The notes under the pieces were generated by a model. It was given only the letters and a program-made list of their open reading frames with translations, made no database searches and had not been told where the DNA came from. Below are positions 1 to 54,082 of a DNA stretch of 54,082 bases, in pieces; the stretch's first letter is position 1, and each line of letters begins with the position of its first letter. The stretch lies in the IMG/VR virus record IMGVR_UViG_3300031653_000003, positions 1 to 54,082 of that record, one strand, 5' to 3'. This stretch comes from a virus. Both the position numbers and the translations under genes were made by a program.

Positions 1-330
1 TGGGTAGACAAAGGTGTTTCCAGCTTGATAGTTTATCCCAGATGTCAGCACTCAGCCAAGCCACCAACGGCCAGAGATCGAATTGAACGGTTACATGGGG
101 ATGTTTCCAGGGTTGAGTTATTCGCCCGGCAGCCCGTAAATGGGTGGGATGTTTGGGGAAATGAGGTTGAAATTATCTCTCCAAAACTGGCTCCCCTGGC
201 TGATTATATTGCCCCGCCCTATGAGGTTATTGTGGATGAGGATGAATACCAGAGTAGCGAAACCCCGGCAGTTTTATCAGGAATGCCGCCGGCTGCCTAC
301 GAACCAGGCGAGCAAATGGCACTAGTATAA
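1..330 (+). CDS. MT-A70 family adenine methyltransferase, C-terminal part
   Basis: This is the C-terminal 109 residues of the methyltransferase that begins at 53548. Frame 1 from base 1 continues the reading frame that runs off the right end, and the joined protein is about 245 residues, normal for phage MT-A70 proteins. The shared stretch reads VDKGVSSLIVYPRCQHSAKP in both places. Base 1 is T here and C at 53956 (W versus R), the only difference seen at the junction. Family knowledge: MT-A70 enzymes transfer methyl groups to N6 of adenine. An internal ATG at 25 is not the real start. Confidence 0.88.
   Translation, partial: WVDKGVSSLIVYPRCQHSAKPPTARDRIERLHGDVSRVELFARQPVNGWDVWGNEVEIISPKLAPLADYIAPPYEVIVDEDEYQSSETPAVLSGMPPAAYEPGEQMALV
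2..127. repeat. Terminal overlap, left copy (126 bp)
   Basis: Bases 2-127 are identical to 53957-54082. Because the overlap lies inside one open reading frame that is completed by joining the ends, the simplest reading is a circular molecule or a circularly permuted virion genome assembled with an end overlap. A real 126-bp terminal repeat is less likely, since it would cut a gene. Confidence 0.95.
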
Positions 331-371
331 AAAACATTGAGCGTAAAATCAAAATGGAGGTTACAAATACT

Positions 372-728
372 ATGCAAAAGAAACAAAGTCCAATCATTAT
401 GAACTGTGCGGATAATCGGCAGGTTGTTGACCAGATGATCAAGTGCAAAGTGTATGATCTGTTTATGGAGCAATCCAAGCGGGTTCGCACAGACCGGGCG
501 CGGCTATTGATGCAGCATTATGACCAGCGTGAGGGGGTGTTATATTTCTTCTTGTTGTTTCTGAATCACCCTAAGCCGAAGGATAACGGCTTTTTTATGA
601 CCTTTATCCCCGACGCTGCCGGGCTTGATTCCGAGATACTGGATGCGATCAAGGCGATTGTGCAGGACTCCGGGCGGGATAGGGAATTAAAAACGTTGTA
701 TCTGGATACCCCGGAAATTAGGAATTAA
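372..728 (+). CDS. Hypothetical protein, early operon
   Basis: A 118-residue acidic/basic soluble protein with no motif I recognise. The start at 372 is chosen because GGAGG (356-360) lies 11 nt upstream; the in-frame ATG at 354 overlaps that ribosome site. It follows the methyltransferase by about 40 bp and precedes the radical SAM gene by 13 bp, so it is probably the same rightward operon. The leader contains the AAAATCAAAA motif that recurs before several genes of this genome. Confidence 0.7.
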   Translation: MQKKQSPIIMNCADNRQVVDQMIKCKVYDLFMEQSKRVRTDRARLLMQHYDQREGVLYFFLLFLNHPKPKDNGFFMTFIPDAAGLDSEILDAIKAIVQDSGRDRELKTLYLDTPEIRN

Positions 729-741
729 GGAGAATGTTAAA

Positions 742-1401
742 ATGGGATTAAATAAGTCTAAAGGTAATATGTATGAATTTGTAACTCATACCTGGAACAC
801 GATCAAGGGCGAATGTCCCCATGATTGCACGTATTGCTATATGAAGCGGTGGGGAAAATTAAACCCTGTTCGTTTGGATCGTAAAGAATTCAAGACAGAT
901 TTGGGCAACGGAAATTTTATTTTTGTTGGTTCAAGCTGTGATATGTGGGCTAAAGATATTCCCTATGAGTGGATAGAGGAAACGCTTGCCCACTGCCAAA
1001 AATATGATAACCGTTATTTATTCCAGACAAAAGACCCTATTAGAATGTTGGGTAAATTTGACGGGTTGAACGCGGTTGGATGCACTACAATTGAGACGAA
1101 TCGTTGGTATCCTGAGATTATGCAAAATAGCCCATCTCCAGATTTACGGGCTGATGCTATGTCAATGCTGGATGCTGACCGGTACGTGACCATCGAGCCG
1201 ATTATAGATTTTGACTTGCATGAGTTGGTAGAGTTGATTAAGATGTGCAGACCAAAGCAAGTTAACATTGGCGCGGACTCTGGTAATAATGGTCTGCCTG
1301 AGCCGAGCGCAGACAAAGTGCTGGCCCTGATTAACGCCTTGAGTGAGTTTACTACGATAGACCAAAAGCGGAATTTAGGCAGGGTATTGAATCATAAATA
1401 G
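742..1401 (+). CDS. Radical SAM protein, DUF5131 / phage Gp37-Gp68 type
   Basis: A 219-residue protein with a CX3CX2C iron-sulfur motif (C25, C29, C32 in GECPHDCTYCY), the signature of radical SAM enzymes that bind a 4Fe-4S cluster and cleave S-adenosylmethionine. Size and the motif-proximal N terminus fit the DUF5131 (phage Gp37/Gp68) family, common in phages; its substrate is not known to me. AGGAG sits upstream of the ATG. It lies with methyltransferases and a DNA repair glycosylase at the end/start of the early operon, so a nucleic-acid role is plausible but is inference. Confidence 0.85.
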   Translation: MGLNKSKGNMYEFVTHTWNTIKGECPHDCTYCYMKRWGKLNPVRLDRKEFKTDLGNGNFIFVGSSCDMWAKDIPYEWIEETLAHCQKYDNRYLFQTKDPIRMLGKFDGLNAVGCTTIETNRWYPEIMQNSPSPDLRADAMSMLDADRYVTIEPIIDFDLHELVELIKMCRPKQVNIGADSGNNGLPEPSADKVLALINALSEFTTIDQKRNLGRVLNHK

Positions 1402-1428
1402 TTAAAGTCAAGAAAGGGCAGATCAAAA

Positions 1429-1749
1429 ATGACAGTTAAAAAAAGTACTACCTTAGTGTGTAATCATTGCAAAAAAGAGGAAACCTTCACTGGGGATAGA
1501 CCGGCTGAACCTGGCCCATTTTTTATAGAGAAGGATGGAACCGCCTACCTAAGCGGTAGTCTTTATCAGCCGCCCCGTCTATGGTACATAATTGAACCCG
1601 ATAGTAGCAATAGCATTGTTTATGCCTCGGATGATATGATTAGCGGGAATTTTTGTTCGCTTGAATGTATGCGCGATCATATCATCCGGGCGATTGATGA
1701 TAGGGATAACCCAAAACCAATGAAACTCGTGTCTGTAATTACAGAGTGA
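1429..1749 (+). CDS. Small zinc-finger-like protein
   Basis: A 106-residue protein with CNHC near residue 11 and CSLEC near residue 74, probably four zinc ligands of a treble-clef or MYM-like knuckle. Ribosome site AAAGGGCAG precedes the ATG. Function unknown; it follows the radical SAM gene by 27 bp and is probably the last gene of that operon. Confidence 0.75.
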   Translation: MTVKKSTTLVCNHCKKEETFTGDRPAEPGPFFIEKDGTAYLSGSLYQPPRLWYIIEPDSSNSIVYASDDMISGNFCSLECMRDHIIRAIDDRDNPKPMKLVSVITE

Positions 1750-1750
1750 A

Positions 1751-1779
1751 TTGAATCAGGCTACTTTTTATGGTATCAT
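1751..1779 (+). promoter_or_regulatory. Putative sigma70 promoter
   Basis: TTGAAT (1751-1756), 17-nt spacer, TATCAT (1774-1779), 25 nt before the start of the small membrane protein gene at 1804. Confidence 0.5.
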
Positions 1780-1803
1780 TTCGTCAGTAGTGAAAAGGAA
1801 AAA

Positions 1804-1965
1804 ATGAAAAAGAGAGTGCGGAAATATTCCATAGAATTTAATTATGATATTGTATCCAGGCTAAACCGAGCCTTGATAATAATGGTAATCATTATCATTG
1901 TGCTAATTTTGGTTTTGTTTGGATTTCTTTGGGCGGTAGAGCATTCATACATACCGGTATTATAG
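1804..1965 (+). CDS. 53-residue single-span membrane protein
   Basis: A short reading frame beginning MKKRVRKYSIEF and containing one very hydrophobic helix (IIMVIIIIVLILVLFGFLWAV, broken here by none of the charged residues), with a positively charged N terminus that predicts the C terminus outside. AAAGGAAAAA serves as ribosome site and a promoter lies just upstream. Small monotopic proteins like this occur in phage lysis and superinfection-exclusion regions; nothing more specific can be said. Confidence 0.6.
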   Translation: MKKRVRKYSIEFNYDIVSRLNRALIIMVIIIIVLILVLFGFLWAVEHSYIPVL

Positions 1966-1979
1966 GCGATCAAAAAGAG

Positions 1980-2008
1980 TTGACAGTATTTCTCATCTGT
2001 GATACCAT
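1980..2008 (+). promoter_or_regulatory. Late-type promoter (copy 1)
   Basis: TTGACA (1980-1985), 17-nt spacer, TACCAT (2003-2008). The stretch CTGTGATACCAT is identical to that of the promoter at 18120-18148, which heads the head-gene operon, so the two are probably co-regulated. Confidence 0.65.
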
Positions 2009-2069
2009 TTCATAAGGCGATGGAACGGGCAAGCGCCATTACTCGTTGCTTTTTCTCCTTTTTGATTGA

Positions 2070-2131
2070 CCAATAACCGGGCGCACTCGCTTTTTCCATT
2101 GCTAAGCGATTCCCCGGTTATTGGTTTTCTT
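2070..2131 (+). terminator. Leader terminator / attenuator hairpin
   Basis: A perfect 12-bp stem, 2070-2081 (CCAATAACCGGG) with 2113-2124, followed by TTTTCTT. It sits between the promoter at 1980 and the first gene at 2158, so it would attenuate the operon unless relieved. Confidence 0.6.
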
Positions 2132-2157
2132 AACTCTATTTTTTTTGGGGGTCTATT

Positions 2158-2487
2158 TTGTCACCAGAAAGTCAATACCTTATCACTCTATTCCTGTTGG
2201 CCCTGATATTTATCTCAACAATGGTGGTTTTAATTGTAGCCTTAAAAACGCAGCAACTTGTCAGTCATACTCTCCGGCAGATAGAGGACCTCCATACCTG
2301 GGTTGGTAAAGAGGATGAAAATGGAGTCAAATTGGTTTACTTTAGCCGCAGCATGGCTGATACCCTAAAAGACTTGGGGGACAATATACATTTACAATCA
2401 GAGGCGATAAAGGAGCAAACGGAAGCAAGCAACCGTTTGCATTCTTTTTTAAGCGGCGTGAAGTTTGGGGGAGAAAAAATATCTTAA
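2158..2487 (+). CDS. Small membrane protein with cytoplasmic or exposed helix
   Basis: A 109-residue protein starting at TTG with GGGGG (2148-2152) as ribosome site. Residues about 7-29 form a transmembrane helix (YLITLFLLALIFISTMVVL region), followed by a soluble, partly helical tail. It is first in a rightward operon with the three-span protein at 2936, so a holin/antiholin or spanin-like role is possible, though no family motif was seen. Confidence 0.65.
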   Translation: MSPESQYLITLFLLALIFISTMVVLIVALKTQQLVSHTLRQIEDLHTWVGKEDENGVKLVYFSRSMADTLKDLGDNIHLQSEAIKEQTEASNRLHSFLSGVKFGGEKIS

Positions 2488-2493
2488 AGGCAG

Positions 2494-2642
2494 CCGGCAG
2501 GGGTAATCGTGACGCGGTTTGCGCCGTGACTGAGTACGGTATAGCCGTATGATTGTTGACGTTACCCGATCCCCTGCCGGGGAAAGTGGGCTTGCATGCC
2601 CGGTGGTCTGTACATCCTCCGCAGACCATTACCCGGCAGGGG
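2494..2642 (+). ncRNA. Structured leader with mutually exclusive stems
   Basis: Three complementary blocks alternate: A 2494-2503 (CCGGCAGGGG), B 2571-2581 and A' 2632-2642 (CCCGGCAGGGG). B pairs perfectly with A (10 bp) or with A' (11 bp), but not both. Inside A:B there is a hairpin TACGG/CCGTA; inside B:A' a 7-bp hairpin TGGTCTG/CAGACCA (2604-2628). No reading frame of note occupies the region. The layout is that of an RNA switch or attenuator controlling the genes at 2683 and 2936; no known riboswitch class was recognised. Confidence 0.5.
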
Positions 2643-2682
2643 ATTAAAATCAAAACACTTATTACTGTGAAAGTGCAAAGAA

Positions 2683-2898
2683 ATGGACAACATAACAAGG
2701 GCAAGAATGGCAATAATTTTCAACGAGTGGGCGAAACGTTATACGGAGAATCCGGCCTGGTTTCTTGATGTGCTTGATGAGAACGGGCACCCAATTGAGG
2801 ACTATGGAGAGCTATGCGCTACCTATTTTGACAAACTAGCAAGAGAATTGGATGCACACGGCAAATTGCCCCAACCTTGGCTCGTTACAAGCCTTTAA
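2683..2898 (+). CDS. Hypothetical protein downstream of switch-like leader
   Basis: A 71-residue soluble, acidic, helical protein with no recognised domain. Ribosome site is GAAAG/AAAGAA upstream of the ATG at 2683. The AAAATCAAAACACTTATTAC motif occurs before both this gene (2644) and the next (2897). Confidence 0.6.
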   Translation: MDNITRARMAIIFNEWAKRYTENPAWFLDVLDENGHPIEDYGELCATYFDKLARELDAHGKLPQPWLVTSL

Positions 2899-2935
2899 AA
2901 TCAAAACACTTATTACAAAAAAGGAGTAAGACAAA

Positions 2936-3400
2936 ATGTATAAGACTTTATCTGTAGTTTTACTGGTAGTCATTCTCTCCCTGGCCCTGGTGGGCGTAGT
3001 GTTGGCCCAGGATGTGCCGGACGTACCCACCCTGCCGCCGGATGGCACGGCGGCGCAGACTGTGAATCAGTGGATTGATTATTTCTCTGCGCTTTTGGTT
3101 ATGCTGGCGGCTGGTTTGGTCGGCTCGGCAATCACCGACATTTTTAAGAATTGGTTTCCCTGGGTTAATAAAGAATTGCAGGATAAAGCCAAGCAGGGCT
3201 TGACCCAACTTTCTGCGTTGGTTATTACCGGTGGGTTTGCATGGCTGAGTCAATTTCTTTTACCATATACTGATGTGTTGGACACTCCTCAAGCTGGCGG
3301 CGTTTCCATCTGGCAGGGGCTGGTAACTTTGGTGGGCGTGGCCGTGGCGATGATCGGTGGGCAAGTATTCTATCTGGCTAAGAAAAAAGCCAAAAAGTAG
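2936..3400 (+). CDS. Exported/membrane protein with three helices, holin candidate
   Basis: A 154-residue protein with an N-terminal signal-like segment (LSVVLLVVILSLALVGVVLA followed by QD), then two or three hydrophobic helices near residues 50-66, 88-106 and 122-146, and a KKKAKK tail. Good ribosome site AAGGAG. Its size, topology and basic C terminus resemble large phage holins, but a cleavable signal sequence would be unusual for one, so the lysis role is inference. Confidence 0.7.
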   Translation: MYKTLSVVLLVVILSLALVGVVLAQDVPDVPTLPPDGTAAQTVNQWIDYFSALLVMLAAGLVGSAITDIFKNWFPWVNKELQDKAKQGLTQLSALVITGGFAWLSQFLLPYTDVLDTPQAGGVSIWQGLVTLVGVAVAMIGGQVFYLAKKKAKK

Positions 3401-3403
3401 GCA

Positions 3404-3979
3404 GTGGTTATGGACTGGAACGAAAAAGACGCGGAGGCGTATGGCTTTTATATCGCCAATGGTGCGCCTCTTTTTGAGGAGACCGGTCTGACCTTAATGC
3501 ACCCAGCTTCGGCCCATGATCAAAAGTATTGGGCCGTGCTGGGTGTTTTTAGTTTGCCCCAAAGAGAGAACCGAGTAGCCGTTTCCTTGTTGAATGAAGA
3601 TGGTCAATACCTGGGGCCAATCAAGGAAGCCGTTGGTTGGACGTGGGGTGGCAGGCAAGAAGACGAGGTTGCCGGGCCGATTGAATTGAAGGCGCAGCCG
3701 GAGCGGGGCGGGATTGGGCTTGTTGGCTCCCCGCTTAGTATATGGGCTAAAGAGAGCGGTTTGCCGTCCGATTCGCTGCTTGGGATCGAATCGCCTTGTT
3801 ATGTTGTCTTTGGCCGGGTTGCGGCTAAGAATCCGCCGTCGGATGACGAGCCGGAGCCGGGCGACGTTGCTGAATTTATCGCCAACACTATCGCCGCTAT
3901 TGACGCGCAGGTGGGTAAGCTGGATTTGGCGCGGGCGGCGCTGATAGCGATCAGGGATAGCCTTGCCGAGAAAACTTGA
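3404..3979 (+). CDS. Hypothetical protein, possible cell-wall/ligand-binding domain
   Basis: A 191-residue protein; GTG at 3404 or ATG at 3410 could start it, with only 3 bp after the preceding gene. Residues 1-130 look like a compact beta-rich domain (GWTWGG, WAKESGLPSDSLLG); after a PPSDDEPEPGD linker comes a helical tail. The linker-plus-helix ending is shared in style with the protein at 5048, hinting at a common partner. No catalytic motif was recognised. Confidence 0.65.
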   Translation: MVMDWNEKDAEAYGFYIANGAPLFEETGLTLMHPASAHDQKYWAVLGVFSLPQRENRVAVSLLNEDGQYLGPIKEAVGWTWGGRQEDEVAGPIELKAQPERGGIGLVGSPLSIWAKESGLPSDSLLGIESPCYVVFGRVAAKNPPSDDEPEPGDVAEFIANTIAAIDAQVGKLDLARAALIAIRDSLAEKT

Positions 3980-4003
3980 TATTATCGGGAATAGTCCGGT
4001 ATT

Positions 4004-4038
4004 AAAGCCTGGGGTTGCCGCTCTGGGCTTTTATTTTG
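4004..4038 (+). terminator. Intrinsic terminator after the 2158-3979 operon
   Basis: AAAGCC (4004-4009) pairs with GGCTTT (4026-4031), with further internal pairing, followed by TTTTATTTT. Confidence 0.6.
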
Positions 4039-4073
4039 CCTAAAAGTTTAAGGTAAATTATGTAAATTAACTA

Positions 4074-4120
4074 TTGACGAGTGACAATAAGTATGATATA
4101 CTATTGTCAACTAACAATAG
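4074..4120 (+). promoter_or_regulatory. Promoter with operator-like inverted repeat
   Basis: TTGACG (4074-4079), 17-nt spacer, TATACT (4097-4102). CTATTGT (4101-4107) is inverted as ACAATAG (4114-4120) across the start region, and the spacer holds another GACAATA, so a repressor acting here is likely. It heads the genes 4149-4967, the second of which encodes a DNA-binding protein. Confidence 0.65.
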
Positions 4121-4148
4121 TTAGTTATTAGTTTTACGGAGGAACAAA

Positions 4149-4463
4149 ATGAGCAACAAGACAGTGTTTTTCGGGATTATGGCAGGTGACTTATTTGGCG
4201 ATGTTGATCCAGAGGCCGAAGGTTACGATGGACAAGCCAGTTTGGAAAAATACGGCGAAATGTGCAGCGATGCAATTATTGCTGGATTTAAAAAACACGG
4301 CGAACGTGTGACCACTGAGTGGGAAAGTCAAAATGTTGGTGGTGTAGTACCATTTGGGTTAAAAACCAGGGTTGACGGCGAAACTGATCACGAGGATGTT
4401 GATTTTGTCGATAATATTATTGGTGAGGTTTGGCAATCGTGGGAATGGGTGGTGGAAGTCTGA
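4149..4463 (+). CDS. Hypothetical protein, regulator operon
   Basis: A 104-residue acidic protein with a strong ribosome site (GGAGGAA) behind a regulated promoter. No domain recognised. Its stop codon overlaps the start of the helix-turn-helix gene (TGATG), so the two are translationally coupled. Confidence 0.7.
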   Translation: MSNKTVFFGIMAGDLFGDVDPEAEGYDGQASLEKYGEMCSDAIIAGFKKHGERVTTEWESQNVGGVVPFGLKTRVDGETDHEDVDFVDNIIGEVWQSWEWVVEV

Positions 4464-4810
4464 TGCTAAACGAGCGGATCAACTATGAAATAGAAACCGC
4501 TCTCGACACACTACTGCAAGACAAGCCGGGTGGCACAGTCACCCGGCAACGTCTACAAGCCGTGTTAGAGAGATTGGCGCAACAGGTAGCAACAGATGCC
4601 AGAAATGACACATTGTTGAGCCTAAAAACCTCTGCTGATGTGGCAGAAATATATCAATGTAGCAAGCAGGCTATCAATGCCAGAGCTAAACGGCTCAAAA
4701 CTCGATTTGGTAATTTTGGCTGGCAGGTTAGCTCTGGGATGTGGATATTTATACCGGAGGAGGTTGAACAATTGAGGCCGGGAAAACCAGGGAGGCCACC
4801 AAATGAATAA
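4463..4810 (+). CDS. Helix-turn-helix DNA-binding protein
   Basis: A 115-residue protein starting at the ATG overlapping the previous stop. Residues about 52-100 (SADVAEIYQCSKQAINARAKRL) form a winged/MerR-like helix-turn-helix followed by a beta hairpin (GWQVSSGMWIF) and a basic proline-rich tail GKPGRPPNE. Similar architecture is seen in the protein at 42025-42414. It may repress the upstream operator-bearing promoter; that is inference from position. Confidence 0.7.
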   Translation: MLNERINYEIETALDTLLQDKPGGTVTRQRLQAVLERLAQQVATDARNDTLLSLKTSADVAEIYQCSKQAINARAKRLKTRFGNFGWQVSSGMWIFIPEEVEQLRPGKPGRPPNE

Positions 4811-4967
4811 ATCCAAATGGAAGGTCGGTTATAGTAGCGCGACTGGCAAATATGTACCAGTCCCATTATTTGGAGATATGAATTACAGAGACGCCAAGGC
4901 CGAGTGCAATCGGCTCAATAAAATCAAAGCGGACGCAAAGCAAAAGAGCGAAAAAAAACAAGATTGA
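4803..4967 (+). CDS. Small basic protein, 54 residues
   Basis: Starts at an ATG inside the end of the helix-turn-helix gene (8-bp overlap) and reads MNKSKWKVGYSSATGKY onward to a lysine-rich tail. Looks like a small SH3-like or nucleic-acid-binding protein; function unknown. Its stop codon lies within the -35 box of the next promoter. Confidence 0.55.
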   Translation: MNKSKWKVGYSSATGKYVPVPLFGDMNYRDAKAECNRLNKIKADAKQKSEKKQD

Positions 4968-4993
4968 CAAACCGCAACCGAATATGATACAAT
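4964..4993 (+). promoter_or_regulatory. Putative sigma70 promoter
   Basis: TTGACA (4964-4969), 18-nt spacer, TACAAT (4988-4993). It is followed within 10 bp by a terminator-like hairpin. Confidence 0.6.
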
Positions 4994-5001
4994 CCCCTTG
5001 A

Positions 5002-5034
5002 GCGGCAACTCCAGTTATGAGTTGTCGCTTTTTT
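5002..5034 (+). terminator. Leader terminator / attenuator hairpin
   Basis: A 10-bp stem, GCGGCAACTC (5002-5011) with GAGTTGTCGC (5019-5028), one G.U pair, followed by TTTTTT. Lying between a promoter and the gene at 5048, it should act as an attenuator. Confidence 0.7.
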
Positions 5035-5047
5035 GTATGGAGATCAG

Positions 5048-5449
5048 ATGCTTTTACCATTCGGGCAGAAAGCTAGAATAACTCACCAATATCTCAAGGG
5101 TGAGGTGGTCTGGATCACCGATGCCAGGCTGAGCTATTTCATCGGTCACGACTGGCAGTACAAGGTCAGAACCGATAAGCGGCTTCACTGCGGATACTTC
5201 CTCTGGGGCGGCGCGTGGTTTGATGAGATGTACTTGGAACCACTGCCGGGTGATGGAGTAGTGCCGTCTTATCTCAATATATCTGAGCCGGAAACGTGGC
5301 CGCCGGTGGATGACGATGAACTCCCGCCGGATGACGAGCCTGAACAATATCCGACAGAATGGCCGGACTTTGGCCCAGAGTTGGCGGCGTTGGATGGGGT
5401 GATTGGGCAGATTGATAATATCAAGGAACAGCTATCATCCATTATCTAG
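5048..5449 (+). CDS. Hypothetical protein with DDE-rich linker
   Basis: A 133-residue protein started at ATG 5048 (GGAG at 5038-5041); a TTG at 5033 lies in the attenuator T-run. The N-terminal 65 residues look like a small beta barrel; then an acidic proline linker (VDDDELPPDDEPEQYP) and a short helix, recalling the end of the protein at 3404. Function unknown. Confidence 0.65.
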   Translation: MLLPFGQKARITHQYLKGEVVWITDARLSYFIGHDWQYKVRTDKRLHCGYFLWGGAWFDEMYLEPLPGDGVVPSYLNISEPETWPPVDDDELPPDDEPEQYPTEWPDFGPELAALDGVIGQIDNIKEQLSSII

Positions 5450-5811
5450 TCGCCTTCTTCCTGGCCCTGTCCATCAACGGCGTAGCACTGGCCGAAAATA
5501 ATAAACTCGAAGCCGTTGGCGAAACCAGGCGAGCCGGACTCACGGCCATTGACATCCCGGCCGGCGTTGAGATAAGCGCCTATGAGTGCCGGGTGGCGCT
5601 GCCCTGGCGGTATGGTAATCTGATTGGTAGCGAGGTGTACTTTCTGGAAGATACAGGGCGGCTCTATGGGCCGTGGTTGGTAACAGATATTCAGCAGTCG
5701 GCGCACGATGCTGACCCGTTGCTGAATATGGAGAATAACGGATTATTAGCCGACGTGGACTGTGAAGGGATGGTGCATCGGCGGGGGCAATTATTGGTGA
5801 GGTATAGATGA
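5434..5811 (+). CDS. Secreted protein with probable AUC start
   Basis: The frame is open from 5419 and reads IIHYLVAFFLALSINGVALA then ENNK, a clear signal peptide, but holds no ATG, GTG or TTG before it. ATC at 5434 or 5437 lies 5-8 nt after AAGGAA, so a rare AUC start overlapping the upstream gene is the best explanation. The mature part (about 105 residues, ending VDCEGMVHRRGQLLVRYR) is beta-rich with conserved-looking D/W positions, possibly a double-psi beta-barrel as in wall-active enzymes. If the ATG at 5593 were used, only 72 residues without a signal would remain. Confidence 0.5.
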   Translation: MIHYLVAFFLALSINGVALAENNKLEAVGETRRAGLTAIDIPAGVEISAYECRVALPWRYGNLIGSEVYFLEDTGRLYGPWLVTDIQQSAHDADPLLNMENNGLLADVDCEGMVHRRGQLLVRYR

Positions 5812-6146
5812 TGAAATTACTTCAACTTGTGACGGGGATACTACTTCTTTCTGTCATACTACTTGCTTTGGTACAACCTCAACATGCGGAAGTACGCATT
5901 GAGCATGAGGGGATGCCGGATTATCTAGAGATAGACGGTACATCTGATGCGGTTCTTGTGACGGGCCACGAACCGATTGAATTTAACCGTATTGACATTA
6001 TCAACACCGGGCCGGTAACGATAACCGATGGCACAACCACGGCGGTTTTTAGCGGTACGCTGATTATTAAAACATCCGGTGGGGTTGATCACATTGATAT
6101 TGATCCGGTTTCAATTTTTGAGATAGACGAAAATCCGCAAAATTAA
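5808..6146 (+). CDS. Secreted beta-rich protein
   Basis: A 112-residue protein whose ATGATG start overlaps the previous stop. N-terminal signal peptide (LVTGILLLSVILLALVQPQHA) followed by a repetitive beta-strand region (TITDGTTTAVFSGTLIIK). Similar secreted beta proteins lie among the head genes (18317, 22779, 24218). It is the last rightward gene before the integron-like cassette array inserted at about 6158. Confidence 0.65.
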   Translation: MMKLLQLVTGILLLSVILLALVQPQHAEVRIEHEGMPDYLEIDGTSDAVLVTGHEPIEFNRIDIINTGPVTITDGTTTAVFSGTLIIKTSGGVDHIDIDPVSIFEIDENPQN

Positions 6147-6158
6147 GAAGGTAAATTG

Positions 6159-6824
6159 TTACGTGGCGGCGTGCGTCCAGCATATAAATTTGCACCCCTG
6201 GTTTAGTGTGATCACCGGTGAAATATGTGTGCAACTTGTCCCTTGATGAAACTTACAATCAACTAAGCGGCAATCAATTTGAGCCGTCTGATCTTCACAC
6301 ATAGAATACCGCTCAGGCGGGGTTGTGTTGTGGCTACCAACTGTCTTGCTTTCGTGGTATGTATTGAGTAATTTATTAAAGGATTGCGACTCTTGTAGTA
6401 CATCCTCTAGTTTTTGTGCCTTATATGACCTCGCACTATCGCTTAATTGTACCGTTCCGTGTAGCCACGCAAGAGCGCCCCAAGCCTCACTAGACAAGTT
6501 TTCTATAATTTTCTCTGCTTTAGATAATAAATATCTTAAGTCATCCTCGTTAGTGCTTGACACGTTACTGTTGTCTAACCTGATTTTGGGGGCAGTAATG
6601 AGTGGCTTATTTGCAGAAAGGAAATACTTTTGCTTATATTGCCCCGTTTCAACCTCTTTTTGTGTAATGCCACGATAAACAGCCCAGCCGGGACATTTTG
6701 GGCAAACAATGGAACCCATAATTTGAACGTCATCAAGGTAGAGGGTTTTGCAGTTTACGCAATAAGCATAGGTTTTTAGTTGACGCCGTTTAAATTCCTT
6801 TTTTAAGGATGGTATGTTTTTCAT
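6159..6824 (-). CDS. Cassette gene: cysteine-rich hypothetical protein
   Basis: A 221-residue protein with excellent ribosome site (GAGGAG). CVNC/CPKC pairs at the N terminus form a zinc ribbon, and a second cysteine cluster (DCRLVDCKFHQGTSCTH) ends the protein. It is the fifth and last gene of the leftward cassette array; its stop codon lies in a CCACGTAAC box resembling an attC R'' end, but the rest of its attC appears to be missing. Confidence 0.72.
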   Translation of the reverse strand: MKNIPSLKKEFKRRQLKTYAYCVNCKTLYLDDVQIMGSIVCPKCPGWAVYRGITQKEVETGQYKQKYFLSANKPLITAPKIRLDNSNVSSTNEDDLRYLLSKAEKIIENLSSEAWGALAWLHGTVQLSDSARSYKAQKLEDVLQESQSFNKLLNTYHESKTVGSHNTTPPERYSMCEDQTAQIDCRLVDCKFHQGTSCTHISPVITLNQGCKFICWTHAAT

Positions 6825-6925
6825 TTTTGCTCCTCTGATGCTAAATTATGGTGATTAATATTTTCATTTCGTATAAAATGTATTATGCGAAATATGACGC
6901 GCCTATAGGGAAATCCATATCGCCA

Positions 6926-7012
6926 AGATAACGGTTGAATTTACGCGATACGGGTTGGACTCGTACCGACCAATAGAATTAACTTTGCTACCCCGGCAAT
7001 GATTTGTTATAT
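6926..7012 (-). repeat. attC-like site A1 (87 bp)
   Basis: Read on the minus strand it starts with R'' ATATAAC followed by AAATCATTG and ends CAACC then R' GTTATCT. Imperfect dyad symmetry between. CCATATAAC at its R'' is the exact complement of the GTTATATGG that opens the cassette it ends, as expected if that cassette was once a free circle. Confidence 0.72.
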
Positions 7013-7161
7013 GGCGTGGGTGTGGCCCAATGAGTTAATTGTGGATGCTCTGAGTTAAGCCGGGCCACTACTTCTTCAGCTTGATTTACAGGTAAAGCAA
7101 GCGTGCCACCCCCACTATAACCAGTAATTTTGCTTTTCCAGTGTATATATTTTTTAGACAT
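6988..7161 (-). CDS. Cassette gene: 57-residue 'WKSKITG' small protein
   Basis: Starts at ATG 7161 with AAGGGGG ribosome site; a longer frame to 7230 would cross the cassette boundary. The sequence MSKKYIHWKSKITGYSGGG...AEEVVARLNSEHPQLTHW matches my memory of a widespread small protein type with WKSKITG and a final HW motif; biochemical role unknown. Its stop lies within the attC-like site that follows. Confidence 0.75.
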   Translation of the reverse strand: MSKKYIHWKSKITGYSGGGTLALPVNQAEEVVARLNSEHPQLTHWATPTPYNKSLPG

Positions 7162-7178
7162 TTTGGCCCCCTTAAGCC

Positions 7179-7300
7179 ATATAACGGCGGGCCATAACCC
7201 GCCCGCTTTTAATAATTCAATAACCACCAACTACCCCACGCAAGGCATTACTCAAGCAGCCGACCCGCTCTTGGGGTCGGCGTTGATGGCCTTGTTAGGT
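7179..7300 (-). repeat. attC-like site A2 (122 bp)
   Basis: Minus strand: R'' ACCTAAC then AAGGCCATCAACGCCGACCCC, ending with the pairing block GCGGGCGGGTTATGGCCCGCC and R' GTTATAT. GCAACCTAAC at R'' complements GTTAGGTTGC at the start of the cassette it closes (10 of 10). The preceding gene's stop codon lies inside it, a typical cassette feature. Confidence 0.78.
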
Positions 7301-7659
7301 TGCGCTTCTCGAATTTTATCATAAATTTTTTCTATACCGTATCTGTCTGGATTTCTCCATTTCTGAGAATTACGCAACATTATCCATTGTTCTATCGCGT
7401 CCAAAACAAGCAACGGGTTATCATAATCAAGACCCTCAAATAATTCCTCTTTTATCTCTGGCTCACGCCGGATAGTATCTATCCATACGGCTCCCATTAT
7501 GACTTTCTGCATCATTGGGACAAGCGCCCTCATGTCCTCTTGGTATTCAATATAACCATCAATGCTGGCTGTTTTTGCTCCCATCCCATCGTTTGGGAAT
7601 GGGACACGGGTCAAAATGTTATTTAATCGTAGTAATATATCACGCTCATTTGTGTTCAT
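7252..7659 (-). CDS. Cassette gene: hypothetical helical protein
   Basis: A 135-residue soluble alpha-helical protein with no motif I recognise. The last residues, NKAINADPKSGSAA, are encoded by the attC itself, so the original protein probably ended a little earlier. Start at 7659 lies 10 bp after the attC R' box, so translation may rely on a weak upstream site. Third gene of the array. Confidence 0.7.
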   Translation of the reverse strand: MNTNERDILLRLNNILTRVPFPNDGMGAKTASIDGYIEYQEDMRALVPMMQKVIMGAVWIDTIRREPEIKEELFEGLDYDNPLLVLDAIEQWIMLRNSQKWRNPDRYGIEKIYDKIREAQPNKAINADPKSGSAA

Positions 7660-7668
7660 AAGATAGCA

Positions 7669-7800
7669 ACCTAACTCGTTATTATTCCGACTGTCTAATA
7701 CTAGACATTGCTTTCTTTTATTCCGGCCCTGGCTCTAACCGAGGACACCCAAAAGTATTGTTGAGATCACGCGCCCGGCCCGGCTGATTGCCGGTTGGTG
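7669..7800 (-). repeat. attC-like site A3 (132 bp)
   Basis: Minus strand: CCACCAACCGGCAATCAGCC at the R'' side and GAGTTAGGT at the R' side, with internal dyads. The block GATCACGCGCCCGGCC is shared with site A4, suggesting the two arose from one ancestor. Confidence 0.65.
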
Positions 7801-7807
7801 GGCTTCT

Positions 7808-8200
7808 CTACCATTCTGGTAATTCGATCTCAGTTCCTTCGGCTTTGATGTATGCCTTGAGCCATTCCATAAAGTCGCCAACTTCTCTACCGGCAATAAT
7901 GCGCGGAGAGGCGTACCACTCATCCATATCATCATCGCTTTTTGTTAGTACGTATTGGGTAATCAAACGATCTATGTCGTCAAGAGTAAATACCATTTGA
8001 TTGCCCTGTTGGGCATTGTCTGCATTATCTGTGTGAATAGCTTCATAGTATTCATCTTTTGTGCAATCTCTGTCAAGGCAAAAACATAGAGTACACTTAA
8101 AATACCTACTGATTTTGTCAATGCAGGGGCCGTGCCAATCGTGACTACAGCTTAATTGTTGCCTTACCTGTTTTTCTGTGCCGCCATAGAAAATTGTCAT
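7808..8200 (-). CDS. Cassette gene: MTIFYGGTE-domain protein
   Basis: A 130-residue protein. The first about 53 residues, from MTIFYGGTE through CTLCFCLDRDCTKDEYYEA, are clearly homologous to the N terminus of the plus-strand phage gene at 14360, while the rest (VFTLDDIDRLITQYVLTKSDDDMDEW...) is unrelated. The shared part has C-H and CxxCxC positions suited to zinc binding. Function unknown. Second gene of the array. Confidence 0.75.
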   Translation of the reverse strand: MTIFYGGTEKQVRQQLSCSHDWHGPCIDKISRYFKCTLCFCLDRDCTKDEYYEAIHTDNADNAQQGNQMVFTLDDIDRLITQYVLTKSDDDMDEWYASPRIIAGREVGDFMEWLKAYIKAEGTEIELPEW

Positions 8201-8228
8201 TGGTTCACCTAATAATAAATTTACACCA

Positions 8229-8270
8229 CACTAACATCACGCGCCCGGCCCGGCTGGTTGCCGGTTAGTG
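8229..8270 (-). repeat. Short attC-like site A4 (42 bp)
   Basis: CACTAAC (8264-8270 minus) and GTTAGTG (8229-8235 minus) are perfect complements enclosing CGGCAACCAGCCGGGCCGGG-type sequence also present in A3. At 42 bp it is shorter than classical attC sites and may be a deletion derivative. Confidence 0.6.
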
Positions 8271-8714
8271 GGTGGCCCTACGGGTTCGCGTAACCAACTT
8301 TGGTAATAAATCATTTGGCACATCCCACAAACCAAGCTGCCCACGGCACGGAATAGGTTCTACCAATTTTTGGACATCAGCTAACACCCACCCGATGGGA
8401 CCAAAAAACCATTCATTCTCAACGAGATCACTTGGGTGATGTAGCACAATCCCGACCTCAAAACATTGCTCATTAACCCAACTTATTATTTTTGCAGTAG
8501 CTACAATTGAGCCAAGAGGCAAATTTGCGGGAAGCGTGACATGCTTCACTCTTTGGATAGCTGAATATCCGAGCGCGTCACTTTTCTTACTCGTATGAAT
8601 GGCAATTCTTTTGCCAATAATCCAATCTGGTGGTTTCCAAGTCCGGTTTTCAATTCGTTTGTCCAAGTCTGTAATTGCATAAGCCCACGGTTGTTTTATC
8701 GTTAGTGCCTTCAT
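8265..8714 (-). CDS. ASCH-domain protein, first cassette gene
   Basis: A 149-residue protein beginning MKALTIKQPWAYAITDLDKR with the conserved QPW and K-E-R positions (DKRIENRTW) of ASCH domains, a PUA-like RNA-binding fold implicated in RNA processing or nucleotide modification. Size is normal for a stand-alone ASCH protein. It is nearest the array promoter (8751-8779) and would be the most expressed cassette; its stop codon lies in attC site A4. Confidence 0.85.
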   Translation of the reverse strand: MKALTIKQPWAYAITDLDKRIENRTWKPPDWIIGKRIAIHTSKKSDALGYSAIQRVKHVTLPANLPLGSIVATAKIISWVNEQCFEVGIVLHHPSDLVENEWFFGPIGWVLADVQKLVEPIPCRGQLGLWDVPNDLLPKLVTRTRRATH

Positions 8715-8750
8715 AGCTTCACCTTAAAATGAATTTACACCACACTTGAC

Positions 8751-8779
8751 ATTATAATACAAGTATCATACGATGTCAA
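8751..8779 (-). promoter_or_regulatory. Consensus promoter of cassette array 1
   Basis: On the minus strand TTGACA (8774-8779), 17-nt spacer, TATAAT (8751-8756): full sigma70 consensus, placed as an integron Pc would be. Its spacer is 12/17 identical to that of the promoter of the second array (41880-41908) and partly palindromic. Confidence 0.85.
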
Positions 8780-8810
8780 AAATCACTAAAAACAATTAGA
8801 TAATCGGCTA

Positions 8811-8839
8811 TTGTAAACTAAAACCATCCATGCTATAAT
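8811..8839 (+). promoter_or_regulatory. Promoter of the terminase operon
   Basis: TTGTAA (8811-8816), 17-nt spacer, TATAAT (8834-8839), divergent from the cassette promoter and followed by a leader hairpin. Confidence 0.7.
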
Positions 8840-8850
8840 CTGAGATAGGC

Positions 8851-8887
8851 AATGGAACGGGCGCTGATGCGCCTGGTTCCATTTTTT
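8851..8887 (+). terminator. Leader terminator / attenuator hairpin
   Basis: AATGGAAC (8851-8858) pairs with GTTCCATT (8876-8883), with inner GGCGC/GCGCC, then a T-run. It begins 12 nt after the -10 box, before the first gene, as at 2070, 5002 and 48503. Confidence 0.75.
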
Positions 8888-8902
8888 ATATCGGGGGCAT
8901 GT

Positions 8903-9232
8903 ATGAACCGGTTACAGGACAAGCTGAATGAACTGATCGAAATATGGACAGAGGCCGGGCAGTGGTCGGAGCCTGATCTTAGCGAGTGTGTCCAGTTCAT
9001 CGTTTTGGAAGCCGTCGAATCCCTAAAAGCCTCAATCTGGCTCGACCCCCCTTTTGTTCGTAACAATCCCCGGGCCATTGATCTGTTAGACCTGGATAAA
9101 GAGGTGGCCGACACCCTGTTTATGTGCCTCTATTATTTCTCTCTCCGAGGACTGTCAGCCGATGAGCAGGTTCGGGCGAAGCTGGCAGAAATGCACCGCA
9201 AGAGAATGGAGGCTGCCCTTGCTAATAAATAA
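8903..9232 (+). CDS. MazG-like nucleotide pyrophosphohydrolase
   Basis: A 109-residue all-helical protein started at ATG 8903 (GGGGG at 8892-8896); the longer frame from 8852 overlaps the attenuator. Acidic helix motifs (FIVLEAVESL near 35-45 and LLDLDKEVADTLFMCLYYFSL near 64-84) fit the EXXE...EXXD metal site of MazG/dUTPase-like enzymes, which hydrolyse NTPs; phage versions adjust nucleotide or ppGpp pools. First gene of the packaging operon. Confidence 0.72.
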   Translation: MNRLQDKLNELIEIWTEAGQWSEPDLSECVQFIVLEAVESLKASIWLDPPFVRNNPRAIDLLDLDKEVADTLFMCLYYFSLRGLSADEQVRAKLAEMHRKRMEAALANK

Positions 9233-9497
9233 ACCCTCAAGCGTATCAAAAAACTCCCCTTTGGCCCAAAAAGCAAAATATGTGATCAAAAATTACGACA
9301 GCGCCGAAGTCCAGCGAATCCTGATGGACGGGCGGCACAGTAATGACCGGCTGCTGCCCCGGCACTTATTTGAAGATGACCGGGCCTATACTGCATTTAT
9401 TGATCTAAATGAAGAAATCCAAAACTGTGGCCCGGTTATTGCTTCCGAGGTATTCTTCAAGGTGTTTTTATTTCTTGCCGGCGAGGGGTGTTTATGA
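9219..9497 (+). CDS. Hypothetical protein, packaging operon
   Basis: A 92-residue protein. TTG at 9219 is the probable start because GGAGG (9208-9212) is 6 nt upstream; it overlaps the MazG-like gene by 14 bp. Mostly helical, with no motif recognised. Its stop overlaps an ATG (9494) that opens a 14-codon frame ending at 9538, perhaps only a coupling peptide before the terminase small subunit. Confidence 0.55.
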   Translation: MLINKPSSVSKNSPLAQKAKYVIKNYDSAEVQRILMDGRHSNDRLLPRHLFEDDRAYTAFIDLNEEIQNCGPVIASEVFFKVFLFLAGEGCL

Positions 9498-9551
9498 ATA
9501 TTCTTGACCCGTCAACGATCCGCAATATTAAAGAATAGTAAGGGAGATGAG

Positions 9552-10007
9552 TTGACAAAGACAAAAAGAAGTCGTAAGTTAGACCCAGACAGGGTTGCGA
9601 TTATACTTGTTGAGGCTCTATATAATGATGACGCGAAAACTGCGGAACGGTGGGGCATAACAACCAGGACGCTACAAAACTACAGAAGAAGGCTATCAAA
9701 CGATGTAGAACTTTCGCAAAAATTCGTCCTTAAAAAGAAATTATTTGAATCTGATTGGGCCGCAGAAGTACCATCAACGATCAGAGAGGCTATGGAATTC
9801 ATTAGAAGGGCTGCAAAAGAGGCAGATCACAAGGACGCTGAAGTTATACACGCCATTGCAGGGGCAATGAAGGTAACAGCCGAAATGGGGCTAACGAAAG
9901 AAATTATAGATGCTAGGCTTGGGCAGTTTAGACCAGATAGATCGGATAGAGAAGAAGATAGACCGGTGGATACCGTCGAGTCCGGAATCATTATTGATCA
10001 AAAGTAG
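9552..10007 (+). CDS. terS: Terminase small subunit (predicted)
   Basis: A 151-residue protein started at TTG 9552 (AGGGAGATGAG upstream). The N terminus has a helix-turn-helix (TAERWGITTRTLQNYRRRLS), then a long helical region, the usual DNA-binding plus oligomerisation layout of small terminase subunits, and it directly precedes the large subunit. TerS recognises the packaging site on concatemeric DNA. Assignment rests on position and architecture. Confidence 0.75.
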   Translation: MTKTKRSRKLDPDRVAIILVEALYNDDAKTAERWGITTRTLQNYRRRLSNDVELSQKFVLKKKLFESDWAAEVPSTIREAMEFIRRAAKEADHKDAEVIHAIAGAMKVTAEMGLTKEIIDARLGQFRPDRSDREEDRPVDTVESGIIIDQK

Positions 10008-11478
10008 CGCCGAAAAATGGGAACCAAGTCCCGGCCCGCAAACAGAGGGATATTATAGCCCTGCTGATATTCTTGGTTATGGTGGGTCAGCCGGGGGCGG
10101 TAAAACTGACCTATTGCTTGGGCTGGCAAAAAATGAGCATACAAACTCTGTAATCTTTCGGCGCGTATTTCCTAACCTGCGGGCCGTGATTGAGCGCAGC
10201 CGGGAGGTTTTTAACCCGACCGGTAGGGATCATCAAAAAGACACGTACAACGAGAGTTTGCATCGCTGGGCTTTAGATGGCCGAATACTTGAATTTGAAG
10301 CATGTCAGTACGAGAAAGATAAAAACAATCAACGGGGGCGACCTCGTGATTTTTATGGTTTCGATGAGGTTACGGAATTCTCAAAGTCGATGGTCGAATT
10401 CATTATGGCCTGGCTGCGGTCTACTGACCCGGATCAACGCTGCCGGGTAGTGATGACCTTCAACCCGCCATCTGATGACGTGGGGACGTGGGTTGTAGAG
10501 TATTTTCGGCCCTGGCTGGCCTATCTGCACCCTAACAATTTTACTCATCCGAACCCGGCCAAGCCCGGCGAATTGCGCTGGTACGCGGTACTTGACGGGG
10601 AAGAAACCGAATGTAAGGACGGCAAGCCCTTTATGTATAAGGGCGAGAAGATACAACCGCTTTCCCGGACATTCATTCCGGCAAAGTTGGATGATAACCC
10701 GTATTTGAGGGATACCAATTACCGATCAATATTGCAGTCAATGCCGGAACCACTCAGGAGCCAATTATTACATGGTGACTTCTCGGCGGCGGCGGGTAAA
10801 GACCCCTGGCAAGTCTTGCCCACTGAATGGGTCAGGCTGGCTCAGGCCAGGTGGTTGGAGAGAGAAAAACCGGACGTGCCATTAACGGCGGTTGGTGTGG
10901 ATGCGGTGCGGGGCGGGCAAGATAAACTTGCGATCTGCAAGCGGTATGATAACTGGTTTGATGAGGTGTATGGATTGCCGGGGGTAAATGTTGAGGATGG
11001 CCCGGCCCTGGCCGCTATTGTTTGGCAGGAGTTGGACGGGGAAAAACCGTCTTACGTGATGAATATTGACGCGGCCAGCATTGGGGCCAGCGGCTATGAT
11101 TCGCTAAAGACAATGTACCGGAACGTGATCCCTCTTAATGCCTCGGAGGGTTCAGACTATCGGGACAAGTCAAAAGCGTTCAAGATGCGTAATACCCGCG
11201 CCGAATACTACTGGCGAATGAGGGAAGCTTTAGACCCGGAGCATGGTGACGACATAGCCCTTCCTCCCGGTAATGAAATTGTAGCCGACCTGTGCGCGGC
11301 CCGGTGGAGCCTGACGGCGGCAGGTATACAGATTGAGAAGAAAGAGGACATTAAGGATCGGATCGGGCGAAGCCCGGACAAGGGCGAGGCGATATTATTT
11401 GCTAATATGCCCAAGCCAAAAGGGAAAGTTCCCGGCATATTAGCTCAGGGAAAAGTAAAAGTGAGGTTGAAAAAATGA
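9910..11478 (+). CDS. terL: Terminase large subunit
   Basis: A protein of up to 522 residues that powers DNA packaging. Walker A is GSAGGGKT (residues 59-66), Walker B is in FYGFDEVTEF (about 137-146), the coupling motif is MTFNPP, and the C-terminal RNase H-like nuclease has GVDAVRGGQDKLAI and VMNIDAASIGASGYDSL aspartates. ATG 9910 gives a 98-bp overlap with TerS; TTG 9994 (14-bp overlap) is an alternative start. Length is typical. Confidence 0.92.
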   Translation: MLGLGSLDQIDRIEKKIDRWIPSSPESLLIKSSAEKWEPSPGPQTEGYYSPADILGYGGSAGGGKTDLLLGLAKNEHTNSVIFRRVFPNLRAVIERSREVFNPTGRDHQKDTYNESLHRWALDGRILEFEACQYEKDKNNQRGRPRDFYGFDEVTEFSKSMVEFIMAWLRSTDPDQRCRVVMTFNPPSDDVGTWVVEYFRPWLAYLHPNNFTHPNPAKPGELRWYAVLDGEETECKDGKPFMYKGEKIQPLSRTFIPAKLDDNPYLRDTNYRSILQSMPEPLRSQLLHGDFSAAAGKDPWQVLPTEWVRLAQARWLEREKPDVPLTAVGVDAVRGGQDKLAICKRYDNWFDEVYGLPGVNVEDGPALAAIVWQELDGEKPSYVMNIDAASIGASGYDSLKTMYRNVIPLNASEGSDYRDKSKAFKMRNTRAEYYWRMREALDPEHGDDIALPPGNEIVADLCAARWSLTAAGIQIEKKEDIKDRIGRSPDKGEAILFANMPKPKGKVPGILAQGKVKVRLKK

Positions 11479-13844
11479 ACATATTTTCTATTTTTAAGCG
11501 CCAGACAGGCCCGATAGAGTTAGACTTGAACACACGCTCTGCGGAGCGCAAGAAATATGCTGCCCGCGCCCTGGCGAAGTCGATGGCCGGTCGGAGAACC
11601 CGGCTAACCACCGACGCTGCCTATGAATCTTCTATGTTCGCCTCGTTTGATTATATCGAGTCGCCGGAGTCGTCGCTTGAGAAATGGCGGCGGCAAAATC
11701 TCAATGACCAGACTTTGAGCCGGTTGTCTGCGGCTGACCTGGTAGAGTTGATGGCCGATGTCAGCCCGGAGATTAGCCGCGCCCTATGGGACTTCTTGCG
11801 CTTCTGTAATCCTGGCTGGAAAATTAAGGCGATGGTAAGCGAGAACGAATCACCCGCCGGTAAAGCGGCTATAGATAAAATGATAAGTGGTCTTGAAGAC
11901 CTTTACGGCTCTTTTGATGTAGTGATAAACCGGCTTTTTATTGGCGGCTTTTTACGGGGGGCTTTTTTGGGGGAAGTGGTACTCGACCAAAAGGGGCGGG
12001 AATTTTTAGACTTTGCCACGCCTGACCCTTATAGTGTGCGATTCAAAAAGGTCAATGATCCTGACCGGGGCACAGTCTGGCAAATGGGCCAATGGCAGAG
12101 CGGAAGCTGGGTGAGTCTGGAAGTGCCAACCGTGGGTTACGTGCCGATTGACCCTCTACCAGGAAAGCCCTACGGTCGGTCTATGGTCGGATCGGCCATC
12201 TTCGCGGCTCTGTTTTTGATCGGGATGTTACACGACATTCGGCGGGTCGTGGCCCAGCAAGGCTACCCCCGGCTTGATCTATCTATTGACCTGGAGAAGC
12301 TAATTGAGGCAATGCCGGACAGTATAGAGGATGATCCCACCGAGTTCAAAAATTGGGTCAACGGTGTGGTTGATGAGGTCTGCGACGAATACGGCGATCT
12401 GGAACCAGACGATGCTTACGTACATACCGATGTGGTATCAGTCAATAGGCCGGTTGGGGCTATTCATACTGATAGCCTGGGTGCGGTTGATGGCTTAATA
12501 CGCAGCCTTGAGAGGATGGCGACTCGCGCCCTGAAAACAATGCCCCTGCTGATGGCCTCCAATGAAGCGGTATCCGAAACTCACGCGAATCGACAATGGG
12601 AAATACACGTTGCCGGGATCAAGTCAATTCAACATTTATGCGAGAACCTACTGGCCCGGTTATTTACGGTAGCCCTGCACGCGCAGGGGATTCAGGCAGA
12701 CGTCGAATTTAAGTTCTCAGAGTTGCGGGCCTCTGAGGAATTGAGGGACGCGCAGACAGAGGCGATTCTAATTTTAAACGAGACGGCGAAATATAATCAG
12801 GGTTGGACTTCTCAGAACGAGGGCGCGCAGCAGATAACCGGCCACGATGCTGATGTGCCGGGGCCGCGTATGTCCCCAACCCTTGTTGATATTTATCAGG
12901 GCGACGGGGAGGGTGAGGAGCCGATCCGACAATTGCTGGCAAAGTCTGGAGTTGAGTATTATAGAGCCGTCCAGATCGTGCCGGAGGGGTCAGAAGTCCC
13001 GCTGCCCCTGCTGCCCGATGAAGTAATTATCGGAGATCGGGAAATTGACGCGGCCATTGAATTGTGGGATGAGCTAATACCGCGCCTTTACCGGGGGATG
13101 CTGGATGCTGAGGTAGTCGGGCAGACTGACTACGGTGAGAACGGACGGGGAAAACGGGCCGGGGGTAAACCTGTTTGGGAATGGCGGCAGGCGACAAAAC
13201 GATACCATCATAATCCCACCAATCAGTTTATCGGCCAGCGCCGGATGGTTGAGTTGCGGGACGAGTTTGCCGAAAGACAAAAAGAACGGGTGGCCGACAG
13301 TGAGCTAAATGACCAGCTATTGACCGGCGACATCTCTATTCAGCGGTGGGTATTGGGCCAGCGCGAAATAATCAAACAAACATACATTGACCAGTATGTA
13401 ATGGGCAAGGGAGGGCGCAACGCTATGACCCAGGCCGATTGGGGCCGGGTAGGGCGTATGCTGCGGGATCAATACGGCTATCTGCAAAACTTCGGGCAGG
13501 ACATAGCCGACGGTAAAAAGAGCGTTGCCCAGATACGCAACCAGGCGAGTATGTACATCGATTCATCGGTACAGGCATTTGAACGGGGCAAGGCTGCCAG
13601 TTACGGGAATTTCACCTTACCGGCTCACCCAGGCGACGGGCAAACGAAATGCCTGGGGCGTTGCCGGTGCAAGTGGCGCATCAAGGAAACCGACGAGGCG
13701 TGGGAATGTACATGGGTGATTGATAGCGCGGCTGAAAATTGTGAGGATTGTCAGGGAAACGCCCGAAAATGGAACCCGTTGATCATTGAAAAAACGCGGG
13801 CCAGAACCCGGCAACAGTTAGCGGAGGTATTAAACAATGTGTGA
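11475..13844 (+). CDS. Portal protein fused to MuF-type head morphogenesis domain
   Basis: A 789-residue protein. Residues about 60-460 resemble Mu gp29-like/DUF935 portals (WDFLRFCNPGWKIKAMV, GRSMVGSAIFAALFLIG), forming the ring through which DNA passes. After a linker, residues about 600-780 match MuF/phage head morphogenesis proteins, with a cysteine-rich end (CLGRCRCKWRI, NCEDCQGNARKWNPL). Such fusions are known in some phages. Start overlaps terL by 4 bp, the usual coupling. Confidence 0.88.
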   Translation: MNIFSIFKRQTGPIELDLNTRSAERKKYAARALAKSMAGRRTRLTTDAAYESSMFASFDYIESPESSLEKWRRQNLNDQTLSRLSAADLVELMADVSPEISRALWDFLRFCNPGWKIKAMVSENESPAGKAAIDKMISGLEDLYGSFDVVINRLFIGGFLRGAFLGEVVLDQKGREFLDFATPDPYSVRFKKVNDPDRGTVWQMGQWQSGSWVSLEVPTVGYVPIDPLPGKPYGRSMVGSAIFAALFLIGMLHDIRRVVAQQGYPRLDLSIDLEKLIEAMPDSIEDDPTEFKNWVNGVVDEVCDEYGDLEPDDAYVHTDVVSVNRPVGAIHTDSLGAVDGLIRSLERMATRALKTMPLLMASNEAVSETHANRQWEIHVAGIKSIQHLCENLLARLFTVALHAQGIQADVEFKFSELRASEELRDAQTEAILILNETAKYNQGWTSQNEGAQQITGHDADVPGPRMSPTLVDIYQGDGEGEEPIRQLLAKSGVEYYRAVQIVPEGSEVPLPLLPDEVIIGDREIDAAIELWDELIPRLYRGMLDAEVVGQTDYGENGRGKRAGGKPVWEWRQATKRYHHNPTNQFIGQRRMVELRDEFAERQKERVADSELNDQLLTGDISIQRWVLGQREIIKQTYIDQYVMGKGGRNAMTQADWGRVGRMLRDQYGYLQNFGQDIADGKKSVAQIRNQASMYIDSSVQAFERGKAASYGNFTLPAHPGDGQTKCLGRCRCKWRIKETDEAWECTWVIDSAAENCEDCQGNARKWNPLIIEKTRARTRQQLAEVLNNV

Positions 13845-14058
13845 TGATAACTCAGTGAGTACCCAAATAGGCGGGGTCTTATGCCCCGGCTGCAATGGCA
13901 CGATGTTGCGGGATCGAATTGACAACACCTTGACCTGCCGGAATACCGGCTGCAAGTTTTGGAAGGTTAAATTTAATCCACCCGTTATAAAATTAACACT
14001 TGCAGAGGGGGAGAAATGCCAAGCGATAAAAGACCCACGTTTCCAGCTGCCCCGGTAG
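13837..14058 (+). CDS. Zinc-ribbon small protein
   Basis: A 73-residue protein with CPGC and CRNTGC pairs forming a zinc ribbon (residues about 16-39). Ribosome site GGAGG; 8-bp overlap with the portal gene. Function unknown; small zinc ribbons are frequent near phage portal genes. Confidence 0.75.
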   Translation: MCDDNSVSTQIGGVLCPGCNGTMLRDRIDNTLTCRNTGCKFWKVKFNPPVIKLTLAEGEKCQAIKDPRFQLPR

Positions 14059-14240
14059 TTGGCCGGGGTGTTAAGCTAAAGGCCCCGGCTTATATACCAC
14101 TATGGGGCATTAAGCTGGTGCAGCGCATAGCTCAGTTCACCTCGAAGCCGGGAATCTATCCGGCTACCCTGATTGTGGACAAAGATGGCAACCGGGAGTT
14201 GGTTGTCGAAGGCGGGAAAAGGGAAAGGTTAGGGAAGTGA
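14016..14240 (+). CDS. Small hypothetical protein
   Basis: A 74-residue basic protein with a strong ribosome site (GAGGGGGAG), overlapping the zinc-ribbon gene by 43 bp. A beta-hairpin-like middle (YPATLIVDKDGNRELVVEGG) suggests a small beta domain. No family recognised. Confidence 0.65.
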   Translation: MPSDKRPTFPAAPVVGRGVKLKAPAYIPLWGIKLVQRIAQFTSKPGIYPATLIVDKDGNRELVVEGGKRERLGK

Positions 14241-14314
14241 TGAATCTTAAATACCAAGTCATTCGAGCGGGTAATAAATAAGTGGACAGAGCAATAATAG
14301 TCATTGTTTATCTT

Positions 14315-14343
14315 TTGCCGGTTGTATAAAATTGTGGTATAAT
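14315..14343 (+). promoter_or_regulatory. Promoter of accessory gene block
   Basis: TTGCCG (14315-14320), 17-nt spacer, TATAAT (14338-14343), 17 bp before the start at 14360. Confidence 0.65.
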
Positions 14344-14359
14344 AACTGTGGGGTGAGCG

Positions 14360-14953
14360 ATGACAATTTTCTATGGCGGCACAGAGGATCAAGTAAGAAA
14401 ACAATTACAATGTAAACACTTTTGGCGCGGACTTAATGCTGATAGAATCAGCGTGTATTACAAGTGCGTTCATTGCTCTTGCTTAGACAGACGTTGTACC
14501 GAGGACGAGTATTACAAAGCTCTACGAATAATGGAACAAACCCCCGCGCCAAGCCCATCCACCCCCCCTCAATTAGGTAGCTTAAGGGGAAAAAAGAAAT
14601 ATCACATTTGTACAATGTGCACCCCCCATCATATTGATAATTGCGAAACCTGTTTTGGATTTGGTGTTCTTAAAAAGCGCACTCAAGATGGTATTATTCC
14701 TGTCAGGGCTAGTCTTATTGAAACTATTGCGGAACGTGACTGCGAGGCTTGTCCAGAGTGCCAGAGTACTTTATCTGGCCCCCCAAGCGAAAGACTCGCC
14801 ACCTATACAGGCGAAGAATATTTTTACGGCCTAAATGATTACAACCCATTTAAGCCTGGGGATAGGATAGACGTTGAGTATGGTGGTGGGTTGCGGCTTG
14901 TTGGAACCGTAGTCAAAATAGACGGGTTGAGAGTTGTTATTAAAACAGAATAG
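14360..14953 (+). CDS. MTIFYGGTE-domain protein with zinc-finger C terminus
   Basis: A 197-residue protein. Residues 1-53 are homologous to the cassette-borne protein at 7808-8200; residues about 76-130 carry DnaJ-like cysteine repeats (CTMCTPHHIDNCETCFGFG, CEACPECQS); the last 45 look like a small SH3-like barrel (FKPGDRIDVEYGGGLRLVGTVV). Has its own promoter and heads a run of small accessory genes. Function unknown; the domain architecture suggests binding of nucleic acid or protein. Confidence 0.75.
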   Translation: MTIFYGGTEDQVRKQLQCKHFWRGLNADRISVYYKCVHCSCLDRRCTEDEYYKALRIMEQTPAPSPSTPPQLGSLRGKKKYHICTMCTPHHIDNCETCFGFGVLKKRTQDGIIPVRASLIETIAERDCEACPECQSTLSGPPSERLATYTGEEYFYGLNDYNPFKPGDRIDVEYGGGLRLVGTVVKIDGLRVVIKTE

Positions 14954-14966
14954 GAGAGGCAAGGCG

Positions 14967-15248
14967 ATGGATAAACTTAAGCAATTAATACAAAAATGCA
15001 AATGTGGAGTATATCTTACAACGAACGAACACCGTGATCTCTATATGACGGTGGAGGATAGACTTCGAGAGTTGTCTGACTTTGATAACCTTCCAGATAT
15101 TGACCCCGAAATAAAACAACTGATGATAGAAAAAAATACAATGATTGAACTTCAATTCTATCCAGTTACGCCGATTGGTTTTTACCGCCTTTTTCATTGG
15201 GATTTAGACCTCGCATTGGATCAGGCGCTAGAATGTATTGATACCTAA
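14967..15248 (+). CDS. Hypothetical protein, accessory block
   Basis: A 93-residue helical protein started at ATG 14967. Its ribosome region GAGAGGCAAGGCGATGG is identical to that of the next gene at 15271, suggesting duplicated translation signals. No domain recognised. Confidence 0.65.
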   Translation: MDKLKQLIQKCKCGVYLTTNEHRDLYMTVEDRLRELSDFDNLPDIDPEIKQLMIEKNTMIELQFYPVTPIGFYRLFHWDLDLALDQALECIDT

Positions 15249-15270
15249 TACGAACATGAGAGGCAAGGCG

Positions 15271-15507
15271 ATGGCAGTAAAAATAATAAACTATGATTTT
15301 ACAAATAAACTATGTGAGGCGCTTGGCTTGAGCGGCGCTTATGTTCGCCGGATGGTGATTGATACCGGAAACCCCGGCGATGCAATTACGATTTATACCG
15401 AGTCCTTTGCTTCCGATAAACTGTTACAAGTTGACTGGTCTGCTTTGAAGGGGCTTGATATTGAAGTGATTGACGTATCTACGATGGGCGGTGATTCCAA
15501 TGGGTGA
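15271..15507 (+). CDS. Hypothetical protein, accessory block
   Basis: A 78-residue protein (MAVKIINYDFTNKL...) started at 15271, sharing the GAGAGGCAAGGCGATGG start region with the preceding gene. Mixed alpha/beta; no family recognised. Overlaps the next gene by 8 bp. Confidence 0.65.
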   Translation: MAVKIINYDFTNKLCEALGLSGAYVRRMVIDTGNPGDAITIYTESFASDKLLQVDWSALKGLDIEVIDVSTMGGDSNG

Positions 15508-15865
15508 TTGCATTTTCGCCTTTTTATTTTTCTTTGCCGGGTTTATCTTCGGCGGGGTGTGGGTAAAAATTGGCATAGAGAAAAGCGGCCTCAAATTCAA
15601 GTATGCCAAAGGTGGCCGGTGGGAAGTTGTTGACGATACCCGAAAGCCTGAAGATACTTCCATTGGCAAGTGCAAGACGTGCGCTTTTCGTGAGAATGAC
15701 TATTGTATGAATGAAAAGTTACGTGAGGATGACAACGAAACTTTCCATTTGACCTTTGAAGAAAAAAACGATTGTCTTATTTACAGCTATGATGATGGTG
15801 GAAATTTTTGGGTAGGCGAAAACTTCGGGTGTGTCCACTGGGAAGGAATTGACGATGACAAGTAG
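15500..15865 (+). CDS. Membrane-anchored cysteine-containing protein
   Basis: A 121-residue protein: residues 1-22 are an N-terminal membrane anchor (MGDCIFAFLFFFAGFIFGGV), followed by a soluble domain with CKTCAF, C(MNEK) and a late CVHW. ATG 15500 is preferred over 15470 because of GGGCGGTG upstream and the membrane segment that follows. Function unknown. Confidence 0.65.
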   Translation: MGDCIFAFLFFFAGFIFGGVWVKIGIEKSGLKFKYAKGGRWEVVDDTRKPEDTSIGKCKTCAFRENDYCMNEKLREDDNETFHLTFEEKNDCLIYSYDDGGNFWVGENFGCVHWEGIDDDK

Positions 15866-16298
15866 ACGTGATTTTTTGAAATTAGTTGGTACTTTTTTGG
15901 GCGGCGCTGTGGCTGGCGCGGTGGGTATTCAGGTTGGGATTGAATCAGACAACCCGTTCTCTATTCATCCCTGCGATATTTGTGGTAGCCCGGCTGTTAC
16001 TATGGATGAAATAACGCGTGTTCACGGAATCGAAATGGTGCACGAAGTTTATTACTATTGCGACCAGCATAAGGATTTTTACAAAGATAAAGACAACCCG
16101 CTCTATTATTGTTCTGATCTGGATGATAATTTATATGTTGGAGGATATTTTACCACTCACCCATACCAGCCTTACAACACAGAACAATCAGATAGAAAAT
16201 TTATCCCTCCAATAGATGGCACAGACTGGGTACAAGGTTGTGATCTATCTGAGTTTCTCAGGATTCCACATAGCCTGGAGGGGCCAAATGAATCATAA
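15855..16298 (+). CDS. Tat-signal protein with CxxC motif
   Basis: A 147-residue protein whose N terminus, MTSRRDFLKLVGTFLGGAVA, is a textbook twin-arginine export signal (SRRDFLK), so it is predicted to be exported folded. The mature part has DICG and a C-rich, tyrosine-rich region (YYYCDQHKDFYKDKDNPLYYC). Tat substrates are rare in phages. Start 15855 (GAAGGAA upstream) overlaps the previous gene by 11 bp. Confidence 0.7.
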   Translation: MTSRRDFLKLVGTFLGGAVAGAVGIQVGIESDNPFSIHPCDICGSPAVTMDEITRVHGIEMVHEVYYYCDQHKDFYKDKDNPLYYCSDLDDNLYVGGYFTTHPYQPYNTEQSDRKFIPPIDGTDWVQGCDLSEFLRIPHSLEGPNES

Positions 16299-16521
16299 GC
16301 GCGGGCATATCTACGGCAGGCCGCATAAGCGAAGTTTGGCGCAGTCTTTGATTGCTCCCTGGGAAGGGTGGAGACTTAATAGAGATAGGCAACTTGAATT
16401 TGTCGGCTTTCCGGTTTCTACGCGCGGGCATATCCTGGAGTCCCATACTGAAAAGAGCGCCGGGCAGGATGTCAAGGTGATTGACAAGTATGAAATTGAT
16501 GGCGTGGTGGTGTTGGAGTGA
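16288..16521 (+). CDS. Small hypothetical protein
   Basis: A 77-residue basic protein started at ATG 16288 with GGAGG upstream, 11-bp overlap with the previous gene. Starts MNHKRGHIYGRPHKRSL; C-terminal half is beta-rich. No family recognised. Confidence 0.65.
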   Translation: MNHKRGHIYGRPHKRSLAQSLIAPWEGWRLNRDRQLEFVGFPVSTRGHILESHTEKSAGQDVKVIDKYEIDGVVVLE

Positions 16522-16682
16522 TGAGTAAGGCTGAGAGATTTCACTTGGCTACATTGATTATTTGTTGTAGTTTATTTAGTACTAGCAATACAGACAGAAT
16601 GTGGGTTGATTTAATTGTACCATTAGTGCCCTGTCTTGCTGTTGGATTTATTTTTGTGTTTTTCACTGGGGGTAAAAAATGA
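16521..16682 (+). CDS. 53-residue two-helix membrane protein
   Basis: Reads MSKAERFHLATLIICCSLF...TDRMWVDLIVPLVPCLAVGFIFVFFTGGKK: two hydrophobic segments, lysine-terminated. Starts on the last base of the previous gene and ends overlapping the next start (ATGA), so it is tightly coupled on both sides, which supports it being real despite its length. Confidence 0.6.
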   Translation: MSKAERFHLATLIICCSLFSTSNTDRMWVDLIVPLVPCLAVGFIFVFFTGGKK

Positions 16683-17101
16683 TAGATAAAGATTACATTA
16701 GCTCAGATGATTTTGATTCGCAAAAGCCTGAAACGTGTCCCGGCAAGGTAACATTAATAATAAACGGGGAAGAATTAGGAACGGTAACTTTTATTAAGGG
16801 GAAGCCGGACAAGCGTGTAGTTGAGGTTACATTAGATGGTCTAGTCTTGGAATCTCGTGATCTTGTTGATACGACTGGCCGGTGTGAATTTGTTTTCCCT
16901 GGACAGCACAGTATATCATTTGATGCCCTAATTGTTTTAAGTTCTGTCAATGATGAAACAATTGGGTTTTTAACCATTGTTACTTTAAGCCCCATTGGTT
17001 CACCTGTTGAACATTTAGATGGTGAAGCGTTTCCTTTTCCCTCGGTCGCTGATTATATTGCCGAGGGATCGCAATGGCTAAAAAACAAGATGGCATTTTA
17101 A
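16679..17101 (+). CDS. Hypothetical beta-rich protein
   Basis: A 140-residue acidic protein with alternating beta strands (GKVTLIINGEELGTVTFIKG) and no recognised domain. Coupled start (ATGA) with the preceding membrane protein. Confidence 0.65.
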   Translation: MIDKDYISSDDFDSQKPETCPGKVTLIINGEELGTVTFIKGKPDKRVVEVTLDGLVLESRDLVDTTGRCEFVFPGQHSISFDALIVLSSVNDETIGFLTIVTLSPIGSPVEHLDGEAFPFPSVADYIAEGSQWLKNKMAF

Positions 17102-17102
17102 T

Positions 17103-17561
17103 ATGAATGAAAAGCGTATCCCGGTAAAGGTAGTTAAGGTTGTTTGGCCCTGCGAAGCCTGCGGCAAGGGAGAGATGGAGTATGTAAAGGGCAATAGTCA
17201 TCTGACTATAACTCCATTTAGGGAGCATAAGTGTAATGTTTGTGGGCATACAGATGACGCAAGAAATAAAATTTATCCCCGTATTGAATATGAGCGGGTG
17301 GACGAGTCGCCTGCTTTCCAAAAACCGCCGAAGAAATTGTATCTCTCAATTTTTACAGATCGCTATAACGATGTTTATGTGCGTGTATTTGATACGCCAG
17401 AAAAGGCTATCTCGTATGCGAAAAAATTAGCTAAAGACTATGCAATGCGCCCCGAAGACATTCAAGAGACAATGTGTTGTGGAAGATGGTTATACAATTG
17501 TGTTTTTTCTCCCGAAGGTTATAGTGTTAGGGTTGAGGAAAGCGAACTAGTGAACGAATGA
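17103..17561 (+). CDS. Zinc-ribbon hypothetical protein
   Basis: A 152-residue protein: residues about 17-50 form a zinc ribbon (CEACGKGE...HKCNVCGH), then a mixed domain with a CCGRW segment. Begins 1 bp after the previous stop. Function unknown. Confidence 0.68.
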   Translation: MNEKRIPVKVVKVVWPCEACGKGEMEYVKGNSHLTITPFREHKCNVCGHTDDARNKIYPRIEYERVDESPAFQKPPKKLYLSIFTDRYNDVYVRVFDTPEKAISYAKKLAKDYAMRPEDIQETMCCGRWLYNCVFSPEGYSVRVEESELVNE

Positions 17562-17767
17562 AAGATATTGATTTCACGGCCTCGATACTGTATATGCGCT
17601 ATAGCTCATTGGTCTATTCAGTCATAGCACTTGTTTTGCTTGTAATGTTTGGTGAGGGAATTGTGGCTAATAGCCATTTTCTGCTTTGCCTGGGCGCTTG
17701 CTTTGCTTTAGTTGGAATAGCAATATTATTATTCCGTGGCTTAATTACTGGGGGTAATTATGAGTAG
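17558..17767 (+). CDS. Two-span membrane protein
   Basis: A 69-residue protein with hydrophobic helices near residues 17-33 (LVYSVIALVLLVMFGEG) and 40-58, overlapping the previous gene by 4 bp. Last protein gene before the tRNA-like element. Confidence 0.62.
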   Translation: MKDIDFTASILYMRYSSLVYSVIALVLLVMFGEGIVANSHFLLCLGACFALVGIAILLFRGLITGGNYE

Positions 17768-17769
17768 GT

Positions 17770-17892
17770 GGGCGAGAAGCTTAACGGTAGGCAGCCGGGA
17801 AAGCCCCGGCGGGGACGGTAAGAGAAAAGCAGTCAGGTGCAAACTGATTGATCAATCCCGTATAATTGCAGGTTAGAGTCCTGCCTCGCCCC
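17770..17892 (+). tRNA. Atypical tRNA-like gene with 57-nt variable region
   Basis: GGGCGAG (17770-17776) pairs 7/7 with CTCGCCC (17185 series: 17885-17891), T stem GCAGG/CCTGC (17868-17872/17880-17884) encloses TTAGAGT, and a 3-bp D stem encloses TAACGGTA. A GCCGG/CCGGC stem (17794-17798/17806-17810) stands where the anticodon arm should be, but its loop GAAAGCC lacks U33, and 57 nt separate it from the T arm. T-loop position 56 is A instead of C. It may be a decaying tRNA, a tRNA mimic, or a tRNA carrying an insertion; no CCA is encoded. Confidence 0.55.
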
Positions 17893-17982
17893 TTGCGGTG
17901 TGGTTTTTACTACTTCGTGCCTAAAGTCAGGATATGTCCGCTAGTTGAAATATCACTAGTTTAGTCCTGGCAACTACGCCGC

Positions 17983-18105
17983 ATATAACAAATCGTTGGT
18001 GGGCGAATTGCTACCACCGCGATTTTTGAAACATACTCGCCGGCAGAGTCAATAATCAAGTGGCTTGCGGTGCTGGCCCGCAATCGCCACAACTCAGTGT
18101 TCCGG
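17983..18105 (+). repeat. Lone attC-like site B1 (123 bp)
   Basis: Same length as, and about 85% similar to, the reverse complement of site C2 (40516-40638). Starts ATATAAC then AAATCGTTGGTGG and ends CAACTCAGTGTTCCGG. It has no recognisable cassette gene on either side; the upstream neighbour is the tRNA-like gene. The apparent minus-strand frame through it is a by-product. Confidence 0.72.
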
Positions 18106-18119
18106 CTGTATTTGGACGC

Positions 18120-18148
18120 TTGACAGATCAAAACACCTGTGATACCAT
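18120..18148 (+). promoter_or_regulatory. Late-type promoter (copy 2)
   Basis: TTGACA (18120-18125), 17-nt spacer, TACCAT (18143-18148), with CTGTGATACCAT identical to the promoter at 1980-2008. It precedes the head and tail operon. Confidence 0.7.
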
Positions 18149-18254
18149 ACCCATAACTAAATAAATGCCGGACACCCCCGGCAGCGGAAATTGTGACCCC
18201 TAAGAAACACAATTAAAGACCCGCTATTTAGCGACGTGACCTAATGAATCCACG

Positions 18255-18285
18255 CCGCCGAGTTTAATCGACTCGGCGGTTTTTT
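18255..18285 (+). terminator. Leader terminator / attenuator before head genes
   Basis: CCGCCGAGT (18255-18263) pairs with ACTCGGCGG (18271-18279), followed by TTTTTT. The leader also holds hairpins TGCCGG/CCGGCA and CGCT/AGCG. Readthrough would be needed to express 18317 onward from the 18120 promoter. Confidence 0.78.
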
Positions 18286-18316
18286 GTTTTTGCTTACAAA
18301 AAGGATTTTATAACAT

Positions 18317-18742
18317 ATGTTTAATTTCTTAAGGCCAGTTGTTCTCAGTGGCTTTGCCCTCCTGACTGTTTTCTCTTTTCTGCCTCCCGCTGCCGGAACT
18401 GATGTCCAGGCCAATGTATTCACCAACGCCACGATCACCACCACAGCCCAAAGCGAGGTTGTCGCTTGCGGGCAGGGGGCCGGTTCTATTGGCCGAAAGA
18501 CTCTGGTGGTTGAGAACAAGGCGGATGCGGCCAATGGCGCGGTTACGGTAACGGTTGAGCTTAGAGACGCAATTGCCGGAACTGATTTCACCTCCGGCTA
18601 TATGGCAAACGGCGCGGTAGCAACCGGAACCATTACCTATACCGCCAAATATCCTACTGATGATATTGCGGCCAGGTTTTGTAATGTGTCGGCGGTGTCG
18701 GCTTCAACCTCAACTATAACCGTAACACTGCGGAAGGAATAA
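18317..18742 (+). CDS. Secreted beta-rich protein ahead of head genes
   Basis: A 141-residue protein with an N-terminal signal peptide (LSGFALLTVFSFLPPAAG) and a threonine-rich beta domain with two cysteines. First gene after the late promoter. Its type recurs at 22779 and 24218; a virion decoration or an exported surface protein are both possible. Confidence 0.7.
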   Translation: MFNFLRPVVLSGFALLTVFSFLPPAAGTDVQANVFTNATITTTAQSEVVACGQGAGSIGRKTLVVENKADAANGAVTVTVELRDAIAGTDFTSGYMANGAVATGTITYTAKYPTDDIAARFCNVSAVSASTSTITVTLRKE

Positions 18743-18745
18743 CCT

Positions 18746-19975
18746 ATGTCGAAGTCACAAAACATTTTCCGCTTTCCTGCCAATATCCTTACCCCTTCTT
18801 TGATGGCCGATACTGACCGCGACAACCCTCTGATGCAAGCCGTTAAGAATGAATTGTCTGAGCAATTGGACGGGGTTGAACCGTTTTTCTGGCCTGCGGA
18901 AATTAGCTCGACCCGGCTGGACTCGTATTTTACCCATATGGCCGAGTCTACCCTGCGTAACTTTGCCAGTGATGCGGCAGATGGCCGAACGTTCCTGGAT
19001 AGTCACGACTCCGGAAAGTTAGGTTTTGGTCAATCCTATGATGGCCGGGTAGAGATCAACAATGGCTTGACCCGTGTAGTGGCCGGTTTTTATACTGTGC
19101 CGGGGATTAGGTTTGGCGGAAATCATAGCTACGAGTCAACCGATGACTTCATTATGGCTGTTAAGACCCGGCTGGCGCGTGATGTGTCGGTGGGCTTTTA
19201 TGGCGGGGAGCATGTTTGTGATATTTGTGGGGGTAATTATTTTGATGCTTCTGAATGCCCTCATTTTCCCGGTGTTAAATATCCGGTAGGTGATCAGGGT
19301 AACCAGGTAGTTGTTTGCACCCTCACTATTGAGGATGCCCGTCTATCCGAAGTCTCGGCGGTTTACGATGGAGCCACGCCTGAAGCAATGATCCTTAAGG
19401 CGGAGCGGATGAACAAGGCCGGGGATTTGGATCCAAAAGTTGCCGAGTCCCTGCGAACACAATACCGTATTAAATTACCGGAGCCGGTCAGCCGGTTTGC
19501 CGGTGTTGATATTAAAGACAAAAGGAGCAAGCAAACCATGAACGAATTAGAAGCCATTCGCGCCGCATTACAAGAAGCGGCGGTGAAAAACGCTGAAAAG
19601 GTAGTTGAGGGAGTGCAGGAGTTGATTGATCGAGCCAATGCTTTGCAGGGCGAGAACGATAAACTCACGGTCAAAGTCACCGAACTGCAACCCCTGGCCG
19701 ACGATGGCCGGGCTTATCGGGGCGACCTGGTTGAAGAGGCCCTGGCCGAAGGTGTCCGAGCTATGGGTGACGAATTCCCGATGGAAACCTACCGGGGAAT
19801 GCTGGAAAGCGCCGGGCTGGATCACATCAAGCAGGTTCGGGACACGCTCAAAGCCCAGGGTGACAAGAATTTCCCCGGCGGGCGGCAGACGGCAGATGAA
19901 ACCGAAACACCGGAACCGGAAGGCGGGGAAACTGAAGAGGTTTCTGTGGTTCCCGACTCCGCTTACGCGGCCTAA
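18746..19975 (+). CDS. Prohead protease with C-terminal scaffold
   Basis: A 409-residue protein. Residues about 85-215 look like a herpes/HK97-type serine prohead protease: FLDSHDSGKLGFG supplies the histidine, VSVGFYGG the serine strand, and RLSEVSAVYDGATPEA the conserved EVS/A motif. A CDICGG...CPHF cluster is inserted, probably binding zinc. From residue about 265 the protein becomes a charged coiled coil typical of scaffolds. It cleaves scaffold and capsid precursors during head maturation. Confidence 0.78.
   Translation: MSKSQNIFRFPANILTPSLMADTDRDNPLMQAVKNELSEQLDGVEPFFWPAEISSTRLDSYFTHMAESTLRNFASDAADGRTFLDSHDSGKLGFGQSYDGRVEINNGLTRVVAGFYTVPGIRFGGNHSYESTDDFIMAVKTRLARDVSVGFYGGEHVCDICGGNYFDASECPHFPGVKYPVGDQGNQVVVCTLTIEDARLSEVSAVYDGATPEAMILKAERMNKAGDLDPKVAESLRTQYRIKLPEPVSRFAGVDIKDKRSKQTMNELEAIRAALQEAAVKNAEKVVEGVQELIDRANALQGENDKLTVKVTELQPLADDGRAYRGDLVEEALAEGVRAMGDEFPMETYRGMLESAGLDHIKQVRDTLKAQGDKNFPGGRQTADETETPEPEGGETEEVSVVPDSAYAA
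19538..19975 (+). CDS. Nested scaffold protein (internal start)
   Basis: ATG 19538 is in frame with the protease and lies 10 nt after AAAGGAG (19522-19527), within a segment KSKQTMNELEAI. It would make a separate 145-residue coiled-coil scaffold, as lambda Nu3 is made inside gene C. Inferred from the internal ribosome site. Confidence 0.6.
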   Translation: MNELEAIRAALQEAAVKNAEKVVEGVQELIDRANALQGENDKLTVKVTELQPLADDGRAYRGDLVEEALAEGVRAMGDEFPMETYRGMLESAGLDHIKQVRDTLKAQGDKNFPGGRQTADETETPEPEGGETEEVSVVPDSAYAA

Positions 19976-20035
19976 TTGACCGTAACCTTAAACAATAAAC
20001 ATTCATTAGCATTTTAACGAAGGGAGTTTTATAAA

Positions 20036-20473
20036 ATGGCTGATCCGAGAGACAACATCAAATTCGATGACATCAAAGCAGTATTTGAAACGTACATAAT
20101 TGATGACAGTTCCATCACCTACGACGCAACCGAAGACCGGGGCTGCGCCTCCACTATGCGTGACATGGCGGTGAGCCTGTCTGCTGCCGGGACCGTACAG
20201 TTAGCCGGGGACGCGGAGCCTGTTGTTGGCAAATTGATTGAAGTCTATGCCGATGACAAATGTCTGGTTCAGGTTGGCGGCAATTTGACCTTGCCGGGTG
20301 GTAGTGGCGCAACTCTGACCCTGGGGTATGCGATTGTCGGTGATCTGGGCGCGGGTTCTGCCGAGGGCTATATTCGCATTTCAGACGGCGCAACTGCCGC
20401 CGAGATTGCGGGCCAGCGCGGGCAAATTCTGGACGCCGGGACTACCACAGCGGTTGTGGTGAAGTTCCCTTAA
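20036..20473 (+). CDS. Head decoration-like protein
   Basis: A 145-residue beta-rich protein between scaffold and major capsid genes, with strong ribosome site AAGGGAG. The glycine-rich repeat-like strands (LVQVGGNLTLPGGSGATLTLG, cut here by family variation) and position fit capsid decoration/stabilisation proteins such as lambda D or DUF2190 members. Confidence 0.68.
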   Translation: MADPRDNIKFDDIKAVFETYIIDDSSITYDATEDRGCASTMRDMAVSLSAAGTVQLAGDAEPVVGKLIEVYADDKCLVQVGGNLTLPGGSGATLTLGYAIVGDLGAGSAEGYIRISDGATAAEIAGQRGQILDAGTTTAVVVKFP

Positions 20474-20538
20474 CCTATTCTGCAAACAATTATTGAAAAT
20501 TTTACGCAACAGGAAATTTAAGTAGAGGAGATCACATT

Positions 20539-21750
20539 ATGACCAAAGCAACAATTACCCGTATGTCTCCGGCTGATATTGTATCCCAAATGAGAGGAAA
20601 CCCCCTTGAAATTGTAGGCGATGCCTATAAACACGAGATGAACCTCTCTGCATTTCTGGAACGCTTGACCCCTTCCGAGAAGGGCGATAAGCTGGATGCG
20701 TTTGGCCGGGTGTTGAAAGAGGCCGGGATAGTTTTACGCAGTGACCCGCAGGCCGGTTATTGGGCTTCCCCAGCCTCTGAATTTCTCAAGGACAAGGCGA
20801 CCCGCACCCTGCTGTTTGAGTATGCGTCCCGTATCTGGCGGCGCGTGGCTTATGGCAACGGCAACCGGGCCACCTATCTGAGCGGGGATAATCCTCCCGG
20901 CTCCTGGGATCGGCCCTACTATGACGCCCAGCAAGCCCGATGGGATGAGCAATTGGCCCCGGCGATTCCTCTCTCTGAGATGGTCGCCATGACCACGCCC
21001 ATCGACGGACAGGATTATCGCGCCTTTTATATGACCTACGATGCCACCGCCCTGCGGCTTTACCGGGTCGGCGAATCGGCTGAAATCCCCATTGCTAACC
21101 TGGCTGATTCCGAGCATACTATCACGCTTCACAAGTACGGGCGTGGAATGCGGGCCAGCTATGAGCAGATGCGCCGGATGCGTATTGACAAGCTGGCGAT
21201 GCAAATTCGCATGATGGCCGTGCAAAATGAGGTTGACAAGGTAGCCGCAGCCCTGGCTATCATTATCGCCGGGGACGGAAACAGCAATTCGGCCACGACT
21301 CACGATCTGACAACCCTTGATACTGATGCGACCGCCGGAACCTTAACCATGAAGGGCTGGCTGAATTTCCGCAAGCAGTTTGCCAACCCCTACAAGATGA
21401 CCACAGCTTTAATGACTGCGGCGTCGGCTCTCCAGTTGGAAATGCTCAACATCGGCAGCGCAAACCTGGCTCTCTTGCAATTGCAGGGGAGTGACATCGT
21501 GGGCACGATCCGGCCCATTAACCGTACTGCTGACGCGGTTGGCTACGGCTGGACATCTGATGCCCCGGCCTTGACCATTACGGCCTTCGACCGGGCATGG
21601 GCGTTGGAGCAGTTGGTCGAGATTGGCGGCGACGTGGCCGAGACTGAACGCTTTATCACCAGTCAAACCGAAGTGCTGACAATCACCGAAGTTCAAGGCT
21701 TTGCCGTGATGGACAATACGGCTAACCTGATCCTTGACATTAACGCATAG
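20539..21750 (+). CDS. Major capsid protein (predicted HK97 fold)
   Basis: A 403-residue protein with ribosome site AGAGGAG, in the canonical place after protease/scaffold/decoration genes. The N-terminal about 100 residues are helical and could be the removed delta domain; the centre has YRAFYMTYDATALRLYRVGESAEIP and a long spine helix (GMRASYEQMRRMRIDKLAMQ), consistent with HK97-like capsids. Assignment from size and synteny. Confidence 0.82.
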   Translation: MTKATITRMSPADIVSQMRGNPLEIVGDAYKHEMNLSAFLERLTPSEKGDKLDAFGRVLKEAGIVLRSDPQAGYWASPASEFLKDKATRTLLFEYASRIWRRVAYGNGNRATYLSGDNPPGSWDRPYYDAQQARWDEQLAPAIPLSEMVAMTTPIDGQDYRAFYMTYDATALRLYRVGESAEIPIANLADSEHTITLHKYGRGMRASYEQMRRMRIDKLAMQIRMMAVQNEVDKVAAALAIIIAGDGNSNSATTHDLTTLDTDATAGTLTMKGWLNFRKQFANPYKMTTALMTAASALQLEMLNIGSANLALLQLQGSDIVGTIRPINRTADAVGYGWTSDAPALTITAFDRAWALEQLVEIGGDVAETERFITSQTEVLTITEVQGFAVMDNTANLILDINA

Positions 21751-21954
21751 ATGAAACTTTGGCTGGCGGGGAAGATCAACCCTGACAATCCGAAGGAATG
21801 GCAGTTCATAGGGGTGTTTGGCGGGCAGCTACGCGCAATCAGGGCATGTAAAGATGAAACATTCTTTGTGGCTCCGGTGGAAATGAATCAGGAATTACCC
21901 CTCTCTGTCCGGGATTGGCCGGGCCTGTTTTACCCGATGGCTGGAAAGGAATAG
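21751..21954 (+). CDS. Small hypothetical head protein
   Basis: A 67-residue protein starting directly after the capsid stop, so probably translated by reinitiation; no separate ribosome site is evident. Beta-rich, no family recognised. Confidence 0.55.
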   Translation: MKLWLAGKINPDNPKEWQFIGVFGGQLRAIRACKDETFFVAPVEMNQELPLSVRDWPGLFYPMAGKE

Positions 21955-21958
21955 TACA

Positions 21959-22204
21959 ATGCTAAAGAAAATTAAAGTAAAATCTGGCCGGAATGATCGT
22001 CAGGTGGTTTTATTTGAGAAGCATAAGGATCATCCGAGCGGCCAGGCTTTTGTTTCCCAGCCGGACAGGGTTTATGAGGTGGCTGAAACCCCGCTTGTTT
22101 TGAAGCGGTTGAGTCAAAATTGGCTGGTCAGAGTGGAGCAGAAAGCAGCGGTGAAAAAAGCGGCACCGAAAGCGAAGTCGGTAAGTGAAGCAGCCGAAAA
22201 GTAG
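21959..22204 (+). CDS. Small head-tail joining candidate
   Basis: An 81-residue basic protein with a good ribosome site (GGAAAGGAA) and a C-terminal lysine/alanine-rich tail. Resembles small connector-region proteins (FEKHKDHPSGQAFVSQPDRVYEV). Function inferred from position only. Confidence 0.6.
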   Translation: MLKKIKVKSGRNDRQVVLFEKHKDHPSGQAFVSQPDRVYEVAETPLVLKRLSQNWLVRVEQKAAVKKAAPKAKSVSEAAEK

Positions 22205-22766
22205 TTCGATTTCTACTACCCAGGCAGCGGGAGAATTATTCAATATCATTGATGTCTCCCATTATGAGCAACATCAGGGCCATATGTTTACGGTTGACGC
22301 GATCAACCTTGCAATGGCTGCAACGGACACCATTGCCCTGGCTTTTAAAACGCCGCCGGAACAAGAAAAGACTATTCATATTTACCAGAACTTTATCGCC
22401 CTGGCCTCCGGCCATATGGACATTGTCGAAGGGCCGACCTGGACAACGAACACCGGATTATTGGTACCAATTTTTAACCGGTATCGGGAAGCTACGATGG
22501 ACGCCTCAATTGTTCTTGAGGATAAAACCGCAACCCCGAATTTCACGGCCACAGGGAACATTATTCTCGATCCAACGGCTTTAACGGGAGGCACTATCCT
22601 TAGAACCATTTACGGGTTCGGGAAAAAGGACAAAGCACCCAGTACCAGAGACGAAGCACATGGCTGGATTTTAGCGGCTGACACAACCTATGCTTTTCTG
22701 TTTACCGCTGATGACGGAAGCAATAAGGCCCAGCTTACGCTTAATTGGGCCGAAACAATAATTTAA
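22185..22766 (+). CDS. Virion-associated protein, unknown
   Basis: A 193-residue protein with GTG start overlapping the previous gene by 20 bp. Beta-rich with NRYREATMDAS, which resembles structural proteins measured in other phage head operons only in general character. No domain recognised. Confidence 0.6.
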   Translation: MKQPKSSSISTTQAAGELFNIIDVSHYEQHQGHMFTVDAINLAMAATDTIALAFKTPPEQEKTIHIYQNFIALASGHMDIVEGPTWTTNTGLLVPIFNRYREATMDASIVLEDKTATPNFTATGNIILDPTALTGGTILRTIYGFGKKDKAPSTRDEAHGWILAADTTYAFLFTADDGSNKAQLTLNWAETII

Positions 22767-22778
22767 GGAGTCAATGAT

Positions 22779-23360
22779 ATGAAAAATCAAACACACGTTA
22801 AGTTTTTAATCTTCGCGCTTTGCCTGTGGGTGTTATTTTGTGTAACGCCCTTTGCCTCGACGGTCAACGCCTCGGTGCAGGCAGGTATATCCAATCTTGA
22901 CCGCCTGTATTTAAGGGCAACCTCAACCGGCCCGATTCTCAATGTCCGGCAAAATGGAACCGGCGACATCGTCCGTTTTCAGGATGGCGGATCAACCGTT
23001 CTAAGCATCGGTGATGGCGGCATGTTTACTATCGACAGCGGCGCGATGGTATTCGGTCAGCAAAGCGAAACCGTTACAGCGACCTTTATCTTGACTCCGA
23101 CAGCCCCTTTTATCCTGATCACGTCTGATTCGGCTTATACCTCGTCAACCGATACGCCGGTCATCACGACCACGGCGACGGCTAACCAAATGTTGATGAT
23201 CCAGAATGGCAACGCCTCTGATGCGTTGACCGTTGACGGAACCGGCGGCACGATAGAGTGTAAGGCCGATGTTGTTCTGGGAGCCGGGGACATTATGACC
23301 CTGATCTATAGTGAGTCAGATTTGGTATGGCACTGTCAAAGCGTTTATGATAACAGCTAA
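22779..23360 (+). CDS. Secreted beta-rich protein in head operon
   Basis: A 193-residue protein with signal peptide (KFLIFALCLWVLFCVTPFAS then TVNA) and a beta-helix-like domain (LRATSTGPILNVRQNGTGDI, VLSIGDGGMFTIDSG) that resembles host-range or fibre repeats. Ribosome site AAGGAG. Why a virion-operon protein should be exported is unclear. Confidence 0.68.
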   Translation: MKNQTHVKFLIFALCLWVLFCVTPFASTVNASVQAGISNLDRLYLRATSTGPILNVRQNGTGDIVRFQDGGSTVLSIGDGGMFTIDSGAMVFGQQSETVTATFILTPTAPFILITSDSAYTSSTDTPVITTTATANQMLMIQNGNASDALTVDGTGGTIECKADVVLGAGDIMTLIYSESDLVWHCQSVYDNS

Positions 23361-23370
23361 AGGCTAACCA

Positions 23371-23793
23371 ATGGCTATTTTATCCTCTGACGAATATCCG
23401 GCGATCAGGGCGGTGCTTGACACCGACCTGAATGATAAAAATCTATATGATTCTACGATTGCCCTGGATATTTATCAGGGGGCGGCTGATCAGGATGTAT
23501 TAGACCTTGACCCCGACGCCGAGAGCAGAACCGGCACCGACGCCGAAAGAATCTTGAGAGCCGCTATCTACTTTTGTGCTGCCCGCCTTGCCCCCGCAGT
23601 AGTGAGGATCACGAGTCTGAGCATTCAGGCTCGTGATCTCTCATACAGTAAACCGGTATTTGACCCGGAAAAAAGGGCGGCTGAGTTGCGGTCAATGGCA
23701 GAGGAAGAAATCAACGAAGTATTGCACCCGACTGATACGTCTTATTCGATGCCAACGATGTTCGCCAGGGCCGAGGGAAAACGAGGCTGGTAA
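23371..23793 (+). CDS. Head-tail connector protein (gp6-like)
   Basis: A 140-residue helical protein located between capsid and tail genes; RILRAAIYFCAARLAPAVV and a C-terminal EEEINEVLHP helix suit HK97 gp6-like adaptors that dock under the portal. Position-based call. Confidence 0.62.
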   Translation: MAILSSDEYPAIRAVLDTDLNDKNLYDSTIALDIYQGAADQDVLDLDPDAESRTGTDAERILRAAIYFCAARLAPAVVRITSLSIQARDLSYSKPVFDPEKRAAELRSMAEEEINEVLHPTDTSYSMPTMFARAEGKRGW

Positions 23794-24216
23794 ATGCCGG
23801 GGCAATTAAAAAATATAACAATCGTTGGTTACAACCGGCTAATGAATAGCCTGCGGCGCATTGCAGCCGATAACCAGGAAATTGGAGACGAGCCGGTCAG
23901 GGCCTTCTCCCAAGAGATGCGGGGGGTATTAAAGAGCGAACCTTACCCCCCCAAAAGACCCGGCCAACGATCTGTCAGAACCGGGCGACTAGCGAACAGC
24001 TGGAAGGTTGAAGGGCAGGGGCCGCCGGCCAGATACCGGATAATCAACACGGCCCGAAGCAAAAAAGGCAAGTTCTATGCCGGGTGGGTTGTTGGCATAA
24101 AACAAGCCTGGATGCACAAGGGCCGCTGGTGGAAAGCAGTGGCCGTGGTTAAAAAACACAGCCACAAATTAAGTGAAAAGTTAAACAGTATCTACAAGGA
24201 ATTGTGGGGTAAATGA
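23794..24216 (+). CDS. Tail completion / HK97 gp10-like protein
   Basis: A 140-residue basic protein starting right after the previous stop. The pattern PYPPKRPGQRSVRTGRLANSW, with 'RTGRLANSW' typical of HK97 gp10-like proteins, and its position before the tail tube gene support a head-tail or tail-terminator role. Confidence 0.72.
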   Translation: MPGQLKNITIVGYNRLMNSLRRIAADNQEIGDEPVRAFSQEMRGVLKSEPYPPKRPGQRSVRTGRLANSWKVEGQGPPARYRIINTARSKKGKFYAGWVVGIKQAWMHKGRWWKAVAVVKKHSHKLSEKLNSIYKELWGK

Positions 24217-24217
24217 T

Positions 24218-24706
24218 ATGTTAAAAGCAACTAAGTTAGCTATGAGTATTTTTTTCGGGGCCTTTATTTTGATTGTCGTTTTAGCGGGGCTTCCTCAGAC
24301 CGATGTTTCCGCTAATCCCCTCGATGCCCCATTGATGACAAGAGCAATTGTCACCACTACCGAAGTTCTGTATGACGGGGTTGATGTTGATCTATTGGCG
24401 GCAACGGCTGACGGGGAGAAATTCACCAATACCGGTAAGGAATTCTTCTTTATCACCAACGACTACACGGATACGGTGACTGCAACCTTTGTAACTGCCG
24501 GAACCTTTGGCGGGTTTGCGATTGAAGACGTTACCGTGCCTATCAGCGCCAGTTATTCCAAGCTGGTTGGCCCGTTCAATATTGCCATTTTTAACCAGAA
24601 AAGCGGCGATGATAAAAATACCATCTACGTCAACTGGGACTCGGTGGGGCAAACCGGCATTGCCAGTATAACGGTACGCGCTTATAAACTGGATGACGGC
24701 AGCTAA
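24218..24706 (+). CDS. Secreted beta-rich protein in tail operon
   Basis: A 162-residue protein with a strong signal peptide (MSIFFGAFILIVVLAGLPQT then DVSA). The mature domain (TVTATFVTAGTFGGFAIEDV ... NTIYVNWDSV) resembles in style the cytosolic-type protein at 25459, suggesting related virion surface modules, one exported and one not. Confidence 0.66.
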   Translation: MLKATKLAMSIFFGAFILIVVLAGLPQTDVSANPLDAPLMTRAIVTTTEVLYDGVDVDLLAATADGEKFTNTGKEFFFITNDYTDTVTATFVTAGTFGGFAIEDVTVPISASYSKLVGPFNIAIFNQKSGDDKNTIYVNWDSVGQTGIASITVRAYKLDDGS

Positions 24707-25185
24707 TGGCCGAACAGGGGACAGGCGAGGCACTGGGGGCGCTCAAACGGGTTTTTGAGAACGTCAACCCGGCCCCGGCCCAAAGCCAGGCGGGTGTCTG
24801 GATTTACCCGCAAGACTTTGAATCGATTGAATTTACGACGCTGCCGGTAGTTGTCTTGTCAGAAGTGGTCAACAATCAGAACCAGTGGCTTTATGACGCG
24901 CACGATTTAAGCGAGTCGGTCTGGGCAATTGAGGCGCTAGTCTTTCTCTATCCCGGCCCGTTGACCACGGAACCGGCGGCGCATGAGGCCGAAAAATTAC
25001 ATAATCCCTGGCCCCTGGCTTTGGCTGACATCCTCTACAATCAGCAGGATTTATACCGGACGGTGGTCAGGGTTGGGCAGGGGAAAAAATTATTTGACTG
25101 GACGGTGGGCCAGATAGATTTTTGGCAGAAGGTATTTTGGGGGATTCGGTTTGTGCTGCCGGTCAGCCAATCACACAGCCATTAA
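24706..25185 (+). CDS. Tail terminator-like protein
   Basis: A 159-residue protein coupled to the preceding gene by a 1-bp overlap. Alpha/beta pattern and place (after gp10-like, before tail tube) fit tail terminator/gpU-like proteins. No decisive motif. Confidence 0.55.
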   Translation: MAEQGTGEALGALKRVFENVNPAPAQSQAGVWIYPQDFESIEFTTLPVVVLSEVVNNQNQWLYDAHDLSESVWAIEALVFLYPGPLTTEPAAHEAEKLHNPWPLALADILYNQQDLYRTVVRVGQGKKLFDWTVGQIDFWQKVFWGIRFVLPVSQSHSH

Positions 25186-25196
25186 GGACGGGTAAT

Positions 25197-25466
25197 ATGA
25201 GCAAAAAAAATGTTGATCTGGAAACCAAACCACTCAATGAGCCGGATGCTTCCGCAGTGGAGGTGTCAGGCAACAAGGGAAAAGACAAACCGGTTACAGT
25301 TGATGAGCTTTTCCCGGATAGCCCTGGCATAGCGCGGGCGCTTAAAAAATCCGGGGTCAAGACCCTGGCTGAATTAAAAAACAAAACACTTGATGAAATT
25401 TCAGCAATGCCGGGGATACAATTTACTCGCCTACAGAAAGTCCAGGAGGTTTTGAAGCGTGGCTGA
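25197..25466 (+). CDS. Helix-hairpin-helix small protein
   Basis: An 89-residue protein started at 25197 (AGGACGGG upstream). After a disordered N terminus it has a helix-hairpin-helix-like repeat (PGIARALKKSGVKTLAELKN and ISAMPGIQFTRLQKVQEVLK), resembling RNA polymerase alpha-CTD or ribosomal S13-type folds that bind DNA; occasionally seen in phage tail operons. Overlaps the next gene by 8 bp. Confidence 0.65.
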   Translation: MSKKNVDLETKPLNEPDASAVEVSGNKGKDKPVTVDELFPDSPGIARALKKSGVKTLAELKNKTLDEISAMPGIQFTRLQKVQEVLKRG

Positions 25467-25794
25467 TGTAACGCTGACCCGTACCAGTCTCACCAATGAC
25501 GGCGTTGATCTAACCGCCGGATTGCAAGCGATGGTAGCGGCTGATACCTATTATTACGCCAACGCTGACGGCGCGCCGGTCATCTATCTGATCGCCACTG
25601 ACACGGTAACGGTCACGATTGAAACGCCTTTTACGGCCTCCGGCGAAAGCCTGCCGGATAAAACGATCAATATGGTTAACGAGGACGTATTATTGCTCAA
25701 GCCTCGCGTTAAAAAATATTACAACCAGACTGACGGGACGGTGAAAGTCACCGTGACCGCAACGGGCGTCAGTATTGGTATTTATGTACCATAA
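25459..25794 (+). CDS. Virion beta protein
   Basis: A 111-residue beta-rich protein (ATDTVTVTIETPFTASGESL) without a signal peptide, just before the tail tube gene. Comparable in style to the mature part of 24218. Probably structural. Confidence 0.6.
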   Translation: MADVTLTRTSLTNDGVDLTAGLQAMVAADTYYYANADGAPVIYLIATDTVTVTIETPFTASGESLPDKTINMVNEDVLLLKPRVKKYYNQTDGTVKVTVTATGVSIGIYVP

Positions 25795-25821
25795 TTAGAC
25801 TGATAGCAAGGAGATAACAAA

Positions 25822-26250
25822 ATGAGTAAATACGATGGCAAAGGCGTAGTTTTGGAGTGGGATGCAGCAGGGGGAACCGATTACACAACGATTGCCCAAA
25901 TTTTTGAGATCACCCCGCCCGGCCCTTCCCGCAACTCAATTGATGTAACCGCGCACGATTCAACCGATGACTGGAAGGAATTCATCAAGGGCATTAAAGA
26001 CGGAGGCGAAGTTAGCTTCGGATTGATCTATGACCCGGTTTTAGGGACTCACGATGCCTCAACCGGTATTCTGTCAGATTGGGATGAGGACTCAACGATC
26101 CCGACATGGCGGATCACGTTCCCGGATGCAGCCTTAACCAAATGGACGTTCCCCGGCTTTATCACGGCTACGACTCCGGCGACCCCTCTTGAGGATAAGA
26201 TGACAATGGGCGTTACCTTGAAGGTAAGCGGGAAACCGACCCTGGCCTAA
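25822..26250 (+). CDS. Major tail tube protein
   Basis: A 142-residue protein with ribosome site AAGGAG. The pattern of a short N-terminal beta region (GGTDYTTIAQIFEITPPGPSRNSIDVTAHDS), WKEFIKGIKDGGEVSFG and a C-terminal GFITATTPATPLEDKMTMGVTLKVSGKP is characteristic of lambda gpV/T4 gp19-like tube subunits. Directly precedes the G/GT chaperones and tape measure, the usual order. Confidence 0.88.
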   Translation: MSKYDGKGVVLEWDAAGGTDYTTIAQIFEITPPGPSRNSIDVTAHDSTDDWKEFIKGIKDGGEVSFGLIYDPVLGTHDASTGILSDWDEDSTIPTWRITFPDAALTKWTFPGFITATTPATPLEDKMTMGVTLKVSGKPTLA

Positions 26251-26279
26251 AATAAAATTTAATAAATAAGGTGGGCAAA

Positions 26280-26765
26280 ATGGCAGCAGAGAAAAAGAAG
26301 TTTTTAACAAAAGACGATATTTTTAATGTCCCTCTAAGGATTGAAGAACTGTATATCCCTGAATGGGACGGGGTTGTTTTTATCAAGGAAATGACCGCCC
26401 TGCAAATTGAGCAAGACGGCCAGTTTATGATCAAAAACAACGGCAAGCCGGACTACAGCAAGGCGATCCAGATTCCGACTCGCTCCTGCGCCCGGCAGGT
26501 GGTTGACAAGGACGGCAACCGGCTATTCTCCGAGCGGGATATTAACGAGCTTCGGCAGAAGCATGGTTCGGCCATTACCCGCATCTCAAAAGCGGTGCGG
26601 GAGTTGTCCGGGCAAGGAACGAAGGCTGGGGATTCTGAGATAGCCCAATGGCTTGAGAAAAACTACCCGGAAACCCTGGCAGAATACCGGGAGGAAACCG
26701 GGGCTATTGCTGAGGCCGAGGAAAATTTTACGCCAACCCCCTCCGACGATTCGCCTTCGGATTAG
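26280..26765 (+). CDS. Tail assembly chaperone (gpG-like)
   Basis: A 161-residue protein started at ATG 26280 (AAGGTGG upstream; GTG 26271 is possible). It stands between tail tube and tape measure and ends with an acidic, proline-rich tail. Its 3' end overlaps the T frame and holds an AAATTTT slippery heptamer, as in lambda G/GT, so most ribosomes make G and some make a longer GT fusion. Confidence 0.82.
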   Translation: MAAEKKKFLTKDDIFNVPLRIEELYIPEWDGVVFIKEMTALQIEQDGQFMIKNNGKPDYSKAIQIPTRSCARQVVDKDGNRLFSERDINELRQKHGSAITRISKAVRELSGQGTKAGDSEIAQWLEKNYPETLAEYREETGAIAEAEENFTPTPSDDSPSD

Positions 26766-27091
26766 CTACCAAGCTGGGCGGGGATAACGTTAATGTTGAC
26801 CTGATGCTATCCCGAATTCCAGCCTCCATGCTTTGGGAGTGGATAGCCTATAGCCGGATCGAGCCGTTTGACGAGGAGCGGGCAGACCTGCGGGCCGGGA
26901 TTGTGGCTTCAGTTATTGCCAATACCAACCGCAAGAAAGGTTCTCCCCCATTCAAAGCCAAAGACTTTATGCCTAAATACGGGCGGCGACAACAGCAGTG
27001 GCAAGATCAATTAAAAATAGTGGAAATGCTCAACCAAGCCTTTGGGGGAGATGACCTAAGAACCGACGAACAAAAGGAATGGCAACAATAA
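26714..27091 (+). CDS. Tail assembly chaperone T domain, made by -1 frameshift
   Basis: Open in the -1 frame from the stop at 26711. Residues RRFAFGLATKLGGDNVNVDL, then SRIPASMLWEWIAYSRIEPFD, EERADLRAGIVASVIANTNR and FKAKDFMP are the hallmark of gpT/DUF4035 proteins. It has no convincing start of its own (the ATG at 26804 is internal to the motif), so it is expressed as a fusion to gpG. GT binds the tape measure during tail assembly. Confidence 0.85.
   Translation, partial: GRGKFYANPLRRFAFGLATKLGGDNVNVDLMLSRIPASMLWEWIAYSRIEPFDEERADLRAGIVASVIANTNRKKGSPPFKAKDFMPKYGRRQQQWQDQLKIVEMLNQAFGGDDLRTDEQKEWQQ
26723..26729 (+). other. Programmed -1 frameshift site AAATTTT
   Basis: In the G frame the codons are GAA AAT TTT, giving the X XXY YYZ heptamer A AAT TTT; slippage to AAA TTT enters the T frame, which is open from 26714. 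Confidence 0.7.
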
Positions 27092-27114
27092 AGGCTTGCC
27101 ATTCCTTATTTTTT
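27074..27114 (+). terminator. Intrinsic terminator between GT and tape measure
   Basis: A perfect 12-bp stem, AAGGAATGGCAA (27074-27085) with TTGCCATTCCTT (27096-27107), followed by ATTTTTT. It spans the GT stop codon and would lower transcription of the tail genes downstream. Confidence 0.8.
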
Positions 27115-27133
27115 AATAACCGTTAGGGTTTTA

Positions 27134-30100
27134 ATGGACCAGATAGATTTAATTGTCAAGATGGCAATGGATACAAAAGAATATGCTGACGGGCTGGCCG
27201 AGTCGACAAAGGGAACAACGGCCTGGGCCGGAGCGTTGGGAACTGCGGTCTCTGCCGGTGTTGCTGTTGCTGTTGCCGCGCTTGCTTTTTTGGCTGGAGC
27301 CATCATTGGCATAGGGGTTGCCTCGTTTAATGTCGCCAACGAAACCCAAGAGGCGTGGAATCAGTATGCTGCCCAGACCGGGGCGGCAAATGAGGAAATG
27401 GAGCAGTTTAAACAAACTGCGCTTGATATTTATTCCTCAAACTGGGGGGATAGTATAACCGATGTCGGGCAGGCAATGACAACGGTAAAACAGATCACCG
27501 GGGAAACCGGCGATGAGCTTGAATCCCTCACCACAAAAGCCTTGATAATGCGGGATGTCTTTGGCAAGGATATTAATGAGAGTATCCGGGCGGTTGATAT
27601 AGCCGTAACCAATTTTGGAACTAATGGGTCACACGTTTTTGACCTTGTGGCTGCTACGATCCAAAAAGTGGGTGATCCCGCCGATGATCTCCTGGATACC
27701 GTTGGGGAGTATGCCCCCATTTTTGCCGCCGCCGGTTATTCTGCTGATGAAATGTTCGGTATCCTGCAAGCCGGGGTAGCGGCCGGGGCCAGAAACTTTG
27801 ACGTTGTAGCAGATGCGGTCAAAGAATTCCAAATAAGAATTATTGACGGCTCCGACCAAACCGAAAGCGCGATGAACACCCTACTCGCTTCAACGGGCCG
27901 GGTAAGCGACGAATATGTCACCCTTGAATCTAAGTTAAAAGATACCAGTGATGCACTGGAAGCAAACACAGAGGCGCTAGACAGTGCCGAGGGCGCATAT
28001 GCTGCCAGTAAAGCGGTTGTTGATGACCTAAGCCGGGCATTAGGGGAAGCCAAACGGGCCTTGAGTGACCTTTCCCATCCTAACCTGGCCGGGATGGAAG
28101 CATACGACAATCAGCTTTTTGAACTGGAGCAGCAGAGTAAAGCCGCAAAACTGGCGATGTTGGATATGGTTCCAGATGGCGATGCCTATGAAGCCGCCAA
28201 ACAACAGCTTGATGATATTAACAAAGAGATGGACAAGGTTGCCTTACAACGTGATCTTCAATTTGACCGGCAACTGCGGGATATTGAAAAAGCGGCCACC
28301 GAAGGGCAAGAACCCCTGACAACCTATGACGAAGTGATGGGCCAGATCGGGGCTAAAAAGGGAGAGATAGCAGAACTTGAGGGGGCTTTTGCCGGGGCTA
28401 CTGCCGAGATGGAAGGTAACGCGGCGGCGGTTGCCGCACTTGAATCTGAAAACAAACGACTGACCACAAATATTGACGACCTCAAAGCCGGGTTGGAGGC
28501 TATTGGCTCACCGGCTGAACAGTGGTTAAAAGGGCTTGAAGATGGCTCCATGTCCGGTAAGGAGGCAATGGATCAGGTCAACCAGATGCTGCGGGAATCT
28601 GACCAGGCCACGCGAGACGCGGTTGGGCCACTTATTTACGGGACAAAATGGGAAGACCTGAAAGATACTATTATTCTGTCAATGGGCGAGGGCGTGCATT
28701 ACGCCCAGGACGTAGACGGAGCTTTAGCCGATGCCGGGGAAACGGCCCATCGTGGACTAGGGTGGGCTTTCGACCAGCTTAAAAAACGAGCCTTGACTTC
28801 CTTGCAACCACTTGGCGATGCTCTTTATGACTTAGCTGAGAAAATTATGCCTTTCGTAGGGGAAGCATTTAATTGGTTTGATGAAAAGCTACCCGGTATT
28901 ATGGAAACCGCCGGTTATTGGATTGGCTACTTAGGTGATGTCATCGCGTGGGACGTTGTACCGTATGTGAATAATGAATTGTTACCGGTATTTATGGAGT
29001 TTGCCGATTGGCTGGTAGGCGAGGGAATACCCGCCTTTGTGGAATTTATCACCCCGATCATTGACCAGGTTGTGCCGGGTTTAAAATTGCTTGGCAGTAT
29101 CGCAATGGATATAGCAGGGTTCGTTTTGCCGTTGCTTGTGCAATGGTGGCAATTCCTGGCCGATCATATGAACATTGTAATGCCAATTATAGCGGCGGTT
29201 GGTGTGTTGATCCTGGCCCTCACCTCCCCGGTGTCTTTAGTGATTGGGGCCATTGTCCTGCTGGCGACTGCATGGGCCAATAACTGGGGCGGGATTCAAG
29301 AGAAAGTCCAGGCCGTGATGGACTTTGTAATGCCGTATATCCAGGCGGGCATGGCGTTTATTTCCAAGGTTGTGTCTGATGTCCTGGGTTATATTCAAGG
29401 CTGGTGGAAGGCCCACGGCGAATCGGTGATGGCCCTGGTCAATGCCGCGTGGCAATTTATTACATTTGTAATTGATAAAAACCTTAGCACTATCTGGACG
29501 GTTATTCAAGTTGTATTGGCCCTGGCTCAACAGTTTTGGGAAGATTGGGGAGAGACCATCATGACGGTAGCTGCCCTGGTATGGGATACAATAACCGTTA
29601 TTTTCTCAACGGTCTTTGATAACTTAGGCTATCTCCTGGATGCCTTTGTCGCTCTGTTTAAAGGAGATTGGAAAGGATTCGGGGACGCGCTGGGGAGTAT
29701 CTGGCGTAACACATGGGGGGCAATAGAGGATATTTTGAACAATGCCAAAACAGCCATAATAACCGTTATTGTCGGTTTTATCTCAAACTTTATTGATAAC
29801 TACTGGCAACCCTTTGTAGATGGCATCTCCGAAGCCTGGGATAATGTTTGGAACGGACTTGCGGATATTGTTAACGGGGTAATGGATACGGTTCAAACAG
29901 CGATCCAGCCGGTATCAGATTTCATTGATGATATTTGGCAAAAGATTCAAGGAATTCTTGACACCCTGCCGGGCTTGCCGAGCTTTGGCGGGGAGGCGGC
30001 AGCAAATAACTTTGCGGCCAATGTTCCCGGCGGACGGGGTGATGAAACAAACAACAACTTCACCCAGATCAATAATTTCTCAGGCTCCGGTTTTGACTCA

Positions 30101-30142
30101 ACCGGTCAATTTGCACAGACGAAGGCGCTTCTGACAACCTGA
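27134..30142 (+). CDS. Tail tape measure protein
   Basis: A 1002-residue protein that sets tail length, the longest gene of the tail cluster. It has an N-terminal hydrophobic stretch (AVSAGVAVAVAALAFLAGAIIG), the phage tail tape measure core around residues 60-230 (YNPVE-like ITDVGQAMTTVKQITG), long coiled coils (280-480), and several hydrophobic helices around 680-760. Length predicts a tail near 150 nm by the usual rule of about 1.5 angstrom per residue. No lysozyme domain was recognised. Confidence 0.92.
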   Translation: MDQIDLIVKMAMDTKEYADGLAESTKGTTAWAGALGTAVSAGVAVAVAALAFLAGAIIGIGVASFNVANETQEAWNQYAAQTGAANEEMEQFKQTALDIYSSNWGDSITDVGQAMTTVKQITGETGDELESLTTKALIMRDVFGKDINESIRAVDIAVTNFGTNGSHVFDLVAATIQKVGDPADDLLDTVGEYAPIFAAAGYSADEMFGILQAGVAAGARNFDVVADAVKEFQIRIIDGSDQTESAMNTLLASTGRVSDEYVTLESKLKDTSDALEANTEALDSAEGAYAASKAVVDDLSRALGEAKRALSDLSHPNLAGMEAYDNQLFELEQQSKAAKLAMLDMVPDGDAYEAAKQQLDDINKEMDKVALQRDLQFDRQLRDIEKAATEGQEPLTTYDEVMGQIGAKKGEIAELEGAFAGATAEMEGNAAAVAALESENKRLTTNIDDLKAGLEAIGSPAEQWLKGLEDGSMSGKEAMDQVNQMLRESDQATRDAVGPLIYGTKWEDLKDTIILSMGEGVHYAQDVDGALADAGETAHRGLGWAFDQLKKRALTSLQPLGDALYDLAEKIMPFVGEAFNWFDEKLPGIMETAGYWIGYLGDVIAWDVVPYVNNELLPVFMEFADWLVGEGIPAFVEFITPIIDQVVPGLKLLGSIAMDIAGFVLPLLVQWWQFLADHMNIVMPIIAAVGVLILALTSPVSLVIGAIVLLATAWANNWGGIQEKVQAVMDFVMPYIQAGMAFISKVVSDVLGYIQGWWKAHGESVMALVNAAWQFITFVIDKNLSTIWTVIQVVLALAQQFWEDWGETIMTVAALVWDTITVIFSTVFDNLGYLLDAFVALFKGDWKGFGDALGSIWRNTWGAIEDILNNAKTAIITVIVGFISNFIDNYWQPFVDGISEAWDNVWNGLADIVNGVMDTVQTAIQPVSDFIDDIWQKIQGILDTLPGLPSFGGEAAANNFAANVPGGRGDETNNNFTQINNFSGSGFDSTGQFAQTKALLTT

Positions 30143-30147
30143 TAATT

Positions 30148-30176
30148 TTGTGACACAATTATAGTGTAGATTCTAT
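30148..30176 (+). promoter_or_regulatory. Weak putative promoter before tail tip genes
   Basis: TTGTGA (30148-30153), 17-nt spacer, TTCTAT (30171-30176), in the 100-bp gap between tape measure and Dit-like gene. Confidence 0.35.
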
Positions 30177-30242
30177 TCACAATTTATTACTGCGGAGGCG
30201 CAAAAAATAAAACATCTATTTAATATTTTGGTGGTATTAATT

Positions 30243-33200
30243 ATGGGCATGTGGCAAATCACGATCCCGGAAGCAACAACGAATCTAGATAATAACCCCT
30301 CGTTTGAAAAAAGCGTCAGCAGTTTGGCGGCGGCAAATGGCGCGGCCATTGCTCAAAGTTCAGACGAACAGGCTATCGGGTTTTATTCGGCCAAAGTAAC
30401 CCCCACGGCTGCTACTGATGACGGGGTTTACAGGGCTTATACCCTGACCGCCTCAACTACCTACACATTTAGTTTTTCGGTAAAGGCGGTTGATGGCATT
30501 GGTTATAAGGCTTACTTTTATGATGTAACAGCAGCCGGGCAATTAGGCGAGGCGGTTTCCTTTGTCGGTGACGGGACATGGCGGCGATATAATATCACCG
30601 TAACTACAAGCGCCAATACATCATATCGGGTTTATATTATTAAAAATGGCGATGCCTCAACCGGGGCATTTTATCTTGACGCCTTCCAGTTGGAAACAAA
30701 GGGCCACGCTACCACATATGGCGATGGGGATCAGCCGGGATGGATTTGGACAGCCGGAGCGCATACGTCAACCAGCGCCCGCAGTGGGCAAAGTACCGCC
30801 GGGGGGCGAGTAGAGGATTTGGGCCAAGACAAGTATCCCAAAATCCGTCATGCTCTGGGCGTTGGAGCAGCGCCTGTTGAGATCATAGATACGCTTCCGG
30901 CTCAAAGTGACGGCGGCGATTATCAGGATACTTTGATCCGGCCTCGGCAATTCCAGCTAATCGGCTATGCCGAAGGCAAAGGCAACGGGATAGATGGCCG
31001 GATTGACTATCATAGAAAACGCCGGAACCTACTACAGGCATTTAACCCTCACGGTGTAACCCCCAAGCAGCCGCGCAATTTACGTTACCGGGTAGATGGA
31101 AACTCGGTGATGATCCGGGCCGATTATGAAACTGGCTTACAGCGGCAAAAAACCCCAGACGCTTTTGCTAAAGAGGGTTTCAGCCTGGGCCTCAAGGCTC
31201 AAGACCCGTTTTTTAGGGCCGTAATGGGCGTAGCTAATAGCGATAATGGAGCCAACGGGATCGACGGGCAAGGGGCCAGTGTGCTAACCGCCCAGAGTAC
31301 CGTTACCGATGCCGATTATATTTTGCAAAAAGGAATTACCGGCGAATGGGCAGCAATGGGAACGGGGTTGAGTTTACCCATTCCTGGATTGCCAGATGGT
31401 GAAATAACCACAATGGCTATTGGCATTGACGGTTTCTTTTATATTGGCGGTCAGTTCTCTTCTGTTGGTGGAGTTGCTAATACAGCGGGGATAGCCAAAT
31501 GGGACGGGACAACCTGGTCAGCGTTGGGAACTGGGGCGAGTGGTGGCAATGTTCAATCTATTGTTATGGATTCGAGTGGCGATTTTTTTGTTGGTGGGAA
31601 TTTTACATCAATGGGTGGGGTTGCTAATACAGCGGGGATAGCTAAGTGGGACGGGACAACCTGGTCGGCATTATCAACGGGAGTTGATAATAACGGTGTT
31701 TATGCTCTTGCCATTGATTCAAGTGATAATTTATTTGCGGGCGGGAACTTTACCTTAATGTCAGGGGTTGCAAATACGGTCAGGATAGCCAAGTGGGATG
31801 GAAGCAATTGGACACCTTTGGGAACGGGAGTCAATGATATTATTTATGACCTTGCTTTTGACTCAAGTGATAATTTATTTATTGGTGGGTATTTTACTTT
31901 AGCGGGTGGGGTTGCTGATACGAATAAGATAGCCAAGTGGGATGGAAGCAATTGGACACCTTTGGGAACTGGGGCAAACAATACGGTTCATGCTCTTGCC
32001 ATTGATTCAAGTGATAATTTATTTGCGGGTGGAACTTTTACCTTAATGTCAGGGGTTGCTGATACGGTCAGGATAGCCAAGTGGAATGGATCAGCTTGGT
32101 CGGCGTTGGGAACGGGAGTCGATGACGGTGGAGTATGGTCTATTGTTATAGATAAAGGTGACGATTTATATTTGGGGGGCAATTTTACCCTAATTGGGGG
32201 CGACTCTTTTGCCGGAATAGCAAAATGGAACGGAAGTACTTTTTCGCAGCTTGGCTCAGGAGTCGATGCTATTATTTTTGCAATGACAATAAGCTATGAT
32301 GGCCAGCTATACATTGGTGGTGAATTTTCTTCTGCTGGTGGGGTATCTGATACGGACTATTTTGCTAGATGGACAGGAGTCGCATGGCGGACAATTGCAC
32401 TGTCCACAAAAGCTATACTGCAAGCCACCGATGGAAAAATTTACATGGGTGGTGGTTTTATAAATGCCGGGGGCGTGGCTAACGCTGACCGGATAGCTTA
32501 TTATGACCCGGAAACCATAACATTTATCGCTTTATCTACCGGGGCGAATGGTATAGTTAATGCTATCGCCGAAGCACCCAATGGTGACATCTACATAGGC
32601 GGATCATTTAGCCTGGTTGGAGGCGTGGCCGATACCGTTGGAGTAGCTTATTGGGATGTGTCTGCGTCCGTTTGGCTTCCTCTTGATACCGGGATAAATG
32701 GCACAGTGCTATCGCTGGCTTTTAGTCCTGACGGTGATCTATACATCGGCGGTTTATTTGAGGACGCCGGTGGGGTTGCCGATACTCAAAATCTGGCGAT
32801 ATGGGACGGCAGCGCATTTAATGCGCTATCAGATGAGCCTGACGGGGCTGTCAATGCCTTGTTGTTTGACAACGCCGGGACTCTCTGGCTGGCCGGGACG
32901 TTTGAAGATATTGGAGCCACAAACGTTGACTACATTGCCAGTTATAATACCTCGACAGACACTTTTAGCGCCCTGGAAACCGGCACGAATGGTTTTGTTA
33001 ACGATTTGGCTTTGGGGCCGAATGGCAATATTTATTTGGTAGGGGCTTTTACCCAGGCCGGGAGCATAGCCGGAGTCAATTATGTCGCCAGGTGGAACGG
33101 GACTCAATTTAGCGGGTTCGGGAGTGGTTTTAATAATGTTGCCTTTACGGTTGGGGTTGATGGGGATGGAAAAATCTATGTGGGCGGTGCATTTACCACA

Positions 33201-33734
33201 GCCGGGGGGGGTGAGTTACCGGACAAGGTGGCGGTATGGACAGGCTCAACATGGACGAGCGTTGACGTTGACCTGCCGGGGACGGCTACGGTTGAGGCTA
33301 TTTTGGTAACAAACGTTAGTATTTTTCTAGGCTTTGATACCGAGGGCAGCGCAACGGCTAACGGGGTAACGAGTCTCACTTATAATGGGGATGCTTATGG
33401 CTATCCGGTAGTTACGGTCAATGGGCCGGGAAGATTGTACGAGATAACGAACATCACCACCGGTCAGAGTATTTATTTTGACCTTGACCTGGAAGATGGC
33501 GAGGTTTTAACTGTTGACTTGACTCCGGGGAACAAAACAGTAGTGAGCACATTCCGGGGGGCGATTCCAAATGTGGTTTTAGAGGGTAGCGATTTGGAAA
33601 CATTTTACCTCAACCCTGGGGCCAATAGCATGTCGATTCTATTAGACGATGCCGGCGGGTCGGCTTATATGTTATGGGATGAGGTATTCCAGAGCTTTGA
33701 TTCGGTTATTTATTTGCCGATAGTGAGTGGTTAG
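30243..33734 (+). CDS. Distal tail (Dit-like) protein with inserted propeller repeats
   Basis: A 1163-residue protein; ATG 30243 preferred (TTG 30228 also in frame). Residues about 1-165 resemble a carbohydrate-binding beta-sandwich (NPSFE...AFYLDAFQLE); 190-350 resemble the N-terminal part of Dit proteins (RQFQLIGYAEGKG, RNLLQAFNPHG). Then 13 repeats of about 48 residues with LYIGGxF...GGVADT...AKWDG follow, and a C-terminal Dit-like/galectin domain (NGPGRLYEITNITTGQSIYF ... YLNPGANSMSI). The end, VIYLPIVSG, recalls secreted Chloroflexota proteins. Dit forms the ring between tail tube and tip; inserted modules usually bind host glycans. Confidence 0.8.
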   Translation: MGMWQITIPEATTNLDNNPSFEKSVSSLAAANGAAIAQSSDEQAIGFYSAKVTPTAATDDGVYRAYTLTASTTYTFSFSVKAVDGIGYKAYFYDVTAAGQLGEAVSFVGDGTWRRYNITVTTSANTSYRVYIIKNGDASTGAFYLDAFQLETKGHATTYGDGDQPGWIWTAGAHTSTSARSGQSTAGGRVEDLGQDKYPKIRHALGVGAAPVEIIDTLPAQSDGGDYQDTLIRPRQFQLIGYAEGKGNGIDGRIDYHRKRRNLLQAFNPHGVTPKQPRNLRYRVDGNSVMIRADYETGLQRQKTPDAFAKEGFSLGLKAQDPFFRAVMGVANSDNGANGIDGQGASVLTAQSTVTDADYILQKGITGEWAAMGTGLSLPIPGLPDGEITTMAIGIDGFFYIGGQFSSVGGVANTAGIAKWDGTTWSALGTGASGGNVQSIVMDSSGDFFVGGNFTSMGGVANTAGIAKWDGTTWSALSTGVDNNGVYALAIDSSDNLFAGGNFTLMSGVANTVRIAKWDGSNWTPLGTGVNDIIYDLAFDSSDNLFIGGYFTLAGGVADTNKIAKWDGSNWTPLGTGANNTVHALAIDSSDNLFAGGTFTLMSGVADTVRIAKWNGSAWSALGTGVDDGGVWSIVIDKGDDLYLGGNFTLIGGDSFAGIAKWNGSTFSQLGSGVDAIIFAMTISYDGQLYIGGEFSSAGGVSDTDYFARWTGVAWRTIALSTKAILQATDGKIYMGGGFINAGGVANADRIAYYDPETITFIALSTGANGIVNAIAEAPNGDIYIGGSFSLVGGVADTVGVAYWDVSASVWLPLDTGINGTVLSLAFSPDGDLYIGGLFEDAGGVADTQNLAIWDGSAFNALSDEPDGAVNALLFDNAGTLWLAGTFEDIGATNVDYIASYNTSTDTFSALETGTNGFVNDLALGPNGNIYLVGAFTQAGSIAGVNYVARWNGTQFSGFGSGFNNVAFTVGVDGDGKIYVGGAFTTAGGGELPDKVAVWTGSTWTSVDVDLPGTATVEAILVTNVSIFLGFDTEGSATANGVTSLTYNGDAYGYPVVTVNGPGRLYEITNITTGQSIYFDLDLEDGEVLTVDLTPGNKTVVSTFRGAIPNVVLEGSDLETFYLNPGANSMSILLDDAGGSAYMLWDEVFQSFDSVIYLPIVSG
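31340..33240 (+). repeat. Thirteen tandem ~145-bp repeats encoding propeller-like blades
   Basis: Each unit codes about 48 residues. Units 2-6 are close at DNA level: for example the stretch from GCCATTGATTCAAGTGATAA at 31711 recurs at 31999 with few changes. Such repeats can recombine and change blade number. Confidence 0.8.
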
Positions 33735-33737
33735 ATA

Positions 33738-34610
33738 ATGATAAAAGCAGCTTGGGTACAATCCTACGCATACGGGGCGACGAGCGTCGAGGACATGAGA
33801 GAGTCAATTAGGTACGATACACTAGAGTTGATTGAGATAGCAGGATATAACCGGCTTTATATTAAATTACCGGCTGAGTTGTCGGACGGTGTTTTTCGTG
33901 ACTCCAAAAGACAATTTGAATTGTTCCTGTCTGAGTTGCCGGATACTGTCGAAAAGCACATCGGCATTTTTAATGCCCGCCCGCCTGGTGTAGAGGAATG
34001 GGTGGATTTTAGAGACGGCGAAGTGCGTTTATCTCAAGAGCAATGGGTTGCCGAATTATTAGCAACATACCCCAATGTTAATGGGATACACTTAGACGGT
34101 ATAAGATTTCAAGGTACTGATTACAAAGTAGATGGTTGTCCAGTTAACGATCCTCAGCGCCGCGAAGCTGTTACCGACACGGTGCGCCGCATCCGGGCCG
34201 TGACTGGTGACAAGGTTTTAACAGTGGCATCCCGGCAAATTTCCAGCGGGGGTCATTTAAGCGGCGGGCCATTCGAGTTTTGGGAGAAGGACATCCCCTA
34301 TATGCTGGAGGACGGGCAAGATATTTTGTCTTGGATAGATAATAACTTGATAGATTACGCCGTGACGATGACTTATACCGTAGATATTGATTACTGGCTA
34401 TACGAGTTAGAATGCTGGAAAAGCGCCGCACCTGGGCAGTTTCTAATTGGCATTGGCTGGGAGAAAAACAAAAACGTAGAGGCCACGATGGAGAAAATAA
34501 CCAGAGGAGAGGTGCGGGGGTCGCCTGGTTTCTGCGTTTTTAATTTATACGATTATCCACCCGATGTTGCGGCAGAGCAAGAGCTTGCCGATGCAATTGG
34601 CGCGATATAA
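33738..34610 (+). CDS. Glycoside hydrolase-like (GHL10-type) tail protein
   Basis: A 290-residue TIM-barrel-like protein. The segment NVNGIHLDGIRFQGTDYKVD matches the 'gihlDyIRy' signature of GHL10/DUF-type putative glycosidases, followed by RREAVTDTVRRIRAVTGDKV. Placed between Dit and Gp37-like tip genes, it is likely a virion glycosidase acting on host surface polysaccharide. Catalytic acids cannot be assigned with confidence. Confidence 0.72.
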   Translation: MIKAAWVQSYAYGATSVEDMRESIRYDTLELIEIAGYNRLYIKLPAELSDGVFRDSKRQFELFLSELPDTVEKHIGIFNARPPGVEEWVDFRDGEVRLSQEQWVAELLATYPNVNGIHLDGIRFQGTDYKVDGCPVNDPQRREAVTDTVRRIRAVTGDKVLTVASRQISSGGHLSGGPFEFWEKDIPYMLEDGQDILSWIDNNLIDYAVTMTYTVDIDYWLYELECWKSAAPGQFLIGIGWEKNKNVEATMEKITRGEVRGSPGFCVFNLYDYPPDVAAEQELADAIGAI

Positions 34611-34626
34611 AAAAGGAGAATAAATT

Positions 34627-35736
34627 GTGGCTGGCAGCGGCGCAGCTAAATATCCGGTATGGCTACTCAATCCACAGGGTCAGGTCATAAAATTATTGGA
34701 TCGATTCATAAAACTAAAATATGTATTAGCTACCAACGGAATCGGCGTAGCCAATATACAGCTGAACCCGTCCTTTGACATGAGTATGGTACAAGAGGAC
34801 AGCCAGTTAATGATCTATCGCCAACTCCCCGGCCAACAAAAATATCGGGACGGGGATGCGGTTTGGCTGGTACGCGATTGGGACTGGATCATGTCTCAAC
34901 GGGGACAGGAACAAATAGGGCTGGTGGGGTATTCGGCTAATGAGATTCTAGACCGGGCCATCGTAGCATACGCCGCCGGAACAAGTCAGGCAAAAAAAAG
35001 CTCAACGCCCGTTGATAATTTAATTAAGGCACTGGTACGGGATAATCTTGGCTCACTGGCTACTGATGCGGATCGGGATAAGTCCGACTATTTATTGGTT
35101 GAAGCTGACTTGGGGTTGGGGCCTAGTACAAGTAAGTCAATGTCTTGGCGACAGCTATTACCAACGGTGCAAGAGTTAGCCGGTGATGCGGCTAACCTCG
35201 GTACGCCCGTATATTTTGACGTAATCCGGCGTCCTGGGGACAGTCAATTATTTACCCTGGCAACCTGGGCCGGCCATCGGGGGGTTGACCGGACAGGTGA
35301 TAACCGGGTCATTTTATCGGTTAGAAATGGGACGCTATCAGAGATAAAATGGCAGTATAGCACCATTGACGAGCGCAATTATATTTATGTAGGTGGGCAA
35401 AATCAGAAGTCAGACCGGATCATAGTGGAGGTTGAATCGGATCGGGCTAACCTCTCCCCGATGGCCCGGCGTGAATTATTTGTAGATGCCAGAAATTCTA
35501 CCAAGGCCGGGTTACAATCGGATGGGGAAGCGGCAATTAATAAATACCGACCAACTGAAACATTTACGACAAAGATCAGGGATACAAAGGCGATCCGGTT
35601 TGGACGTGATTATAATTACGGCGATATTATTATCGTGGACATAGGGCGGCGGGTGGTCAATGTGCGGGTTGATGCTGTAGAGGTTGAGGTAAGCCGGGGA
35701 CAAGAATCAATCAAGGCACAATTGAAGGTGGTATGA
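34627..35736 (+). CDS. Siphovirus Gp37-like tail tip protein
   Basis: A 369-residue protein with GTG start after AAAGGAG. The order (WLLNPQGQVIKLLDRFIKLK, SWRQLLPTVQELA, FDVIRRPGDSQLFTLATWAG, and a C-terminal GDIIIVDIGRRVVNVRVDAV) fits ReqiPepy6 Gp37-like / gp27-hub type proteins, which build the tail tip under Dit. No peptidase domain is appended. Confidence 0.75.
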   Translation: MAGSGAAKYPVWLLNPQGQVIKLLDRFIKLKYVLATNGIGVANIQLNPSFDMSMVQEDSQLMIYRQLPGQQKYRDGDAVWLVRDWDWIMSQRGQEQIGLVGYSANEILDRAIVAYAAGTSQAKKSSTPVDNLIKALVRDNLGSLATDADRDKSDYLLVEADLGLGPSTSKSMSWRQLLPTVQELAGDAANLGTPVYFDVIRRPGDSQLFTLATWAGHRGVDRTGDNRVILSVRNGTLSEIKWQYSTIDERNYIYVGGQNQKSDRIIVEVESDRANLSPMARRELFVDARNSTKAGLQSDGEAAINKYRPTETFTTKIRDTKAIRFGRDYNYGDIIIVDIGRRVVNVRVDAVEVEVSRGQESIKAQLKVV

Positions 35737-36809
35737 TGTCGGATTTGGTTAAAAAAATTGTAGAATTACAACAGGAAGTTGAACGGCTAAAGACACGGGA
35801 CGCGCACCCGTATAGCAACTATTCGGCCACGGCTGCGCCTGGGGTGAACGATGATGCCGACGATGGTTATCAGCCCGGTTCGTTGTGGATAGATACGGTA
35901 AATGATAACGCCTATGTTTGTTTAGATTCTAAAGTGGGGGAGGCGGTGTGGGAACTTGCCAGCCCCAGCACAATCCTTAATTCTATAATTGGATTTAATC
36001 TAAGCTCGGCAACTGAGCTAACGATAAAGGTGGGGGCGGTAACAAAGACCCAGGCTAACCACACTATTGATACCGAGTCAGACGCCGCAACTGATGATTT
36101 GGATACTATAAATGGCGGCGCTGCGGCTGATATTCTTTTTGCCAGGCCGGAAGATTCAGCGCGAAACGTAAAAGTAACAGAGAATGGGAATATCTTCATT
36201 CCCTCCGGCCCAGATTTATATCTCGATAATACGAGCGACATATTAGGGTTACTCTTTGACGGTACGGACTGGCTAAATTTTGCCAATCCGTTTGGCCGAA
36301 TGTCTCTAATTGCGGAACACGAACTTGCCGCGCCGGACACCGACTTCACATTTGCGGATATTCCACAGACGTTCCGGCATCTGATGATGTGGCAACAACT
36401 CAGAACAGACAGGGCAGCCGTGTCGGATTTACTATACACACAAATAAACGCTGACGCCGGAAATAATTATGATGATATAGCCATTGTGGGAGGAACCGGC
36501 GGCACGTCAACCAGCGCCAACGCTGCCGGGGCTTGGACTTTCACGGGATACACAGCGGGGGCCAATTCAAGGGCAAATAACTTTTACCCAACAATTACTT
36601 TTATCCCGAATTATACAAACACAAATTTTGAGAAAAGTGGGCTGACTTTATCGGTTAGCTTTGCGGACGTTGCGACTGGAAATATGCGGCTAATTGTTGA
36701 CGCCATTCACTGGCGCAGCAGCAACGCCATTGCATCCATTACGTCACTACCAGGCGTTGGGCCTAACTTTGTGGAAAATTGTATTTTTCAATTGTACGGG
36801 GTGTTATAA
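35733..36809 (+). CDS. Tail fibre / tip protein
   Basis: A 358-residue protein; ATGATG start overlaps the previous stop. A short N-terminal coiled coil (LVKKIVELQQEVERLKTRD), a GSLWIDTVNDNAYVC motif common in phage fibres, a repetitive middle and a beta-rich C-terminal head (residues 190-358) are the layout of a trimeric receptor-binding fibre. No diversity-generating repeat was found. Confidence 0.7.
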   Translation: MMSDLVKKIVELQQEVERLKTRDAHPYSNYSATAAPGVNDDADDGYQPGSLWIDTVNDNAYVCLDSKVGEAVWELASPSTILNSIIGFNLSSATELTIKVGAVTKTQANHTIDTESDAATDDLDTINGGAAADILFARPEDSARNVKVTENGNIFIPSGPDLYLDNTSDILGLLFDGTDWLNFANPFGRMSLIAEHELAAPDTDFTFADIPQTFRHLMMWQQLRTDRAAVSDLLYTQINADAGNNYDDIAIVGGTGGTSTSANAAGAWTFTGYTAGANSRANNFYPTITFIPNYTNTNFEKSGLTLSVSFADVATGNMRLIVDAIHWRSSNAIASITSLPGVGPNFVENCIFQLYGVL

Positions 36810-37033
36810 TGAGTACCACATTAAAATGTAAAACAGGTGAAATAAGTAAAGTTCCCCAAACAGCCACCGAGTTAGCCGAGGCTGATGCGCGGCGGGTAGA
36901 AATAGCGGCGCGGGAGGCGGAAGAGGCAGCCAAGAAAGAGAAGAAAGAGAAAGCGTTGGACAAGCTACGGAAGTCGAGCGCCCCGGACATCAAGGATTTA
37001 TTAGTGTATCTGGGGGCAGGCGTCATTGAGTGA
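36809..37033 (+). CDS. Small charged coiled-coil protein
   Basis: A 74-residue protein started at 36809 (TAATG overlap). A central helix of A/E/K residues (AREAEEAAKKEKKEKALDKL) and a C-terminal DIKDLLVYLGAGVIE. Last gene of the rightward virion operon; XkdX-like small proteins stand here in other phages, but no homology is claimed. Confidence 0.62.
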   Translation: MSTTLKCKTGEISKVPQTATELAEADARRVEIAAREAEEAAKKEKKEKALDKLRKSSAPDIKDLLVYLGAGVIE

Positions 37034-37050
37034 GGGCTTTACAATTGATC

Positions 37051-37467
37051 TTATGAGCCTAATGTCTTGGCGAAATAAGAACGTATTTCGCCAATCCTAT
37101 CCAGGTAAATTTTAACCACTTCCTGACCAAATTCATTATTTTCCAACAAATCGTTCTCGAATGACCCTAGCGCGTCGTATAGAGTTATAGCTTGTGATTC
37201 TGTCAACTTGATTCCATTTATTTCAATTGTAGATGGGTTGGCAGAGAAAAAATGTTGAAATCGTAAAGCAGTGCAAAGTTCGCCTATAATAGTTAGCTTT
37301 CCGTATTTCGGGGATGTCTTTTTGACAATCTTTACTTGCTCTTCGTTGAGACTGCCATAAATTTTTGCTAATTCATGCTCAATATCCGCGATAGTATCAT
37401 CGGGGAGTAGGCCCTTCCATTGTCTTTGAATTTTCTGAATCTCTTCTTTGCTGTAAGGTTTTTTCAT
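37051..37467 (-). CDS. Hypothetical helical protein in par operon
   Basis: A 138-residue soluble protein started at 37467 with GGAGG. Helical; no domain recognised. It is the third gene after ParM and the ParR-like gene with a 1-bp gap, converging on the virion operon end. Confidence 0.65.
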   Translation of the reverse strand: MKKPYSKEEIQKIQRQWKGLLPDDTIADIEHELAKIYGSLNEEQVKIVKKTSPKYGKLTIIGELCTALRFQHFFSANPSTIEINGIKLTESQAITLYDALGSFENDLLENNEFGQEVVKIYLDRIGEIRSYFAKTLGS

Positions 37468-37468
37468 T

Positions 37469-37807
37469 TTAATCCTCCAAGTTTTCCATTTGATCAAGCA
37501 TATCAAGGGCCATTTCCCTCATGTTCTCATCTGCCGAATGGTCTGATCCATCATTATCTGACCCGTTAACATATCGTAGATTATTAACCCTTGCTTCAAT
37601 TGCGCTGACTACCTCCAATATCTTGGGGATCAGCTTTATTTTATCGGCCAGATTTGCAAGGTCTAAGGCGTCCTCCATATCTTTATATAGGTAAAGGGCC
37701 TTTTTTGTTGTTTCGCTTTTTTTCCCTTTTTTGTTGGGATGATTAAGCCATTCTATCAAACCTCGATCATTTTCAGGATCAAGCGAATAAGACTCGTTAT
37801 GCGCCAT
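37469..37807 (-). CDS. Probable ParR-like partition adaptor
   Basis: A 112-residue acidic helical protein immediately downstream of the ParM-like gene (8-bp gap), the usual place of ParR, which binds centromere DNA and the ParM filament end. The middle part (LADKIKLIPKILEVVSAIEAR) and disordered acidic tail fit in general, but no ribbon-helix-helix could be assigned, so the call is positional. Confidence 0.5.
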   Translation of the reverse strand: MAHNESYSLDPENDRGLIEWLNHPNKKGKKSETTKKALYLYKDMEDALDLANLADKIKLIPKILEVVSAIEARVNNLRYVNGSDNDGSDHSADENMREMALDMLDQMENLED

Positions 37808-37815
37808 GTTATCTC

Positions 37816-38805
37816 CTAACTGCCAAATTTTGCCCAGCCGAGGGTCATCATTCCCATTGCCTCGGCCCAGCGCGGGTCGTTAACAACTCTTGCCGGGGCA
37901 TATCTTTGCGCCAGGGTATGGCCTATCTCAATGGCTCCCCCGCCGCCGATTCTAAAATCATTGATAAACGGCATAACGGTTTTTGAGTTCCAAACGCTGT
38001 CGATCAGGGAGAATGAGGCATCAATATATGGAGTAAGTACGTCTTTTACCAGATCGGAGATTGATTCCGGCCCACTAGATAAAAGAATCTGCTTTCGCTC
38101 CATTGCCTTGATCCATTCCTGGGTCGGCATTTCGATGTCATACTTCCGCCCGGCAACATAAGCCAATTCATCCACAGCGTCAAGCAACCCGCCTTCTTCG
38201 CTGTTGGTTTGATCGGTAATAATTCTCCCGGTTTTTCCAACCGTTGCATAGGTTTTATTTCTTCCCCCAAGGCCGAGCCATGCAACCTGCTCGCCATCCT
38301 TTATGCCATCGGCCATCAAAGCAGACCAGCCCTGGATCGTAAACAAGACATTATTTATGTTAACGATCAGCGATTTTTCTCTCTGAGGTATATCCACAAA
38401 ATGAGTCCCCCTCAATACCGAGGCTATATCTTCCCGGTCTTTATAATCCTTGCGGGGTAACCCGGCAACCAGATCAACGTCAACAACGCGGGTTGAATAG
38501 CCAACATGCCGGGCGATAGCATACAAATTCATTGCCTCATAATGGGGGCCGGTATACCATTTCAAACCGCCCTTGCCCCAAATAAAATTGTGGCATTTGT
38601 GTTCCTCGGTACTCCCCCCGACAAACCATTTACCATAATTAGTGGACACCTGCATTAGATCAGGATCAGGAGACAGGAGGTCTTTAACCTCACCCAGTAC
38701 TGACTCAAACTCAAGGCGGTGAGGCTTTCCCGGCCTGGTCTTATAAATGCAAATACTCTTTGTTTGCGTGGTTCCAATATCATTTACGACAATTATATCT
38801 GTCAT
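37816..38805 (-). CDS. parM: ParM/Alp-type actin-like ATPase
   Basis: A 329-residue protein started at 38805 (AAGGAA upstream). The phosphate-1 loop VVNDIGTTQTKS (D9), a VDLVAGLPRKDY segment typical of ParM/Alp actins, a central GRIITDQTNSEEGG region and the adenosine motif RIGGGGAIEIG near residue 288 define the actin fold. ParM filaments push sister plasmids apart; in a phage this implies a low-copy extrachromosomal state or, as for some phages, positioning of the replicating genome. Confidence 0.82.
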   Translation of the reverse strand: MTDIIVVNDIGTTQTKSICIYKTRPGKPHRLEFESVLGEVKDLLSPDPDLMQVSTNYGKWFVGGSTEEHKCHNFIWGKGGLKWYTGPHYEAMNLYAIARHVGYSTRVVDVDLVAGLPRKDYKDREDIASVLRGTHFVDIPQREKSLIVNINNVLFTIQGWSALMADGIKDGEQVAWLGLGGRNKTYATVGKTGRIITDQTNSEEGGLLDAVDELAYVAGRKYDIEMPTQEWIKAMERKQILLSSGPESISDLVKDVLTPYIDASFSLIDSVWNSKTVMPFINDFRIGGGGAIEIGHTLAQRYAPARVVNDPRWAEAMGMMTLGWAKFGS

Positions 38806-38836
38806 TTCCTTGCCCTTTCGATTGTTATTATTTGTT

Positions 38837-38867
38837 AATATTATACAATAATATTCAGGATGCACAA
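38837..38867 (-). promoter_or_regulatory. par promoter with overlapping palindrome
   Basis: Minus strand TTGTGC (38862-38867), 16-nt spacer, TATAAT (38840-38845). AATATTAT and ATAATATT (38837-38855) form a palindrome over the -10 box, consistent with autorepression or centromere binding by a ParR-like protein. Confidence 0.55.
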
Positions 38868-38939
38868 AACATAGTAGAGCGTATTTTAACGGTTTCGCCC
38901 CCTCTTGGGGGGTGAATTCTCCCCACCACCCCCACCTGT

Positions 38940-39659
38940 TTAATTCTCGACAATTGACCAACTGCCGGTATCATCCGGCGGGGTAGGGTTCACGGCCACC
39001 GGAATATCGTACAATTTCCAGAGCAGATGGTTGACGGTACGTAGGTCACCATATCTCTTCGTATTCACCCGGTCTGCTATAATAATTCTATGAGCCTCAA
39101 GGAACGGCCTCACTCGCCGGGCCATAGTCTCGCCCACCGCCTTGGTTTCATTCGCCAATATCAGGTCTTTACAATTGCGCCACGCCCACGGTTTCCCTCC
39201 AGACACGTTGCCAAGTTCATCCATTCGATCATAGGCGTGCCACATCACCAACAAAACCAGATTGGCAAAACGGGTATCCTCGGTATTGGCCCTGCCCACC
39301 GGCGCGGTCTGCGCGGCGAGTTGATCATACCTCATCGCCTCAATTTCAAGCTGTTTTAACTCAACACGGTTCTGTAAAAACATCCCCACCAGATCGGCCA
39401 AAACAAACTTCGCTATCATAATCACAATTGAAACAATAAGCATGGCAACGATGAATTGTGCCACCGCCTCCCCCGGCTTACGCGCACCCAGTTGCGAGGC
39501 AATGAATATTGCGCATCCCCACATCACCGGCAAAAATAAAATAAGCGCACCTGCCCCGGCGAAGATAACGCCTGGCCAATTTGTGGCGTATTGATGAATA
39601 GTCGGCGGCTTGTCGTTTGGTAATACCCCCGGTGCTGTATTTTTCATTTTCCGGGCCAT
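38940..39659 (-). CDS. Two-span membrane protein, unknown
   Basis: A 239-residue protein started at 39659 (39674 is an alternative). Hydrophobic helices near residues 31-58 (GVIFAGAGALILFLPVMWGC) and 66-92, followed by a cytoplasmic domain with a WAWRNCKDLI segment and helical character. Function unknown. Confidence 0.65.
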   Translation of the reverse strand: MARKMKNTAPGVLPNDKPPTIHQYATNWPGVIFAGAGALILFLPVMWGCAIFIASQLGARKPGEAVAQFIVAMLIVSIVIMIAKFVLADLVGMFLQNRVELKQLEIEAMRYDQLAAQTAPVGRANTEDTRFANLVLLVMWHAYDRMDELGNVSGGKPWAWRNCKDLILANETKAVGETMARRVRPFLEAHRIIIADRVNTKRYGDLRTVNHLLWKLYDIPVAVNPTPPDDTGSWSIVEN

Positions 39660-39904
39660 AGTAGACCTGCCCATATTCGAGATAAAAAATATAATACCAA
39701 CAGGTGAGGTAGTTGAAGTATCCTATAATAGATCGTGTAATTAACCGAGCGAATTGTCAACAGCACCGCCAATACCGAGGCCACTAACATCCACGCGATA
39801 GACAGGGGGAGCCAAAATTCACGCCGTAAAAATACGTGATCAATAGCTGCCCCGTCTGACCTAGCGGATAAAGATAAAGTTATAGTGTGTTCGGCTTGCT
39901 TCAT
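39644..39904 (-). CDS. Small membrane protein
   Basis: An 86-residue protein with two hydrophobic segments near residues 32-50 and 60-78, overlapping the next gene by 16 bp and the previous (cassette) gene by 44 bp. The long overlap upstream suggests the cassette gene was joined onto the phage operon. Confidence 0.5.
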   Translation of the reverse strand: MKQAEHTITLSLSARSDGAAIDHVFLRREFWLPLSIAWMLVASVLAVLLTIRSVNYTIYYRILQLPHLLVLYFLSRIWAGLLWPGK

Positions 39905-40079
39905 ATTTTATGACCAGGATAACGGCAATGGCTATTAGTTGGAACGGGGGCGCTTTGGGCAGTTCGCGGGGTCTTTTGTAGTAATTGCTCTCGCACAAGC
40001 TACTGCAAAACGTGGAAGACATGCAGGATTGGAAATCAAATTCTCGACCACAAGAATAACACTTTACAATGGTATTCAT
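39861..40079 (-). CDS. Cassette gene remnant: zinc-ribbon small protein
   Basis: A 72-residue frame with CYSCGREF and FCSSLC, then a hydrophobic segment. It follows attC site C1 but has no attC of its own before the next phage gene, so it is probably a truncated last cassette. The C-terminal 15 residues overlap the neighbouring gene and may not be native. Confidence 0.55.
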   Translation of the reverse strand: MNTIVKCYSCGREFDFQSCMSSTFCSSLCESNYYKRPRELPKAPPFQLIAIAVILVIKYEASRTHYNFIFIR

Positions 40080-40131
40080 TTTTGCGCCCCCGCAAAAATT
40101 ACGATACGTGTTTATTTAACGACGACGGGTG

Positions 40132-40240
40132 AGCTAACGCGCCCGCCCGTGATAATTGATTAAAAACCTACTCACCCACGCAAGACACCACTCATTTAGA
40201 GGCGTGGCTCTTGGGGTCGCTGTTGAGCGATTTGTTAGGG
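40132..40240 (-). repeat. attC-like site C1 (109 bp)
   Basis: Minus strand: R'' CCCTAAC then AAATCGCTCAACAGCGACCCC, ending GGGCGGGCGC and R' GTTAGCT. ATCCCCCTAAC at R'' complements GTTAGGGGGAT at the start of its own cassette, 11 of 11. The 16-nt block AACCTACTCACCCACG (plus strand 40165-40180) is identical in site C4. Confidence 0.82.
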
Positions 40241-40508
40241 GGATTTCTTCAACGGCAATAGGAATAAGATCCCAATCAGATTCACCGGGAGCGTCCCAGC
40301 CCTCATATGTACCGCGCTCAAACCAATAATCTATTTTACACCTATAAACACCTGGCTTAGATGGGTATTTGTCTATTGATTGGGTGTTATCCTCTATATG
40401 CTCCCCATCCAGCAGGCCAATCATATCTTTTGGTGCGCTAACAACAAACTGACCACCATAAGCCGACACAGCTATAATCACGTTTTCAAAAGTTCTTATA
40501 TGTTGCAT
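40134..40508 (-). CDS. Cassette gene: hypothetical protein
   Basis: A 124-residue protein whose last about 35 residues (from LTNRSTATPRATPLNE) are encoded by the attC site, so the ancestral protein likely ended near residue 90. Central part is mixed alpha/beta (CKIDYWFERGTYEGWDAPGESDW). Start lies 7 bp after the attC R' box. Function unknown. Confidence 0.68.
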   Translation of the reverse strand: MQHIRTFENVIIAVSAYGGQFVVSAPKDMIGLLDGEHIEDNTQSIDKYPSKPGVYRCKIDYWFERGTYEGWDAPGESDWDLIPIAVEEIPLTNRSTATPRATPLNEWCLAWVSRFLINYHGRAR

Positions 40509-40515
40509 TTTATCC

Positions 40516-40638
40516 CCCTAACGCTAAGTTGTGGCGATTGCGGGCCAGCACCGCAAGCCACTTAATTATTGACTCTGCTGGCGAGTGTTTTTTCAAAAAC
40601 CGGGCGGTAGCAATTCGACCACCAACGATTTGTTATGT
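40516..40638 (-). repeat. attC-like site C2 (123 bp)
   Basis: Minus strand: ACATAAC then AAATCGTTGGTGG, ending CCACAACTTAGC then GTTAGGG. Resembles V. cholerae-type repeats in length and TAACAA start. CCACATAAC complements the GTTATGTGG opening its cassette. Close relative of lone site B1. Confidence 0.82.
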
Positions 40639-40902
40639 GGTAGCCTCTGTCTTGCAATTAGCAAGATAGCTATCAGCCGCCTCTTTTGCTTCTGCTTCTG
40701 TTTCAAAAGCATGTTGACCGGCAGAATTTTCTATGATAATTCCTCGCACTTTTCCGACGTACTTGTGGACGAGTGACCGATCTAAAACTTGTGTTATTCT
40801 GCCAACGGTAGCCCGTCCACCAGAGAAGAATGCTGCTTTTGACTTCTTGTCCGGTAACGCTTCTAAAATTTTTAGATTTTTTGTATTTGATAATTGTGCC
40901 AT
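40633..40902 (-). CDS. Cassette gene: hypothetical protein
   Basis: An 89-residue basic protein with ribosome site GGAGAAA. Alpha/beta pattern (VGKVRGIIIENSAGQHAFET) and KKSKAAFFSGGRATVGRI. Stop codon lies at the edge of attC C2. Function unknown. Confidence 0.68.
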   Translation of the reverse strand: MAQLSNTKNLKILEALPDKKSKAAFFSGGRATVGRITQVLDRSLVHKYVGKVRGIIIENSAGQHAFETEAEAKEAADSYLANCKTEATT

Positions 40903-40917
40903 TGTTTTCTCCTGTCC

Positions 40918-40954
40918 ACATAACGGTTGAAATAAGCCGATTGCGGCTTTAACC
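40918..40954 (-). repeat. Truncated attC-like site C3
   Basis: Minus strand: GGTTAAAGCCGC / GCGGC-pairing hairpin, TTTCAACC and R' GTTATGT, but no R'' box on the other side. Looks like the right half of an attC after a deletion. Confidence 0.5.
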
Positions 40955-41227
40955 TACTATATCTAATACATCACCAGATAGCCGATAATCACCATTCAAA
41001 TCTTCATCTGGTAGCAATTCGGCTTGATTGATTTGTTCTGCGGCGCATTGCTGGCAATAGTATCCAACCAGAACAATGTGTGTACCGCAGTTTGGGCAAT
41101 GCTCATAATGCGCCGGGCTATTATGGTACTGTTCAGAATGGCCGTGTTCGACTTTTATATTTGGCTCTTGGCAGACAGCACATGTTTCAAAGGTGATGTT
41201 ACCATTAAGGGTTATTGATGATGGCAT
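40949..41227 (-). CDS. Cassette gene: zinc-finger protein
   Basis: A 92-residue protein started at 41227 (GGAGG upstream); the longer frame to 41266 crosses the attC. CAVC, CPNC and CQQC motifs give two zinc-binding sites (residues about 16-58). Function unknown. Confidence 0.72.
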   Translation of the reverse strand: MPSSITLNGNITFETCAVCQEPNIKVEHGHSEQYHNSPAHYEHCPNCGTHIVLVGYYCQQCAAEQINQAELLPDEDLNGDYRLSGDVLDIVG

Positions 41228-41250
41228 AGTACCTCCAATTTTAAGATGCC

Positions 41251-41371
41251 GCAGAACGGGCCGCATTTCAGGGGCGCGCCCATTGCCCCACTAAATAAAC
41301 CTACTCACCCACGTGAGGGGACGCCGATAAAATGTGTCGCTCTCGGCGTCCCCTGCAAATGCTGGTTAGCG
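41251..41371 (-). repeat. attC-like site C4 (121 bp)
   Basis: Minus strand: CGCTAAC then CAGCATTTGCAGGGG, matched near the other end by CCCCTGAAATGCGGC before GTTCTGC. The arms pair over about 13 bp with an extrahelical base, as in attC bottom-strand folding. An inner 8-bp hairpin GACGCCGA/TCGGCGTC is present. Confidence 0.75.
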
Positions 41372-41385
41372 GGACGTGAAACCAA

Positions 41386-41589
41386 CTATACCAGAGGGTC
41401 AGGTTCACTATTTTGCAGGCGGTCAAATTCCTCTAATTCGCGTTTTGCGCTTTCCTGAGCGTGTATACGCTCAACACACCGGGCGATAACCTGAGTATTA
41501 TGCCGGGTGGCAGGTAATCCCCACCACCCGGCCAACTCAGCTATCATTCGGAGCGTTTCATCATCCGCTTGATAGCTGAATTGATTCAT
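41386..41589 (-). CDS. Small helical protein, promoter-proximal in array 2
   Basis: A 67-residue protein coupled (ATGA overlap) to the gene upstream. Helical (DDETLRMIAELAGWWGLPAT, VIARCVERIHAQESAKRELE), possibly ribbon-helix-helix-like. With the 82-residue partner it has the size and coupling of a two-gene toxin-antitoxin-like pair, but no toxin family was recognised. Confidence 0.6.
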   Translation of the reverse strand: MNQFSYQADDETLRMIAELAGWWGLPATRHNTQVIARCVERIHAQESAKRELEEFDRLQNSEPDPLV

Positions 41590-41834
41590 TGCAGCAACAA
41601 CTCCGCAATCTCCTCGGCGGTGGCGTCGTTTAAGCTGTAGCCGGTGGCGGTTTCGAGGCCATTGCTGAGGTCAACAGCGATTTCGTCATATTCCTCGGTG
41701 AATGAAATATCGCTTAGGTGGGCTTTTGGGTAAGCCTCGTATTCGCCATTGCTCAATTTGAGTACAACCGCCCCGTTCATCCAATTATCGGCGTTTTGAA
41801 CTGCTTCTACTGTTGCGTTAAATTTTGTAGCCAT
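41586..41834 (-). CDS. Small acidic protein, first gene of array 2
   Basis: An 82-residue acidic protein with ribosome site AAGGAGAT, 46 bp from the -10 box of a consensus promoter. N-terminal half beta-rich (GAVVLKLSNGEYEAYPKAHL), C-terminal helices. Function unknown. Confidence 0.68.
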   Translation of the reverse strand: MATKFNATVEAVQNADNWMNGAVVLKLSNGEYEAYPKAHLSDISFTEEYDEIAVDLSNGLETATGYSLNDATAEEIAELLLQ

Positions 41835-41879
41835 TTTTTATCTCCTTGACTAAATGCTAATGTTTAATAGATATGCCTA

Positions 41880-41908
41880 ATTATAATACGATTATCGTAT
41901 GTTGTCAA
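41880..41908 (-). promoter_or_regulatory. Consensus promoter of cassette array 2 with palindromic spacer
   Basis: Minus strand TTGACA (41903-41908), 17-nt spacer, TATAAT (41880-41885). The spacer holds the 15-bp palindrome ATACGATTATCGTAT (41886-41900), an operator candidate. Upstream, GTTCACT/AGTGAAC (41952-41958/41981-41987) forms another inverted repeat. Confidence 0.85.
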
Positions 41909-42024
41909 GGGGTTTTTGACATAATATACAAAACTCGTCAATAAATTTAAGGTTCACTCAGTCTCGCTAACTATTTATTAAGTGAACAACAGTTCGCGCT
42001 AAGTCAATAACAACGAAACTGTTA

Positions 42025-42414
42025 CTATATTCCCCGATCTCCCTTTTCCCTGGCATATTTCCTCCATGCCTCAGCCCGTTCATCTGGGGTCAAGTTTAAC
42101 GCCTTGATTTCCTCCGGCGACAATGGCACATAGGCGGAGACCCCGACTCCCTGCGGCCTTGTCGGTTTCCGCCCATAGGGGTTGCCCCGCTTGGCCCATG
42201 TTCCGGCTTCCATTTCTTTTTGCATCCGGGTCAATTCGGATTCGGGAATGAGATACCAACCCTTTTGTGAACCGTATTGTCCTTTCGGTTTCTTCTGCCT
42301 GATGGCCTTTAGCTTGCCGGTAGAGCAATACTTTTGAATAGTGATAACAGAATAGCCGGTTTTCTCGGCTACCTTGTAAGTGGTGTAATGGTTTTGTCCT
42401 TCAAGTTCAATCAT
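42025..42414 (-). CDS. MerR-like helix-turn-helix regulator
   Basis: A 129-residue protein with an excisionase/MerR-like winged helix at residues 10-55 (YKVAEKTGYSVITIQKYCSTG ... GWYLIPESEL is the wing) and a basic GNPYGRKPTRPQG tail. Has its own promoter and sits beside the array 2 promoter with palindromic spacer, so it is a candidate regulator of that promoter. Confidence 0.72.
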   Translation of the reverse strand: MIELEGQNHYTTYKVAEKTGYSVITIQKYCSTGKLKAIRQKKPKGQYGSQKGWYLIPESELTRMQKEMEAGTWAKRGNPYGRKPTRPQGVGVSAYVPLSPEEIKALNLTPDERAEAWRKYAREKGDRGI

Positions 42415-42447
42415 AGTCTGCCTCGAATTATATTAGAATTGTAATTG

Positions 42448-42476
42448 ATTTTATCATAGAAATGGCCCCCCGTCAA
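42448..42476 (-). promoter_or_regulatory. Promoter of the 42025-42414 regulator
   Basis: Minus strand TTGACG (42471-42476), 17-nt spacer, TAAAAT (42448-42453). Confidence 0.65.
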
Positions 42477-42533
42477 GTCTGGAATGTCTAAAAAGCGCCT
42501 GACTAGCTAGGGTAAGAACACACCATCAATTCT

Positions 42534-42728
42534 CTATATAATCCCCTCCTGTTCGATCTGGGGCGATTCTGTGGAGGAGTAAGTCTTTTTAATTTTTCTG
42601 ATCTTATCCCTGATAGCCTTTGAAACATTCCCGATATAACCCTGCTGCTTTGTTTCTAGCCACGCTTGATAGATCAGGCTGCGGCGTAATCTAATAACGG
42701 TTTGTTTTTGGCGAGTGGGGTTGATCAT
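42534..42728 (-). CDS. Small basic protein
   Basis: A 64-residue basic protein started at 42728 (AGGAG upstream). Helical with many K/R (KAIRDKIRKIKK), probably DNA-binding. Function unknown. Confidence 0.6.
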   Translation of the reverse strand: MINPTRQKQTVIRLRRSLIYQAWLETKQQGYIGNVSKAIRDKIRKIKKTYSSTESPQIEQEGII

Positions 42729-42774
42729 TTGTAGAACTCCTGGATACTCTGAGTAGCTAAGTAAATTAACGGTT

Positions 42775-42794
42775 TTGGGAACCCGGGTTCCCAA
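42775..42794. promoter_or_regulatory. Perfect 20-bp palindrome
   Basis: TTGGGAACCCGGGTTCCCAA lies in the leader between the genes at 42834 and 42728. It may be an operator or a leader RNA hairpin. Confidence 0.6.
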
Positions 42795-42833
42795 GAATAA
42801 GTGTTGGACTCCCCCGGTTAGGCGGTCTTTAAT

Positions 42834-43304
42834 TTAGGCCAAATGGTGGTCTTGCCAGCCATAGTGCCGATGGTGGCAGTAATCACAAATTGGCGGTTGG
42901 TTTGCTTCCTCTGCTACCTGCAAGGATTCTTTTACCTCTCCCGATTCAACCAGTTCCCGGTCAGCGTCCAAACCCTGGAACATCTCCGAGATGGCGGCGG
43001 GGAGGGCTTGCGCCTCGGTGCTGCCGTGTACGTTCTGATACTCCACAAACATACTGATTGTATCTGACAAAATCCGATAAAGCTGCTCGCTTGTAAATGT
43101 GTATTTGACCCCTACTTTTCCCTTTTCTATTTCTTCCAAAATGTCATCATAGCAAAACCCCACCTTGGCCTTTTCAAACGCTTGCCCGGACGGGCAGGTA
43201 GCCACAATGGTAGACGTGCCGTAGGCTTTTAGAATATGCTCCGGCGTTTCTTGGGGCAGATGAACAAAACAACGATGATTACAAAATTTACAGTACGGAC
43301 CCAT
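42834..43304 (-). CDS. Zinc-binding hypothetical protein
   Basis: A 156-residue protein with CKFCNHRCF at the N terminus and CDYCHHRHYGWQDHH at the C terminus, both likely zinc sites. The middle is helical. It is first behind the promoter at 43357. Function unknown. Confidence 0.7.
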   Translation of the reverse strand: MGPYCKFCNHRCFVHLPQETPEHILKAYGTSTIVATCPSGQAFEKAKVGFCYDDILEEIEKGKVGVKYTFTSEQLYRILSDTISMFVEYQNVHGSTEAQALPAAISEMFQGLDADRELVESGEVKESLQVAEEANQPPICDYCHHRHYGWQDHHLA

Positions 43305-43356
43305 TTTTTACTCCTTCATCTAATTGAATAACTTAATTGTTTTTAACTCTGTAGGG

Positions 43357-43385
43357 ATTATATCATAATAATACCATACTGTCAA
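43357..43385 (-). promoter_or_regulatory. Consensus sigma70 promoter
   Basis: Minus strand TTGACA (43380-43385), 17-nt spacer, TATAAT (43357-43362), upstream of the zinc protein gene ending at 42834. Confidence 0.8.
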
Positions 43386-43422
43386 ATTACAATCTCAATA
43401 ATTGTTATGATTTTTGAGGGTT

Positions 43423-43454
43423 AAAAATCCCCCCGGTCAGATCAACCGGGGGGA
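43423..43454 (-). terminator. Strong intrinsic terminator of the leftward early operon
   Basis: Stem CCCCCCGGT / ACCGGGGGG (43429-43437/43445-43453), 7-nt loop, then on the minus strand ATTTTTAA. Confidence 0.88.
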
Positions 43455-43457
43455 GCC

Positions 43458-43568
43458 TTATTTTGTAATATCATCCAGGGGCTTAAAAAGTTTCCTGAAA
43501 TCGTCTAGCGTAACCGGATCACTGCTATACTGCCGGATTACAGTTTGGGCAAAGAGCAGCCCGGCCAA
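43458..43568 (-). CDS. 36-residue peptide, end of leftward operon
   Basis: Begins at TTG 43568, 1 bp after the stop of the upstream gene, and reads LAGLLFAQTVIRQYSSDPVT then a helical end, stopping just before the terminator. Translational coupling is the only support. Confidence 0.4.
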   Translation of the reverse strand: MAGLLFAQTVIRQYSSDPVTLDDFRKLFKPLDDITK

Positions 43569-43569
43569 T

Positions 43570-44163
43570 CTATGCGGCCTCGCTTTCGGGGAACAACGGC
43601 TCAGGCTGCTGTTCTTTTTCCCAATATGATTTGGCCTGTTCGAAGGCTTCTTTTCCGGTTCCCTCATAGAGATTCATACCGTCCCAATCTAGCACCCCAA
43701 CTGCGGAAAAAAGAACTGTAATTGGGATGTTGTGGTTGGCAAGATTCTCTGCCATTTTTAATCGATTCTCCTCACTATCTGACCAGTGCCGAGGGGGAAG
43801 GGGTGGAAGTTCTTGTTTTTCCTCCAATGGCACGCTCAACGACTCAACTTCAAAATCCTTGAACGTTATCAGCCTGGCATACTCTGTACCGTTTTCGCCT
43901 TGGCCGGTGGCCCGGCTGAACCAAATACCATTCCCGAATTTCCCGGTGCCGGAGCGCCGGATAAACTGGTGATTGTTCCACAGCACAACGTTGACGCCAT
44001 GCTGGTCACTGGTCACAACTTCCGCGCCGATACTGGCCCAGTCAAAGGTTTGGTAAGCGGCCATCTTACGCCGGTAGTTAGGGGAAGCCTCGCCATGCTG
44101 GGCCAAAATTTGATTGAGTAAGTCAGTTTGCTTTTTGAGTTCTGCTAAAATCTGTTCATTCAT
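43570..44163 (-). CDS. Conserved-looking hypothetical protein, early operon
   Basis: A 197-residue protein. After a leading helix (NEQILAELKKQTDLLNQILA), residues 38-110 form a beta domain with FDWASIGAEVVTSDQHGVNV and RRSGTGKFGNGIWFSRATGQ; I recall similar domains in phage and plasmid replication regions but cannot name a function. It could bind single-stranded DNA; that is only a guess. Confidence 0.65.
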   Translation of the reverse strand: MNEQILAELKKQTDLLNQILAQHGEASPNYRRKMAAYQTFDWASIGAEVVTSDQHGVNVVLWNNHQFIRRSGTGKFGNGIWFSRATGQGENGTEYARLITFKDFEVESLSVPLEEKQELPPLPPRHWSDSEENRLKMAENLANHNIPITVLFSAVGVLDWDGMNLYEGTGKEAFEQAKSYWEKEQQPEPLFPESEAA

Positions 44164-44192
44164 TTTTGATTTTTCCTCTCTAATTTATTTGA

Positions 44193-44411
44193 TCATCTGT
44201 GTATGCTTGTTTGGGACAAGGGGAGGCAGGAAAGCCCACCTTTCTCATAGTTGCCATATACCCAACAAACAACCCCGGCTTCGTCGTCAACATAACGAGT
44301 GATGTTATAGCGTATATCGTTAATACTTTCCGTTTTTAACTGTTCTTTTGGCGGAGGCGCGGAACATGCGGTCAAGATAAGCGCCAGTAAAAAAATAATT
44401 AACCTTTTCAT
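44193..44411 (-). CDS. Small lipoprotein
   Basis: A 72-residue protein with a lipobox signal, MKRLIIFLLALILTACSAPP (LTAC, lipidated Cys16). Mature part about 56 residues with two further cysteines. Phage lipoproteins in early operons often block superinfection; it is also compatible with an Rz1-like spanin, but there is no partner nearby. Confidence 0.72.
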   Translation of the reverse strand: MKRLIIFLLALILTACSAPPPKEQLKTESINDIRYNITRYVDDEAGVVCWVYGNYEKGGLSCLPLSQTSIHR

Positions 44412-44617
44412 TTCAAATCCTCTCTATGGGCCACAAAGCCGGTACTAGTACCAAAAATTTTAAACTGTCCATTATCAACAGCTACATTTAGTATACCCAA
44501 AAGCCTGGTTAGGCTGGCCGGGGTAAGGTTATACTTTCGCGCTGCCGGTAGTTTATCATATGTAATAGAGATAACGGTATTTTCTATCAGATTACAGCTA
44601 AAAGCATTTGTTTTCAT
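44408..44617 (-). CDS. Small hypothetical protein
   Basis: A 69-residue protein started at 44617 (AGAGGAC upstream), coupled to the lipoprotein gene by a 4-bp overlap. Alpha/beta; no family recognised. The 190 bp upstream hold only hairpins such as the palindrome GCTACCGGTAGC. Confidence 0.58.
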   Translation of the reverse strand: MKTNAFSCNLIENTVISITYDKLPAARKYNLTPASLTRLLGILNVAVDNGQFKIFGTSTGFVAHREDLK

Positions 44618-44809
44618 TTCAAAGTCCTCTCTAATAATGACCGGCCTCACCCCTTAGCCGATCTGAGTCATTGGTGGGGTGGCTCATTGGGCCAAAGACC
44701 CGCGTCCACTATAACCGGCCTCGCTACCGGTAGCAAGCCTCCCACTGCACAGGATAAAAGCGAGAGTATTAGAGGAGGGAGACAATATCAGGGATGCCAC
44801 CATTTTTAA

Positions 44810-45013
44810 TTACAAACTCCGGGGGTCTGCGGGTTCTTCTGGGTCGTCATATTCGGCGACCTCCCCGCAATCCAAACACTCGACCGACCACCCTCGCCAG
44901 TTACGGGTCACAACTCTTTGGGCTGCCACATCTCCAGAACCACACGCCGGGCAGGGGTTGTTTTTTTCGATTTCATTGGCTAACTGTTCATCTGTTTGAT
45001 ACCATTTAGTCAT
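44810..45013 (-). CDS. Zinc-ribbon small protein
   Basis: A 67-residue protein started at 45013, with CPACGSG and CLDCGE pairs forming a zinc ribbon and an acidic tail. Begins 1 bp after the preceding gene. Confidence 0.7.
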   Translation of the reverse strand: MTKWYQTDEQLANEIEKNNPCPACGSGDVAAQRVVTRNWRGWSVECLDCGEVAEYDDPEEPADPRSL

Positions 45014-45014
45014 C

Positions 45015-45215
45015 TTAGCCTCGCTGGGAAGATAACTGACGTGGTTGAATTGTAACCACTCCCTCGGATATAACATCAAGGGCCTCGCCAGTATCAATAA
45101 GAATAGTCGTTTCCGGTCCACACACCATAATACTCAACACTTCGGCATTGATATTATCACCGAGTAAAATGTCACCTTCCCTTAGTTGGTCTGCGCGTAT
45201 TGATTGTGTTACCAT
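45015..45215 (-). CDS. Small beta-rich protein
   Basis: A 66-residue protein (SIRADQLREGDILLGDNINAEV...) whose REGDIL pattern suggests a small beta-barrel. Overlaps the upstream gene by 7 bp. Function unknown. Confidence 0.62.
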   Translation of the reverse strand: MVTQSIRADQLREGDILLGDNINAEVLSIMVCGPETTILIDTGEALDVISEGVVTIQPRQLSSQRG

Positions 45216-45520
45216 AATTTATCCTCCACTCCTGTTGAGTTTTTAACATCCTGGGTGATCTGGCCTAAAGTACCATCGTACCCATAAATGTCTTTCCCAA
45301 TTTGTACTCTCCATTCTCCGTTTCTTGGGTCTTCGGTTGGAAGCCGGCGGCGCATCTTAACATCCGGATTAGATTCCAACTGCCAAACCCGGCCCCCGCT
45401 CTCTAACCGTTTGACCGGCTTCCAGCCGTGGAATAATGGGGAGTCGCTGATCTCCGGGCCACTTCTGTGTTTGTATCCGTTTCCCATAAAAACACCACCT
45501 CTATATCTAGGGTCAGCCAT
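45209..45520 (-). CDS. Hypothetical protein, early operon
   Basis: A 103-residue protein started at 45520 (AAGGCGGGG upstream); an alternative ATG is at 45487. Tryptophan-rich beta protein (GGRVWQLES, GEWRVQIGKDIYGYDG). Overlaps the upstream gene by 8 bp. Confidence 0.62.
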   Translation of the reverse strand: MADPRYRGGVFMGNGYKHRSGPEISDSPLFHGWKPVKRLESGGRVWQLESNPDVKMRRRLPTEDPRNGEWRVQIGKDIYGYDGTLGQITQDVKNSTGVEDKLW

Positions 45521-45977
45521 TTTGCCCCGCCTTGCTCATATTTTCCGCAAAATTAGAGCCAACCTTCCATTTTCCAGCGAAATCAGTTGAGACTACCGAG
45601 TCGTCCCTACCCCAATATCCCACGTACCAGGAAGACGCGCCCCGGAATAACCGCAGGTCATCATTTGGCATTCGGCGTAATTCAAACTCTGTGCCGGGGA
45701 CATCTATCATCTGCCCGGGTCTAATGATCGGCTGGGCCTCTATCAATTGTTTTACAATTTCGACCTGGGTTGCCGGGGGTAATAATTCCGGTTCCGGCTG
45801 TGGGTTTAACAGGCGATCCATTAAAATCTTCAAGCCCTGGGCCGGGGACATTTTGCCCAGCAGGACTCGCCGGTAAAGATCGGGAGCATGGCGTTGCAAT
45901 TGCAATGCTTGATATTTCTTGCGCCGCGCCGGGGGAAATAATTTGACGGCTGCATAATTCTGTGATAAACTTTCCAT
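45513..45977 (-). CDS. Hypothetical protein, first of leftward early operon
   Basis: A 154-residue protein started at 45977 with GGAGG. The N-terminal half is helical and basic (RRKKYQALQLQRHAPDLYRR), the C-terminal half beta-rich and similar in flavour to the next protein (WYVGYWGRDDSVV). First gene behind the divergent early promoter. Confidence 0.66.
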   Translation of the reverse strand: MESLSQNYAAVKLFPPARRKKYQALQLQRHAPDLYRRVLLGKMSPAQGLKILMDRLLNPQPEPELLPPATQVEIVKQLIEAQPIIRPGQMIDVPGTEFELRRMPNDDLRLFRGASSWYVGYWGRDDSVVSTDFAGKWKVGSNFAENMSKAGQNG

Positions 45978-46041
45978 GTAATGACCTCCATCGTTACGCT
46001 TAATTGTTTTGGGGTTTGCTCTGCAAGCCCCTCGAAATTTC

Positions 46042-46069
46042 AACAGGGTTAAGAATTATTAACCCTGTT
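46042..46069 (-). terminator. Leader hairpin of leftward early operon
   Basis: Perfect 11-bp stem AACAGGGTTAA (46042-46052) with TTAACCCTGTT (46059-46069), just downstream of the leftward -10 box. On the plus strand it is followed by TTTA. May stop or attenuate transcription. Confidence 0.55.
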
Positions 46070-46071
46070 TT

Positions 46072-46117
46072 ATTATAACTGATTTTTATTCGATTGTCAA
46101 ATTACGATACATATAAT
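46072..46117. promoter_or_regulatory. Divergent early promoters
   Basis: Leftward: TTGACA (46095-46100), 17-nt spacer, TATAAT (46072-46077). Rightward: TATAAT (46112-46117) with a poor -35, before the regulator gene at 46142. TTGACAATCGAATAA is shared with the promoter at 49441. The overlap makes this the likely early switch region. Confidence 0.75.
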
Positions 46118-46141
46118 AAAGCGAGAAAGGAAGCGTAGAGG

Positions 46142-46426
46142 ATGGAATTGCACGAACTGACAGGGGAAATTGAAGCCAGGATCAGACGGATTTCACAGAC
46201 TGAGAAGTTGTCGATTGCAGAAATAGCGGAGCAAAAATTTGGTCTAACCTTTTCCGCGCTTTACAAATACATGGGCGGCGTGCGGGTCAAACCTCGCAAG
46301 ATTCTGATCAACACAACCGGGCTGCGACGGCTAGGCCCGTATTTTGCCCAAACCGGCGATATTGAAATGCTGAACTACCTGGCAAGCTACGCTCTGGGGG
46401 TTGAGGTAGAGGTGAGAGTAAAATGA
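46142..46426 (+). CDS. Helix-turn-helix early regulator
   Basis: A 94-residue protein with a helix-turn-helix at residues 15-45 (KLSIAEIAEQKFGLTFSALY) and a C-terminal helical part. First gene right of the divergent promoters, so it may control both. Repressor-like by position. Confidence 0.65.
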   Translation: MELHELTGEIEARIRRISQTEKLSIAEIAEQKFGLTFSALYKYMGGVRVKPRKILINTTGLRRLGPYFAQTGDIEMLNYLASYALGVEVEVRVK

Positions 46427-46827
46427 GCCAGCTAGAATTAACTGTAGTTATGCCGTACATTCCCCAGACCAGCGTTAACGCCTGTTACGGGCAATCACGG
46501 TGGGGTGGAAAATATCTCAAGCCGGAGGCCCATTGGTGGAAAAACATTTTTCGACAGCGACTGGGAAACCAATTAGAGCGCGGGCAATTAAAAAACATAA
46601 CGCCTGATGTAAAAATAAGGCTTTCGGCCTTTTTCCCCCTGCAAAAAGGGCAGAAGCCGGACGCGGAGAATTTTCTCAAATTGGCCTCGGACGCTACCGC
46701 CGAAGAACTTGGCTTTCACAGTGACCATACCTTTATAACCGGCGTGGAGCAGGTGAGCCATAGCAAGGACAATGGCCGGGGGATATTGGTTTACGAGATC
46801 AAAATACCGTTAAAACTCAAGGGGTGA
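46423..46827 (+). CDS. rusA: RusA-family Holliday junction resolvase
   Basis: A 134-residue protein. KPDAENFLKLASDATAEELG followed by SDHTF matches the RusA signature (KPDxDN...DAL...D), the acidic metal-binding active site of this endonuclease, which resolves branched replication and recombination intermediates before packaging. Length is typical (120-140). Coupled by a 4-bp overlap to the regulator gene. Confidence 0.85.
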   Translation: MSQLELTVVMPYIPQTSVNACYGQSRWGGKYLKPEAHWWKNIFRQRLGNQLERGQLKNITPDVKIRLSAFFPLQKGQKPDAENFLKLASDATAEELGFHSDHTFITGVEQVSHSKDNGRGILVYEIKIPLKLKG

Positions 46828-46830
46828 ATT

Positions 46831-47199
46831 ATGGAAATACCGGAACTGCCGGAGTTATCGTTTGAAGTAACTTATAATCCCGAAACTGAAAACACGGCGA
46901 TTATAACAGAGCTATTATCAAGAGCGAGGACGCAGCATTTCAGGTATAGGCCGAATGGTGATAAATGGTTCCTCGCTGATCTTGAGTTCAAGGGGTGGGT
47001 AAACGAGACAAAAGACGGTACAGATGAGGATGGCAATATACTTGTTGATGTTGGCTTTGAACTTCTCCCCGGCTCATTTGTAGATCGTACAGACCAACGG
47101 CTTTATGCCAGAATCCTCCGGTATCTTTATAGGTTCCGGCGGCTGCAAGGTGCTATTGATAAAGTGGCAGAACTATACCGGCCAAAAGTCAAAACCTGA
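46831..47199 (+). CDS. Hypothetical early protein
   Basis: A 122-residue acidic protein with beta N-terminal half and a basic helical end (YARILRYLYRFRRLQGAIDK). No domain recognised. Ribosome site AGGGG. Confidence 0.65.
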   Translation: MEIPELPELSFEVTYNPETENTAIITELLSRARTQHFRYRPNGDKWFLADLEFKGWVNETKDGTDEDGNILVDVGFELLPGSFVDRTDQRLYARILRYLYRFRRLQGAIDKVAELYRPKVKT

Positions 47200-47201
47200 A
47201 T

Positions 47202-47229
47202 TTTACAATCGGACAAAAACGAGTATAAT
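47202..47229 (+). promoter_or_regulatory. Promoter before 47277 gene and permuted tRNA
   Basis: TTTACA (47202-47207), 16-nt spacer, TATAAT (47224-47229). GCTATTACGTAGC just downstream forms a small hairpin. The permuted tRNA region is probably transcribed from here with the 47277 gene. Confidence 0.65.
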
Positions 47230-47276
47230 GCTATTACGTAGCATAAAATTATTAACTATTAACGGAGGATATTCTA

Positions 47277-47588
47277 ATGTCTCAAAAAATTAAGTTGGCA
47301 GAGGCGCTCTTGCGCCGCAAGGAATTACAAAACAAGGTTGACCAGTTGCGTCAAATCCAACGCGACATGTTGTCTAAAATGGTATATAAGCGGCAAAAGG
47401 TTTCCGAGGATTTTGACGACATTGCGGCGCAGATTCCTACCCTGGAAGCAAACCAGGTAACGGCTGAATATGACCACTACGCCAAACAATTACGTTTGGT
47501 TGATGCGGCTATTCAGCAAGCCAACTGGACAACTGATATTGAAGTTGGCGTTACCGTAATGCAGGACTACAAGGCCGAAACCGAATAA
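47277..47588 (+). CDS. Coiled-coil early protein
   Basis: A 103-residue protein with ribosome site GGAGG. A long charged coiled coil (LAEALLRRKELQNKVDQLRQ) resembles small septation-ring-like or DUF-type phage proteins. It ends 7 bp before the left arm of the permuted tRNA element. Confidence 0.68.
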   Translation: MSQKIKLAEALLRRKELQNKVDQLRQIQRDMLSKMVYKRQKVSEDFDDIAAQIPTLEANQVTAEYDHYAKQLRLVDAAIQQANWTTDIEVGVTVMQDYKAETE

Positions 47589-47595
47589 TTAAATT

Positions 47596-47950
47596 ATTGC
47601 CGGGTTGATAGTGGTAACAATCGCGTTGGGGTAAAGGCTGCTCGGTGCCTTAAACCGGAGGGGAAGGCCTACCCCGTTGCAACTGAAGCCGAACAGTAAA
47701 ACGGCCATAAAGCGGTACTTGATGTCACTGGTTCAAATCCAGTTAGGAGCGATTGTTCCTATAGCTCAGTGGTGAGAGCGCAAGTCCTTAATGTAGAGGT
47801 CGGGACTCTCTTTAAACTCCTGGTAACTCCGAATATAATAATCTTTTACAGATTACACCCGATTGGCCGATTAAGATTACACCCGATGTCCGATTGTAAT
47901 TATTCCGACTAACCAAACCCTGGGGTTGTTACCACTATCAACCCGGCAAT
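47596..47950 (+). ncRNA. Permuted intron-exon-like RNA containing a permuted tRNA
   Basis: A perfect 25-bp inverted repeat (47596-47620 with 47926-47950) closes a 355-nt element. Inside lie, in order, a structured block (47621-47712) with pairings GGGGTA/TACCCC and CUCGGU/ACCGGAG; tRNA 3' half; 4-nt linker; tRNA 5' half; and a second block with two GATTACACCCGAT repeats (47851, 47875). After U47788 a P1-like helix forms: AGUCCU (47783-47788) with GGGACU (47802-47807), U.G at the cleavage point; G47712 precedes the 3' half as a terminal G would. P3/P7 core not assigned with certainty. Confidence 0.72.
47713..47788 (+). tRNA. Circularly permuted tRNA (3' half then 5' half), predicted 76-nt circle
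   Basis: 3' half: anticodon 3' strand ACTTG (47717-47721), ATGTC, T arm ACTGG-TTCAAAT-CCAGT, acceptor TAGGAGC (47744-47750), G73. Linker GATT. 5' half: acceptor GTTCCTA (47755-47761), TA, D arm GCTC-AGTGGTGA-GAGC, G26, anticodon 5' strand CAAGT (47781-47785). Stems pair 7/7 (one G.U), 4/4, 5/5, 5/5; U8, A14, G15-C48, G18G19, A21 and the T loop are canonical. If joined U47788-C47713 the loop is CCUCGGU, anticodon UCG (Arg), with C instead of U at 33. Confidence 0.85.
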
Positions 47951-47965
47951 TAAGGAAATTCAAAA

Positions 47966-48169
47966 ATGAACACCCAAACCGATCTAAGTGACCTTGAATT
48001 ATCTACCCGGCTGACCGTAATGCTGGACTCCAGAATTGCCATAAAGCGGCTGGCAGATCAGCAGCCGAGGGACTCGCTTGAGAGAGAGTTGTACCTGGCC
48101 GAGGCCGAGCGATTGGCCGATGAGGCGCGGGAATTGGAAGCAATATTGAAATTGTTAAAAGTGGGGTGA
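47966..48169 (+). CDS. Small helical protein
   Basis: A 67-residue acidic, all-helical protein with AAGGAAA ribosome site, 15 bp after the right arm of the permuted tRNA element. Leucine-rich heptads suggest a coiled coil. Function unknown. Confidence 0.62.
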   Translation: MNTQTDLSDLELSTRLTVMLDSRIAIKRLADQQPRDSLERELYLAEAERLADEARELEAILKLLKVG

Positions 48170-48176
48170 TGAGCTA

Positions 48177-48404
48177 ATGTTGTTCATACCAAAAATTAAG
48201 CCTAAATTACGATGTGTTATTTTGGGACACGTATACAAATTTGATTGGTGGGGCTATCCGGTTGACTGTCCGGTTTGTGAACAATGTTTATACATAGGTG
48301 GAGGCTGGCCTAGTCTGAATTTGCAGCGCCGGGGCAGTGGAATTTATTGGAGGATCAGAAGCGCAATGAATCTCTTATTTGAAAGCGATGAGATACCGTT
48401 TTAG
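48177..48404 (+). CDS. Small CxxC protein
   Basis: A 75-residue basic protein with CPVCEQC near residue 33, possibly zinc-binding. Ribosome site GGGGTGA. Function unknown. Confidence 0.6.
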   Translation: MLFIPKIKPKLRCVILGHVYKFDWWGYPVDCPVCEQCLYIGGGWPSLNLQRRGSGIYWRIRSAMNLLFESDEIPF

Positions 48405-48413
48405 AAATTTAAG

Positions 48414-48442
48414 TTGACAAATTCGGCAAAATGCTTAAAATA
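48414..48442 (+). promoter_or_regulatory. Promoter of replication initiator gene
   Basis: TTGACA (48414-48419), 17-nt spacer, AAAATA (48437-48442). Confidence 0.6.
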
Positions 48443-48502
48443 GAGAGTGTAGTATACAAACGGCTGTCGCAGAGCCTATAGCAAACACGCACAACAAAAG
48501 TT

Positions 48503-48593
48503 AACCACTTTTTTGGGTTGCCTTTTCGCCCCCCTTTGTGTGTTTAGGGACTGCGAACAGGCGGAAGGCAACCCAAAGGGGTGGTTATTTTTA
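48503..48593 (+). terminator. Long leader hairpin / attenuator
   Basis: A 22-bp stem, 48503-48524 (AACCAC...TTGCCTT) with 48565-48586 (AAGGCAACCC...GTGGTT), three G.U pairs, followed by ATTTTTATT. It lies between the promoter at 48414 and the gene at 48615; its asymmetry (all three G.U pairs read as T on the 5' arm) is compatible with an RNA function. Confidence 0.72.
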
Positions 48594-48614
48594 TTCCCCA
48601 TAGACGAGGACAAA

Positions 48615-49439
48615 ATGAGTGGAATATACCGAACAGTCAAGAACAAAGAATACTTCCATGCCAGCAACGAACCCTTCAACGATGAACGTCTATCATGGGA
48701 AGCGAGGGGAGTTATCGGGTATCTTCTCAGTAAGCCGGATGGCTGGGAATGCAGAAATTATGATTTATTAAATAAAGGGCCATCAGGGGAGCATAAACTA
48801 AAACGAATCTTGGCAGAACTCCGGCAGTATGGGTATTTGCGACGTTACCGGGTTCATGCGGATGGCGGGAGATTTGATTGGGTAACAGAGATTTATGAAT
48901 CGCCAAAACTCAATCCAACCATAGGGCGGTTTTCCACCAATGGTTCACCCACAGATGGTTCACCCACAGATGGAAAACCGCCCTGTATAGATAAGACTGA
49001 TTTAGATAAAACTGATTTAGATAAAACTGAAGAAGAAGCCCCCCCTCCCCCTAAAAAAGAAAATGGAAAATACGAACCCTGGCAACTATTAGCCCGGCAG
49101 GTTGCAGTAAATTGTAAGCATGATCTGAAGCTTCTTCGTAACGGCTCATTAAAGAAAGTATCACAACGTTGTGATATTGCCGGCCAATCCCTGGCCGAGA
49201 TAGGGGCCACGGTTGACAACCTCAAAGATCATGCCGAATGGTGGTATAAAAACGACTGGCGAGGCAAGCAAAAAGAAGATGGAATCCCCGGCAGTCCACC
49301 GACCCCGGAGCAAATATTGGAGACCTGGGGCCAATTCAAAAATGGCTGCACCAGTAATGGCAATGGCCGGGTGGCTGCACCTTTGACCCCGGCGCAGATG
49401 AAACGGGCGGAACAAATCAGGCAGGAAGATAAACAATAA
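48615..49439 (+). CDS. Replication initiator / replisome organiser-like protein
   Basis: A 274-residue protein started at 48615 (GAGGAC upstream). N-terminal winged helix-turn-helix (FNDERLSWEARGVIGYLLSK ... LKRILAELRQYGYLRR) typical of phage replication initiators that open the origin and load helicase. A linker with short tandem repeats (GSPTDGSPTDG, DKTDLDKTDLDKT) joins a C-terminal domain. Located just before the DnaB gene. Confidence 0.78.
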   Translation: MSGIYRTVKNKEYFHASNEPFNDERLSWEARGVIGYLLSKPDGWECRNYDLLNKGPSGEHKLKRILAELRQYGYLRRYRVHADGGRFDWVTEIYESPKLNPTIGRFSTNGSPTDGSPTDGKPPCIDKTDLDKTDLDKTEEEAPPPPKKENGKYEPWQLLARQVAVNCKHDLKLLRNGSLKKVSQRCDIAGQSLAEIGATVDNLKDHAEWWYKNDWRGKQKEDGIPGSPPTPEQILETWGQFKNGCTSNGNGRVAAPLTPAQMKRAEQIRQEDKQ

Positions 49440-49440
49440 T

Positions 49441-49469
49441 TTGACAATCGAATAATAATCTAGTATAGT
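49441..49469 (+). promoter_or_regulatory. Promoter of helicase operon
   Basis: TTGACA (49441-49446), 17-nt spacer, TATAGT (49464-49469). The first 15 bases equal those of the leftward early promoter at 46100. Confidence 0.75.
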
Positions 49470-49521
49470 ATCTACACCATCAACAATCATCAAATATTAA
49501 CTAACCATCAAAAGGATTATT

Positions 49522-49704
49522 ATGGCAGGAATTAAATTGTTTAGAATGAAAATTCATTGTATGTATTGCGGTTCAAACTATGTCACCGAGCCATCATACA
49601 AACCCGGCAATAGCTACGGTGGATGTTGCCCGTCATGTGCAGTGGAACAGAAGTCAATTATTCGCCGGACTATAGCCGAATTTCAACGGCTGCGTGGGAA
49701 ATAA
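49522..49704 (+). CDS. 60-residue zinc-ribbon protein
   Basis: CMYCGS and CCPSC pairs make a zinc ribbon in a basic small protein, with AAAAGGA ribosome site, directly after the promoter. Overlaps the long upstream extension of the DnaB frame but not its real start. Confidence 0.68.
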   Translation: MAGIKLFRMKIHCMYCGSNYVTEPSYKPGNSYGGCCPSCAVEQKSIIRRTIAEFQRLRGK

Positions 49705-49751
49705 AACAATTAAGCATAGACGAAAGTTATAAAAACAATGGAGGCATTACC

Positions 49752-51125
49752 GTGACAGAATCATTACCAGGAACGATCCCCGATAGACTACAACCCCATA
49801 GTGTTGAGGCCGAGCAAGCTGTTCTGGGCAGCCTGGGCCTTGACCCCGGCCTTATCGTAAAAATCGCTACGGTACTTAATCCGGCTGATTTTTATATCGA
49901 AAAAAATGGCTGGATTTATTCAGCTATCCACGATCTTTGGAATGAGGGCATTCCCGCCGATACCGTAACCCTCAATGATAAATTGGAACAGCGGGGCCAA
50001 TTGGCCCAGATTGAGCCGGGCTATTTTGGCGATTTGGTAAACCGAACGCCGACCTCTTTTCATATCGGCTATTATGCCAAGATCGTGCGGCGTATGTCAG
50101 AACTGCGTCAGCTTGGAGACGCTGCCGGGGAGATCGCCCGCCTGTCCTATCAAGACACCGAGGATACCGGCGAGGTTATGGGCCGGGCCGAGGAAATATT
50201 ATTCAAGGTCACTTCTCAGGATGTAACTAACGGCCCCCGACCACTGCGGGTGGGCATTGAAAAACATTATGACCGGGTAGATTATCTTCAGAATCACAAG
50301 GGGCAGCAAATTGGAATCCCTACCGGTCTTTATGATCTGGACAAGTTATTGGGCGGCTTGCAGCGGTCTGATATGATCGTTATGGCCGGGCGAACCAGGA
50401 TGGGAAAAACTTCACTGGCCTTGAATATTGCCCTTAATGCGGCCAAGAATTATCAACGCCGGGTAGCTGTTTTTAGCCTGGAGATGTCAGAGGAACAACT
50501 GGCTCAGCGTATGATCAGCGCGGAAACCGGAATCGATTCTATGCGACTCCGCAACGGCGATATTAAGGAGGATGAGTGGCCGGTATATTTGCAGGCCACT
50601 AACATGCTGGCCGCCCTCCCTATTTTCATTGATGACACCCCGGCTATTTCGGCTTATGACCTGCGGAGCCGGGCGCGCCGGTTACAAGCCGAGCATGGGC
50701 TTGATCTACTCATTGTAGACTATATGCAGTTAATGAGGGGGGATAAAAAGAGTCAGAATCGGGAGCAGGAAATAGCCGGGATCAGCCGGACGATCAAGGC
50801 CATTGCCCGTGAGTTGAACATCCCTGTTCTGGCCCTTAGCCAACTCTCAAGGCGGCTTGAATCACGGAATGACAAACGCCCGATGCTTTCAGACTTGAGA
50901 GAATCCGGTGCGATTGAGCAAGATGCTGACGTGGTGCTGTTCATTTACCGGGATGAGATTTATAACCCGGATACCGAATTCCCCAACATAGCCGAGATCA
51001 TTGTGAGCAAGCACCGCTCAGGCCCGTCGGGTGTTATGTCTGCCTATTTCAAGAAACATCTAACCCAGTTTGTTGACCTGACTATAGAGCAGGCAGACCC
51101 GCAGGCGTGGGTGATGGAGTATTAG
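49752..51125 (+). CDS. dnaB: Replicative DNA helicase, DnaB family
   Basis: A 457-residue protein started at GTG 49752 (GGAGG 7 nt upstream). It has the DnaB N-terminal domain (PHSVEAEQAVLGSLGLDPGL) and a RecA-like ATPase domain with Walker A GRTRMGKTS (about 213-221), Walker B LLIVDYMQLM and the DnaB motif LSQLSRRLESR...RPMLSDLRESGAIEQDADVV. Normal length for a hexameric fork helicase, unwinding 5' to 3'. Confidence 0.96.
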   Translation: MTESLPGTIPDRLQPHSVEAEQAVLGSLGLDPGLIVKIATVLNPADFYIEKNGWIYSAIHDLWNEGIPADTVTLNDKLEQRGQLAQIEPGYFGDLVNRTPTSFHIGYYAKIVRRMSELRQLGDAAGEIARLSYQDTEDTGEVMGRAEEILFKVTSQDVTNGPRPLRVGIEKHYDRVDYLQNHKGQQIGIPTGLYDLDKLLGGLQRSDMIVMAGRTRMGKTSLALNIALNAAKNYQRRVAVFSLEMSEEQLAQRMISAETGIDSMRLRNGDIKEDEWPVYLQATNMLAALPIFIDDTPAISAYDLRSRARRLQAEHGLDLLIVDYMQLMRGDKKSQNREQEIAGISRTIKAIARELNIPVLALSQLSRRLESRNDKRPMLSDLRESGAIEQDADVVLFIYRDEIYNPDTEFPNIAEIIVSKHRSGPSGVMSAYFKKHLTQFVDLTIEQADPQAWVMEY

Positions 51126-51126
51126 A

Positions 51127-51534
51127 ATGAGACTATGGCACCCCCTTATGATCCCCCACCTCCCCCACCGGCAGCTACAAAGCCAGCATTGCGAAATCTG
51201 CGGGATGCGCGGCAACGGCTGGGGTAAGCCCCACGCGACGGTGGACTATGTATGGCAATATCCGCCGGGCTACCTATACCGGTATCACGTGCGGGTGATG
51301 GATGAACTAATCCGGCGCGGCGTGAATGTTGACCTCAAGTGGTACGATAAACGATACCGGGGCCGCAACTGTAAGCCGTGGATATTTACCGGCCCAGAGA
51401 ATGACTACCCGGAACATAACACCGTCTACCTGGCAGAGTGTATCCTTAATCTAATGAGCGGCGAGAGGCCGGGCGGCGGGCGTAAAAACAAGGTGCTTAA
51501 CCCACTGTTGGACGGGGTGGGGGTGATGCGATAG
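51127..51534 (+). CDS. Pyrimidine dimer DNA glycosylase-like (TIGR02328) protein
   Basis: A 135-residue protein beginning MRLWHPLMIPHLPHRQLQSQ and continuing HCEICGMRGNGWGKPHATVDYV, the signature of the T4 DenV-related TIGR02328 family. T4 DenV excises UV-induced pyrimidine dimers using an N-terminal catalytic amine. Repair of sunlight damage would suit a phage of surface waters. Starts 1 bp after dnaB. Confidence 0.82.
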   Translation: MRLWHPLMIPHLPHRQLQSQHCEICGMRGNGWGKPHATVDYVWQYPPGYLYRYHVRVMDELIRRGVNVDLKWYDKRYRGRNCKPWIFTGPENDYPEHNTVYLAECILNLMSGERPGGGRKNKVLNPLLDGVGVMR

Positions 51535-52271
51535 TGCAATATTTAGGTGGCAAGTCCAGAACGGCAAAACAAATCGGCGCGTATCTTAACGCCATCCGTA
51601 AACCAGGGCAACCATACTGGGAGCCGTTTGTCGGGGCCGGGTGGGTATTAGTACAAATTGCGGGCGGTGACAAGTTCGCCAGCGATGCAAATGCGGCCCT
51701 GATTGAGATGTGGAAGGCTCTGCAAAATGGATGGGTGCCGCCGGATAACGTGACAGAAGCAGAATACAAAAAAGCTAAGGACGGGGAAGGATCGCCAGAG
51801 TTACGGGCATTTATAGGGTTCGCGTGTTCTTATGCTGGTAAGTGGTTTGCCGGATATGCCAGAGACAATAGAGGACAAAACTATGCAAAACAGAGTTACA
51901 ATAGTTTACTTGAGAAATCAAAACACATTTACGGTGTCAATTTCTTTTACGGTAACTTTTTAGAGTGCTATATTCCGGCCCGGAATTGTCTTATTTATTG
52001 TGACCCGCCATATGATGACACAACCGTTTATGGTGCAACGGGTAATTTTAACACCACTCAATTCTGGCAGCGGGTGCGCTGGATGGAAGAGCGCGGTCAC
52101 ACTGTTATCGTGTCAGAGTATGAAGCGCCTGATGATTTTAGCATCGTATGGGAGCATCGTACTAAAACCGATATGCACACCAAGAACGGGAAAGACCCAC
52201 GTATTGAGCGGCTTTATAGACTTGGCAATCACAGCAAGATTAACCCAACGTTGTTTGATCTTATTGGATAA
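51534..52271 (+). CDS. dam: DNA adenine methyltransferase, Dam family
   Basis: A 245-residue protein with GTG start overlapping the previous stop. N-terminal QYLGGKSRTAKQI, SAM-binding EPFVGAGWV and catalytic CDPPYDDT (about residue 159) are the D12 class N6-adenine methylase order. Likely protects phage DNA against host restriction. Slightly shorter than E. coli Dam but complete. Confidence 0.93.
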   Translation: MQYLGGKSRTAKQIGAYLNAIRKPGQPYWEPFVGAGWVLVQIAGGDKFASDANAALIEMWKALQNGWVPPDNVTEAEYKKAKDGEGSPELRAFIGFACSYAGKWFAGYARDNRGQNYAKQSYNSLLEKSKHIYGVNFFYGNFLECYIPARNCLIYCDPPYDDTTVYGATGNFNTTQFWQRVRWMEERGHTVIVSEYEAPDDFSIVWEHRTKTDMHTKNGKDPRIERLYRLGNHSKINPTLFDLIG

Positions 52272-52287
52272 TTAAAACAACCACCAT

Positions 52288-52323
52288 GCAAAGCAAAATA
52301 AATTCATACTATCGAAATCAAAA
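52288..52323 (+). repeat. 36-bp direct repeat, copy 1
   Basis: GCAAAGCAAAATAAATTCAT... (52288-52323) recurs at 53129-53164 with 2 mismatches. Both copies end in AAATCAAAA and stand just upstream of a gene start, so they may be promoters or a shared leader. Confidence 0.75.
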
Positions 52324-52355
52324 CAATTATTTAATAAAAAGGGCAAGGTGAAAAA

Positions 52356-52952
52356 ATGGATAAGTATCATGTAAAACTAACGTTTGATGAACCGATTTTA
52401 GGAACAGTCCCAAAAGACCCGGAGATTTACAGCAGTTACATAGCCGGGAAAGCAGCGCCGCCGCTCGATGAATCCAAACTTAATGAGGAATTGGAAACGG
52501 TTGAGCATGTCGAAGAAAAGGGATGGACGGGGTTTCACAAAAAAGACGACTCACCTATCCTATACGACTATGTCATTAAGGGCTTTTTCAAAGATGCTTG
52601 CAGTATGTTACGCCGGGTTACGGGGTCAAGTAGTTCAAAAATGAAGGCCCACAAAAAGATCATTGACGGGTTGGTATTTGTGGAACCTCGCCAGATACCA
52701 ATTACGGTTAATGGGGAAGTGGAAGTTTTGGAGCGCCCCCTTCGCGCTCAGACCGCACAGGGGGAGCGGATTGCCCTGGCCCGTTCTGACACCTGCCCGG
52801 CAGGGTCAACTATTGAATTTGATGTTGTTATACTTGGCGGGGTTAGTCAAGGCGTGTTGACCGACTGGCTTGATTACGGTTCCATGCGTGGCCTGGGCCA
52901 GTGGCGTAACGCCGGTTATGGTAAATTTCGGTATACAATAGAAAAACTGTAA
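52356..52952 (+). CDS. Conserved phage protein, possibly RAMP-like fold
   Basis: A 198-residue protein with LTFDEPILGTVPKDPEIYSS at the N terminus, FHKKDDSPILYDYVIKGFFK in the middle and a glycine-rich end, LDYGSMRGLGQWRNAGYGKF. I recall similar uncharacterised phage proteins. The final GLGxWRNxGYGKF resembles the glycine-rich loop of RAMP/ferredoxin-like RNA-binding folds; that is inference. It precedes the repeat region 52953-53061. Confidence 0.65.
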   Translation: MDKYHVKLTFDEPILGTVPKDPEIYSSYIAGKAAPPLDESKLNEELETVEHVEEKGWTGFHKKDDSPILYDYVIKGFFKDACSMLRRVTGSSSSKMKAHKKIIDGLVFVEPRQIPITVNGEVEVLERPLRAQTAQGERIALARSDTCPAGSTIEFDVVILGGVSQGVLTDWLDYGSMRGLGQWRNAGYGKFRYTIEKL

Positions 52953-53061
52953 GCAATGGCAAAGCGGGGTTAGGCAGAAGCCTTGCCTGGTGAAACATGG
53001 CGATGCAATGGCTTAGAATGGTGCAACCTAGCACCGCAATGGCAAAGCGAGGTTAGGCAGA
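52953..53061 (+). repeat. Iteron-like repeat region
   Basis: A 26-bp unit starting GCAATGGCAAAGCGGGGTTA occurs at 52953-52978 and 53036-53061 (1 mismatch), with partial copies (GCAATGGC at 53005, GGCAAAG at 53075). The region 52953-53178 has no gene. It may be an origin-like iteron set or a recombination scar. Confidence 0.6.
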
Positions 53062-53128
53062 TCACAGCAAAGGCAAAGTTTAGCCAAGCGAAGACGAGCA
53101 AGGGCAGTACAAAGTATGACTTTTCAAC

Positions 53129-53164
53129 GCAAAGCAAAATAAATTCATACTATTAAAATCAAAA
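53129..53164 (+). repeat. 36-bp direct repeat, copy 2
   Basis: Second copy of the 52288-52323 repeat, immediately before the ribosome site (GGAGG) of the gene at 53179. Confidence 0.75.
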
Positions 53165-53178
53165 TGGAGGCTATAATT

Positions 53179-53385
53179 ATGATACGTTTTCCGATCCCTA
53201 TGGAGTTCCCGCTTAGTACGCCTCTCTCAGCTTTGCCGGAGCGAGGGCGACGGGTCGATATGGAAAATGAGGTTATCAGGGTTCGGTTTATGACCAGGGC
53301 CAGCCTGCAAGAAACCGTTGAGGCGTTGCAATTGATCAACCTGGCGGTCAGTCTGGGAGGGGTGGTGAATGATGAAATTATCTGA
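53179..53385 (+). CDS. Small hypothetical protein
   Basis: A 68-residue protein started at 53179, with GGAGG (53166-53170) upstream; the ATG at 53164 overlaps that site. Mixed alpha/beta (VIRVRFMTRASLQETVEALQ). Function unknown. Confidence 0.65.
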   Translation: MIRFPIPMEFPLSTPLSALPERGRRVDMENEVIRVRFMTRASLQETVEALQLINLAVSLGGVVNDEII

Positions 53386-53551
53386 GAGGAAAGCGGCCTA
53401 TTATCTGGCCCTTGAGTTGGTTGAGAAGATAGACCGGTTTGTATGCGGGTCGCACCTTCGCACTATTGAAGGGAAGTCGGTCTTTACGCTGGATCAGGCC
53501 GTGTGCGCGATTCTGGAAGATAAACTCGCGCCGGTTGGGGGGATGAGATGA
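53369..53551 (+). CDS. Small helical protein
   Basis: A 60-residue helical protein with GGGAGGGG ribosome site, overlapping the previous gene by 17 bp and the methyltransferase by 4 bp (ATGA). Function unknown. Confidence 0.65.
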   Translation: MMKLSERKAAYYLALELVEKIDRFVCGSHLRTIEGKSVFTLDQAVCAILEDKLAPVGGMR

Positions 53552-54082
53552 AATTAACTAATTGGTTTAGTTCGTCCGGTCATTACAGAATAATTCACGC
53601 CGACCCTCCCTGGCGATTCAAGAATTGGAGCATGAAAGAGTTAGTTGAACGCGGGGAAAAATGGGCCAGGAAAAACGGGCGCAGCCCCTACCCGGTAATG
53701 ACTACCGACGATATTTGCAAAATGCCTGTTGAGAAAATAGCGGATAAAAACTCCCTTTTGTATCTCTGGGGAACATGGCCAAAATTGCTCGACGCCTTGC
53801 AGGTGATGGACGCCTGGGGCTTCACTTTTACTACTCAAGCGTTCACCTGGGTTAAACAAAATCCATCCGGCATTGGCTGGCATTTTGGATGCGGCTATTA
53901 TACGCATGGCAATACTGAATTTGTCTTGATTGGCAAGCGGGGCAAGGGGGTAAAGCGGGTAGACAAAGGTGTTTCCAGCTTGATAGTTTATCCCAGATGT
54001 CAGCACTCAGCCAAGCCACCAACGGCCAGAGATCGAATTGAACGGTTACATGGGGATGTTTCCAGGGTTGAGTTATTCGCCC
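53548..54082 (+). CDS. MT-A70 family adenine methyltransferase, N-terminal part
   Basis: The first 178 codons of the gene whose end is at 1-330. The catalytic DPPW motif is at residues 19-22 (IIHADPPWRF), close to the N terminus as in phage MT-A70 proteins; YLWGTWPKLLDALQVMDAWG and FVLIGKRG are further family features. It transfers methyl to adenine N6 in DNA (phage members) and probably gives anti-restriction modification in addition to Dam. Cut by the window end only because the circle was opened here. Confidence 0.92.
   Translation, partial: MKLTNWFSSSGHYRIIHADPPWRFKNWSMKELVERGEKWARKNGRSPYPVMTTDDICKMPVEKIADKNSLLYLWGTWPKLLDALQVMDAWGFTFTTQAFTWVKQNPSGIGWHFGCGYYTHGNTEFVLIGKRGKGVKRVDKGVSSLIVYPRCQHSAKPPTARDRIERLHGDVSRVELFA
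53957..54082. repeat. Terminal overlap, right copy (126 bp)
   Basis: Identical to bases 2-127; see the left copy. Confidence 0.95.

Follow-up and report, generated by a model that had tools for sequence, protein, structure and literature searches.

Permuted tRNA genes, in which the 3' half precedes the 5' half, are found in algae and archaea, and they are reportedly the subject of a review by Soma (2014). Circularly permuted group II introns are also said to have been described by Roth et al. in 2021. Among noncoding RNAs with a tRNA-like part, YrlA uses this part as an effector, while another part of the RNA binds a ring protein (PMC8394870). The phage RNAs GOLLD and ROOL self-assemble via kissing loops, and GOLLD sometimes contains tRNAs in its linker (PMC12286853). 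In addition, some defence systems are documented to act by cleaving tRNAs, and some phage tRNAs to evade this attack (PMC10264068, PMC11555353).

The window analysed in this study is the whole 54,082-nt stretch of viral DNA in IMG/VR record IMGVR_UViG_3300031653_000003. It contains a tRNA-like module in which the 3' half lies before the 5' half, and the parts of this module are as follows.

47713-47788, plus strand: circularly permuted tRNA-like module, acceptor stem capped by a GATT loop (pairing and strict pattern search)
47717-47721: 3' strand of the anticodon stem, ACTTG, followed by a variable stretch, ATGTC
47727-47743: T arm
47744-47750: 3' strand of the acceptor stem, TAGGAGC
47751-47754: linker, GATT
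47755-47761: 5' strand of the acceptor stem, GTTCCTA
47764-47779: D arm
47781-47785: 5' strand of the anticodon stem, CAAGT

The reversed order of the halves and the GATT linker had been proposed in an earlier, sequence-only reading of the locus, and both were verified in the window together with their coordinates. That reading also held that all stems pair apart from one G.U, which agrees with the pairing of 7/7 positions in the acceptor stem (one U.G), 5/5 in the T stem, 4/4 in the D stem, and 5/5 in the anticodon stem; a complete cloverleaf is thus present in permuted order. Its view that a chance origin is very unlikely is likewise upheld, as a strict permuted-tRNA search, which required full pairing of the T (5/5), acceptor (7/7), D (4/4), and anticodon (5/5) stems together with a TTCRA T loop and a D loop containing GG, returned one match in the window and none in 400 first-order Markov-simulated sequences of equal length. 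Neither ARAGORN nor the Rfam tRNA model calls a tRNA at this module. As encoded, no acceptor end is free for aminoacylation, the stem being closed by GATT in the window and by GAAA or other loops in the other permuted members. A separate 7-nt anticodon loop was not identified in the window element, and an anticodon decoy therefore cannot be the whole function of this element.

The RNA that contains the module starts 7 nt past the end of a gene of the DUF6847 family and ends 15 nt before the next open reading frame.

47277-47588, plus strand: DUF6847 gene (PF20935, DIP1984-type; 103-aa product), constant neighbour of the RNA (Pfam, E = 4.8e-9)

The encoded protein passes the curated cutoff of PF20935 (36.8 bits against 27), and a search of PHROGs assigned it to no clear family. 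Its AlphaFold model consists of two long helices with a mean pLDDT of 65; this low-confidence model is similar to 3kdq, a structure without an assigned function, and is too weak for a binding fold to be identified. Other genes near the RNA in the window encode a RusA-like resolvase (46423-46827), a replication-initiation-like protein (48567-49439), and a DnaB-like helicase recognized by eye (49623-51125), and in relatives, too, several genes next to the RNA belong to replication or recombination. Elsewhere in the window, the open reading frame at 742-1401 has a CxxxCxxC-like motif (CPHDCTYC) and putatively resembles proteins of the radical-SAM type.

The productive probe for relatives was the protein neighbour rather than exact RNA patterns. 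Scans of viral contigs with exact patterns (the window tRNA sequence, a 5'-domain pattern, or a 3'-domain pattern) gave 0 to 2 matches each, a general permuted-tRNA pattern scan returned mostly tandem tRNAs, and a blastn search of annotated phages with the element yielded only tRNA fragments and chance matches. DUF6847, on the other hand, led to 55 viral contigs and then, by an alignment-based scan, to 80 that overlap with these; with three contigs from genomes, the set comprises 91 loci. In nearly all of them, the DNA next to the gene was seen to contain the flanks of the window element. Two profile HMMs, with 62 positions for the 5' domain and 102 for the 3' domain, reach E-values down to 1e-23 and detect at least one domain in 89 of the 91 loci, and 76 distinct elements remain after removal of duplicates. 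Every 3'-domain match (84/84) is on the strand of the DUF6847 gene. Among 143 other loci, the RNA was matched only in L179, L188, and L193; these repeat DUF6847 loci, sharing their permuted tRNAs and flanks in identical form with L015 and the L033 group. Only three matches to DUF6847 were found in the genome collection, each in a genome that is also positive for the RNA profile, and the 3'-domain model gave one true match (a Legionella genome already in the set) and one false match (a simple repeat) in 299 genomes of one phylum. Because the family members are related, statistics that assume independence overstate the significance of these and the following comparisons.

Both the RNA and the protein are present in 13 Vibrio phage records (the PS32B/PS35B group and 1.264.O), and two such records that were inspected carry no annotation of the RNA. 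In 1.264.O and PS32B.1 (L204 and L205), the RNA occupies an unannotated gap between the DUF6847 gene, labelled "hypothetical protein", and two short genes, which in 1.264.O are sigma-factor-like. No Rfam family reached its gathering score in the window or in 23 relatives, except for tRNA on some inserts; the viral contig of L212 also contains an int-alpA RNA (RF02996) at 4886-4952 that is unrelated to the element. Searches of the published literature, preprints (bioRxiv) excluded, gave no description of the RNA or of the function of DUF6847. From the comparison of loci, the RNA family and its architecture are very probably real, and the family is apparently undescribed.

Across the relatives, the insert enclosed by the 5' and 3' domains is of three kinds: a tRNA in normal order, a tRNA in permuted order, or an anticodon arm, which may be accompanied by a T arm. 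Approximately 25 relatives hold an unsplit tRNA, and roughly as many hold a bare anticodon arm. The permuted tRNA-like RNA that the sequence-only reading had placed in a phage recurs in approximately 15 to 18 related phage elements, with its flanks included in one structured RNA; the attribution of this arrangement to a permuted group I intron-exon with a circular tRNA did not stand. The permuted members are the window, L010, L015, L023, L024, L029, L032, L033, L044, L046, L051, L056, L212, L221, L238, and probably others. Their acceptor stems are capped by short loops, and several of them carry a separate upstream anticodon arm (e.g., ATAGT-TTCGTAT-ACTAT in L033). In L015, L024, L029, and L056, two tRNA-like bodies stand in series, with the break at the variable loop in one and at the anticodon in the other, which suggests duplication followed by re-permutation.

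ARAGORN made 28 calls among the inserts, nearly all of them unpermuted. A near-perfect acceptor stem was observed in 11% of the unpermuted inserts, compared with 84% of 997 control tRNAs from phage contigs, and CCA was present in 7% and 47%, respectively. The inserts therefore look non-translational, with acceptor ends that appear unsuited to charging, and a few unpermuted ones, e.g., L005 with its CCA, could be working tRNAs. U36 is enriched in the displayed anticodons (48/65, compared with 416/993, or 42%, in the controls; Fisher p = 5e-7), which we regard as suggestive because some of the 65 family anticodons were assigned manually and the loci share ancestry.

The element is enclosed by an inverted repeat of 25 bp without mismatches, and the following features surround the permuted module.

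47596-47620, plus strand: 5' arm of the outer helix P1, perfect 25 bp with 47926-47950
47926-47950, plus strand: 3' arm of P1, pairing with 47596-47620
47628-47632, plus strand: P1b, GGGGT pairing with ACCCT at 47917-47921 (read from the sequence; equivalent pairing by eye in relatives)
47623-47681, plus strand: 5' domain, an H-type pseudoknot (PK1) and then a palindrome hairpin (nhmmer profile, E = 3e-10)
47635-47638 with 47647-47650: PK1 stem, AGGC/GCCT
47641-47646 with 47654-47660: PK1 stem, CTCGGT/ACCGGAG
47660-47675, plus strand: palindrome hairpin GGGG-AAGGCCTA-CCCC, loop AGGCCT at 47665-47670, candidate kissing-loop dimer contact with a covarying stem
47688-47705, plus strand: hairpin GCCG-AACAGTAAAA-CGGC, the CAGUAA-loop hairpin of many inserts (compensatory changes by eye)
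47795-47821, plus strand: putative pseudoknot PK2, preceding the 3' domain
47795-47798 with 47806-47809: PK2 stem, AGAG/CTCT
47802-47805 with 47818-47821: PK2 stem, GGGA/TCCT
47820-47921, plus strand: 3' periodic domain of approximately 12 CCGAnU-like repeats with a period of 7.6 nt, terminating in CCGACTAACCA (cmsearch and Fourier analysis)

The arms of P1 differ in sequence among the loci and yet pair with each other. In 59 loci, the mean duplex energy is -34 kcal/mol for the true arms and -17 kcal/mol for arms swapped between loci, and 35 of the 59 beat 95% of their swaps in a test that is blunted by arms common to some loci. The 5' domain shows covariation at columns 22-36, 23-35, 24-34, and 25-33 (86 to 95% pairing with 2 to 5 pair types), and the most variable pairs of its pseudoknot and hairpin are canonical in 82 to 98% of cases, compared with an expected 40 to 56%, again with two to five pair types. 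The hairpin loop is a Watson-Crick palindrome in 43 of 49 family members, or 48 of 49 when G.U is counted, while its sequence varies: the approximately ten kinds include GCGC, GGCC, CCGG, TGCA, TCGA, ACGT, GTAC, AGCT, CTAG, and CATG. Of these counts, 32/49 are tetramers found by a script at fixed columns (approximately 3 expected) and the remainder were read from the listed exceptions; a palindrome at any loop position is expected by chance in approximately 9 of the 49. Since the inner pair of the palindrome would leave a two-base loop, it cannot form intramolecularly, and a kissing dimer is the natural and, judging from the aligned loops, probable reading of this self-complementarity. Compensatory changes in the CAGUAA-loop hairpin were seen by eye in L009, L010, L031, L039, L045, and L048, and analogues of PK2 were drawn by eye in L009, L017, L020, L021, and L023; the strands of the PK2 region pair at -6.9 kcal/mol when native and at -5.3 kcal/mol when swapped (Mann-Whitney p = 1.6e-7).

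The 3' domain takes a different form. It spans approximately 99 columns (about 100 nt) almost without indels, and a sequence-only model in cmsearch matches the window, which is part of its training set, with an E-value of 1.8e-23. No base-pair covariation was detected in this domain in 76 sequences, and RNAalifold gave no fold. Its Fourier peak at 7.6 nt was reached by none of 5000 column permutations, and the autocorrelation has peaks at 8, 15, 22-23, 30, and 38. The domain reads as 15-nt double units in Vibrio phage PS32B, and the double repeat is clearest in L204 and L205. Two divergent DUF6847 loci, L057 and L058, combine a tRNA and a palindrome hairpin (TGTCATGACA) with an A-rich repeat (GAAACTAAGAAAC) that replaces the CCGA repeat domain, and possibly represent a second subtype.

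The sequence-only reading had interpreted the locus as framed like a natural permuted group I intron-exon. On such a model, the flanks would self-splice, and the 76-nt circular tRNA set free in this way would undergo later processing. The splice point of the permuted tRNA does fall in the anticodon loop, the 25-bp arms would bring the halves together, and G47712 precedes the 3' half. A P1 with a U.G pair (AGTCCU/GGGACU) can also be drawn; however, its strand overlaps and competes with PK2, a pseudoknot that has counterparts at the equivalent place in relatives. The flanks do not always interrupt an exon at the splice position: in relatives, flanks of the same family enclose unsplit tRNAs and lone anticodon arms, and thus they are not halves of an intron that splits a tRNA. 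Group I families gave no match in 47560-47980 even at E-values up to 10 and none at the gathering score in the 23 relatives, and a conserved P3-P8 or P4-P6 core was not detected in the flanks by Rfam at permissive E-values, with the sequence unrotated, or by 3'-domain covariation. The presumed 5' part of the intron corresponds to the 99-column domain, where the lack of covarying pairs indicates that there are no conserved intron-core helices, and this candidate was rejected. As the permuted acceptors are loop-capped, sometimes by GAAA (L238 and L051), a structural domain fits better than a tRNA precursor. The permuted group I interpretation is strongly disfavoured by these sequence comparisons, and we give it next to no weight.

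Another candidate is a YrlA-like Y RNA, i.e., a permuted tRNA-like domain joined to a stem to which a Ro60/Rsr ring protein binds and which anchors a nuclease. The effector domain of YrlA is similar to the D, T, and acceptor arms of a tRNA (PMC8394870), and a weak YrlA match is found at 47701-47806 (29.7 bits, E = 1.6e-4). This score falls far short of the RF02553 gathering score (69), in many members the tRNA is unpermuted or the D, T, and acceptor arms are all missing, and the constant partner is DUF6847, whereas no TROVE (Ro60; PF05731) protein was found among the phage genes of six phage records, including that of the window; such a Y RNA is very unlikely. The scaffold could instead carry functional phage tRNAs or help them mature, with the permuted and anticodon-arm forms as decayed versions. 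Several members hold full tRNAs recognized by ARAGORN, and the GOLLD linker offers a precedent (PMC12286853), but the systematically imperfect acceptor stems and the rarity of CCA argue against this proposal, and in the permuted bodies the T, D, and acceptor stems remain fully paired and the acceptors are capped, unlike products of decay; we consider it unlikely. A role in virion or replication assembly, in which the track of approximately 12 repeats would wrap around a ring protein while the tRNA-like part acted as a recognition handle, would suit the 7.6-nt repeats and the replication or recombination genes that flank several elements. Nothing, however, connects the RNA directly with a ring protein, and the flanking genes vary, DUF6847 being the sole constant neighbour seen, which leaves this role somewhat more improbable than that of a carrier.

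The explanation that we prefer is that the permuted tRNA is an exchangeable tRNA-like module of a structured phage RNA family of approximately 280 to 410 nt, encoded beside a phage-type DUF6847 gene and used as a tRNA mimic, with a probability of roughly 0.6. The architecture, the linkage to DUF6847, the exchange of modules, and acceptor ends of a type ill-suited to charging are well supported by the comparison of loci. The RNA may be released by cleavage of a polycistronic transcript, as suggested by its close spacing to the genes on both sides and by an outer helix suited to RNase III. Two copies would be joined via the kissing loop, and the repeats would offer a protein oligomer a single-stranded track to bind, DUF6847 being the obvious candidate for this protein; genomic linkage is the basis for naming it the repeat binder, an assignment that we put at a little under even odds. 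The resulting particle would display the tRNA mimic for a purpose other than translation, and the mimic may occupy or mislead host factors that recognize tRNAs during infection, such as anticodon nucleases, modification enzymes, and other tRNA-binding proteins. A bait for host tRNA-targeting factors is the function we favour, because the literature records phage defences that act by tRNA cleavage as well as phage tRNAs able to escape these defences (PMC10264068, PMC11555353), although in itself it remains doubtful. Also doubtful, and proposed tentatively, is a new class of viral ribonucleoprotein, in which an RNA dimer kissing through palindromes carries a DUF6847 oligomer on a track of approximately 12 sites and presents interchangeable tRNA mimics that subvert host tRNA-targeting defences or enzymes.

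If this explanation holds, a widespread phage RNA has a near-obligate protein partner, and evolution has plugged whole, permuted, or partial tRNAs into it. The permuted tRNA topology would then have arisen more than once beyond eukaryotes and archaea, and the family would provide an RNA repeat with a conserved 7.6-nt period as well as a testable setting for the purpose of phage tRNA-like RNAs. Cultured Vibrio phages (the PS32B group and 1.264.O) carry the RNA, which makes it testable at the bench.

The element resembles GOLLD and ROOL, which are phage-encoded structured noncoding RNAs, often near tRNAs, with an occasional tRNA in the linker (PMC12286853); their self-association through kissing loops would have a counterpart in the dimerization predicted from the palindromic hairpin loops. 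On the other hand, it is approximately half their size and has a constant protein neighbour, a periodic unpaired 3' domain, and permuted or truncated tRNA modules, and the Rfam models of GOLLD and ROOL match neither the window nor the 23 relatives. With YrlA (RF02553), a noncoding RNA that imitates the D, T, and acceptor arms of tRNA in its effector part, it would share the character of a protein-bound RNA; its insert type varies, however, and its 5' and repeat domains are absent from the YrlA model. In contrast to the permuted tRNA genes of algae and archaea, its module sits in a larger scaffold with a looped acceptor and shows no sign of a mature linear tRNA. Reversed exon order between complementary arms is a feature that it has in common with permuted group II introns and engineered permuted group I introns, whereas the searches above detected no intron core in it and its flanks enclose unsplit tRNAs as well. 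Finally, the neighbouring protein belongs to the DUF6847/DIP1984 family (PF20935; structure 3kdq), of which the phage version is short, at approximately 95 to 103 aa.
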